Source: Candidatus Omnitrophota bacterium (GTDB lineage: Bacteria; Omnitrophota; Gorgyraeia; B26-G9). Taken from it: a stretch of DNA of 34,639 nucleotides. Positions 1 to 34,639 of this stretch are shown one piece after another. The position numbers and the translations under genes are program-made. The notes under the pieces were generated by a model, which saw only the letters and a program-made list of their open reading frames with translations, searched no databases and had not been told where the DNA came from. How positions within the stretch are numbered: the first letter of the stretch is position 1; each line of letters begins with the position of its first letter. The stretch covers positions 1 through 34,639 of the forward strand of contig JAHIOQ010000075.1 of assembly GCA_018895275.1 (NCBI GenBank), in the 5' to 3' direction.

Positions 1-1026
1 TAAATTAAGAAGCGATGCCTCGATTTTTTTATCTTTTAAGATAGTTCTGATTAATTCGAAAGTAGGTTTACCAGAATAAGCAAATAAGTCATCGATTGTT
101 CTTTTAATTGCATTTGTTAATCTTCCAGTTTTATCTAATGCTTTATTTTTTCTTGCTGACTGATAATGAGTAAGAAGACGAATCGCCTGCCGTGGATTTC
201 CTCCTGACCACTTAGTGAGAAGTTCAAGCTCCTTTTTTATAGGTTCCGCGTATACACCCATTCTTTTATTAAGAATTTCGACAATGTCATTGTCACTGAC
301 TGTTTGTATAAATACCTTCTCGTCATTAGAGGAAAAGGGCGAAGCGTTATCGGCAAGAAAAAGATGAACGGCATTCACTTCGAACATTGTTTTATAGTTT
401 GAAAGAATTCTTATTGAACTCTTAAGTGATAAAAACGCGGCACTCTTAGTATCATATTTATCAATACCTGACGCGAATATAAATAATGGTGACTTTATAT
501 TATTTTTTAATACATCTCCTAGTTTATAAATAACTTCAATAATATATTTGTCGTGTTTTGCTATTGCTTTACGTGCTAAAATCTTTTTTTCGAATAATTC
601 CATCGAAAATATTTCCGGATGCAATATATTTACTATGCCCTGCCAATTATCAGCGCTCAGTTCAAAGACCTCGGCAGGCAATTCAGAGAATGATAAATCT
701 AAACTTAATTCAATTGCTTTTTTAATAAATCCGGATAAAATAATACTAAGAAAATCCCCTTCATCGAGATTCAGTCCTTCTTTATCAAATTTAAGTGTTA
801 TGTCCGGTTTTAAACTTTTATCTGAAAAAACCTTGGTGATCAAAGTGCTTTTCCCTGACCCAATTTGACCACCAAACAATAGCGGTGTTTCTATTGTATT
901 ATCTTTTAGCCAAGCTATTATTTTTTTAGCATTATCCTCAAAACACAGCACATAGAATTTTTCAAGAGTTTCTTCAGTAAGCGCTAAACCCTCATCAAGA
1001 TTTATCCCAAAACGATTAATTTTCAT
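1..1026 (-). CDS. P-loop ATPase, third gene of SIR2-HerA operon (3' end off window)
   Basis: I translated this frame by hand: 342 codons are open from an ATG at 1026 to the left edge with no stop, so the C-terminus is missing. A Walker A motif GGQIGSGKST lies at residues 52-61. A Walker-B-like hydrophobic strand, PLFIFASGIDKYD, lies near 180-192 but is degenerate, with a single Asp where IDGLDK-type NTPases usually have two acids. A sensor-2-like SGGNPRQAI lies near 274-282, as in ORC/Cdc6- or KAP-like AAA ATPases. It starts 5 nt after the HerA stop and is very probably cotranscribed with SIR2 and HerA. A role as sensor or regulator of the defence complex is inferred from context. The exact NTPase family is not settled. 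Confidence 0.8.
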   Translation of the reverse strand, partial: MKINRFGINLDEGLALTEETLEKFYVLCFEDNAKKIIAWLKDNTIETPLLFGGQIGSGKSTLITKVFSDKSLKPDITLKFDKEGLNLDEGDFLSIILSGFIKKAIELSLDLSFSELPAEVFELSADNWQGIVNILHPEIFSMELFEKKILARKAIAKHDKYIIEVIYKLGDVLKNNIKSPLFIFASGIDKYDTKSAAFLSLKSSIRILSNYKTMFEVNAVHLFLADNASPFSSNDEKVFIQTVSDNDIVEILNKRMGVYAEPIKKELELLTKWSGGNPRQAIRLLTHYQSARKNKALDKTGRLTNAIKRTIDDLFAYSGKPTFELIRTILKDKKIEASLLNL

Positions 1027-1031
1027 TTTTC

Positions 1032-2762
1032 TTAGTACCTTCTCTGCTTACGCATATTTTCAACAGCCTTGTCAAAATCGGGTTTTTCTATTTCCTTCAT
1101 CCATTCTGACCAAAAGTCAATAGTCGCACTTAACGGTTTCTCATTCGGTACGTTGATTCTTATTCTACTGGGGAGTAACACCGCATCCCCCACAACAAGA
1201 GCCTCTCCGACATCCATAATTGGCAATACCTCCAGAAGACTTTCAAGACTTTCCGGCATTAATTTGCTCACAGTATTGCGGTCATCTCCATTTGTCAGGC
1301 GTAGAGCGATTACATTATTGCACTGACTCAATATAGTATCGCTCACATCAGATGGCCTTTGACTGATTATTAATAGTGCGACTCCATATTTACGCCCTTC
1401 TTTTGCGATTTTTTCAAAGGATTCAATTGCTCGTAATTCAACTGGATTCTTCCCGTCTTTTTTAGGTAAATAGAGATGCGCTTCATCACAAACAAGCGCC
1501 AGGGGACGTCGTTTATTATGATTTGTCCAAAATTGAACCTGATAAATTATGCGTGCAACAAGTCCAACAATAACCGGTAAAATCTCAGCCGGGACTTCGG
1601 AAAAATCAATAACTTTTACCTGTGCTCCATTTGTCGCATAGTCCATCAATTTAGCTGCTATACGAGCCATTGCGTCATAGTCATGTTCTGATTCAGGCGC
1701 GTCAAACAGAAAACCATAACGTTTATCGCTTAATTTGCTATTCAAACGAGTCAATAATCGGCTGAATTGCCCGAAAAATTGCCCCTGTTTTAAACCACGA
1801 GCGCCTTGAGTCATTTCTTCATTCATGTCATTCAAGTTCTTAATAACTTCATCCAGGGAAAACGGAACAGGACTATCAAGCGTAAACGCGTTTAAAACAT
1901 CCTGCTTCCCGAGTTTTTGAAGGATTACTTTTTTTTGAAAAACAACAGCATCTTGAAATGCCATAACCTGATTATGAGCGCTGAATTCAGAACGGTCAAT
2001 AAACATTGCCTGCATTTCTTCCGCGTTTAACAACCAATAAGGCAGATACAGCAATTTATCAGAAGCGGTTCCGAGTTCATCCGGCCCGGGAATACGCAAA
2101 TGGCGGGCATAGGAAAGTTTACTATATTCACCATGCAGGTCAAAAACGATTAAATTTGATGTGGGCAATTTCGCTGCCTGTTCCAGAATTGATGCCACTG
2201 CCCATGATTTTCCAGACCCTGTACTGCCAAGAAGCGCGGCATGGCGTTGAAAAAACTTATTTCCATCAAGATAAGCTTTTGCCGATTCATCAATAACATA
2301 TTTTCCAAGCTCTAAAGAATGTTCCCCTTCTCCTGCTTCTGACAATACAGCCATAAAGGTTTCAAGATTTTTGCCAAGGAGAACAAAACAGTTATCGGTA
2401 ATCCCCGGCATCTGTGACAGAGAACGGGTAAAAACAGATTTTCCTTTTATTGCGTCCCAAGAAAAGGAACCTACTAAAGCAAGCCGAACATTATTAACAA
2501 CTTGTTCTTGCTCAATTTCGTCCATCGTGTCTTTTTCTTTCTTTTCGTCTTCAGAATCTTGTTGTCCAACAAAACGGATGACTCTCACAATATTAGCAAT
2601 AAGCCAGGTTTCAAAAGCACCGGAAAGCTCAATCGCAACAAGCTGACCAACACGCGCTTTCTTAAGGTCTTCATCTTTTTCAACAAGAACTGAAACTTTT
2701 CTTGTATCTACTTCACGGACTGTCCCAAGCGTTGAAGATTCATCAAATTCTAAAATAGCCAT
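1032..2762 (-). CDS. herA: HerA/FtsK-superfamily ATPase of a SIR2-HerA defence operon
   Basis: The 576-residue protein begins with a HAS-barrel-like segment (about residues 10-65), followed by an acidic linker and a RecA-like HerA motor. Walker A is GSTGSGKSW at 179-187, the HerA-typical VFDLHGEYS follows at about 207-214, Walker B is LALVCDEAHLYLP near 421-433, and a conserved stretch EGRKYGVALLIISQRPSDVS follows. I chose ATG 2762 because GGGAGGG lies just upstream and it begins 4 nt after the SIR2 stop; a start at 2819 would overlap SIR2 by 53 nt. HerA forms hexameric translocases or ATPases. Paired with an upstream SIR2 NADase-like gene it matches the anti-phage SIR2-HerA (Nezha-type) arrangement. 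The third ATPase gene downstream is not part of the minimal two-gene system I know. Confidence 0.92.
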   Translation of the reverse strand: MAILEFDESSTLGTVREVDTRKVSVLVEKDEDLKKARVGQLVAIELSGAFETWLIANIVRVIRFVGQQDSEDEKKEKDTMDEIEQEQVVNNVRLALVGSFSWDAIKGKSVFTRSLSQMPGITDNCFVLLGKNLETFMAVLSEAGEGEHSLELGKYVIDESAKAYLDGNKFFQRHAALLGSTGSGKSWAVASILEQAAKLPTSNLIVFDLHGEYSKLSYARHLRIPGPDELGTASDKLLYLPYWLLNAEEMQAMFIDRSEFSAHNQVMAFQDAVVFQKKVILQKLGKQDVLNAFTLDSPVPFSLDEVIKNLNDMNEEMTQGARGLKQGQFFGQFSRLLTRLNSKLSDKRYGFLFDAPESEHDYDAMARIAAKLMDYATNGAQVKVIDFSEVPAEILPVIVGLVARIIYQVQFWTNHNKRRPLALVCDEAHLYLPKKDGKNPVELRAIESFEKIAKEGRKYGVALLIISQRPSDVSDTILSQCNNVIALRLTNGDDRNTVSKLMPESLESLLEVLPIMDVGEALVVGDAVLLPSRIRINVPNEKPLSATIDFWSEWMKEIEKPDFDKAVENMRKQRRY

Positions 2763-2766
2763 AATT

Positions 2767-3864
2767 TTACCCTCCCAATATTTTTTTTGTAAAAATATCA
2801 ACTTTCCAAAGTTCTTCATTCTGAAGGAACAAAGGAGCTGAATATTTTTTATTTTTTATTGATGTTCCGTCGGTACCAGTCCGACAAATAACCCATAAAT
2901 TTTCTGCTTCGGTTAATAGTTTGTCTATTCTATCATTAGTGTCTTTTGTAATAATTAACCCGTTACATTTCCGGTTTTTTAATTTATCCAACATGGCGTG
3001 GGTATTAAACTGTTTATCATTAAATCCAAAACCCAAAAATAGAAAGAAATCGTGCTTTCTTATTGCATTGTCAAATTCTCTTAATAGCTCATCTCGATAG
3101 TTATGCAATTTTTCGTATTTAGAAATACCCGGAGTAATAATCAGCCGTTCTGTTCCTTCCGGAGTTGGCATATACAACAACGCATTGTTTTCTATCAATT
3201 TGTCATTTGTTGAAAACATATTTAGCGAGCCGTGCACCTTATATAAAGCGATATGTTTCTTTTTTCTAGCAACTGATTTGATTTTTTTTCCATAAGGAGC
3301 TTTATCAACATAGGCAATACTTCTTCTACTTTGTTCCCAATCCAGATGCCGGATAACGCCGCCGTGAAATCCATTTATATATGGAATACCGGCTTTTTCA
3401 AAAGCATATTCTGCCAGCATATCATAATTAAGTGTTGCCACATGCAATTCTCTATCTGTGCCCGGCAAGCCATCCACAAGTTTTTTGAATAAAGATGCCG
3501 CCGGCCAGTTTTTGTTGCCGTTTAATATTTTTTGAGAATATTTAAAATCAAGGTTTGAGACAAAATCACTGGTTATTACAACAATTTTATTTATAAGGTC
3601 ATCGTCTTTTACACCATTCATTGCAGATTCAAAATCTTCTCCTAAATCCAATGACCTAATGACATTGTCCCACTCTGTTTGCTGTGTAGGATTTAATTTC
3701 CCCTTGGCAAGTTTAGCCAAAAGATGTTCTTTAAGATAAGCCATACCAAAGCTATCGTCAACTGCACAAGACATCCCTGTTCCAAACAGAACAAAAGGGG
3801 TGATACCCTTAAATAACTTCTGAATTTCTTCGTAAGCAATTTCTTTGGTTAATTCTTTAGCCAT
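2767..3864 (-). CDS. SIR2-family (NADase-like) defence effector
   Basis: The 365-residue protein has the landmarks of the SIR2-like fold used in phage defence: LFGTGMS (residues 26-32) for the NAD-binding loop, TLNYDMLAE (144-152) with the Asn/Asp pair, KVHGS (209-213) with the candidate catalytic His211, and FLGFGFND (276-283) near the end of the Rossmann domain. No signal peptide or membrane segment is visible, so it should be cytoplasmic. ATG 3864 is preceded by GGAGAG at a normal distance. It is the first gene of the SIR2-HerA-ATPase operon. In related systems the SIR2 protein depletes NAD or acts as a nuclease once HerA detects infection; which applies here cannot be read from sequence. 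Confidence 0.9.
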   Translation of the reverse strand: MAKELTKEIAYEEIQKLFKGITPFVLFGTGMSCAVDDSFGMAYLKEHLLAKLAKGKLNPTQQTEWDNVIRSLDLGEDFESAMNGVKDDDLINKIVVITSDFVSNLDFKYSQKILNGNKNWPAASLFKKLVDGLPGTDRELHVATLNYDMLAEYAFEKAGIPYINGFHGGVIRHLDWEQSRRSIAYVDKAPYGKKIKSVARKKKHIALYKVHGSLNMFSTNDKLIENNALLYMPTPEGTERLIITPGISKYEKLHNYRDELLREFDNAIRKHDFFLFLGFGFNDKQFNTHAMLDKLKNRKCNGLIITKDTNDRIDKLLTEAENLWVICRTGTDGTSIKNKKYSAPLFLQNEELWKVDIFTKKILGG

Positions 3865-3901
3865 TATTCAAACTCTCCGTTTTATTGCTATCACGACAAT
3901 C

Positions 3902-3910
3902 ATTTTATCA
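3902..3910 (-). promoter_or_regulatory. Possible extended -10 element for the SIR2-HerA operon
   Basis: In the 112-nt AT-rich gap between rhuM and the SIR2 gene, the minus strand reads TGATAAAAT, an extended -10-like element about 40 nt before the SIR2 start. I see no convincing -35 at 17 nt, so this is weak. The gap itself shows that the three-gene operon can be expressed separately from the upstream rhuM/hsdS genes. Confidence 0.25.
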
Positions 3911-3976
3911 CAATAGATTGATTATGCTTATTTTTTAATAAAATTTGTGACAATGATCTATCTTCATTTAAGTATG

Positions 3977-4978
3977 TTATAGTTTTTTCTTGGTAGATTT
4001 AATCAATTTTTTCACTTCGCGGTCGAAGTCGGAAACATAATTTTTGTCCTGTATTGCGCGATACTTTTCATATTCTGCCAAGGCCTTCTTTTCCGCCTGC
4101 TTCGCGCTCACCTTGCCAGCCGAATGCAATAAATTTTTTTCAGAAATGGCCAAAAATTCATCCAACTTTCTGATCCAATCCTGCATTTTCATCAAACGGC
4201 CGCTGTTGGCTTGCAGCTCCGCAAAATCAATATAGAGCGAGACGATCAGGTTCAGCTGATTTATTTCTGATTCGGTCAAATAGTTTTTCGCAACAACAAT
4301 ATCATCTGTAGTAATATAATCGCTTTTAAAACTTGTGAGTCCCATCAAGGGTTTTTTGTTGTCAGCACGCTGCGTGATGATTTCGGCAGCAGTATGTCCA
4401 TGCACGGCATAGTGCATTTTGTTTTGCACAGTAGCAAAGAATTTTTGCGTCAGCTCTACATCAGCTTTGTAGTCAATGCTCGTCGCGTAAATATCAGTCA
4501 CTTTCTGATAAAACATTCGCTCGCTGCTTCGAATGTCCCGCACTCTCTGCAACAATTCCTGAAAGTAGCGCGCCCGGCCTCCACCTTGCTTGAGCCGCTC
4601 GTCATCCAGTGTAAAACCTTTGATCAGATATTCTCGTAATCTTTCTGTTGCCCATTTGCGAAACTGTGTTCCTCTGTCAGATCGCACACGATAGCCAACC
4701 GCCAAAATCGCATCCAAATTATAATGTTTTGTGTCATACTCCTTGCCGTCTGTGGCAGTTATCCGGAAATTCCGGATAACTGAATTTTCATCCAATTCTT
4801 GCTCCAAAAATATATTTTTCAAATGCTCGTTAATCGTACGCACATCAACATCAAAAAGCTCCGCAATCAGTTTTTGCGTAAGCCAAACATTCTCATCTTC
4901 AATTCTAACGCTGATTTTTTGCTCATCGCCAAGAGTTTGATAGATGGCAATTTGCGATTTTTTAGTTTCTTTTTTCAT
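3977..4978 (-). CDS. rhuM: RhuM family protein (full length)
   Basis: The 333-residue protein carries the RhuM signature: an N-terminal winged-helix-like segment with VWLTQKLIAELFDVDVRTIN, then ELDENSVIRNFRITATDGK and the hallmark block HYNLDAILAVGYRVRSDRGT followed by FRKWATERLREYL. The C-terminal half is helical. RhuM proteins are frequent neighbours of hsdS in type I restriction loci. Their biochemical role is unresolved; a DNA-binding or toxin/antitoxin-like role has been suggested from domain relatives. Its ATG overlaps the stop of the preceding rhuM fragment as ATATGA, so translation may be coupled. Length and motifs look intact. Confidence 0.85.
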   Translation of the reverse strand: MKKETKKSQIAIYQTLGDEQKISVRIEDENVWLTQKLIAELFDVDVRTINEHLKNIFLEQELDENSVIRNFRITATDGKEYDTKHYNLDAILAVGYRVRSDRGTQFRKWATERLREYLIKGFTLDDERLKQGGGRARYFQELLQRVRDIRSSERMFYQKVTDIYATSIDYKADVELTQKFFATVQNKMHYAVHGHTAAEIITQRADNKKPLMGLTSFKSDYITTDDIVVAKNYLTESEINQLNLIVSLYIDFAELQANSGRLMKMQDWIRKLDEFLAISEKNLLHSAGKVSAKQAEKKALAEYEKYRAIQDKNYVSDFDREVKKLIKSTKKKL

Positions 4979-5223
4979 ATCAATTGCCTTTGTCCCTCTT
5001 TTTGAACTTGTAAGAAATCCTTACAAGTTGCCGTTTGGTCGGCTTCGCCCTCCGCATAGATGTTTTTGAGATGTTGGGTTATATTTTGAGGCGTTGTATC
5101 AAAAAGCTCTGCCATTTTCTTTTGGGTAAGCCAGATATTTTCTTCGGCATACAATACCTCAATATTCACCGAGCCGTCCGGTGATTGATAAAAAGCGATT
5201 TGGTTATCCGGTAGTTTTTTCAT
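4975..5223 (-). pseudogene. Truncated RhuM paralogue (N-terminal part only)
   Basis: The 82-residue product starts at ATG 5223, 4 nt after the hsdS stop. It contains the RhuM N-terminal block NIWLTQKKMAELFDTTPQNI and TATCKDFLQVQKEGQRQ, after which a full-length RhuM would continue into its HYNLD block. Instead the frame ends as LI-stop, with the stop overlapping the ATG of the intact rhuM gene. The two RhuM N-termini are clearly diverged, so this is not a simple recent duplication. It is most likely a remnant left when the neighbouring rhuM was swapped in. A short wHTH-only product could still be made. Confidence 0.7.
5005..5029. repeat. Perfect 10-bp inverted repeat inside the rhuM fragment
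   Basis: Arms AACTTGTAAG (5005-5014) and CTTACAAGTT (5020-5029) are perfectly complementary around a 5-nt loop. The repeat sits in codons for TCKDFLQV, a stretch that is conserved among RhuM proteins as I remember them, so it may be partly a by-product of codon use. It lies about 45 nt upstream of the truncation and of the intact rhuM start, so it could act as an RNA hairpin or a breakpoint. Confidence 0.7.
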
Positions 5224-5227
5224 AAGT

Positions 5228-6430
5228 TTATACTTCAATCGCGCCGCTCATCAGCCGCGGCAAAAGTAAATCCCGCGCCTGTGCGAGTTTTTGGTTTTGC
5301 TCTAATAAAATAAGAATTTCATTAAGTGCGGGGCTGACAATTTCATCAAATAAGTCCATCAGATTTTGTGGAGGCAATGTGGGGTTCATGTGCTTTATAG
5401 CCTCCCCCGCATGTTGAATAGTCGTACCTTTTGCGTACGCGTTTATAACGCCCTGTACATAATGTGACTTCATTAAAAAATACAAATAGGCCCGGTTTAT
5501 CTTTTTATCTTTAATAACTAGCTTCCTAATGCCTGTCGAATAACATCCCTCGAGCCCCATGCTAACAATCCCAACTGAGCCGTCCAATGAGACAACAATA
5601 TCACTCTTTTTCAAAAGGGCACTTTTGGCGTATTGCTCATCTACAAAAATACTTGGGCTTCTTGTAATTAAATCGCTTACTCTGAAGAAAGGAAATGATC
5701 CAGATTCATAAGTTTCTAAATAATTATCACTACCCGGTTCAACACCACGCTTAAAAGCAACTAATTTATTTATCTTTTCTTTATTCCATCCCTCTGGCAC
5801 GCCATCAACTAATCGTACAGACGCAAGATTTTGCGTCTCTATCTCATGCCCAGGAAAGCGGAAATACACAAACCACTCGCGGAATAAGAGCCGCGCCGAT
5901 TCTTCCAAAAGCTGTATCCGCCGGCGGTTGGTGTCAATAAGGTCATCATAGGTGGAAAGAATATCAGATATATATTGTTGTTTTTTTAGATCAAAATCAG
6001 GAATCTCGCCACGAAGAACTATATCGGAATCAACAGCTGGATATGATGTGCCTTTAGTATTATTAGTAAGATATCCAGTAAATTTATCATCAATTATGCA
6101 GTAATAAATAAAACGCGAATTAGCTGTCTCTTTTGCCCTTAAAACAGCAAATCCTGTTGATACAATTGTATTATTATTTGGATTTTTAATAAATAAAAAC
6201 GACCTAAGGTTTGGGCGTACAGTTGCAAGAATTATATCTTTGTTTCTAACAATCCGCTTTGCTCTACTGGGAGCATCTTTCAATAATATTTCTTCTGGTT
6301 GTTCGACTAATTGTCCTGAACCTACGGACGATATATCAATATACTCAATTGTTTGATAAGGATACCCTTGAGTTATTACCTCTGGATTTATGACTACAAA
6401 TTTGCTTAATGGTGCTTGTTTAATTTTCAT
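5228..6430 (-). CDS. hsdS: Type I restriction-modification specificity subunit HsdS
   Basis: At 400 residues it has the normal length and plan of HsdS. A first target-recognition domain is followed by the central conserved helical spacer QQYISDILSTYDDLIDTNRR and LLFREWFVYFRFPGHE. A second target-recognition domain begins at VPEGWN, and a C-terminal helix ends near LAQARDLLLPRLMSG. HsdS sets the DNA target of an HsdM/HsdR complex, but no complete hsdM or hsdR is seen in the window. A palindromic element (5815-5842) is inserted in frame between spacer and second domain, adding roughly IETQNLASVRL at a tolerant linker. The start overlaps the transposase stop as ATATGA, consistent with translational coupling. 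Confidence 0.93.
   Translation of the reverse strand: MKIKQAPLSKFVVINPEVITQGYPYQTIEYIDISSVGSGQLVEQPEEILLKDAPSRAKRIVRNKDIILATVRPNLRSFLFIKNPNNNTIVSTGFAVLRAKETANSRFIYYCIIDDKFTGYLTNNTKGTSYPAVDSDIVLRGEIPDFDLKKQQYISDILSTYDDLIDTNRRRIQLLEESARLLFREWFVYFRFPGHEIETQNLASVRLVDGVPEGWNKEKINKLVAFKRGVEPGSDNYLETYESGSFPFFRVSDLITRSPSIFVDEQYAKSALLKKSDIVVSLDGSVGIVSMGLEGCYSTGIRKLVIKDKKINRAYLYFLMKSHYVQGVINAYAKGTTIQHAGEAIKHMNPTLPPQNLMDLFDEIVSPALNEILILLEQNQKLAQARDLLLPRLMSGAIEV
5815..5842. repeat. REP-like palindrome, copy A (in frame within hsdS)
   Basis: This 28-nt element has core arms AGACGCAA and TTGCGTCT with outer positions degenerate. It is related to the three copies in the neighbouring transposase gene. Read on the minus strand it encodes ETQNLASVR, the same frame as the other copies. 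Confidence 0.75.
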
Positions 6431-7074
6431 ATCCCCAACTTATTAATTTCGGTCATTCGTAAAGACGCAAAATCTTGCGTCTTTACATTGTTTTTGTTTG
6501 TAAATAATTCATCGGCATTCCAATTAACAGGATTATTAGCGACATATTCTCGAATGCGACACAGATCGTTATCATTGCGAATTATATGATCATAAAATCC
6601 CGATTGCCATGCGAAAATAATATCATTCATTGATGCATATTTTTTAACGCCGATTTTGAATCCACGAATAATTGATGCCAAATTTTTTGATTGCGGGCCG
6701 AATTTATTTTGTTTTCGTCGTAGAGACACAAAATTTTGTGTCTCTACAACATCGTTTTCATTTTGTATGGATGCAATATTTTCGATTGCCAAAATTCCAT
6801 GTACATGATTTGGCATAATGATAACTTCATCCAATATCACAAACGGGAAATGATTTGGGATTTCCAACCAACAATGTTGGGTAATTTTACCAATTTCGGT
6901 CATTCGTAGAGACGCTAGATTTTGCGTCTCTACGATTTCACCAAAATAATGCTCCTTATTATGAGTGCAAATTGTAATAAAATAATAACCATTGGACGAA
7001 TAATCCCAATCGGATAAACGGGTAGATTTTACACGATATCGATTTTTATATAATTCATCGTCTATATTTTTCAT
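6427..7074 (-). CDS. IS200-like / REP-associated (RAYT) HUH transposase
   Basis: The 215-residue protein belongs to the Y1 HUH family (COG1943): NGYYFITICTHNKEHYFG near the N-terminus, the metal-binding HUH motif in IIMPNHVHGIL, then SIIRGFKIGVKKYA and FAWQSGFYDHIIRND, with IREYVANNPVNW closing the fold. The catalytic Tyr is expected in the C-terminal helix region; I cannot assign it with certainty. RAYTs are single-copy transposases linked to dispersal of REP palindromes. This gene itself contains three such palindromes in frame (copies B, C and D), each adding about ten residues in a probable surface loop. It sits between an hsdM-like tail and hsdS, overlapping each junction as ATATGA, so it looks like a cassette placed inside a type I operon. 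Confidence 0.88.
   Translation of the reverse strand: MKNIDDELYKNRYRVKSTRLSDWDYSSNGYYFITICTHNKEHYFGEIVETQNLASLRMTEIGKITQHCWLEIPNHFPFVILDEVIIMPNHVHGILAIENIASIQNENDVVETQNFVSLRRKQNKFGPQSKNLASIIRGFKIGVKKYASMNDIIFAWQSGFYDHIIRNDNDLCRIREYVANNPVNWNADELFTNKNNVKTQDFASLRMTEINKLGI
6459..6486. repeat. REP-like palindrome, copy B (C-terminus of transposase)
   Basis: Arms GTAAAGACGCAA and TTGCGTCTTTAC are perfect 12-bp complements around AATC. The flank AATTTCGGTCATTCGTA on the plus-strand left side is shared with copy D, so the repeated unit is longer than the palindrome. It encodes KTQDFASLRMTE just before the transposase stop. Confidence 0.85.
6720..6747. repeat. REP-like palindrome, copy C (in frame within transposase)
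   Basis: This is a perfect 28-nt palindrome with half-site GTAGAGACACAAAA. It differs from the other copies by a paired change (ACGC to ACAC and GCGT to GTGT), so the pairing has been conserved. It encodes VETQNFVSLR in the same frame as the other copies. Confidence 0.88.
6906..6933. repeat. REP-like palindrome, copy D (in frame within transposase)
   Basis: Perfect 10-bp arms GTAGAGACGC and GCGTCTCTAC surround 8 nt, and one more C-G pair flanks them. The upstream flank AATTTCGGTCATTCGTA is shared with copy B. It encodes VETQNLASLRMTEI inside the N-terminal third of the HUH transposase. Confidence 0.87.
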
Positions 7075-7157
7075 ATTCCCAACTTCCTAAAATTTTCACT
7101 AATTTTTTTTGCCAAATCTGTGGTCTGTTCGTTCAGGCCTTCCATGTTGATGTGAAT
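7071..7157 (-). pseudogene. Detached HsdM-like C-terminal tail, copy 2
   Basis: Beginning 1 nt after the yhcG stop, an open frame of 28 codons reads IHINMEGLNEQ...DLAKKISENFRKLGI and then stops at ATATGA, overlapping the transposase ATG. Residues of the type EGLNEQxxDLxxxIxENxxxL resemble the extreme C-terminus of type I methyltransferase HsdM, which normally precedes hsdS. It matches copy 1 (8295-8381) at about 67 of 87 nt by my count, including an identical stretch of about 25 nt. There is no start codon or ribosome site of its own, so it is a remnant or recombination substrate, or might be read through. Confidence 0.65.
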
Positions 7158-7158
7158 A

Positions 7159-8298
7159 TCAGGCCGCGTCTCTGCCCTCCTCTTGCGCCAGTTCCGCTTC
7201 GATTTCCGCTACAGTAGGCAGACTTCCTTTCAATTGTTTGGGAAGGCGTTTGACAAGTCTGGTTTCCCAATCCGCAACACCTATGGGTTTCTTAAAACCG
7301 CGAATAGCGTATTCCACTACCACCTTATTTTTGGATCGGCAAAGGAGTAAACCGATGGTGGGTTTATCATCCGGATGGCGCAAGAGATCGTCCACCGCCG
7401 ATAGGTACATATTCAACGCGCCAACAAAGCCAGGCTCAAAAGGCACGGCTTTCAACTCTACTACAACATAACAACGCAGTTTGAGATGATAAAATAACAA
7501 ATCGAGATAGAAATCACTGGCGCCGATTTCAAGGTGTATCTGCCGTCCCACAAAAGCAAAACCAGTCCCAAGCTCCAGCAGGAAATGCTGCACGTGATTC
7601 ACCAGAGCCTGTTCAACTTCTCGCTCCCGGCGGGGATCAGCAGTACCGAGAAAATCGAACAGATATGGATCTTTGAACACCTGTGCTGCCATGTCCGAGT
7701 CGGCAGGAGGGAGAGTAAGGACAAAATTGGTGATTGCCTTGCCATGACGTTTATGAGCGCTGGTCTCAATCTGTATTGCAAGAATATTGCGACTCCAACC
7801 GTTCTCGCGAGACATCTTGGCATACCAAAGCCGTGTTTGCGGGTCTGCAACCTTTTCGAGCAAAGCAATATTGTGATACCAAGTGATTTGTGCAAGCGTC
7901 TCTTGCACAAATTGCTGATTCGGCCATGCAGCAGCGAAAGATCTCATATACTTCAGATTTCGGGGAGAAAGCCCTCGCATATCAGGGAAAGCCTCACGCA
8001 GGTCAGCGGAAAGACAGTCAATGACTTTTGACCCCCAACCTTCGCGCTCCTGACGTTTGAGAATCGCCCTGCCGATATCCCAATACAAGAGGACCATAGC
8101 TGCATTAGCGGCCATAACAACGCGTAATCGCTCTGTCTGAATGCGCTCCTTAATCTCACCAAGGACAGCGATGTAATTTTCCGGTAATTCTCCGCTTCCG
8201 GGACGAACAGAGAATAATGCATCTTTCTGCCAAATACCTCTCGATTTCCGTTCCAAACCGCTATTGGAGACAGGTGTTTTTTTATCTGGCTTCTTCAT
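7159..8298 (-). CDS. yhcG: YhcG/DUF1016 family PDDEXK nuclease
   Basis: The 379-residue protein has the DUF1016 N-terminal helical domain (AANAAMVLLYWDIGRAIL, then RGLSPRNLKYMRSFAAAWP and WYHNIALLEKV). The C-terminal PDDEXK nuclease domain carries the catalytic signature EIGASDFYLDLLFYH and VVVELK, with Asp in the first block and E-x-K in the second. The family is common in defence islands and type I loci as an accessory nuclease; its role is not firmly established. The ATG overlaps the stop of hsdM-like tail copy 1 (ATATGA), and the stop is followed 1 nt later by tail copy 2, so the gene is bracketed by two copies of the same 87-nt tail. The gene looks intact and more GC-rich than the transposase and rhuM genes. 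Confidence 0.9.
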   Translation of the reverse strand: MKKPDKKTPVSNSGLERKSRGIWQKDALFSVRPGSGELPENYIAVLGEIKERIQTERLRVVMAANAAMVLLYWDIGRAILKRQEREGWGSKVIDCLSADLREAFPDMRGLSPRNLKYMRSFAAAWPNQQFVQETLAQITWYHNIALLEKVADPQTRLWYAKMSRENGWSRNILAIQIETSAHKRHGKAITNFVLTLPPADSDMAAQVFKDPYLFDFLGTADPRREREVEQALVNHVQHFLLELGTGFAFVGRQIHLEIGASDFYLDLLFYHLKLRCYVVVELKAVPFEPGFVGALNMYLSAVDDLLRHPDDKPTIGLLLCRSKNKVVVEYAIRGFKKPIGVADWETRLVKRLPKQLKGSLPTVAEIEAELAQEEGRDAA

Positions 8299-8381
8299 AT
8301 TTTTAGCTGCTTAAAATTTTCACTAATTTTTTTTGCTAAATCGAAAGCTTGTTCATTTAGGCCTTCCAGTTCGGTGTGGAT
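8295..8381 (-). pseudogene. Detached HsdM-like C-terminal tail, copy 1 (fused behind radC)
   Basis: The frame reads IHTELEGLNEQ...DLAKKISENFKQLKI and ends in ATATGA over the yhcG start. Its first part overlaps, in a different frame, the last codons of the truncated radC, whose stop is at 8353. It starts at the same point of the tail as copy 2 (7071-7157), so both inserted genes were joined to the same segment of the methylase gene. The main body of hsdM is missing from the window. The HsdM assignment rests on resemblance of about 20 residues. Confidence 0.62.
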
Positions 8382-8898
8382 TGTGCGCCAGTATGATTGA
8401 GGAGGCAAGTTGACGTATGGCCGGTTCAAATACTTCGCGCGGATGCACCAGCGTTTGCGCCAATGTGCCGATAGAAATAATCTCTTTATGAATGAGCTGC
8501 TTGCGGGCGTTGAGATACAGCGCCATAAAATATTCTTTTTGCTTTCCTCGCAAATCAACAAGCTGGGCAACAGTGTCTCTTACGGAATCCAGGATGGGAA
8601 GAGAATCATTGAATGAACCAACCGCGCGGCGGCCAAGCTCCAAAGCAGCCTTGATAGTAATGGCTTTGGTATCTTCCAACCCCTTAATACCGGTCAGTTC
8701 ATCTTTTGTAACAGCTGAAAGTTTTGACAGGGGATACTTTTTCAGGGTTTCTTTGGCAATATCCAAAGCGCTCTTACCGGCTCGGCCGGTACGAATAAGG
8801 ATTGCCAATAGTTCGGCATCACTTAAGTTTTCCGCTCCCCTTTCAGATAGCTTTTCTCTAGGCCTTTTATGTTTTGGTAAGTCTTTGATTTTTGCCAT
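8353..8898 (-). pseudogene. radC: RadC-like JAB/MPN protein, truncated before its catalytic motif
   Basis: The first about 170 residues are classic RadC: LPKHKRPREKLSERGAENLS, LLAILIRTGRAGKSA, a helix-hairpin-helix region (LTGIKGLEDTKAITIKAALE) and the JAB-like domain with YFMALYLNARKQLIHKE and HPREVFEPAIRQLASS. It then breaks at IILAHN, where the family continues HPSGD to complete the metal-binding H-x-H...S..D motif. Instead the DNA runs into the hsdM-like tail and the frame ends as PHRTGRPK. At 181 residues it lacks about 45 C-terminal residues and should be catalytically dead. RadC proteins are often carried by mobile islands. A perfect TATAAT lies upstream, so it may still be transcribed as the first gene of the island. 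Confidence 0.85.
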
Positions 8899-8964
8899 AT
8901 TCTATTCTTCCCTCATATATAAAGCCAATGCTCTTTAGTCTTATTTACAAAAAGCATATAACAC

Positions 8965-8993
8965 ATTATAAAATAAAAGATTGGCGATTTCTA
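8965..8993 (-). promoter_or_regulatory. Candidate sigma-70 promoter of the radC-led island operon
   Basis: On the minus strand a perfect TATAAT (8965-8970) lies 17 nt from a -35-like TAGAAA (8988-8993, 4 of 6 to consensus). It is about 70 nt upstream of the radC start. The -35 overlaps the hairpin assigned as terminator of the upstream small gene, so the two signals are compact and shared. Confidence 0.45.
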
Positions 8994-9013
8994 TCAAAAT
9001 TCTTTGATCGCCA
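8971..9013 (-). terminator. Terminator-like hairpin after the small membrane protein gene
   Basis: Minus-strand arms TGGCGAT and ATCGCCA (9007-9013 and 8982-8988), with an inner TCAAA/TTTGA pairing, are followed by the T-rich tract ATCTTTTATTTT. This begins 10 nt after the stop of the 9023-9298 gene, as expected for an intrinsic terminator, though the U-tract is interrupted. Confidence 0.5.
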
Positions 9014-9022
9014 CATAACGCA

Positions 9023-9298
9023 TTATGGTTTGCTATAAGATAGAAGTCTCCCGTCCAACCTTCTTATTGAGCCTGCCACAAAAAGCCCCCCACAACCCAA
9101 AATCATTAGATACGGTACACCCTCATCACCGAGTTTGGCCTGCGAAGGATCGCTCTGCTCATCATCTTCTTCCGCTGTTTGCGCGAAAATACATACGTTT
9201 TTCGCCCCGATAGATAGGAACACAAATAAAATAACCGCAGTCCGCGCCGCGGTTAGAGATAAAATGCTATTGTTATTGAATACGCGCACGCGTACCAT
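9023..9298 (-). CDS. Small exported/membrane protein with C-terminal hydrophobic anchor
   Basis: I take ATG 9298, which is preceded by an excellent GGGGGAAGGA ribosome site; the 91-residue product is not recognised. Residues about 8-40 form a signal-peptide-like hydrophobic stretch ending near IFAQT. A short acidic linker follows (EEDDEQSDPSQ), then a second hydrophobic stretch VPYLMILGCGGLFVAG and RRLDGR. Signal peptide, polar middle, hydrophobic segment and terminal Arg cluster is the plan of a small envelope protein or a C-terminally sorted protein. It has a terminator on each side, so it is a single-gene transcript. No function is assigned. Confidence 0.5.
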   Translation of the reverse strand: MVRVRVFNNNSILSLTAARTAVILFVFLSIGAKNVCIFAQTAEEDDEQSDPSQAKLGDEGVPYLMILGCGGLFVAGSIRRLDGRLLSYSKP

Positions 9299-9363
9299 GT
9301 ATTCCTTCCCCCGCATTTTGCGGGACAAACGCAGCCGCCGCTAATGCGCGTGGCCGCGGCGTT

Positions 9364-9388
9364 AAAAAATTGCTCAAAAACGGAGCAA
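9364..9388 (-). terminator. Intrinsic terminator of the lexA transcript
   Basis: On the minus strand TTGCTC (9383-9388) and GAGCAA (9370-9375) pair around a 7-nt loop and are followed directly by TTTTTT. It lies 15 nt beyond the stop of the polymerase remnant downstream of lexA. The stem is short (6 bp) but the layout is canonical. Confidence 0.6.
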
Positions 9389-9403
9389 CCCTTACCCTGC
9401 CCA

Positions 9404-9628
9404 TCATTGTTTTTTTATCTCGGCAAAAGAAAAGATAGATAAGCCATGCAAACGCCGGCTTAAACATCCAGCGATGCCCGGAATCTTCTCTACGGGAAGT
9501 TTCGCGAGAACCCGGGATATTTCGTGCTGCTCGAGAATAACCATCCCGTCCGGTTTTTGCAGTTTTGAGGCAATCTTGGACATTAGCGGGTTAACGGAAA
9601 TCCCCACGGAACCGGTAATATTAAACAT
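9404..9628 (-). pseudogene. Remnant of a Y-family (DinB/UmuC-type) DNA polymerase
   Basis: The 74-residue frame reads SVGISVNPLMSKIASKLQKP, then DGMVIL and LPVEKIPGIAGCLSRRLHGL. This is the palm/thumb junction of Y-family polymerases (SxGIxxNKLxAKIAS...KPDG... LPVxxIPGIG). The N-terminal about 140 residues, with the metal-binding palm, and the little-finger domain after SFAEIKK are both missing. The ATG overlaps the last 8 nt of lexA, so it may still be translated. A lexA-umuC/dinB pair is a normal SOS mutagenesis operon; here the polymerase is broken at both ends. A retained helix-hairpin-helix peptide cannot be excluded. Confidence 0.75.
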
Positions 9629-10208
9629 ACCTTCGTATCGCGGTAATTACTTTTCCGACTATCTGGGAATTTTCGTTTAAGGGGATAATTGAATAATTCT
9701 TGTTCGCCGGCTCTAAAAAAAGACGGCCTTCCCGGTTTCGCAGAATCTTGACCGTAACCTCATCGTCAATACGGCAGACGACGATATCCTCGCTTTGCGC
9801 GCACGGCTGTTTTTTCACCAAAACCAGGTCATCGGGCATGATTCCCGCTCCGATCATACTGTCTCCCCTAACGCGCAGAAAGAACAGCTCTTCTTTCTGG
9901 GAAAATAATTTATCCACATTAAAATAATCTTCCACGTTTTCCACAGCCAGCACCGGCACTCCGGCAGGAACACTGCCTAAAATCGGGATCGTGAGCATCG
10001 CCTTTTCCGTTAACTCAATCGCGCGCGATTTCTTCTCATTGAGCAAGATATATCCCTTGCGGAATAATGCCTTCAAGTAATCGCGCACGGTCCCGGTGGA
10101 AGAAAAGCTGAATTCCGCGGCAATCTCCCGGATAGTCGGCGGCAGCCCTTCGCGCACCTTTTTCCGGATAAACATGAGTACTTCCTGCTGCTTATCGGTA
10201 AGATCCAT
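9621..10208 (-). CDS. lexA: LexA-family SOS repressor
   Basis: I choose ATG 10208 because AAGGGGG stands 7 nt upstream; the product is then 195 residues, near the family norm. An N-terminal winged helix (PPTIREIAAEF, SSTGTVRDYLKALFRKGYI) is followed by the S24 peptidase domain. The self-cleavage site is Ala82-Gly83 in VPAGVP, the catalytic Ser is in RGDSMIGAGI (Ser117), and the Lys is in DEVTVKIL (Lys154). The recognition helix differs from the common SPNAVREHLKAL form, which fits an unusual operator. Expression is probably autoregulated through the inverted repeat at 10401-10424, which lies between promoter elements. A polymerase remnant follows in the same transcript. Confidence 0.95.
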   Translation of the reverse strand: MDLTDKQQEVLMFIRKKVREGLPPTIREIAAEFSFSSTGTVRDYLKALFRKGYILLNEKKSRAIELTEKAMLTIPILGSVPAGVPVLAVENVEDYFNVDKLFSQKEELFFLRVRGDSMIGAGIMPDDLVLVKKQPCAQSEDIVVCRIDDEVTVKILRNREGRLFLEPANKNYSIIPLNENSQIVGKVITAIRRYV

Positions 10209-10230
10209 AATACACCCCCTTAATGAGCCC

Positions 10231-10368
10231 ATCACTTAGAGAGCGAAGCGAGCTAAGTGATTTGGGCGAATTAATGTCCGAGCTGCGGAGGGAAAATGTC
10301 ACCAGAGATTTTCCCGACATCTTGCAGCCGGCGTAATGAGCAGACCTGTAGGCCATTAGGCCGTCTGC
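10231..10368 (-). other. lexA 5' leader with three stem-loops
   Basis: The roughly 190-nt leader contains three inverted repeats: ATCACTTAG/CTAAGTGAT (10231-10239, 10253-10261); GGGAAAAT/ATTTTCCC (10290-10297, 10308-10315) with an outer ATGTC/GACAT; and GCAGAC/GTCTGC (10340-10345, 10363-10368) enclosing GGCC-ATTA-GGCC. There is no open frame of note. It could be a regulatory leader or a composite palindromic repeat element inserted in the leader; I cannot choose between these. Confidence 0.55.
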
Positions 10369-10400
10369 GAATTAACCCACGTACCTTTTATGTCTTTATT

Positions 10401-10428
10401 CATACCACACATCTGTGTGGTATGTCAA
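10401..10428 (-). promoter_or_regulatory. lexA promoter with overlapping palindromic operator (putative SOS box)
   Basis: A perfect inverted repeat with arms CATACCACAC and GTGTGGTATG around 4 nt spans 10401-10424. On the minus strand TTGACA (10423-10428) is a perfect -35, and TATGAA 18 nt downstream is a plausible -10, so the repeat fills the spacer. A symmetric operator occluding the lexA promoter is the usual form of LexA autoregulation. The half-site differs from both the CTGT-N8-ACAG and GAAC-N4-GTTC types. Confidence 0.72.
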
Positions 10429-10452
10429 GCAGAAAAATAGTTATTGCCGGAA

Positions 10453-12174
10453 TTATATCGCCTGTTCAAAAACTCTATAATTATCAAACAATTGTTTTGA
10501 TATTTTCTTGCTTGTATCCTCAGGCATAATCTCCCGTAATTTCCTTGCGCCTTTGGCAAAAGTATAATTTTCATCAGTTCCCTGTTTTTGCTGCACCATT
10601 ATATTTAGCTGGTGCAGGCTCCTAACAAAATTAGTAATCGTAACAAGAGCCATCTTTTCTGCAATATTCTCTTTCCCGAATCCTAACTCTTTCATATTGG
10701 AAACTATTTTTTCAAAACTATCTTTACTTTCCAAGTTAACACCGGTTTGCTGCAATAGCGCATCTACTCCGCCAAAAAATTCCGTATTTAAATGGGCTCT
10801 GCATCCTACTTGATCCAACATTGTATAATCTACAATGCTCATCATATCTATCCTGCCCGGTAATTCATACGGATCATAATTAACTCTGAATTTATTGTAA
10901 GTGCGCAAGCTGTCTGAGGAGTAAACAACCTTAGCTGCTGTGTCTCCAAAATCTATGGTCATACAATACCCTTTATCCAATATTTTGCCCACGCCTTTTA
11001 TAAAATCTGCCGCAGACATATTGACATATACTATTTCAAATTCCCGATTTGAATTCATAACCGTATTTTTCATCTCCTGCATATTTTCCTGAATAACCTC
11101 TGCTACCCCTTCAATTTGCCCGGCATCAATATAACGTTCTGTAAAACTCACAAACTGATCAAACAGATAATGGACTGCAAACCGAAAATCTTTTAAATAC
11201 GCATCATCCGTAATGCAGCTTTCTTTTATCCGCATAAAACTTTCTTTGGAAAGATATAACACTCTCTCATCATCTAAACCAAATTTTTCTCTAAAAATCC
11301 TGTCTTCTTCTTCCAGTTTTTTTAAGTTAATAAATTGCCGTTCATCGTTACCTATAGCATTTACAAAATCTCTTTTTGGGATAGCCGGAATAGAAATTGC
11401 TGCCTTTGCTGTTCCATCTTTATAAAGACGCACCTTATGTACAGGGAAAGCATCAAGAAGCTCATTAGAAAAAATTAATCCTTTAATTGAATTTTTAGCA
11501 AAATAATTTTCCAGATAACGCGCATCAACAAGTTTAGATTGGAATTTTTCGGCATAAATTTTATTTTTTTTAAATTGTATTTGTTGCAACTCAGGTGAAT
11601 ATTCTCCAAGCGTATAATTCATCTGTTTCCAGAATAATGACCATTGTTCATTTTTATCAGCCTTATCTTTAATATAATTCAATGTGTCAAAAGCCAATGT
11701 CCCATCTCCGCCGCCAAACTCAAGGATATAAAAAGTTTCTCCTTTCTTGAGTGTTCCTGCCCCACGCATACCCTGCCACATCCGAAATGCCTGCTCAGCA
11801 ATCATATGTCCAAAATAAGGAGAAAGCATAACCGGATAAGTAGAAAAATGTCCGCCTTTTCTGAATTTTACTTTTCCTGTGTAATAATATCCCCACATCT
11901 TGTTATAAAGACATTCCTGCATATATTCATAAAATGTAAAAAAAGTTTGTGTTAACCCTTCTGTTATAGGATTCTCAGATTTTTTCCCGGTTCTACAAAT
12001 CCCCTTCCGGCTCACTAATTCACTAAATTTGTCTGTAAATAAATTATTATTAATATTGACAGCGGGACTAAGACAAAATTTTTCTATTGCGGAACTTTCA
12101 TTAAAAAATTCAAAACCCGCTGCGGTATATATATGTATAAAAACAAACAAAATTATCCGTAAAAATATGTTCAC
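10453..12174 (-). CDS. Exported MidA/NDUFAF7-like SAM-dependent methyltransferase
   Basis: The GTG start at 12174 has AAAGAGG upstream. Residues 1-20 are a signal peptide (IFLRIILFVFIHIYTAAG). After it comes FCLSPAVNINNNLF, a motif shared with the next two exported proteins. The body matches the MidA/NDUFAF7 (DUF185) fold: GGHFSTYPVMLSPYFGHMIA, the SAM-binding FYILEFGGGDGTLA, IFSNELLDAFPVHKV and GYCMTIDFGD. Relatives methylate protein arginines and are intracellular or mitochondrial, so an exported member is odd. At 573 residues it is longer than the usual 380-430. The protein ends FEQAI. It is the last gene of the AT-rich cluster. Confidence 0.82.
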   Translation of the reverse strand: MNIFLRIILFVFIHIYTAAGFEFFNESSAIEKFCLSPAVNINNNLFTDKFSELVSRKGICRTGKKSENPITEGLTQTFFTFYEYMQECLYNKMWGYYYTGKVKFRKGGHFSTYPVMLSPYFGHMIAEQAFRMWQGMRGAGTLKKGETFYILEFGGGDGTLAFDTLNYIKDKADKNEQWSLFWKQMNYTLGEYSPELQQIQFKKNKIYAEKFQSKLVDARYLENYFAKNSIKGLIFSNELLDAFPVHKVRLYKDGTAKAAISIPAIPKRDFVNAIGNDERQFINLKKLEEEDRIFREKFGLDDERVLYLSKESFMRIKESCITDDAYLKDFRFAVHYLFDQFVSFTERYIDAGQIEGVAEVIQENMQEMKNTVMNSNREFEIVYVNMSAADFIKGVGKILDKGYCMTIDFGDTAAKVVYSSDSLRTYNKFRVNYDPYELPGRIDMMSIVDYTMLDQVGCRAHLNTEFFGGVDALLQQTGVNLESKDSFEKIVSNMKELGFGKENIAEKMALVTITNFVRSLHQLNIMVQQKQGTDENYTFAKGARKLREIMPEDTSKKISKQLFDNYRVFEQAI

Positions 12175-12276
12175 AAAAATGCCTCTTTCAAATCATAGGT
12201 TAGCGATGGCTTGGAATTTATTATATGGCTTGTTCTATCTCATGCTCATAATATTTATTTACTTTTAAAATTTTAC

Positions 12277-13386
12277 TTATAAAATCACTGCCTGTCTGTT
12301 TAGCGCTTTTTGGGCCTTCCCTATTTTCCTTTTTAGATGATACTCCTTTTCTATCTGAATACACCATTGCGGTATTGCTAAGTTTTTAAAAAGCAAGCGC
12401 ATACAATTTTGCAATTCTTTATCCATCCATTCAGCAAAAAGCTGAGGATATTTAAACTCGATAATCTTAGCCAAGCCTGTTCCTGGCTTAATCCCAACAC
12501 TTAGACGTGAATTTTCAGCATCTTCGGAAAATACACCCATTTTAAAAAATGTATTTCTAAAAATTAACCTTTCCCGAATAAGATATTCTTCGATGCCCGC
12601 GCAAATAACATAGCCTGCCTCATTCCTTTGCAGACAATCAGCCATTTTTTCTTCAAACTCATTGTTTAAAATTTCTCTAATATTTTGCTGCAGCCTTATA
12701 TATTTTGTATACTTTTGAATAAATTCTATTTCCCACGGCCTGCTCTCTTGCGGTTGGAGCGGCCTTAACATATCACAGATTTCTTCAGAGAACATAATCT
12801 CTTCTAAACTCAAACATGCAAATTTAAAAATTAGATTATTTAAACTCTTTTCACAAGCCTTCTTCATATAAATAAGGGCCTTTCTAAAATCACCTTGTAA
12901 TGCCTTAACACCGCCGATATAAAAATACAAAACACTTTTTTCTTCTTCCGAAGAAATTTCAATCAACATTTGATAAAAAATTAAAGCTTCTTTATATCTT
13001 TGAGCAATAACATACTCCTCAGATTTTTCTTTAAGCGCAACTAAAAGTTTATTCTTCACGCTTTGTTCTATTTCCATCCCCATTCTACTCAAGCGTTGAT
13101 ATTCCAAATATGCCTCTTTGAGGCTGCGTTCTTCTATAAGAGTCGAAATTCTTTCACTTAAAAGTTTAACTAAGTTGCGTTCAAGGAGTTCGTTATCATT
13201 TCGTTTAAAGTAACATGCCTTAACAAACGCATCTCTGAATAAAAGCGTATCAACACTGACAGAAGGGCATAGGGTTGTAAAATCCACACTTTTCATCTCA
13301 AAAAATTGAGAATAACATTTGCCGCTTATTAAAAATAAATTGATAACAATCAACACTGTTATCTTTAACAATACCTTTTTCTTCAT
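12277..13386 (-). CDS. Exported helical-repeat (TPR-like) protein of unknown function
   Basis: The 369-residue protein has a clear signal peptide (KKKVLLKITVLIVINLFLIS), then the cluster-specific motif TLCPSVSVDTLLFRDAF. The middle shows TPR-like helical pairs, such as EEYVIAQRYKEALIFYQML and YIGGVKALQGDFRKALIYMK. The C-terminal third is helical with scattered Cys and unrecognised. It has no enzyme signature. It lies between the TIM-barrel and methyltransferase genes that share the N-terminal motif, so it is probably sorted or processed like them. A scaffold or partner role is inference only. Confidence 0.65.
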   Translation of the reverse strand: MKKKVLLKITVLIVINLFLISGKCYSQFFEMKSVDFTTLCPSVSVDTLLFRDAFVKACYFKRNDNELLERNLVKLLSERISTLIEERSLKEAYLEYQRLSRMGMEIEQSVKNKLLVALKEKSEEYVIAQRYKEALIFYQMLIEISSEEEKSVLYFYIGGVKALQGDFRKALIYMKKACEKSLNNLIFKFACLSLEEIMFSEEICDMLRPLQPQESRPWEIEFIQKYTKYIRLQQNIREILNNEFEEKMADCLQRNEAGYVICAGIEEYLIRERLIFRNTFFKMGVFSEDAENSRLSVGIKPGTGLAKIIEFKYPQLFAEWMDKELQNCMRLLFKNLAIPQWCIQIEKEYHLKRKIGKAQKALNRQAVIL

Positions 13387-13424
13387 CTGCTGTTAAAATT
13401 TTACCTATGTTCTACTATTACGAG

Positions 13425-13622
13425 TTAAATTGCCTGCCCAATCAAATCCTCAGCTCTAAGCTCCGAAAAATTTTTCTCATCCAAAACACCAACTGAATTT
13501 TGGCGGACTTCTGCTGTTTTGCCTGACTCATCAATTACTTCTTGATGTATCGCCGAAACAAACACATCAAAAACTTCCGCTACCCAAAAAGTTACACTGC
13601 GTAGGTGGAACTTTTGGGGTAT
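13425..13622 (-). pseudogene. Degenerate ORF ending in the cluster's QAI-COOH motif
   Basis: A 65-codon frame without a start codon runs FWVAEVFDVFVSAIHQEVID to FSELRAEDLIGQAI-stop. It fills the gap between the TIM-barrel and helical-repeat genes. The final EDLIGQAI resembles the C-termini of the neighbours (VFEQAI, AIEQSI, LIAQAL), so it looks like the 3' end of another cluster member whose front is lost. An in-frame TGA stops it upstream, and a hairpin covers its first codons. Confidence 0.4.
13583..13619. other. Imperfect hairpin after the TIM-barrel gene
   Basis: Plus-strand arms CCCAAAAAGTTACAC (13583-13597) and GTGGAACTTTTGGGG (13605-13619) pair around a 7-nt loop with one mismatch and one bulge. 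It begins 6 nt after the TIM-barrel stop. No T-run follows, so it is more likely an RNA-stabilising structure or an inserted palindrome than an intrinsic terminator. Confidence 0.5.
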
Positions 13623-13625
13623 TCA

Positions 13626-14891
13626 TTAAATTGACTGTTCAATTGCATCCACAACATATAAAATCTCTTTGGTTGTCACTTGGGTACGGCCAAGATTTTT
13701 TACAGCGCTTAAGCGGGCAGTCAGATTAAAAGGGCTCTTTCCTGCTTCCCAGGTTACAAATATATTCTCTGCCCTCCCATTCAACTTCTCATACAGGCGT
13801 TTAAGCACGGCTAAGATATCAATCGTGCCTTGCTTAGAATGCGTATCCCAAAACATGCCATGCGGCTGTCGGCCATTATTGTTATGGATATGAATGTGGC
13901 CAATTTTATCAACCAATCCAAAGGCTTCTAATCTTTCCAAAAATGTCCGCGCACTACCTTCCCCTTCATAAGCCACATTGGCATGTCCAACGTCAAAACA
14001 GATATATACATTATCGTAAACTTCCGTGGACAATTGTTCCCGGATAAATTTAAAAAATTCTTTAAAATCTTCAGCGGTATGAGCCCATTGTCCTTCACAA
14101 GGACAATTTTCCACCGCCAATTTTATGTTATGCTTGTGAGCTTCCTCAGCCAAAGGGATAAAACAACGCGCGTAATCTTCCCATTGAGTTTTCCGGGGCC
14201 ACAAATGTATAACAAATACCTCTGCTCCTGCTTTCTGTGCCACAACCAGCTCTTTTAAAATTTTTTTATTGTTCTCGCCATTGCCTAGATTAGTAAATAA
14301 ATCCGAACTGCTATGAATTGCTGCCTTTTTGTGCCTTTTAAGGTGAGACAAAAATTTTGCCGATTCGGGTAAAACAGGCAAATAAAACTCATAACTCTGT
14401 TCCTGCTCTGTTTGTTCAAATAAGGGCATTATTGCCGCTGGAATTTGATTTTTCTTTAAATCATTCATCCCCTTCTGTATTATCTCGTCTGCCACCATTA
14501 AAAAGTACCTGTTATAGTCCCATCGTTTCTGTTTTCTCTTGCCTGTTTTTATGTCTTCTGATAACTCCTTCGAAAGCTGTATAAAACTGTTCCATGCCTC
14601 TATCCATCCCTGTTCTGACAAAACCTTTCTCAGCAACACACAGAGGTACCTTTCCACAGCCGTCTTTAGCCGGGTCTTTGCATTAAGCTCTTCTCCTATA
14701 AGATTGCTTTGCAATATCGCATTATAAAGATAAGCAAAATCTGCTTTGCCTATCTGTACATGCGGAGCAAGGCAGCTACTCTGCCCGCAAGTAACACAAG
14801 CGGCTTCTTCTGCAAAGCAAGGCAATGGCAATAAACAAACCGCATTAATCAATATAACAACTACTATTTTTGATATAATTCTTTTTCTCAT
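13626..14891 (-). CDS. Exported xylose-isomerase-like TIM-barrel protein
   Basis: The 421-residue protein has a signal peptide (ISKIVVVILINAVCLLPLPC) and a Cys-rich pro-segment CVTCGQSSCLAPHVQIGKAD carrying the cluster motif. A helical N-terminal extension of about 130 residues follows. From about residue 180 it is an AP2Ec/sugar-phosphate isomerase-epimerase barrel: EVFVIHLWPRK, IKLAVENCPCE, YICFDVGHANVAYEG, GHIHIHNNNGRQPHGMFWDT and IFVTWEAG. Glu, Asp and several His stand where the family binds divalent metal, so it may be an active isomerase, epimerase or lyase; the substrate is unknown. Export is unusual for this family. It ends DAIEQSI. Confidence 0.8.
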   Translation of the reverse strand: MRKRIISKIVVVILINAVCLLPLPCFAEEAACVTCGQSSCLAPHVQIGKADFAYLYNAILQSNLIGEELNAKTRLKTAVERYLCVLLRKVLSEQGWIEAWNSFIQLSKELSEDIKTGKRKQKRWDYNRYFLMVADEIIQKGMNDLKKNQIPAAIMPLFEQTEQEQSYEFYLPVLPESAKFLSHLKRHKKAAIHSSSDLFTNLGNGENNKKILKELVVAQKAGAEVFVIHLWPRKTQWEDYARCFIPLAEEAHKHNIKLAVENCPCEGQWAHTAEDFKEFFKFIREQLSTEVYDNVYICFDVGHANVAYEGEGSARTFLERLEAFGLVDKIGHIHIHNNNGRQPHGMFWDTHSKQGTIDILAVLKRLYEKLNGRAENIFVTWEAGKSPFNLTARLSAVKNLGRTQVTTKEILYVVDAIEQSI

Positions 14892-14927
14892 TTTTCTGCG
14901 CCAATCCCGCTTCTTCTATTATTTTTT

Positions 14928-15425
14928 TTAAAGTGCCTGCGCAATAAGCCTCTGCGTGTTAATAGCCGTTCCGCAATCATAAATTTTATGTGCGCCATCT
15001 AAGATTTTTATTGCCTGAAACCCTGCAGCATTTTCAATATGCACTGTTTTCTTTTGAAAACCACTCTGTTGCATACCGGGAAAATTACCGGCTTGCGCCA
15101 ACGCAGATATATCCGGATTAGGCGTGCCTATAATAGAAACAATTTGCCTTTCCCTATCCGGCCTCAAAAATTCGCTCTCATCGCGGCAGCTTTTAATTAT
15201 TTCTGGAATTATTGTCTCTGTTAATGATAATGAAACACTTTTTTTTAGGCCATCGATATGTATTTCCTTATTTTTAATATACGGTATTTCCATAGCGAAT
15301 TCCCACCCTTCAAAACTGGTAATATCATACATTTCAATCAATTTTTTATCCCTTTGTGCTATTGCGGCAAGCCAATTTAAAACTATCGATCCGATTTTTT
15401 TTTTGCGCAGATAGGGAAATACCAA
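14928..15425 (-). CDS. Unrecognised protein, first gene of the AT-rich exported cluster
   Basis: The 165-residue frame begins at TTG 15425 with AAAGGA 8 nt upstream; an in-frame TAA lies a few codons before, so it cannot extend far. It has no signal peptide. Readable blocks are VLNWLAAIAQRDKKLIEMYD, EFAMEIPYIKNKEIHIDGLK and RERQIVSIIGTPNPDISALA, with an end at INTQRLIAQAL. The C-terminal motif links it to its neighbours. It could be a C-terminal remnant of a longer exported protein or a genuine short protein. The well-formed promoter upstream favours expression. Confidence 0.5.
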   Translation of the reverse strand: MVFPYLRKKKIGSIVLNWLAAIAQRDKKLIEMYDITSFEGWEFAMEIPYIKNKEIHIDGLKKSVSLSLTETIIPEIIKSCRDESEFLRPDRERQIVSIIGTPNPDISALAQAGNFPGMQQSGFQKKTVHIENAAGFQAIKILDGAHKIYDCGTAINTQRLIAQAL

Positions 15426-15506
15426 TCTATCTGTCCTTTGAATAATTTAACTTTTTTAATTAAAATAAGTTATGTAATTTTTAAAATGATAAAAAGAAAC
15501 TGGTAA

Positions 15507-15535
15507 AGTATACCATATGTTTTGATTTTTTTCAA
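15507..15535 (-). promoter_or_regulatory. Sigma-70 promoter of the AT-rich exported-protein cluster
   Basis: On the minus strand TTGAAA (15530-15535) and TATACT (15507-15512) are exactly 17 nt apart. The start of the first gene is about 80 nt downstream. The surrounding 237-nt gap (15426-15662) holds no gene and no clear terminator for the anti-sigma operon upstream. Confidence 0.7.
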
Positions 15536-15662
15536 ATTAAAATTCGCAACTATTTGTTATTATTAAAGTTATAGAATGGTAGACAACGGCGAAGAGCTGT
15601 TACAAATTGGAGTATTAACCCGGATATTTATATTGCCCGTTCAAAAGGATGAACACAGAGGA

Positions 15663-16775
15663 TTATCGCGATTTTTCAAGGGTAAGTTCAACAGGGATAA
15701 GCTGTTCGAGCACTTTGGGGTTAATCCCTCCCCGCGCGCTGGTATATGCCTCAGGCCGCACAACCGGTAAGGGAGTAACTAAAGTTACTTCTCCCATCTT
15801 TTCCAGGCGTGATAAGAGTATGGAAACCTGCCGTAAGGCAATAGTGAAGCGAAACAGAGTACCGCTTCCTTCGGCAGCGCTAATCTTTTCCTGCTCTATG
15901 CCGGAAACATGCATTTCTTTCAAAACAGAAAGCATCTCCTGTTCCGTAACCTTCCGGACCGCGGAAGAGACTGTCCATTTCTGCTGCCGGTTCGCGGCAA
16001 TAAAATTACCTTCTTTAAGTTCTACTACGACTGCCTTTGATAAAGGCGTAACAGGAACATCTGCCGAAGCCGCTTTGTTCTTGAGCGTATCTTCCAAGGG
16101 TATTTGCTGCTGTTGGGGCGCGGGCATTTTAGAAACAGCACCGTCACTTTTTACTTCTCCGCTTAACATCAACTGTCTTTTTTCTTTATTATCACGAAGA
16201 CGAGCGCCTTTATCTGGGCGTGCCTTTTCAAAATCGCCGCCATGATAATAGTCCGCGTCTTTTCCCGTGAATTTATACTCAGACCGCAGCTCATCCACTG
16301 CTTCCTTTACCTGCAATTCATTTTTCAGGGTAGGAGCTGTCATCTCTGCCTTTTGCGATATTGCGCAGGGGCAAGAAGTCTCCGCTGTCCTCATCTGTCC
16401 GGAAACGTTCTTTTCCGTTCTTAAAGGTATAGCCGGTTTAAGCTGGTTTGAAATATACACCGCCAATACCAGTGTGGCCAAAACCGCCGCGGCCTGCATC
16501 GGCAAACGCTGCGGCCACAATCCGACCAGCCGCTCTAAAACATCATGCCACCACGGAACACTATCAATCCGCGCATTGACTTTTTGCAGGAAATCCGCCG
16601 GTGGCTCGGCCTCCTGCATCGAATGCATTACATTGACCATTTCCGTTATCGACGCAAGCGCACTGCTACAGTCCGGACAGCCGGTTAGATGCTCCTGCAT
16701 CTTTTTTTGTCGCTGGGAATCCAATTGCCCGTCTAAAAACTGCGAAAGAAGTTGCCTGCATTCTTTACACTGCAT
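15663..16775 (-). CDS. Membrane-bound anti-sigma factor (zf-HC2 type)
   Basis: Residues 1-45 form a zinc-binding anti-sigma domain: CKECRQLLSQFLDGQLD, then the H-x3-C-x2-C signature in EHLTGCPDC. After a helical linker comes one transmembrane helix (MQAAAVLATLVLAVYISNQL, about residue 93-112). The outer 250 residues are low-complexity, then a folded C-terminal part with WTVSSAVRKVTEQEMLSVLK and FTIALRQVSILLSRLEKMGE, likely a periplasmic sensor. ATG 16775 begins 1 nt after the sigma-factor stop, so the pair is coupled. It should hold the ECF sigma factor inactive until an envelope signal arrives. The target regulon is not evident from the sequence. Confidence 0.85.
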   Translation of the reverse strand: MQCKECRQLLSQFLDGQLDSQRQKKMQEHLTGCPDCSSALASITEMVNVMHSMQEAEPPADFLQKVNARIDSVPWWHDVLERLVGLWPQRLPMQAAAVLATLVLAVYISNQLKPAIPLRTEKNVSGQMRTAETSCPCAISQKAEMTAPTLKNELQVKEAVDELRSEYKFTGKDADYYHGGDFEKARPDKGARLRDNKEKRQLMLSGEVKSDGAVSKMPAPQQQQIPLEDTLKNKAASADVPVTPLSKAVVVELKEGNFIAANRQQKWTVSSAVRKVTEQEMLSVLKEMHVSGIEQEKISAAEGSGTLFRFTIALRQVSILLSRLEKMGEVTLVTPLPVVRPEAYTSARGGINPKVLEQLIPVELTLEKSR

Positions 16776-16776
16776 C

Positions 16777-17406
16777 TTAAATCACATCCTTTAGACTCTC
16801 CTGCAGCATCTGCCGTGCCCGGAAAAGCCTTGATTTTACCGTTCCGATATTAACAGCCAAAACCTGCGCTATTTCTTCATACGAAAGCATCTGCATATCC
16901 CGCAGGACAACGACCACGCGGAAATCCGCGTCAAGAGACCGGATTGCTTTATATATCAAAATCTGTTTTTCCTTATTAAGCAGCGCCTTATCCGGTGCTG
17001 CCGATTGCCTGTCCGGGACCTCCTGCCGGAGGGACGATTCTCCGTTATCAACCGCTGCATCCAAAGAAACATTCAAGCGCGATATCCGGCAATTTTGTTT
17101 CATTTTGTTACGTACGATATTTACCGTAATCGCATACAGCCATGTCAAAAAGCTCGACTGCTGCCTGAATCCCTGGATCCCGCGGTAGGCACGGACAAAA
17201 ACATCCTGCGCCGCTTCGTCCGCCTGGCTGTAATCCCCGAGCATCCGCAGGGCAGTATTAAAAACCCGGCGGTGATACTTCAGCATCAGGCTATTGAACG
17301 CCTCACGGTCCCCGTCCCGGCAGAGAAGAATGAGACTGTCTTCCTCCTCCGCGCCCTGTAAAACCTCTTTTTCGCGTATAGCGTCGTTTCCCACTTTATT
17401 AGACAA
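16777..17406 (-). CDS. ECF (RpoE-like) RNA polymerase sigma factor
   Basis: The roughly 200-residue sigma-70-family protein has region 2 (AFNSLMLKYHRRVFNTALRM, DEAAQDVFVRAYRGI, FLTWLYAITVNIVRNKMKQ) and region 4 (FRVVVVLRDMQMLSYEEIAQ, NIGTVKSRLFRARQML), with an acidic linker between. There is no region 1.1 or 3, as expected for ECF sigma factors. The start is uncertain: TTG at 17406 is the longest, but AAGGGA abuts it, and a GTG four codons later is possible. The cognate anti-sigma gene follows at once. It sits at the end of the envelope operon, so envelope-stress control is likely but inferred. Confidence 0.9.
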   Translation of the reverse strand: MSNKVGNDAIREKEVLQGAEEEDSLILLCRDGDREAFNSLMLKYHRRVFNTALRMLGDYSQADEAAQDVFVRAYRGIQGFRQQSSFLTWLYAITVNIVRNKMKQNCRISRLNVSLDAAVDNGESSLRQEVPDRQSAAPDKALLNKEKQILIYKAIRSLDADFRVVVVLRDMQMLSYEEIAQVLAVNIGTVKSRLFRARQMLQESLKDVI

Positions 17407-17459
17407 TCCCTTACCGCTAAAAGTTTCCGGATATATTCCGTATTTAATCTCTGCCGCTG

Positions 17460-18764
17460 TTATGCTCCCGGCTTGCCCAGCAGTTTAAACATCTTCTTTT
17501 TATAGGCCTCGACCCCCGGCTGAGTAAAGGGATTAACCCCGTCAAGCAAACCGGACATCGCGATTGTTTTTTCAAAAAAGTAAAAGAGCTGGCCGAGATG
17601 ATACGCGCTGCGCCGCGGGATAGTAATCGTCATATTCGGAACGCCGCCTTCATAATGCGCAGCGGCCGTGGCCTCATAGGCCTTACGGTTGACAAATTCG
17701 ATATCTTTGCCCGCTAAATAATTCAAGCCGTCGATATCTTCCTTAAATTTCGGCACGCTAAACTTTGCGGCTGACTTTTCCAGTACCAGGAAAGTTTCAA
17801 ATATATTGCGTTGTCCTTCCTGTATCAGCTGTCCGAGAGAGTGCAGGTCGGTCGTAAATTCGCAGGCAGCGGGAAAAATGCCTTTTCCTTCCTTACCCTC
17901 GCTTTCACCGTAAAGCTGCTTACACCACTCTCCAAGATAATGCAATGCCGGATGGAAGCCGGAAAGAATCTCGATATTTTTACCCTTTTTATAAAGCACA
18001 TGGCGGATAGCCGCATACTTATAGGCCGGGTTTTTCCCTATGCCCGGATTGCCGCATTTTTTCTCAAAATCACGTGCCCCTTTTAAAACAGCCCTGATAT
18101 CGATTCCCGCAGCGGCAATCGGCAGCAGGCCAACGGGAGTAAGCACGGAAAAACGCCCCCCCACATCATCGGGGATAATAAATGTCTTATACCCCCCCTG
18201 TTCGGCAAAACGCCGTAAGGCCCCTTTTGCCGCGTCTGTCGTGCAGATGATTTTGTCTTTAAGGCCTTTCTTGCCGTAAGCCTTTTCCAAATACTGCATA
18301 ATAATACGGAAAACCACCGCGGTTTCCGTAGTTGTCCCGGATTTGGAAATCACGTTCACGATAACCCGCTTGTTCTTTATAAGCGCGCAGAGGTCATGCA
18401 AATAATCCGCGCATAAATTATGGCCGGCAAAATAGACTTTCGGTTTTTCATCGCGGAATTCATTGGAAAAATTAGGTTTTATAAACTCGATTGCCGCGCG
18501 CGCGCCCAAATACGAACCTCCGATGCCCAGACTAAGAAACACATCACAATTATCCCTTATATTGAGGGCAGTCTGTTCAATATCCTTTATCAATTGCCCA
18601 GGTATCGTCGAAGGCAGGTCCAGCCATCCGGTAAAATCACTGCCGGGGCATTCTTTTTTCTGCAGCACATTATGAATAAGCGCGATAGCCTTGGAAACCG
18701 CTTTCAGTTCTTTACCGGAAACAAATCCCTTGCAGTTTCCGGTTAATATCGATACATCGCTCAT
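17460..18764 (-). CDS. pgi: Glucose-6-phosphate isomerase
   Basis: The 434-residue protein has the short bacterial Pgi layout: SLGIGGSYLGARAAIEF near 78-94, the phosphate-binding ISKSGTTTETAV at 139-150, DVGGRFSVLTPVGLLPIA, a Glu in QLYGESEGKEGKG and the catalytic-type TTDLHSLGQ. It interconverts glucose-6-phosphate and fructose-6-phosphate in the cytoplasm. ATG 18764 has a strong AGAGAGGAGA ribosome site. It lies 21 nt after the polysaccharide export gene and so may be cotranscribed, linking sugar-phosphate supply with envelope polysaccharide. Confidence 0.96.
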   Translation of the reverse strand: MSDVSILTGNCKGFVSGKELKAVSKAIALIHNVLQKKECPGSDFTGWLDLPSTIPGQLIKDIEQTALNIRDNCDVFLSLGIGGSYLGARAAIEFIKPNFSNEFRDEKPKVYFAGHNLCADYLHDLCALIKNKRVIVNVISKSGTTTETAVVFRIIMQYLEKAYGKKGLKDKIICTTDAAKGALRRFAEQGGYKTFIIPDDVGGRFSVLTPVGLLPIAAAGIDIRAVLKGARDFEKKCGNPGIGKNPAYKYAAIRHVLYKKGKNIEILSGFHPALHYLGEWCKQLYGESEGKEGKGIFPAACEFTTDLHSLGQLIQEGQRNIFETFLVLEKSAAKFSVPKFKEDIDGLNYLAGKDIEFVNRKAYEATAAAHYEGGVPNMTITIPRRSAYHLGQLFYFFEKTIAMSGLLDGVNPFTQPGVEAYKKKMFKLLGKPGA

Positions 18765-18785
18765 GGAGAATCTCCTCTCTTTTGT

Positions 18786-19847
18786 TTAGAAATCGCGAAA
18801 TTCTCTCTTAATAAATAAGCCGTGTGACACAGGCTCGAGGAATAACTTCAGGAAGTAATTAACGTCTTTAATAAATCTGCGCGGAACGTATATTATATCT
18901 TCTGTTTCCAGCACCGCATCATCGCTGACATCCGCCTTTTTCAAGGCCTTGGTCAGATCCAGCCTTTTAGGAACCGGCTTTTCAAACCCGCCTTTAACCA
19001 GCATGATACTGGAGATAACCGCATCTTCGGTAAATCCGCCGGCCAGGCCGACTGCCTCCAATATCGTTTTTCTTCCCGTAACGGAATATATGCCCGGGCT
19101 TCTAACCTGTCCGAGTACAATAACCCTTTTCCCGCTTATATTTTTAACCGCCACGGATACCTGCGGATTACGAATATATTCCTTAAGACTTTGCGTCAAA
19201 TGCGCGTTAAATTCGCGGACCGTAAGGCCGGCCGCGGGCATATCGCCCACCAGCGGAAATGAAATCATCCCGTCAGGCCGAACGATAAGCTCATCATTTA
19301 AATCAGGATTCTGCCAGACCTTAACCATCAGGCTATCTCCCCGGCCGATCAAATACTCCGCTGAATCCTTTCTTACAGGCAAGGCGGATACCTCCGCCGC
19401 TTGCGGAATATTTTTTTCCGTATCTTTATCCTGAACCGCCTGTTGTTTGCGGCCCTGCTTAATTATGGATATGGCCTTTTGAAACTCTTCCTGTGCTTCC
19501 CGGTACCTGCCCTGGTTGTAGAGAACAAGCCCGTTCTTATAATACTGGTCGCTTTCTCTTTCGGTCTTGATGATTGCCTGTTCAAACTCCTGTTCCGCCT
19601 CATTGTATTTTTTCTCGCCATACAATTGCAATCCCTTTTGATAATGCACTTCTTTCTTGTCTTTTGCCGCAGAGATTGCCTGCTGAAATTTCTTTTCCGC
19701 TTCCGAATAATTACCTTGCTGATACAGAATTAGCCCTTGCTGGTAATAGGTATCCGCCTCATCCTGACCGGCGGTTATCGGCCGGCACCACAGGAGGATA
19801 CCGGCAATCAAACACAGCATAAAACCTAAAGACACCTTATATCTCAT
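18786..19847 (-). CDS. Polysaccharide export protein (Wza-like) with N-terminal TPR repeats
   Basis: A signal peptide (SLGFMLCLIAGILLW...ITAG) precedes three back-to-back TPR-like units, recognisable by YYQQGLILYQQGNYSEAE, HYQKGLQLYGEKKYNEAE and YYKNGLVLYNQGRYREAQ. A Poly_export domain (YLIGRGDSLMVKVWQNPDLN, VRPDGMISFPLVGDM, EYIRNPQVSV) and an SLBB domain (VIVLGQVRSPGIYSVTGRKT, EAVGLAGGFTEDA, DIIYVPRRF) follow. Wza-type proteins form the outer-membrane exit channel for capsule or exopolysaccharide; TPRs at the N-terminus are unusual. I use ATG 19847; a GTG at 19865 adds six residues. No lipobox is obvious. Cotranscribed with coiled-coil genes upstream and pgi downstream. Confidence 0.9.
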   Translation of the reverse strand: MRYKVSLGFMLCLIAGILLWCRPITAGQDEADTYYQQGLILYQQGNYSEAEKKFQQAISAAKDKKEVHYQKGLQLYGEKKYNEAEQEFEQAIIKTERESDQYYKNGLVLYNQGRYREAQEEFQKAISIIKQGRKQQAVQDKDTEKNIPQAAEVSALPVRKDSAEYLIGRGDSLMVKVWQNPDLNDELIVRPDGMISFPLVGDMPAAGLTVREFNAHLTQSLKEYIRNPQVSVAVKNISGKRVIVLGQVRSPGIYSVTGRKTILEAVGLAGGFTEDAVISSIMLVKGGFEKPVPKRLDLTKALKKADVSDDAVLETEDIIYVPRRFIKDVNYFLKLFLEPVSHGLFIKREFRDF

Positions 19848-19891
19848 AACATCCGTACCAGTCACATCTTTTCCCGGTTATTACCATATTT

Positions 19892-22186
19892 CTATTTTGC
19901 CTTTAAGGCTGCTTCCAATCGGGATTTCTCATCCCGCAAACTTAGAATTTCTTCAGCCATAACAACCTTTTCCCGTTCACCTTGCGCATACGCACCATTT
20001 ATAGCCTTTAGCTTTTCCTGCAGGGCATCGATTTGCGCATTACGGGACTTCATCTCTTCTAACACCTTCCTAAGTTTATTCTGCAGCATAGTATTTTGCG
20101 CCTGTATCGCCTCAAACTGTTTAATCGTATCATTAGTTGCGCCTGCCTGTGTTGACGTTTCCTGCTGCAAAGAAGAAAGTTTATGTTTTACCGCGGTTAA
20201 CTCATTCATTACCGCTTCTCTTTCCTTATTAGTTGCTTCGAATTGGGCATTCATTTCCCGCAGCTGCTGTTCTTTTTTTGCCAGCCCCAACTCCAGTGTT
20301 TTTAATTTCCCGTCGATCCCGGAAATCTGCGCCTGCGCATTTACCGCCTCTTCCGCTTTTTGCTTAAGCACCGCGGTTTCCTGAATCAACTGTTCCTTTT
20401 CCTGCTTTACTGCCTCAACCTCACGTTTACTCCGGGACAGTTCCGCGGCAAGAACCGCTCGTTCATTCCAGATAACCTGAAACTCATTTTCTTTTGCCTG
20501 CAAAGATGCTTCTGTATTATTTAATTTCGCCAATAGCTGCGCTTCTCCTTTTCCTGAATCCTCACCACGAGCCTTTATCTTTTGCGCCGCAACAGCCGTA
20601 TCCCTTTCCTTTTGAACAGCAGCAAGATTAACCTTTAGTTTGGCCAAATCTTCCTCTAATGAAGTTTTTATTTCTGTAGTCTCCTCCAGGCTCTTTTGTA
20701 CCGCCTTGTTCGCCTCTTCCTTCTGCTGCACTACACCCTCTAACTGCTTTACCTTATTATCCAATCCGCCAAGCTTCGCGGCCTCCTGCTTTAACCTCGC
20801 TACCTCGGATTCCAATCCTTCCTTCTTTAGCTTTATATCCTCCAGCGCCTTCTCCAACCGCTCCTTTTCTACCACCTGCTGCTTCTGCGCGTCTGTACGC
20901 GTGCTCTTGAGCGCCTCTATCTCTTTCCTCTTCTCTTCCAGCGCTGCCTGCGCTTCATTCACCCTTGCCTGCAACCCCTGTTGCGACGCTTCCAATGACG
21001 TATACTGCTTCTGCAGGCTTTCCCGCTTTGTTGCCTCCTGCCCCTTCTCCTGCTCCAGCAAACCGGCCTTCTCCTTTAACTTACCAAGTTCCTGCTCCAA
21101 CGACGACTTGCCCGCCGTTACGGCCTCAAGATTCTTTTGTACCGCCTTGTTCGCCTCTTCCTTCTGCTGCAACATATCTTCCAGGTTCTTTTTCTCTTTT
21201 TCTAACTTTAACTGCCCTTCCTTCGAAGCGAGCAGCGCTTCCGCCTCCTGCGCACCGGTTGAGACAGCCATATCTGCTTTCTGCTTCTCTATCGTTTCCT
21301 TTATCTTTTCCAGTAAGACAATATCCTGATTATAACGAATAAGTTCTTTATCTCTGAGTTTTAAACCATTTTTTATGTATTCCAGCTCAGAGGCCATTTG
21401 CGCAAGCGTTTTCTCCTGAACCACTGCCTTCTGCTGCATACCTTCCAGCCTTGCATGCAGCTCTTTACGTTCTTCTTTTAATGATTCATACTCTTCCAGT
21501 TTTTCTTTTATCGTCGTATACTTAAGCGGCGTCTGCTCATCTTTAGCGCCGAATAAGCCGCGCAGCTTTGACATCTTTTTATCAACCGCTCCTTGTTTTA
21601 TTTCATCACTTTTGCGCTGGTAGACCTCCACTAATTCTTCCTTCATTAATGCAAACTCATCCGACAAACTCTTTTTATCATTGTTTATCTGTTCGATCCT
21701 TGCCTGCATATCTCGCAATTGCTTGTCGCGCTCGATAATCATCGTTTCCATTTGTTTTGCTTTTTTTTGCAGGTCGCTCGGCGATTCCTTTTTTCTTTTG
21801 CTCTGTTTTTCCGCTTTTCCCAACTTAACGCTTAATTTTTTATTTTCCTTTTCTAATGCCTGCAATTCCTTACGAATTGATTTATTCTCATCCAAAAGAC
21901 GGGTATTCTCCTGCTGCAGCGCTTCCGGTTTGTTCGCTTCTTCCGGAGCCGGCTGTTCAATCCCCAGAAGTTTATCCAAAGTAAAATTTTTCTCTTTTTC
22001 AAGAACATCCCGCGCCTGCTCAAATGCCTGCTGCGCCTGAGCATAATTACCCTGTTCCATCAACCGCTGTCCCTGCTGGTAAAGATCTTCGTAGTTTTGC
22101 GCGAATACCGGGCAGGAAGTCAAAAAAACAAGGCAACAGATAACCAAGGTAGATAAATAATCTTCTTTTTTAATAAAAAATCGCAT
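19892..22186 (-). CDS. Long exported coiled-coil protein with N-terminal TPR unit
   Basis: The 764-residue protein starts at ATG 22186 after AAGGAG. A signal peptide ending near FAQN is followed by one TPR-like unit (YQQGQRLMEQGNYAQAQQAF), close in sequence to the TPRs of the adjacent polysaccharide export protein. The rest, about residues 80-764, is nearly uninterrupted heptad-rich coiled coil full of Glu, Lys, Gln and Leu. An internal repeat containing QQKEEANKAVQK occurs twice 147 residues apart. It is probably a periplasmic fibre or scaffold. No enzyme motif is seen, and database similarity to SMC- or myosin-like proteins would be compositional. Confidence 0.75.
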   Translation of the reverse strand: MRFFIKKEDYLSTLVICCLVFLTSCPVFAQNYEDLYQQGQRLMEQGNYAQAQQAFEQARDVLEKEKNFTLDKLLGIEQPAPEEANKPEALQQENTRLLDENKSIRKELQALEKENKKLSVKLGKAEKQSKRKKESPSDLQKKAKQMETMIIERDKQLRDMQARIEQINNDKKSLSDEFALMKEELVEVYQRKSDEIKQGAVDKKMSKLRGLFGAKDEQTPLKYTTIKEKLEEYESLKEERKELHARLEGMQQKAVVQEKTLAQMASELEYIKNGLKLRDKELIRYNQDIVLLEKIKETIEKQKADMAVSTGAQEAEALLASKEGQLKLEKEKKNLEDMLQQKEEANKAVQKNLEAVTAGKSSLEQELGKLKEKAGLLEQEKGQEATKRESLQKQYTSLEASQQGLQARVNEAQAALEEKRKEIEALKSTRTDAQKQQVVEKERLEKALEDIKLKKEGLESEVARLKQEAAKLGGLDNKVKQLEGVVQQKEEANKAVQKSLEETTEIKTSLEEDLAKLKVNLAAVQKERDTAVAAQKIKARGEDSGKGEAQLLAKLNNTEASLQAKENEFQVIWNERAVLAAELSRSKREVEAVKQEKEQLIQETAVLKQKAEEAVNAQAQISGIDGKLKTLELGLAKKEQQLREMNAQFEATNKEREAVMNELTAVKHKLSSLQQETSTQAGATNDTIKQFEAIQAQNTMLQNKLRKVLEEMKSRNAQIDALQEKLKAINGAYAQGEREKVVMAEEILSLRDEKSRLEAALKAK
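20692..21171. repeat. Exact 39-nt direct repeat, 441 nt apart, in the coiled-coil gene
   Basis: The stretches 20692-20730 and 21133-21171 are identical (beginning TCTTTTGTACCGCC) and encode the repeated QQKEEANKAVQK. The spacing of 441 nt is 147 codons, an exact multiple of seven residues (21 heptads), so duplication or loss of the unit would keep the coiled-coil register. Confidence 0.85.
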
Positions 22187-22216
22187 AACATCTCCTTTTC
22201 GCGGTACCGCTTCACA

Positions 22217-23971
22217 CTACTTACTAAGCAGCAGCTCCAATTCCTGCTTAAGCTCATCCGCCTTTTGCTTTTCCGGAACCTCCGCAGGATACTTTCGATA
22301 CCCCCGCGTCATGTTTTCCTGCAGCGTAATGTTCAATTCCGTTGTACGGCTTAAGTCTTCCATTGTCTTTCGCTGCAATTTACGCAGGCCGCTCAATTCC
22401 TGCTCCCGTACTTTATATTGAGATTGCAGGAAGTCCATTTCCGTTTTCAGGCTCAATAGATCTTTATTCTTTTCCATTAGTTCGGCTTCGCGTCGGGAAA
22501 GCAGCTCCGAGGCCTGTGCCATCTGTTTTTGCAACGTGTCGTAAAAGCTATTGGTATCACCGAATTGCTTCTCGTGATAACTTAAGCGTTCTTCCAGCAT
22601 CAACTTTGCCGCCTGCAACGCGGAGATTTCTTCATCTTTTTTCTCCAACTGCCGTACCTTTTCCAGCAAAGAATCATTAAGCACTTTAAAGCGTTCCTGC
22701 CGGTACTTATCCGCAATACCGGCCAAGGCAAGTTCCTCGGGTATCCGCTGCTCCTTTAAACTCTTTACTTCATCCTCCAGCTTTTTAATTTTCTGTTTCG
22801 CGCTTTCAATCTCCACTTCCTTGTTCATGAACAGCTCGGAAAACTTCACTACCTGTGCCTTTGCCGTATCATAAAGCGCATAGGCCTTATTCAGCTTATC
22901 TTCTAATTCCGCCGACGGCTCTTCGCCTGTAACCTCTACTTCATTAACCTGAATCCGCTTTTTATTCAGCCGGCCTTTTTCTGACTGCAATACGTCTATT
23001 ATCTTTTTTTGCTCTTCAACCTTATCCTGTGCCCGCGCTAATTGCGAAAGCAAATCTTTGTTTTCCTTTTCAAATACTTTGATCATGCCGGATTTTTTCT
23101 CATATTCGCTCAATTCTTGCTGCAGAGTACTCCTCTGTTCTTCCTGCTTTTTGAGTTGTCCTTCCAGCCTGTCTTTTTCCCTGGCCAACCGCTCGGCATC
23201 ATTGCTTAACTGAACCCTTTGTTTTTCCTTTTCCTGCAATTGATTCACCAATTCCCGCAGTTTGTCGCTTAGTTGTGAGCTAAAGCGAATTTTTTTCTCG
23301 AAATCCTGTTTCGTCTTTTCTATGCCGCTTTCCAATTCTCTTTTTTCCTTTTCCAGCGCAGTTATTCTCTGCTGTATTATTTTTTTCTCACCTTCACTGT
23401 TTTTATTTTCTTTTTGCAGGCCATTTATCTTCTGTTTTAACAAGTCAGCCTCTTCCCCGGCCTTTTTCAGCAACTCTTCATTCTTTTCCAGTTTTTTTTG
23501 ATACTTACGCAGCGTCTTATCGTTCTTAGCCGCTTCAAGCTCTTTTTTCATCACTTTAACGGTTTCTAAAGTTCCGGTGAATTCATTTGTAATATTCTGC
23601 ATACGGTTTGTCAGGGTCAGGCTGGATTGTTTCAGCAAAACATTCTCTTCCTGAATATTCTTGAAAAATTCATTCAGCTGCGCAATTTCTTTCTGGCCGT
23701 TAACATATAGTTCTTTAATATTTTTCACATCGCGCAGCCCGGACAATTCATTTTGCAGAGCCGTAATCTTTACATCCCTTTTAAGCTCTTCCTCTTTTCC
23801 CGCCCCTACCTGCTCCTGCAAATTAAGCTGTTCCCGGCTCAAGGCAAAATTCTGCGCCTCGAGCATCTTTGTCTGATGTCTCATAATAATAATCCGCAGC
23901 AGCATGTATCCGCTTGTGATTATTAAAAGCGCTCCCAAAAAAATAAGCACGGTTTTTCCTGTTTTATGCAT
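22217..23971 (-). CDS. Membrane-anchored coiled-coil protein
   Basis: The 584-residue protein has one N-terminal transmembrane helix (VLIFLGALLIITSGYMLLRI) with no clear cleavage site, so it is probably anchored in the inner membrane with its body outside. Almost all the remainder is heptad coiled coil, with breaks near the Pro-containing TGEEPSAELED (about residue 345) and at a C-terminal end rich in Lys and Pro (YRKYPAEVPEKQKADEL). No other domain is recognised. It lies 6 nt after the HD-GYP gene and 30 nt before the exported coiled-coil gene. A spacer role linking inner and outer envelope parts is inferred from architecture. Confidence 0.75.
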   Translation of the reverse strand: MHKTGKTVLIFLGALLIITSGYMLLRIIIMRHQTKMLEAQNFALSREQLNLQEQVGAGKEEELKRDVKITALQNELSGLRDVKNIKELYVNGQKEIAQLNEFFKNIQEENVLLKQSSLTLTNRMQNITNEFTGTLETVKVMKKELEAAKNDKTLRKYQKKLEKNEELLKKAGEEADLLKQKINGLQKENKNSEGEKKIIQQRITALEKEKRELESGIEKTKQDFEKKIRFSSQLSDKLRELVNQLQEKEKQRVQLSNDAERLAREKDRLEGQLKKQEEQRSTLQQELSEYEKKSGMIKVFEKENKDLLSQLARAQDKVEEQKKIIDVLQSEKGRLNKKRIQVNEVEVTGEEPSAELEDKLNKAYALYDTAKAQVVKFSELFMNKEVEIESAKQKIKKLEDEVKSLKEQRIPEELALAGIADKYRQERFKVLNDSLLEKVRQLEKKDEEISALQAAKLMLEERLSYHEKQFGDTNSFYDTLQKQMAQASELLSRREAELMEKNKDLLSLKTEMDFLQSQYKVREQELSGLRKLQRKTMEDLSRTTELNITLQENMTRGYRKYPAEVPEKQKADELKQELELLLSK

Positions 23972-23977
23972 GTTTTA

Positions 23978-25102
23978 TTATTTAAGCTCTGAGCCCGCAA
24001 TACTATCCTGGATATAAACAGAAAAATTAGCAGATAAATCAATTTGCTTTTCTTCACTCAATCTCTGCCCCTGCATATTATGGGTGATCGCAATGACCGG
24101 CCGAAGCGGCATCCTTGGATTTTGTTTCACGATTACCCCTACTTCCCGCGTATTCAGGCGCACAAACGCATCAAGAGGAAATACGCCTACGGTATCGATA
24201 AGCACCTTTACAAACTTATAATCGAACAATTCCTTGCTCTTGAGGATTTCCCGGATTACCTCAAAGCTGCTCAGTTTGTTTCGATAAGGCCGGCTGTGCA
24301 GCATTGCCTCATATATATCCGCGATGCCGATCAACTGCGCCGCCTCACTGACTTCCGGTTTTTTCAATCCATACGGATACCCGGCGCCGTTTATACGCTC
24401 ATGCTCCTGCTGAATGATATCTATAATTTCAAAATTCAAATACTGCGTGAACTTTTTTAAAAAATCCTTGGCAACAACCGGATGTTTTTTTATTTCGTGC
24501 TGTTCGCTGGAAGTAAGCAGTCGCGGCAGATTAACCAGGGTTTCAAATTTCATCAATCCGACGTCATGAAGGAATGCCGCCAGCCCGATCTGCTGCAGGA
24601 CCGCGTAACTATACCGCAGCGCCATTCCCAGATATACCGACAATATACAAACGTTGACCGAGTGCTGATAGAGATGGCCGTCTTCGTTAAAATACTCATG
24701 GTAAAAAAGCCGCAGTAAAACCGTTTCGTCTTTTTGGAGGATATCGATAAAAAACTTTACGGCCTCTTCCACGCTCTTGATAAGCCCTTCCTCATCGGAA
24801 ACAAGCGGGCCCATTATCTCTTTGGACAAGCTTAGGCTTTTTAAATAGTAATCACTTATATACTCGCTGTCCAAAGCCGGGGACGAGAATTTTTTATCCG
24901 GATATGCCTGCGGTTGTTTAGTTTTCTTCTCCGGTGCCGCCGGCCTTGGCTGCGCCGGAATCCGCTGCGCCGGAGCTTCTTCTTTGATTTTTTTTTGCTC
25001 TGCTTGCTGAGGTAACGGCTGCGGTTTAGGCCGGCTCAGCTCGGATTGTTGCTCTGCCGGCTTTTTTTTAGCTTTTTTTAGGATATCGGATATTTTCAGC
25101 AT
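23978..25102 (-). CDS. HD-GYP domain phosphodiesterase-like protein with Pro/Gln-rich N-terminus
   Basis: I choose ATG 25102 (MLKISDILKK); a GTG at 25129 is possible. Residues 1-100 are a low-complexity Lys/Pro/Gln/Ala linker. The HD-GYP domain follows: YQHSVNVCILSVYLGMAL, the HD pair in AAFLHDVGLMKF, then HEIKKHP and the signature EHERINGAGYPYG, with IADIYEAMLHSRPYR. HD-GYP proteins hydrolyse cyclic di-GMP; the metal ligands look present. A C-terminal domain (FVRLNTREVGVIVKQNPRMP) is typical of this family. There is no membrane segment, so it is cytoplasmic. Its place in an export operon suggests c-di-GMP input into envelope or polysaccharide output. Confidence 0.88.
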   Translation of the reverse strand: MLKISDILKKAKKKPAEQQSELSRPKPQPLPQQAEQKKIKEEAPAQRIPAQPRPAAPEKKTKQPQAYPDKKFSSPALDSEYISDYYLKSLSLSKEIMGPLVSDEEGLIKSVEEAVKFFIDILQKDETVLLRLFYHEYFNEDGHLYQHSVNVCILSVYLGMALRYSYAVLQQIGLAAFLHDVGLMKFETLVNLPRLLTSSEQHEIKKHPVVAKDFLKKFTQYLNFEIIDIIQQEHERINGAGYPYGLKKPEVSEAAQLIGIADIYEAMLHSRPYRNKLSSFEVIREILKSKELFDYKFVKVLIDTVGVFPLDAFVRLNTREVGVIVKQNPRMPLRPVIAITHNMQGQRLSEEKQIDLSANFSVYIQDSIAGSELK

Positions 25103-25169
25103 ACGTACCGCCGCCCTGTAATCAAACACATAGAGTTACATATTGCCCAAAAAAACGCTTTAATTTTTC

Positions 25170-25772
25170 TTATTTCTTAGTTGCCGTAAACGAAAAATCC
25201 TGCGACTTTCCATCCGGCGTTTGTTGGCTCAATATACCACGCATCGTCTGCATATCCTGCGCGGCTTCGCCTCTCCAGAAAACCATTTTACCTTCTTCCG
25301 CGGTCTGCATTGTCTCCCATACGGCTATTTCTTCATCCGTCACGCTGAGCGTATAATTTGTCGGCTTAAATCCTTCTTTCGCAAACTGCTCGGCAGAAAA
25401 ACGGTTCTCTTCAAAAATTAAAACATCTTTGCGTTTTTTCCCGGCGCCGGACATCGGAACAATCTCGACATCCCAGGAGCTCGAATTAAGCTGCTTACGT
25501 TTTTGCTCCCGCAGAAGCTTCATTCTGTCCTTGTCCTTATTACTTTCCGGTTTAGCCGTATCCGCAGCCGCCGGCTTCTGCACTGGAACACTTTTGGTTT
25601 CTTTCGGCTGCGGCTTAGCTTCTTTCTGCGGCACCTGTTTAACTTCAGCCTTGGGAACCACAACCTTGGGAGCCGGCTCTTCCTTCTTCTTCCCCCAAAA
25701 CGCATAACTTTCTCCAAACGAAAACAAAAGGAAAGCACCAAATAACACCACTACTGCAACTGCCTTTTTCAT
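25170..25772 (-). CDS. Small exported protein with Lys/Pro linker and C-terminal domain of unknown function
   Basis: ATG 25772 follows a near-perfect AAGGAGGAAG ribosome site, so translation should be strong. A signal peptide (AVVVLFGAFLLFSFGESYAF) leads into FWGKKKEEPAPK and a Lys/Pro/Val-rich linker to about residue 90. The last 105 residues look folded: WDVEIVPMSGAGKKRKDVLI, FEENRFSAEQFAKEGF, YTLSVTDEEIAVWETMQT, MVFWRGEAAQDMQTMRG. This beta-rich pattern recalls small lipocalin-like envelope proteins, but I do not recognise a named family. It lies 33 nt after the coiled-coil/TPR protein 2 gene. Confidence 0.7.
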   Translation of the reverse strand: MKKAVAVVVLFGAFLLFSFGESYAFWGKKKEEPAPKVVVPKAEVKQVPQKEAKPQPKETKSVPVQKPAAADTAKPESNKDKDRMKLLREQKRKQLNSSSWDVEIVPMSGAGKKRKDVLIFEENRFSAEQFAKEGFKPTNYTLSVTDEEIAVWETMQTAEEGKMVFWRGEAAQDMQTMRGILSQQTPDGKSQDFSFTATKK

Positions 25773-25805
25773 ATCTTCCTCCTTTTTAATACAACTTACT
25801 GTTTT

Positions 25806-26783
25806 TCATTTACCGGCAGGCTTACCTTCCCACGTCTGCCATGTTAATATATATTTTTTCACCCAATCAATATCTTTATCATCCTTTTTAGCCAACCGCA
25901 GGTATTTTTGAAAATTTGCAATTGCCTTTTGCCTGTCTTCATAATATTCGGCATAGATATATCCTAAGTTAAAATAGGCCTGCGAGTCTTCCGGGTTTAA
26001 TTCAACCGCTTTCTCAAACTCGGCAATCGCCCTTGGGTAATCCTTATTCTTGGTATAAAAAACTCCGAGATTATAATGCATCAGCGCCGTACGTTTGAGC
26101 AATATTTTGTTCTCCCGGGCCACTTCCGCGTACTCTCTCGGCTGCCGCTCTAATTTTTTCTCAAGCGTCTTATTTTGCGCCAGTGCCTTGTTGTACTTCT
26201 CCTTTATCTCATCCAATTGTTTGCGCAATATTTCCGCGGTTACCTCTGCCCGGGCGGCTTTATCTTCCGCCTGCTCCATGGCCTTGTCCTTTTTTTTAAT
26301 CTTTTTTTCTCCTAACGCAACTTCCCTGTTCAATTCCTTGATGTTGAACTTTAAATCATCGATAACAAAAGTACCGGCTTTAGCCTTTGCCACGGATTTA
26401 CGCGTCTCATCACGATCCTGCTGCAGCTGTGCCTGTTCCGCCTCCAGCAGTAAAATTTTATCCATAAGCATCGTGTTTTCATTCTGCAGCTTTTTAATCT
26501 GGTTGTTAAAAGACTGTTTTTCCAACTCCCACTGCATCCTCTGCTTTTCCACCATAGACATCTGTTGTTGTGCGGTAACTATTTCCCCTTTATATTTAAG
26601 CAAAACCTTTGCCTGTTCCTGCAAATTGTTTCTATCTCTCAACAAAACGTCATAATCGCTCTTGAGCTTGTCATAATCCGCTTTCATCAGGCTGTAATCC
26701 GCCTCTGTCTGAGCCCGCGCGTCGCCGGAAAAAAAAAGCGCACCGATTATAAATATATTGATTATTGTTTTCAAGTTACTCAT
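25806..26783 (-). CDS. Coiled-coil/TPR protein 2, partner of secretin 2
   Basis: The 325-residue protein has a signal peptide ending GDARAQ. Residues about 25-220 are coiled coil (DYDKLKSDYDVLLRDRNNLQ). The C-terminal about 95 residues hold two TPRs (MHYNLGVFYTKNKDYPRAIA, YFNLGYIYAEYYEDRQKAIA) and an end around KYILTWQTW. The TPR part is clearly paralogous to the C-terminus of the 746-residue protein at 28599-30839. The start overlaps the secretin 2 stop by 8 nt, as expected for coupled subunits. A TPR partner for a secretin recalls PilF/PilW-type pilotins, but this is not a lipoprotein and the coiled coil is far longer. Confidence 0.78.
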   Translation of the reverse strand: MSNLKTIINIFIIGALFFSGDARAQTEADYSLMKADYDKLKSDYDVLLRDRNNLQEQAKVLLKYKGEIVTAQQQMSMVEKQRMQWELEKQSFNNQIKKLQNENTMLMDKILLLEAEQAQLQQDRDETRKSVAKAKAGTFVIDDLKFNIKELNREVALGEKKIKKKDKAMEQAEDKAARAEVTAEILRKQLDEIKEKYNKALAQNKTLEKKLERQPREYAEVARENKILLKRTALMHYNLGVFYTKNKDYPRAIAEFEKAVELNPEDSQAYFNLGYIYAEYYEDRQKAIANFQKYLRLAKKDDKDIDWVKKYILTWQTWEGKPAGK

Positions 26784-28599
26784 CCTTTAATGGCTTTATA
26801 ACGGGATGGAATTCCTCATCCCTCGTGTATTCGGGATACTCCTGGAACGGCTTTTCCTTTACCCGCATTGTCTCTTCCACCGCCGTCAAATCCGATTCCG
26901 ACGTTATCGGTTTATAATCCTGATATTCTTTACCCTGTTTATTCCCGAATATTCTCGAGTCTCCCGTCATAAGCTCATCACCTTCGATAATATGCGCGGT
27001 AACCATAATCAATAATTCCATACGGGAATTGTTCTTTGTTTCATTTTTGAAAATCATCCCCAGCAGCGGAATCTTGCTTAACACCGGCACATGCTGTGAA
27101 TCCCTGGTATCTTCCTGCCTTCTCAATCCGCAGACAGCAACGGTTGCCCCGTCTTTAATCATAACCGTTGTCTCCGCCGTTGTCGTATCGATAATCGGGA
27201 TTGAATTATTCTGCGCGGTCAGCATTTTCCCGATAACGCTGCTGATTTCCGGTTTTATGCTTAACGTAACATAACCTTCATCATTTATCACCGGTGTAAT
27301 AAATAACTGCAACCCGACATCCAGGAAGGTCACTTGTTCGGAAACGGTTGTCGTTGTCTGTCCGGCAGTTGTGGTCGTTGTAATATATGCCTGGCGCTCT
27401 CCGACATGGATCCGAGCTTCCTGATTATTCGTAACCGCCAATTTCGGATTGGACAGTATCTTAACATCGCCCAGCGTGTTTAAATACTTAATCAAAAGGT
27501 CATAATCGTCATTACCGACCACTCCGATATGCATCTCTCCCGTAGCAACCTTTTTAGTGCTCGCGGAGAAATTTGTCGTCGTCCCGCTAAATGGATACGA
27601 ACCGGCATATCCCGTATCGTTTAACACCTCTTTGCGCGAGCGCCAATCGCTGTTTGACGTGTCCACGGAACTCAAAGGATATGAACCGACGTACGTCGTG
27701 CCTTTTTTCTTAGATACCTGGAAAAGCCCCTCCCACTGCACACCTTCACTAAGGCTGTTGCTCAATTTGACCTGAATAATCCGGGCATCAATAAGCACTT
27801 CCTTGGTCTTAAGGTCCAAGCCGTCTATAATCTTCTCGATGTCTTTCATCCTCTCCGGCAAAGTCTGCACAATGACCTGGTTCGTACGCGCATCAGCCTT
27901 TATAGAACCGACCTTTTTCAGATCCAGCTGAGATTTAAGCTGTTTGGCCACATCCTCCGCTTTCGCGTACTTCAGGCTGAAAACACGAATGCTGCTCTTA
28001 TGCTCGAGAGAATCAAGCGCTTCGCTGATTTCCTGAATCTTCTCCGGGGTATCCAGCACCAAAAGGGTCCCGGAATCGGCTTCCACCAATACCTTACCAA
28101 TCGTACTCTTTATCGAATCAATAATCGTATATGCTTGATCCGGAATCAGATAGCGCAAATGAAATACTTTAACCTGCCGGATATCATCAAACCCTTTGCC
28201 GTAACGCAGCTTGTATTCCTTCTCAGTCATTACATTGTATATCGAACCGATCTTCTCATACGCCAGCCCGTTGGAACGGATTATGATTTCAAATAAATCA
28301 TCAACCGGAACATCTTTGATCATTAACGTAATACGGCCTGAAACTTCATTGGTAGGAACTATGTTTAAATCCGCCTTTGCTGCTAAATACTTAAGAGCGT
28401 CTTTCACCTCTATATCTCGCAGATCAAGCGTAATCAGCTCTTGTTTAACCGCCACATTTGATACCGTTCCCTCACCCCCGCCAAACGAAGCCAGTGACGC
28501 GTATTCCCGTGCAGGGAAAACACTTCCCGCGCCAATAATCATTGTACCCGGCAAAAGAAAAATAGTCAAAAATATAATAAAAAAAGTTTTTTTTATCAT
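26776..28599 (-). CDS. Secretin 2 (GspD/PilQ-like outer-membrane channel)
   Basis: The 607-residue protein has a signal peptide (FFIIFLTIFLLPGTMIIGAG), an N0/STN domain (LITLDLRDIEVKDALKYLAA to YEKIGSIYNVM), two further N-domains (VFHLRYLIPDQAYTIIDSI; VFSLKYAKAEDVAKQLKSQ) and the secretin beta domain. The beta domain has LSNPKLAVTNNQEARIHVGE, VGLQLFITPVI and VPVLSKIPLLGMIFKNE. A segment before it carries GSYPLS and GSYPFS. Secretins form outer-membrane gated rings for type II secretion, type IV pili or phage. The start shares one A with the stop of coiled-coil/TPR protein 1 (TGATG). It is a diverged tandem paralogue of secretin 1. Confidence 0.94.
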   Translation of the reverse strand: MIKKTFFIIFLTIFLLPGTMIIGAGSVFPAREYASLASFGGGEGTVSNVAVKQELITLDLRDIEVKDALKYLAAKADLNIVPTNEVSGRITLMIKDVPVDDLFEIIIRSNGLAYEKIGSIYNVMTEKEYKLRYGKGFDDIRQVKVFHLRYLIPDQAYTIIDSIKSTIGKVLVEADSGTLLVLDTPEKIQEISEALDSLEHKSSIRVFSLKYAKAEDVAKQLKSQLDLKKVGSIKADARTNQVIVQTLPERMKDIEKIIDGLDLKTKEVLIDARIIQVKLSNSLSEGVQWEGLFQVSKKKGTTYVGSYPLSSVDTSNSDWRSRKEVLNDTGYAGSYPFSGTTTNFSASTKKVATGEMHIGVVGNDDYDLLIKYLNTLGDVKILSNPKLAVTNNQEARIHVGERQAYITTTTTAGQTTTTVSEQVTFLDVGLQLFITPVINDEGYVTLSIKPEISSVIGKMLTAQNNSIPIIDTTTAETTVMIKDGATVAVCGLRRQEDTRDSQHVPVLSKIPLLGMIFKNETKNNSRMELLIMVTAHIIEGDELMTGDSRIFGNKQGKEYQDYKPITSESDLTAVEETMRVKEKPFQEYPEYTRDEEFHPVIKPLKDE

Positions 28600-30839
28600 C
28601 AGCGCTTATTCCCTTTTGTGCCCCAGATCAGCAGGTATTCCTTTGCGCGCTGCGCGTCCTTATCATTGGGCGACAGAGCCAGATAATGCTTAAAATGCGA
28701 AATCGCTTTTGCTTCATCGATGATGTAGCGGGAATAAATAATCCCCATGTTATAATGCGAACTGGCGTCATTTTTGTTAAATTGCAGGGCATTATTAAAC
28801 TCTTCAATCGCCTGCGTGTACTCCTGGCGCTGTGTGTGAAAAACACCCAGGTTATAATGCAACGCGGCATTTTCCATGCGCGTATCATTTAATTGCCGTT
28901 CCAATTCAGAGAGCTTTTCCGGCATGGTCTTAATCAGCAGGGTCAACTGCTGGTTTTCCGCCTTTACCTTGCTTACTTTCTCCGTAAGCTCATCGATTGA
29001 GGCCGAATACCTGGACAGCAATTTCATGTTCCCGACTTCTTTTTTCTGCCAGGCCCTTTCCTTGCGATACATCTCCCGCAGCTGTTTAGCCAACGCGTTC
29101 GAATCGCTTTTAAGCGCCTCATGTTCCTTCTGCAATACCGTCAGCCTATTCTTATAATCATCCATCTGCGCCAGATACGCGGCTTTATCTCTATTCGTAA
29201 GTTCATTTTTCTTTTGCAGCTCTTTTGCCAAATCGCGAAACTCCTTTAACTGGTCATTAAGCTCTTTTTTGTTATTCTCGAGCTTGGCGACATATTCACG
29301 TTCTTTGCCCTCCATAAGTTTTTCCGTAAGCGCAAGCTTTTGCCCTTTTTCTTCAAGCTGCTTTTTGAGCTCGACTATCCGCGTAAGTAAATCCACGCTA
29401 TCCTTCGACAAAACGCTGTTCTGTTCTTTAACCACGATTAATTCCTCATACGCCTTATTCAGCACGGCATTGAGATTATCAAATTCCGTTTTCAGGTAAT
29501 TGACTTCTTCATAGGCTATTTCAATGCTTCCCTGGTTGAGGCCTGCCGCGGCCTCCGCGCCGGTCTGTTTCTGATAGTTGACCAGCTTTAACAAAAGTTG
29601 TTTTTTTTCATTAATCAATTTATCATGTTGGGCAAGCAATTTCTCGTTTTCTTTTTTCAGCTTTATCAATTCCTGCGCGACTTCATTTTTATTTTCTTCC
29701 AGCAGAATATCATATTTTTTACTCTGCAGCGCCAATGCCTCCTGCTGCTGCTGAATAACCTTCTCTTGCGCCTGAATCTTTTGATCTTTTGCCTGCGCCT
29801 GCTCTATCAGCTTGTCAAACTCAAACTCGTATCCCGTTTTTTTTGCCTGGACCTGCTGCGCGCCCGCTGTGGCCTGCGACATCTTTTCCCGCAATTTTTT
29901 CTCTTTTTCCGCATATTTTTTTGCGTAAAACTGCTCTGCCTCCCGGATTTTATCCTGGCCGGCCAAAAGCGCCTTTTCTTTCTCCTCAAGCTCCTGCCGC
30001 AGCCTTTTATCCTTTGCCTCATACTCATCCAGCGAAACCGCAATCTGCCCATGCATACCGCGCAGATTCTCTATCTGACGGCCGGCATCGGCTAATTGCT
30101 TCTGCATCTGCTGTTCCCGCTGCCCGGATTCTCTCAAACGCTGCTCCAAATCCTGCCGCATAGTTTCCAGGTCTTTCGTCAATGCTAAAGAGTTTTTCCG
30201 CATTTTATTTTCCAGGGACTTTTCCGTCTTTTCCTTATCCGCAATCTGCATTTTCAACTCTTTTATTTCCAAGGCGTATTTTTTGTTCTTTGCCTGCACC
30301 TTTAAGGCATAATCCTTAAGCTTCTGCGCGAACTTTTTTATCTTATCCAATTCCTTCGCCGTTTGTCCGGCATCAGCGGCATAAGACTTCTCTTTTTTAG
30401 CCGCGTCCTCCTGCAGTAATTTAAGCAGTTTATTTGCTTCGATATTCTCCTGGCGCAGCGTTTGCGCTTCAGACCGCGCCTTTTTCAACTCGGAATTCAG
30501 GGGTTGCAAACTTTGCCTGATATCCGCGGCCTCCCGCGCCTTATCTTTTAAAAACTGATCCTGCACCATCATCTGCTGCGTCAGTATATCGTACTTTACT
30601 TTCATCTCACTATAATCCTTATTTAATTTATCAGCAACAGGCGGCTGCGTAGTTGCCGGCACTGTTTTGTTCCGCATCTGCCGTTTATTATTTAAATCTA
30701 CTGCCGGTTCGTCCTTCTGCGTTTGCGCCCGCACGGAACAAGCAAAAACCGCAACAAGGCAAATAAGCGCAAAAAACATCCCGCCGCTTTTGCTCTTTAC
30801 CCGGTTCCGGCGATAAACAACATAACTCTTTTTCTTCAT
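28599..30839 (-). CDS. Coiled-coil/TPR protein 1, partner of secretin 1
   Basis: The 746-residue protein has a signal peptide (FFALICLVAVFACSVRAQ) after a basic N-terminus of about 20 residues; an internal Met just before it is an alternative start. About 560 residues of heptad coiled coil follow, with a break near GAEAAAGLNQGSIEIAYEEV. The C-terminus is a TPR pair (ALHYNLGVFHTQRQEYTQAI, SSHYNMGIIYSRYIIDEAKA) closing at EYLLIWGTK, paralogous to coiled-coil/TPR protein 2. The start overlaps the secretin 1 stop (ATGA), so secretin and coiled-coil protein are coupled. Probably a periplasmic strut that docks on the secretin through its TPRs; this is inference. Confidence 0.78.
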   Translation of the reverse strand: MKKKSYVVYRRNRVKSKSGGMFFALICLVAVFACSVRAQTQKDEPAVDLNNKRQMRNKTVPATTQPPVADKLNKDYSEMKVKYDILTQQMMVQDQFLKDKAREAADIRQSLQPLNSELKKARSEAQTLRQENIEANKLLKLLQEDAAKKEKSYAADAGQTAKELDKIKKFAQKLKDYALKVQAKNKKYALEIKELKMQIADKEKTEKSLENKMRKNSLALTKDLETMRQDLEQRLRESGQREQQMQKQLADAGRQIENLRGMHGQIAVSLDEYEAKDKRLRQELEEKEKALLAGQDKIREAEQFYAKKYAEKEKKLREKMSQATAGAQQVQAKKTGYEFEFDKLIEQAQAKDQKIQAQEKVIQQQQEALALQSKKYDILLEENKNEVAQELIKLKKENEKLLAQHDKLINEKKQLLLKLVNYQKQTGAEAAAGLNQGSIEIAYEEVNYLKTEFDNLNAVLNKAYEELIVVKEQNSVLSKDSVDLLTRIVELKKQLEEKGQKLALTEKLMEGKEREYVAKLENNKKELNDQLKEFRDLAKELQKKNELTNRDKAAYLAQMDDYKNRLTVLQKEHEALKSDSNALAKQLREMYRKERAWQKKEVGNMKLLSRYSASIDELTEKVSKVKAENQQLTLLIKTMPEKLSELERQLNDTRMENAALHYNLGVFHTQRQEYTQAIEEFNNALQFNKNDASSHYNMGIIYSRYIIDEAKAISHFKHYLALSPNDKDAQRAKEYLLIWGTKGNKR

Positions 30840-32629
30840 TTTTTAACCTCATCCTGCGGTTTTTTAAACACCTTGAAGCCTTTTATATCCATACCGCCGA
30901 AATCCTCTCCCGCAGGCGCCGGCATATATGTCTGCTGCTCCTGCTTTATCCTCTCCACATCCTTATATCCCTGCGCAGGCTTGATTCCCGGCTGCCCGAT
31001 CTCTTCTCCTTCGGCGCTAACCAGCGCCTCTCCGCTGATAATCGTCGGGGTAATCATAATCAGCAGCTCCGTAACATCCTTGGACTCCCTTCTTTTCTGG
31101 AAAAGGAATCCCAGCAGCGGTATTTTACTCAGGAAAGGAATTCTGCTGACTGCCTCGCTGTTTTCTTCCTTGCGTAATCCGCCGATAACAATCGTCGTGC
31201 CCTCTTTGATCAGCACCATCGTTTCCGCCTTCGACGTGTCCACGATAGGAATCTGGTTATTACTCGGCGTATTCAAAACATTCACCACACTGCTGACCTC
31301 TGCTTTTACTTTCAGACTTACGAATCCGTCATCTCCAATCACCGGAACCACATCCAGCTGAATACCGATATCAATAAAGTTTACCTGCTCGGAAATCGTA
31401 CTGGTAGACTGCCCGGTAGTCGTCGTAGTCGTCACATACGCCTGGCGTTCTCCGACATGAATCCGCGCCTCCTGATTATTAACAACGGCTATTTTCGGAT
31501 TAGAAAGTATTTTCGCCGAATTCGACGTCTTTAAGAAAGAAAGCAAGGCATCAAAATCATTGGAACCGATAAACCCTAAATGCAGTTTGTCCAATCCCAG
31601 AGTAGGCTTGCTCAGCGAATAATTCGAGGTCGTGCCGCTGAATGGATACGAACCGACAGTCCCGACATCCTGCAGCACCTGTTTCCGGGAACGCCAGGCA
31701 TCCGTAGACGCTCCCACGGCGCTGAACGGATAGGAACCGATATAGGTCAAGCCGTTTTTTTCCGCCACGTCGAATAGGCCTTCCCATTCAACGCCGGTTT
31801 CCATCCCGTCAACAAGCTTAACCTTCACTATCTTCGTATCGATTAACACCTCTTTTGTTTTCTTATCCAATGCCTTTATAAGGCGCTCGATCTCCAGCAT
31901 CTTTTCCGGAAACGCCTGCACAATTACCTGATTCGCGCGCTCATCCGCCTTAATCGAGCCCACTTTTTTCGCGTCCAAACGCGCCGATAAGTGTTCCTCG
32001 ACCGTTTTCGCTTTCGCGTAATTCAGCGGAAACACCCGCGTTAAATTCTCTTTTTCGAATTCATTCAGAACCCTCTCCATCTGTTCCAGTTTATCCGGAG
32101 AATCCATACATAGGACACTTCCCGACTCCGGGTCAACCAGAATTCGCCCCACATCGCTCTTCAGCGCGTCCAGAAGGCTGAAAACCTGTTCCGGCACCGC
32201 GTATTTCAGGCGAAAAACCTTCACCTCGCGCACATCGGCAAAATTCTTACCGTACAAGAGCTTATATTCTTCTTTTGATATCACGTTATAAATATCGCCT
32301 ACCTTGTCGTAAGCAAGGCCGTTAGAACGCAGCATTATATCAAAAACATCTTTCACCGGAACGTGTTCAACAATCAGAGTTATCCTGCCGCTTACCGATT
32401 TCGAAGTAACAATATTCAATCCGCTCTTCAGGGAAAAATACTTTAAGGCATCATTGATATCAATCTGGCGCAGGTCTAAAGAAATAATCCCCTTAATCCC
32501 GTCCGCCAACGGCACGATCTTCGGCTGTGACTGCACAGAAAGTATCACCGGAGAAATATCTTCGGCAAGGACATTCCCCGCAAATAAAACAATAGTAGCG
32601 ATAAGAACTGTCCTGTACAACGCGTTCAC
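30836..32629 (-). CDS. Secretin 1 (GspD/PilQ-like outer-membrane channel)
   Basis: The 597-residue protein has a signal peptide (YRTVLIATIVLFAGNVLA), an N0/STN domain (IISLDLRQIDINDALKYFSL to YDKVGDIYNVIS), N-domains at VFRLKYAVPEQVFSLLDALK and VFPLNYAKAKTVEEHLSARL, and the secretin core (ILSNPKIAVVNNQEARIHVG, IGIQLDVVPVIGDDGFVSLK, IPFLSKIPLLGFLFQKR). Two GSYPFS motifs precede the core, as in secretin 2. The two secretins align over their full length and are obviously a tandem duplication, diverged mainly at the ends. It overlaps the GspC-like gene by 4 nt upstream and coiled-coil/TPR protein 1 by 4 nt downstream. Confidence 0.95.
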   Translation of the reverse strand: MNALYRTVLIATIVLFAGNVLAEDISPVILSVQSQPKIVPLADGIKGIISLDLRQIDINDALKYFSLKSGLNIVTSKSVSGRITLIVEHVPVKDVFDIMLRSNGLAYDKVGDIYNVISKEEYKLLYGKNFADVREVKVFRLKYAVPEQVFSLLDALKSDVGRILVDPESGSVLCMDSPDKLEQMERVLNEFEKENLTRVFPLNYAKAKTVEEHLSARLDAKKVGSIKADERANQVIVQAFPEKMLEIERLIKALDKKTKEVLIDTKIVKVKLVDGMETGVEWEGLFDVAEKNGLTYIGSYPFSAVGASTDAWRSRKQVLQDVGTVGSYPFSGTTSNYSLSKPTLGLDKLHLGFIGSNDFDALLSFLKTSNSAKILSNPKIAVVNNQEARIHVGERQAYVTTTTTTGQSTSTISEQVNFIDIGIQLDVVPVIGDDGFVSLKVKAEVSSVVNVLNTPSNNQIPIVDTSKAETMVLIKEGTTIVIGGLRKEENSEAVSRIPFLSKIPLLGFLFQKRRESKDVTELLIMITPTIISGEALVSAEGEEIGQPGIKPAQGYKDVERIKQEQQTYMPAPAGEDFGGMDIKGFKVFKKPQDEVKK

Positions 32630-33300
32630 CTTAATTCCACCTCTTTGCCTTCATAACGCAGGATAACCCTGTCCTGGAGCACATCCCTGACCATAATCTC
32701 GTCAATCATGGAACCCTTTTTGATAAAAAATGTCTTTTCCAGCTTCTGGTTCTCAACAATCGCATCAGGATGCTCGGACCAGGAAATCCCTACCAGCTTC
32801 AGATTTTTCGTCATTTCTCTCAATTTCGCCTCAACGGTGTTCTCGGCAGGAACAAAATCAACTATCTGCTCCTGCTTTCTTTCCCCGATGCGAAACAGAT
32901 CCCGCATATGCACTTTATCCAGATAATATTCTTCCGGTTTTAAAAGCGCCGCTACTGCCGCCGGTTCAAATGAGGCCGCCGCCGACTCCGGGATAAACAG
33001 CAGCCCTTGTTTCTGCAGTTTATCGACTCCTAACGTTATACTCACGGTAATACCGATAACGAAAAGTCCGAGCAAGACCTGTAAAACCGAATTGACCGTT
33101 TCGAAATCCGCGGCTACTTTTTGCCGTTTGCCCCAGCCCTGTTTCATCTTTTCCCGGAAGAAGGAAACCCTGGCCTTCCAGGAAGAAACGGAAATATATT
33201 TTTCTCCCGCCGCCAGAGGCGATATTGTTTTAGGCGACGTATCCTGCCTTTCGATCAGTTCCAATAACCGCTTTTCCGGTGAAATATCTTTTCTTGCCAT
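32626..33300 (-). CDS. GspC/PilP-like inner-membrane protein
   Basis: The 224-residue protein has a cytoplasmic N-terminus of about 70 residues, one transmembrane helix (VLQVLLGLFVIGITVSITLG) and a periplasmic part. Its last about 65 residues match the homology-region pattern of GspC/PilP proteins: NLKLVGISWSEHPDAIVENQ, TFFIKKGSMIDEIMVRDVLQ, RVILRYEGKEVELR. GspC connects the inner-membrane platform with the N0 domain of the secretin. It precedes secretin 1 with a 4-nt overlap, the classic gspC-gspD order. There is no PDZ or coiled-coil domain at the end. Confidence 0.83.
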   Translation of the reverse strand: MARKDISPEKRLLELIERQDTSPKTISPLAAGEKYISVSSWKARVSFFREKMKQGWGKRQKVAADFETVNSVLQVLLGLFVIGITVSITLGVDKLQKQGLLFIPESAAASFEPAAVAALLKPEEYYLDKVHMRDLFRIGERKQEQIVDFVPAENTVEAKLREMTKNLKLVGISWSEHPDAIVENQKLEKTFFIKKGSMIDEIMVRDVLQDRVILRYEGKEVELR

Positions 33301-33326
33301 AGGTCATACCAAAAAGAAGTGCACTT

Positions 33327-34187
33327 TTATCTGACAATCGCCGGCTGCCGGACCCAATGCAATCCCTGTTTAATCTCATCTCCGATAATTTCACTGATTA
33401 ACTCTTTATCGACAACAAACTTATTTTTCATCACCAGGTGTTTCAACGCGCGGTGGCAGAGCATGTTAACCCGCCGCGGATAGCCGCGCGTATGCTGGTA
33501 AATCTCATGTAATGCCGCTTCCAAAAACAAATGCATATTCGCTTTGTATCCCGCCTGTTTAATGCGGAATTCTATCATCAGACGCATTTCTTTCTCATCG
33601 AGGGGATTCAGCGTATATTTAAAACTGATTCTGTCGATAAAGTTAGGGATACTCAATATTTTCGAATGCAACTCCATCTGCCCGAGCAGAATGAGCTGCA
33701 AAAGCTTAAACTCGTTGGTCTCATAATTCAAGAGCACGCGCAGGCATTCAAGCGTCAGTTCATTCAGCTTCTGCGCCTCATCGATGATAAGCACGATTGT
33801 TTTCTTCTCTTCCACGCCTTTCTGGAACAAAAACCTTTCCAGTGCCTCTTTTAGATTTAATAACTTCGGCCCGGAAGGCTCTGCCTCTACATCGAAGTTC
33901 CTCGTCAAGGAGGTCAGGAATATTTCTTCGTCGTTATAAACCGGATCGAGCATCATATGGCAAAGAAACCCTTCCTGGGAACAAATCATCTGGTAGAGTT
34001 TACGGCTGAGAGTTGTCTTTCCGGTTCCTACATCGCCCAAAATTACGGAAAGGCCGCGCTTAAGACGCAATTCAATCATCAAATTCGTCAATGCCAGCTC
34101 ATGCTCATAGGATTCATAGAAAAACATCGGGTCCGGACTTGTCGAAAACGGCTCTTTATCAAACCCCAGCACCTTATAATAGCTCAT
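33327..34187 (-). CDS. ExeA/GspA-like AAA ATPase
   Basis: I choose ATG 34187 (MSYYKVLGFDKEPFSTSPDP), which has GAGGT upstream; a longer frame to 34220 lacks support. The 286-residue protein has the ExeA N-terminal signature, Walker A GDVGTGKTT (51-59), Walker B IVLIIDEAQKL, sensor region LQLILLGQ, and the ExeA-type GYPRRVNMLCHRAL. In type II secretion ExeA with ExeB helps the secretin cross peptidoglycan. Here the usual C-terminal membrane helix and peptidoglycan-binding domain are absent. It heads the envelope operon, 26 nt before the GspC-like gene. It resembles ATPases used in transposition (TniB), but the context supports secretion. Confidence 0.9.
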   Translation of the reverse strand: MSYYKVLGFDKEPFSTSPDPMFFYESYEHELALTNLMIELRLKRGLSVILGDVGTGKTTLSRKLYQMICSQEGFLCHMMLDPVYNDEEIFLTSLTRNFDVEAEPSGPKLLNLKEALERFLFQKGVEEKKTIVLIIDEAQKLNELTLECLRVLLNYETNEFKLLQLILLGQMELHSKILSIPNFIDRISFKYTLNPLDEKEMRLMIEFRIKQAGYKANMHLFLEAALHEIYQHTRGYPRRVNMLCHRALKHLVMKNKFVVDKELISEIIGDEIKQGLHWVRQPAIVR

Positions 34188-34220
34188 AACGTACCTCGCA
34201 GAATTTGGTAAAAAAAACAA

Positions 34221-34256
34221 AAAAAGCTATACTCTTGTTTACAAGCATAGCTTTTT
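34221..34256 (-). terminator. Strong (bidirectional-looking) intrinsic terminator
   Basis: Perfect arms AAAAAGCTAT (34221-34230) and ATAGCTTTTT (34247-34256) enclose a second pair CTTGT/ACAAG. On the minus strand a long T-rich run follows (complement of 34211-34220), so it ends the MerR-like transcript. It lies 34 nt before the ExeA start, leaving very little room for a promoter of the 18-kb operon downstream. Confidence 0.85.
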
Positions 34257-34328
34257 ACAATTCATTAAATACGCGGGCAAAAAATCCATTTTTGACTCCT
34301 TCTTCCCTGAAACGTTCTGTCAAAAACT

Positions 34329-34401
34329 AACCGCAGAGCACACAGAGAACACAGAGAAATTCTATTTTTACTCTTTTCTCTACTCTGTGGCCTCTGTGGT
34401 T
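34329..34401. repeat. Inverted repeat of the CACAGAG / CTCTGTG type
   Basis: An imperfect inverted repeat has a left arm AACCGCAGAGCACACAGAG (34329-34347) and a right arm CTCTGTGGCCTCTGTGGTT (34383-34401) around a 35-nt AT-rich centre. Each arm is itself built of two CAGAG-like units. It resembles dispersed CACAGAG repeats common in environmental bacterial genomes. The rest of the 34257-34415 gap shows nothing else. Confidence 0.65.
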
Positions 34402-34415
34402 TGTTTCTTATTCTT

Positions 34416-34637
34416 TTACTGAATATTGTTCAACATCTTAGCAATAATTTTTAAAGGATATCCTTTGCCTTTCAAATCACCGATCCTATTCAGATTTTTC
34501 TCCACCTCTGATAAATTGTAAAAACGTTTATTACCTGAGCCGGTTTTTCTTATGGCATTCAATAAACCGAAATTCGTATAATGATTCAATGTCTGATAAG
34601 AAATACTAAATTTTCTTACCACTTCCATCGCTGTCAT
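34416..34637 (-). CDS. MerR-like helix-turn-helix regulator
   Basis: The 73-residue protein is a MerR-type winged-helix DNA-binding domain: MEVVRKFSISYQTLNHYTNF, GLLNAIRKTGSGNKRFYNLS and a second helical pair IGDLKGKGYPLKIIAKMLNN. It lacks the long dimer helix and effector domain of full MerR proteins, so it is a stand-alone DNA-binding domain or excisionase-like regulator. The ATG at 34637 is at the window edge, 2 nt from the end, so an upstream extension cannot be excluded. Transcription should end at the hairpin 34221-34256. Confidence 0.7.
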   Translation of the reverse strand: MTAMEVVRKFSISYQTLNHYTNFGLLNAIRKTGSGNKRFYNLSEVEKNLNRIGDLKGKGYPLKIIAKMLNNIQ

Positions 34638-34639
34638 AA

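Follow-up and report, generated by a model that had tools for sequence, protein, structure and literature searches.

Transposase genes that carry their own REPs are already on record. The tnpA_REP genes of subclass 2.4 hold REPs within the gene without disruption of the reading frame, generally in a peripheral variable region between the HuH motif and the tyrosine, and these are double-foot REPs of the form GT[AG]G…C[TC]AC (Quentin et al. 2018, PMC6006769). Another study describes GTAG REPs, REPtrons and intragenic REPs, and assigns two Rickettsia palindromic elements (RPE), RPE-4 and RPE-6, to a CGTC class without an associated transposase (Di Nocera et al. 2013, PMC3733652). For TnpA_REP of other groups, recognition of the GTAG hairpin and cleavage at CT/CA have been reported (PMC8266576). 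These three sources make the kind of element known; the locus described here is a new and compact example of it.

The window, by which we mean the whole stretch of DNA that was analysed, is one 34.6-kb contig of a draft genome of 2.56 Mb (163 contigs, 88.7% complete). A RAYT gene and hsdS adjoin each other on its minus strand, and a 28-nt palindrome recurs within both:

5228..6430, minus strand: hsdS, type I restriction specificity subunit, 400 aa (Pfam and PADLOC)
5815..5842, minus strand: REP copy in hsdS, central conserved region/TRD2 interval, read as IETQNLASVR
6424..6441, minus strand: direct repeat AAGTTGGGGATATGAAAA at the RAYT end / hsdS start
6427..7074, minus strand: RAYT / TnpA_REP-like Y1 transposase gene, 215 aa (NF047646, Foldseek, HuH/Y)
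6459..6486, minus strand: REP copy in the RAYT C-terminal tail, read as VKTQDFASLR
6720..6747, minus strand: REP copy at RAYT site 2, the loop after the HuH motif, read as VETQNFVSLR (V110-R119)
6906..6933, minus strand: REP copy at RAYT site 1, read as VETQNLASLR (V48-R57)
7068..7085, minus strand: direct repeat AAGTTGGGAATATGAAAA at the RAYT start

The RAYT ORF matches the NCBIfam family REP_Tyr_transpos (NF047646) with an E-value of 1.4e-12, a match that lies below the curated cut-off; the same family is matched by all 54 aligned RAYT relatives, and a Pfam search returned no family for the RAYT itself. Residues H90, H92 and Y177 are invariant among 54 homologues. The two histidines form the HuH motif, H90-x-H92, and Y177 is the probable catalytic tyrosine; in a pairwise alignment it corresponds to Y115 of 4er8, the catalytic tyrosine of that protein. 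Structural similarity search with Foldseek, using the AlphaFold model of the RAYT (AF2; mean pLDDT of 83.7), gave 4er8, a TnpA_REP with a bound REP hairpin, as the best PDB match (E-value of 3.3e-6). The protein combines a HuH motif, a single putative catalytic tyrosine and the Y1 fold, and it is associated with cognate GTAG REPs, three in its own ORF and one in hsdS, with a density gradient around RAYT genes that is described below. The family match, the fold and the relatives all agree with the sequence-only reading, in which the host gene had been taken for a REP-associated HUH transposase.

All four palindromes that this reading had placed at 5815, 6459, 6720 and 6906 are present, each with 2-3 mismatches to GTAGAGACGCAAAATTTTGCGTCTCTAC, and shuffling the window 100 times gave an expectation of 0 compared to the 4 observed. 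Three copies sit in the RAYT ORF and one in hsdS, all in frame. When folded as single-stranded DNA, each of the four forms a hairpin, with z values of -3.5 to -6.6. The GTAG/CTAC feet are intact in copies 6720 and 6906, changed to GTAA/TTAC in copy 6459, and degraded in copy 5815. The compensatory changes reported for both arms of one copy are found in copy 6720, and symmetric changes that maintain pairing also occur in copy 6459 (GTAA...TTAC). By contrast, the argument from a common strand falls away, since a palindrome is identical on both strands and its orientation carries no information. The four copies do share one reading frame; however, one of the three frames holds a TAG, so that only two can be read through, and finding all four copies in one of them is by itself weak evidence.

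Copies 6459 and 6906 have the extra flank in common that was pointed out earlier, namely 15 nt on the 3' side, CGAATGACCGAAATT as read along the coding strand. Relatives have this flank (…TEIGE/K) at site 1 as a normal part of the RAYT, which suggests that the C-terminal copy 6459 most likely derives from the site-1 copy 6906 together with its flank. A search of the 2.56-Mb draft genome (88.7% complete) at up to 3 mismatches yielded no copies beyond these four, which all lie within 1.12 kb, the hsdS copy being ~0.6 kb downstream of the RAYT ORF.

The inserts differ in their predicted structures. At site 1, V48-R57 is modelled as a β-hairpin with strands at residues 45-50 and 53-58 (block pLDDT of 95-97), and the centre of the palindrome falls at the turn, so that the REP appears to supply a core structural element; on this confident model, the site-1 REP has replaced a core β-hairpin of the RAYT. 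In contrast, site 2 (V110-R119; block pLDDT of about 52-62) and the C-terminal copy (block pLDDT of 53-58) probably lie in disordered segments. The expectation that the inserts fall in surface loops therefore fits two of the three RAYT sites but not the third, since site 1 is a well-packed hairpin rather than a floppy loop, and tolerance in loops is not universal.

Comparison with homologues revealed the state of the host genes without the palindromes. Profile searches identified the downstream gene as hsdS (Pfam Methylase_S PF01420, E-value of 1.7e-20; PADLOC Specificity_I, E-value of 3.9e-58). Three genomes of the same class as that of the window (G013, G424 and G397) carry an hsdS with near-identical flanks and an empty site, which reads CATGAR-AARGTRAAR-WTAGTTGAT and encodes KVK, compared to IETQNLASVR in the window; the G424 sequence begins with CCTGAG. 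In all three comparisons 30 nt stand in place of 9 nt, a net gain of 21 nt, which rules out a clean insertion in hsdS. The closest RAYT homologue, L038 of KSB1 (54% identity), has no insert at site 1, where its GEVWQGQMYRTEIGE corresponds to GEIVETQNLASLRMTEIGK of the window RAYT, and it also lacks the C-terminal tail. Here too a clean insertion is ruled out, as site 1 shows a net gain of 4 codons relative to L038; the site is also filled in two other RAYTs (L045 and L067). Homologues without the palindrome thus also lack the residues that it encodes, with KVK in the three hsdS genes and nothing equivalent in L038 at site 1 and the C-terminus, so that the first objection raised against the sequence-only reading, that such homologues might carry the same residues anyway, does not apply.

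The RAYT stop codon overlaps the hsdS ATG. An 18-nt direct repeat, AAGTTGGGRATATGAAAA (26 nt at 85%), flanks the RAYT gene, with one copy over the RAYT start and the other over the start of hsdS. The copy AAGTTGGGGATATGAAAA is absent from every locus from elsewhere that was compared, and the repeat looks like a start context of hsdS duplicated when the RAYT gene inserted. IS200/IS605 elements are not known to make target duplications. The neighbours of the RAYT gene are a YhcG-type nuclease gene on one side and hsdS on the other, and RhuM, SIR2-like and HerA genes belong to the same group. More broadly, positions 1032-8898 of the window form a defence-type cluster on one strand, comprising HerA with a SIR2-like partner, a RhuM-type protein, HsdS, a YhcG/DUF1016 nuclease and a RadC-like protein; neither hsdM nor hsdR was identified among the proteins examined in this cluster.

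We propose that the window is very probably a miniature REPtron of the subclass 2.4 type, in which the RAYT acts on the REPs in its own gene and copies that leave the frame open are retained. The RAYT would recognise the 28-nt double-foot REP (GTAG...CTAC) as a single-stranded hairpin and place copies mainly nearby, by short-distance movement. REP copies would have accumulated in its own gene and, one gene downstream, in hsdS, where a unit of ~30 nt (28 nt plus GA) would have replaced 9 nt of host sequence. The survivors would be those that leave the host frame open, with length changes in multiples of three, and the DNA element would be what is retained, the peptide being a tolerated by-product. 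Several observations, namely the structure and positions of the copies, the empty sites, the association with lineage, the clustering around the gene and the use of two frames, lead us to infer that the window RAYT binds and cuts its REP and moved these copies, mainly locally. In this sense the suggestion of a transposase gene that harbours its own substrate has good support, and it is already published (PMC6006769), with binding and cutting as its conjectural part; the earlier interpretation as a whole is partly upheld.

The scan for RAYT relatives gave 80 named loci spread over many phyla, and loci from the phylum of the window itself were added to these. Palindromes with arms of at least 12 occur at 1.01/kb in 97 RAYT ORFs, compared to 0.011/kb in codon-shuffled sequences and 0.048/kb in 348 neighbouring ORFs. 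With arms of at least 10, a palindrome is found in 68 of the 97 sampled ORFs. Among 66 palindromes in RAYTs, 57 fall in one alignment gap, the loop after the HuH motif, whereas three are at the site-1 hairpin and three at the C-terminus; the window RAYT has all three sites. A separate group of RAYTs, L143 (G000:C24), L020, L032 and L035, represents a second type, in which site 1 holds GTAGGGGC-like remnants and site 2 holds them in the opposite sense (VGAGLVSARN / REEASPSPT), which suggests paired inverted single-foot REPs in one ORF. The exact 28-nt palindrome was also found in five viral contigs (L118-L122; IMG/VR).

The presence of a palindrome in most RAYT ORFs, across many phyla and at one position, could also mean that the in-gene REP is a functional cis element that is actively retained, for example because binding of the enzyme to its own gene or mRNA limits expression, or because the REP serves as a tag by which gene and substrate stay linked in horizontal transfer. 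We consider this doubtful. It accords with the conservation of the DNA across frames and among RAYTs with cores only 45-66% identical, and with six genomes in which the only copies, or the only intact-foot copies, lie in or beside the RAYT: G000; G304, with all three perfect-foot copies within 0.66 kb at the RAYT; G299, G312 and G317, each with a single perfect-foot copy inside the RAYT ORF; and by inference G307, whose one perfect-foot copy is taken to be in the RAYT, its place not being listed. Nevertheless, ~30% of the RAYT ORFs have no palindrome with arms of at least 10, including those of the closest relatives L038 and L041. In addition, palindrome density is no higher in the RAYT ORF (0.94/kb) than within 150 nt on either side (about 1.1/kb), and drops ~tenfold past 150 nt, to 0.12/kb at 150-500 nt and 0.01-0.02/kb beyond 1.5 kb. 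Tolerance together with a gradient of local insertion, as in the REPtron reading, would explain the same facts, although clustering at the RAYT gene could come partly from retention rather than from local insertion.

The number of copies varies among genomes. G151 has 23 copies, 11 of which are within 4 kb of its RAYT. Nine copies away from the RAYT were sampled, and seven of these are genic and lie in paralogous genes. The corresponding loci L209-L214 form a paralogous family with open frames of 537-748 aa, a similar N-terminal domain and apparent signal peptides, and have REPs inserted in frame at two positions that recur among them (GHGVETQNFASLRxDS and QNAGVETQNFASLHxD). G296, a Methylomonas MAG, has 102 copies, 41 of 50 being intergenic, and all 15 copies of G300 are of the in-RAYT variant (the in-RAYT copy included), 14 of them intergenic. 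Copies in these REP-rich genomes are scattered and for the most part intergenic, so local movement does not account for everything. In-frame REPs were further seen in the pyruvate:ferredoxin oxidoreductase of Planktothrix rubescens PCC7821 (L226) and, in a Methylomonas MAG (L186 and L180), in an Eco57I-type methylase and in nifB, where the REP separates the radical SAM domain from the FeMo-cofactor domain.

Palindrome type tracks RAYT lineage. On a RAYT core tree built without the insert columns, whose deep branches are weakly supported, the GAGAC type of palindrome requires 8 changes compared to a shuffled mean of 23.1 (0 of 500 shuffles), and arm identity correlates with RAYT core identity (Mantel r of 0.40, 0 of 5000 permutations). 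At single loci the result is mixed: in 15 of 20 comparisons the match of the in-ORF copy to its own flanking copies exceeded the swapped mean, and the mixture arises partly because unrelated palindromes were counted as flanks. Neither this lineage association, which extends across phyla, nor the density peak at the RAYT is predicted by a route in which the RAYT is a passive neighbour and the palindromes are spread through recombination by the host, gene conversion or replication template switching from hairpin to hairpin. Such a route is suggested by the 15 nt of site-1 coding sequence that accompany both copies 6459 and 6906 and by the replacement, rather than clean addition, of host sequence in hsdS, and we regard it as improbable.

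Identical palindromes are read in two open frames in the same loop, in L093/L097 (GTAGAGACGCGATTAATCGCGTCTCTAC) and in L102/L109 (GTAGAGACAAGGCATGCCTTGTCTCTAC), and the peptides obtained from the identical DNA, GRDKACLVST and VETRHALSLR, are unrelated. What is conserved is thus the DNA and not the peptide, and arms can be identical between RAYTs that share only 45-64% identity in their cores. The claim that the palindrome is always read as ETQNLASLR does not hold, as related RAYTs use the other open frame (RDAxxxxVST type) in the same loop. Frame use is preferred, not fixed: among the RAYTs (L008-L117), 36 are read GTA-first, 8 one base over and 0 in the TAG frame, so that the anticipated preference exists but is not absolute (two-sided binomial of about 2.5e-5, with rows treated as independent). 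The phase is scattered on the RAYT tree (7 changes compared to a shuffled mean of 6.6), which rules out frame inheritance as the cause, and the bias does not just reflect shared ancestry. One guess is that the VET-type peptide is better tolerated.

This bias, together with the clearly genic non-RAYT copies seen, every one of which is VET-type, and the confidently modelled β-hairpin at site 1, is what could be said for selection on the peptide VETQNxASLR as a linker or β-hairpin module, with the palindrome secondary. A protein-level origin is nonetheless very improbable and largely refuted by the two-frame pairs of identical DNA; moreover, copies in REP-rich genomes are mostly intergenic, and symmetric arm changes keep the hairpin and not the peptide. 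An assembly or chimera artefact at repeats, which the draft state of the genome might bring to mind, is scarcely credible given that both ORFs are intact, the palindrome variants are mutually distinct and dozens of unrelated assemblies show the same arrangement.

It is conceivable, if unlikely, that the RAYT gene depends on its internal REP as a working component, a substrate that it carries itself and that may also be self-regulatory, held at a fixed position across phyla by DNA-level selection, whichever open frame the REP falls into. If so, one small gene would move between genomes with the seed of its own REP population. The window, where all copies of the genome are in or next to the RAYT, would then represent the founder stage of such a population. 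Compared to the description of 2018, the additions are the survey of 97 ORFs, the tracking of lineage, the use of two frames, the frame bias and the density gradient; two-frame use, lineage-linked type and, in several genomes, RAYT-only occurrence separate DNA-level retention from peptide function. With four copies, one enzyme and defined empty sites, the window offers a minimal natural system for the origin of REP populations, and a case in which translated palindromes make new protein segments, including a replaced β-hairpin.

Among known systems, the IS200/IS605 TnpA proteins of IS608 and ISDra2 share the fold, the HuH/Y chemistry and the recognition of subterminal single-stranded hairpins; however, their hairpins are external to the gene and transposition moves the element as a whole, whereas the hairpins of the window are inside the ORF. 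The likeness to Rickettsia palindromic elements proposed earlier is functional: in both, palindromic DNA is translated in frame inside unrelated proteins, here HsdS and, elsewhere, those of nifB, the Eco57I-type methylase and pyruvate:ferredoxin oxidoreductase. Unlike RPE-4 and RPE-6, which PMC3733652 places in the CGTC class without a transposase, the window element has GTAG feet and lies inside its probable transposase gene. It resembles the GTAG REPs of that same paper in being a RAYT-associated GTAG palindrome with in-frame insertions in unrelated genes; the parts of its main text consulted here do not report REPs well inside RAYT genes, the window palindrome does not occur there, and searching the literature for the palindrome sequence or the peptide string yielded no papers. 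The precise match is to the double-foot REPs of subclass 2.4 tnpA_REP (PMC6006769), judged by published features: a Y1/HuH transposase, in-ORF REPs with the frame kept, the double-foot form GT[AG]G...C[TC]AC in copies 6720 and 6906, and a REP between HuH and Y, copy 6720 lying between H92 and Y177. The window differs from subclass 2.4 in having one copy in the neighbouring hsdS and none elsewhere in the genome, and in a RAYT ORF with three copies, including one at a core β-hairpin site and one at the C-terminus.
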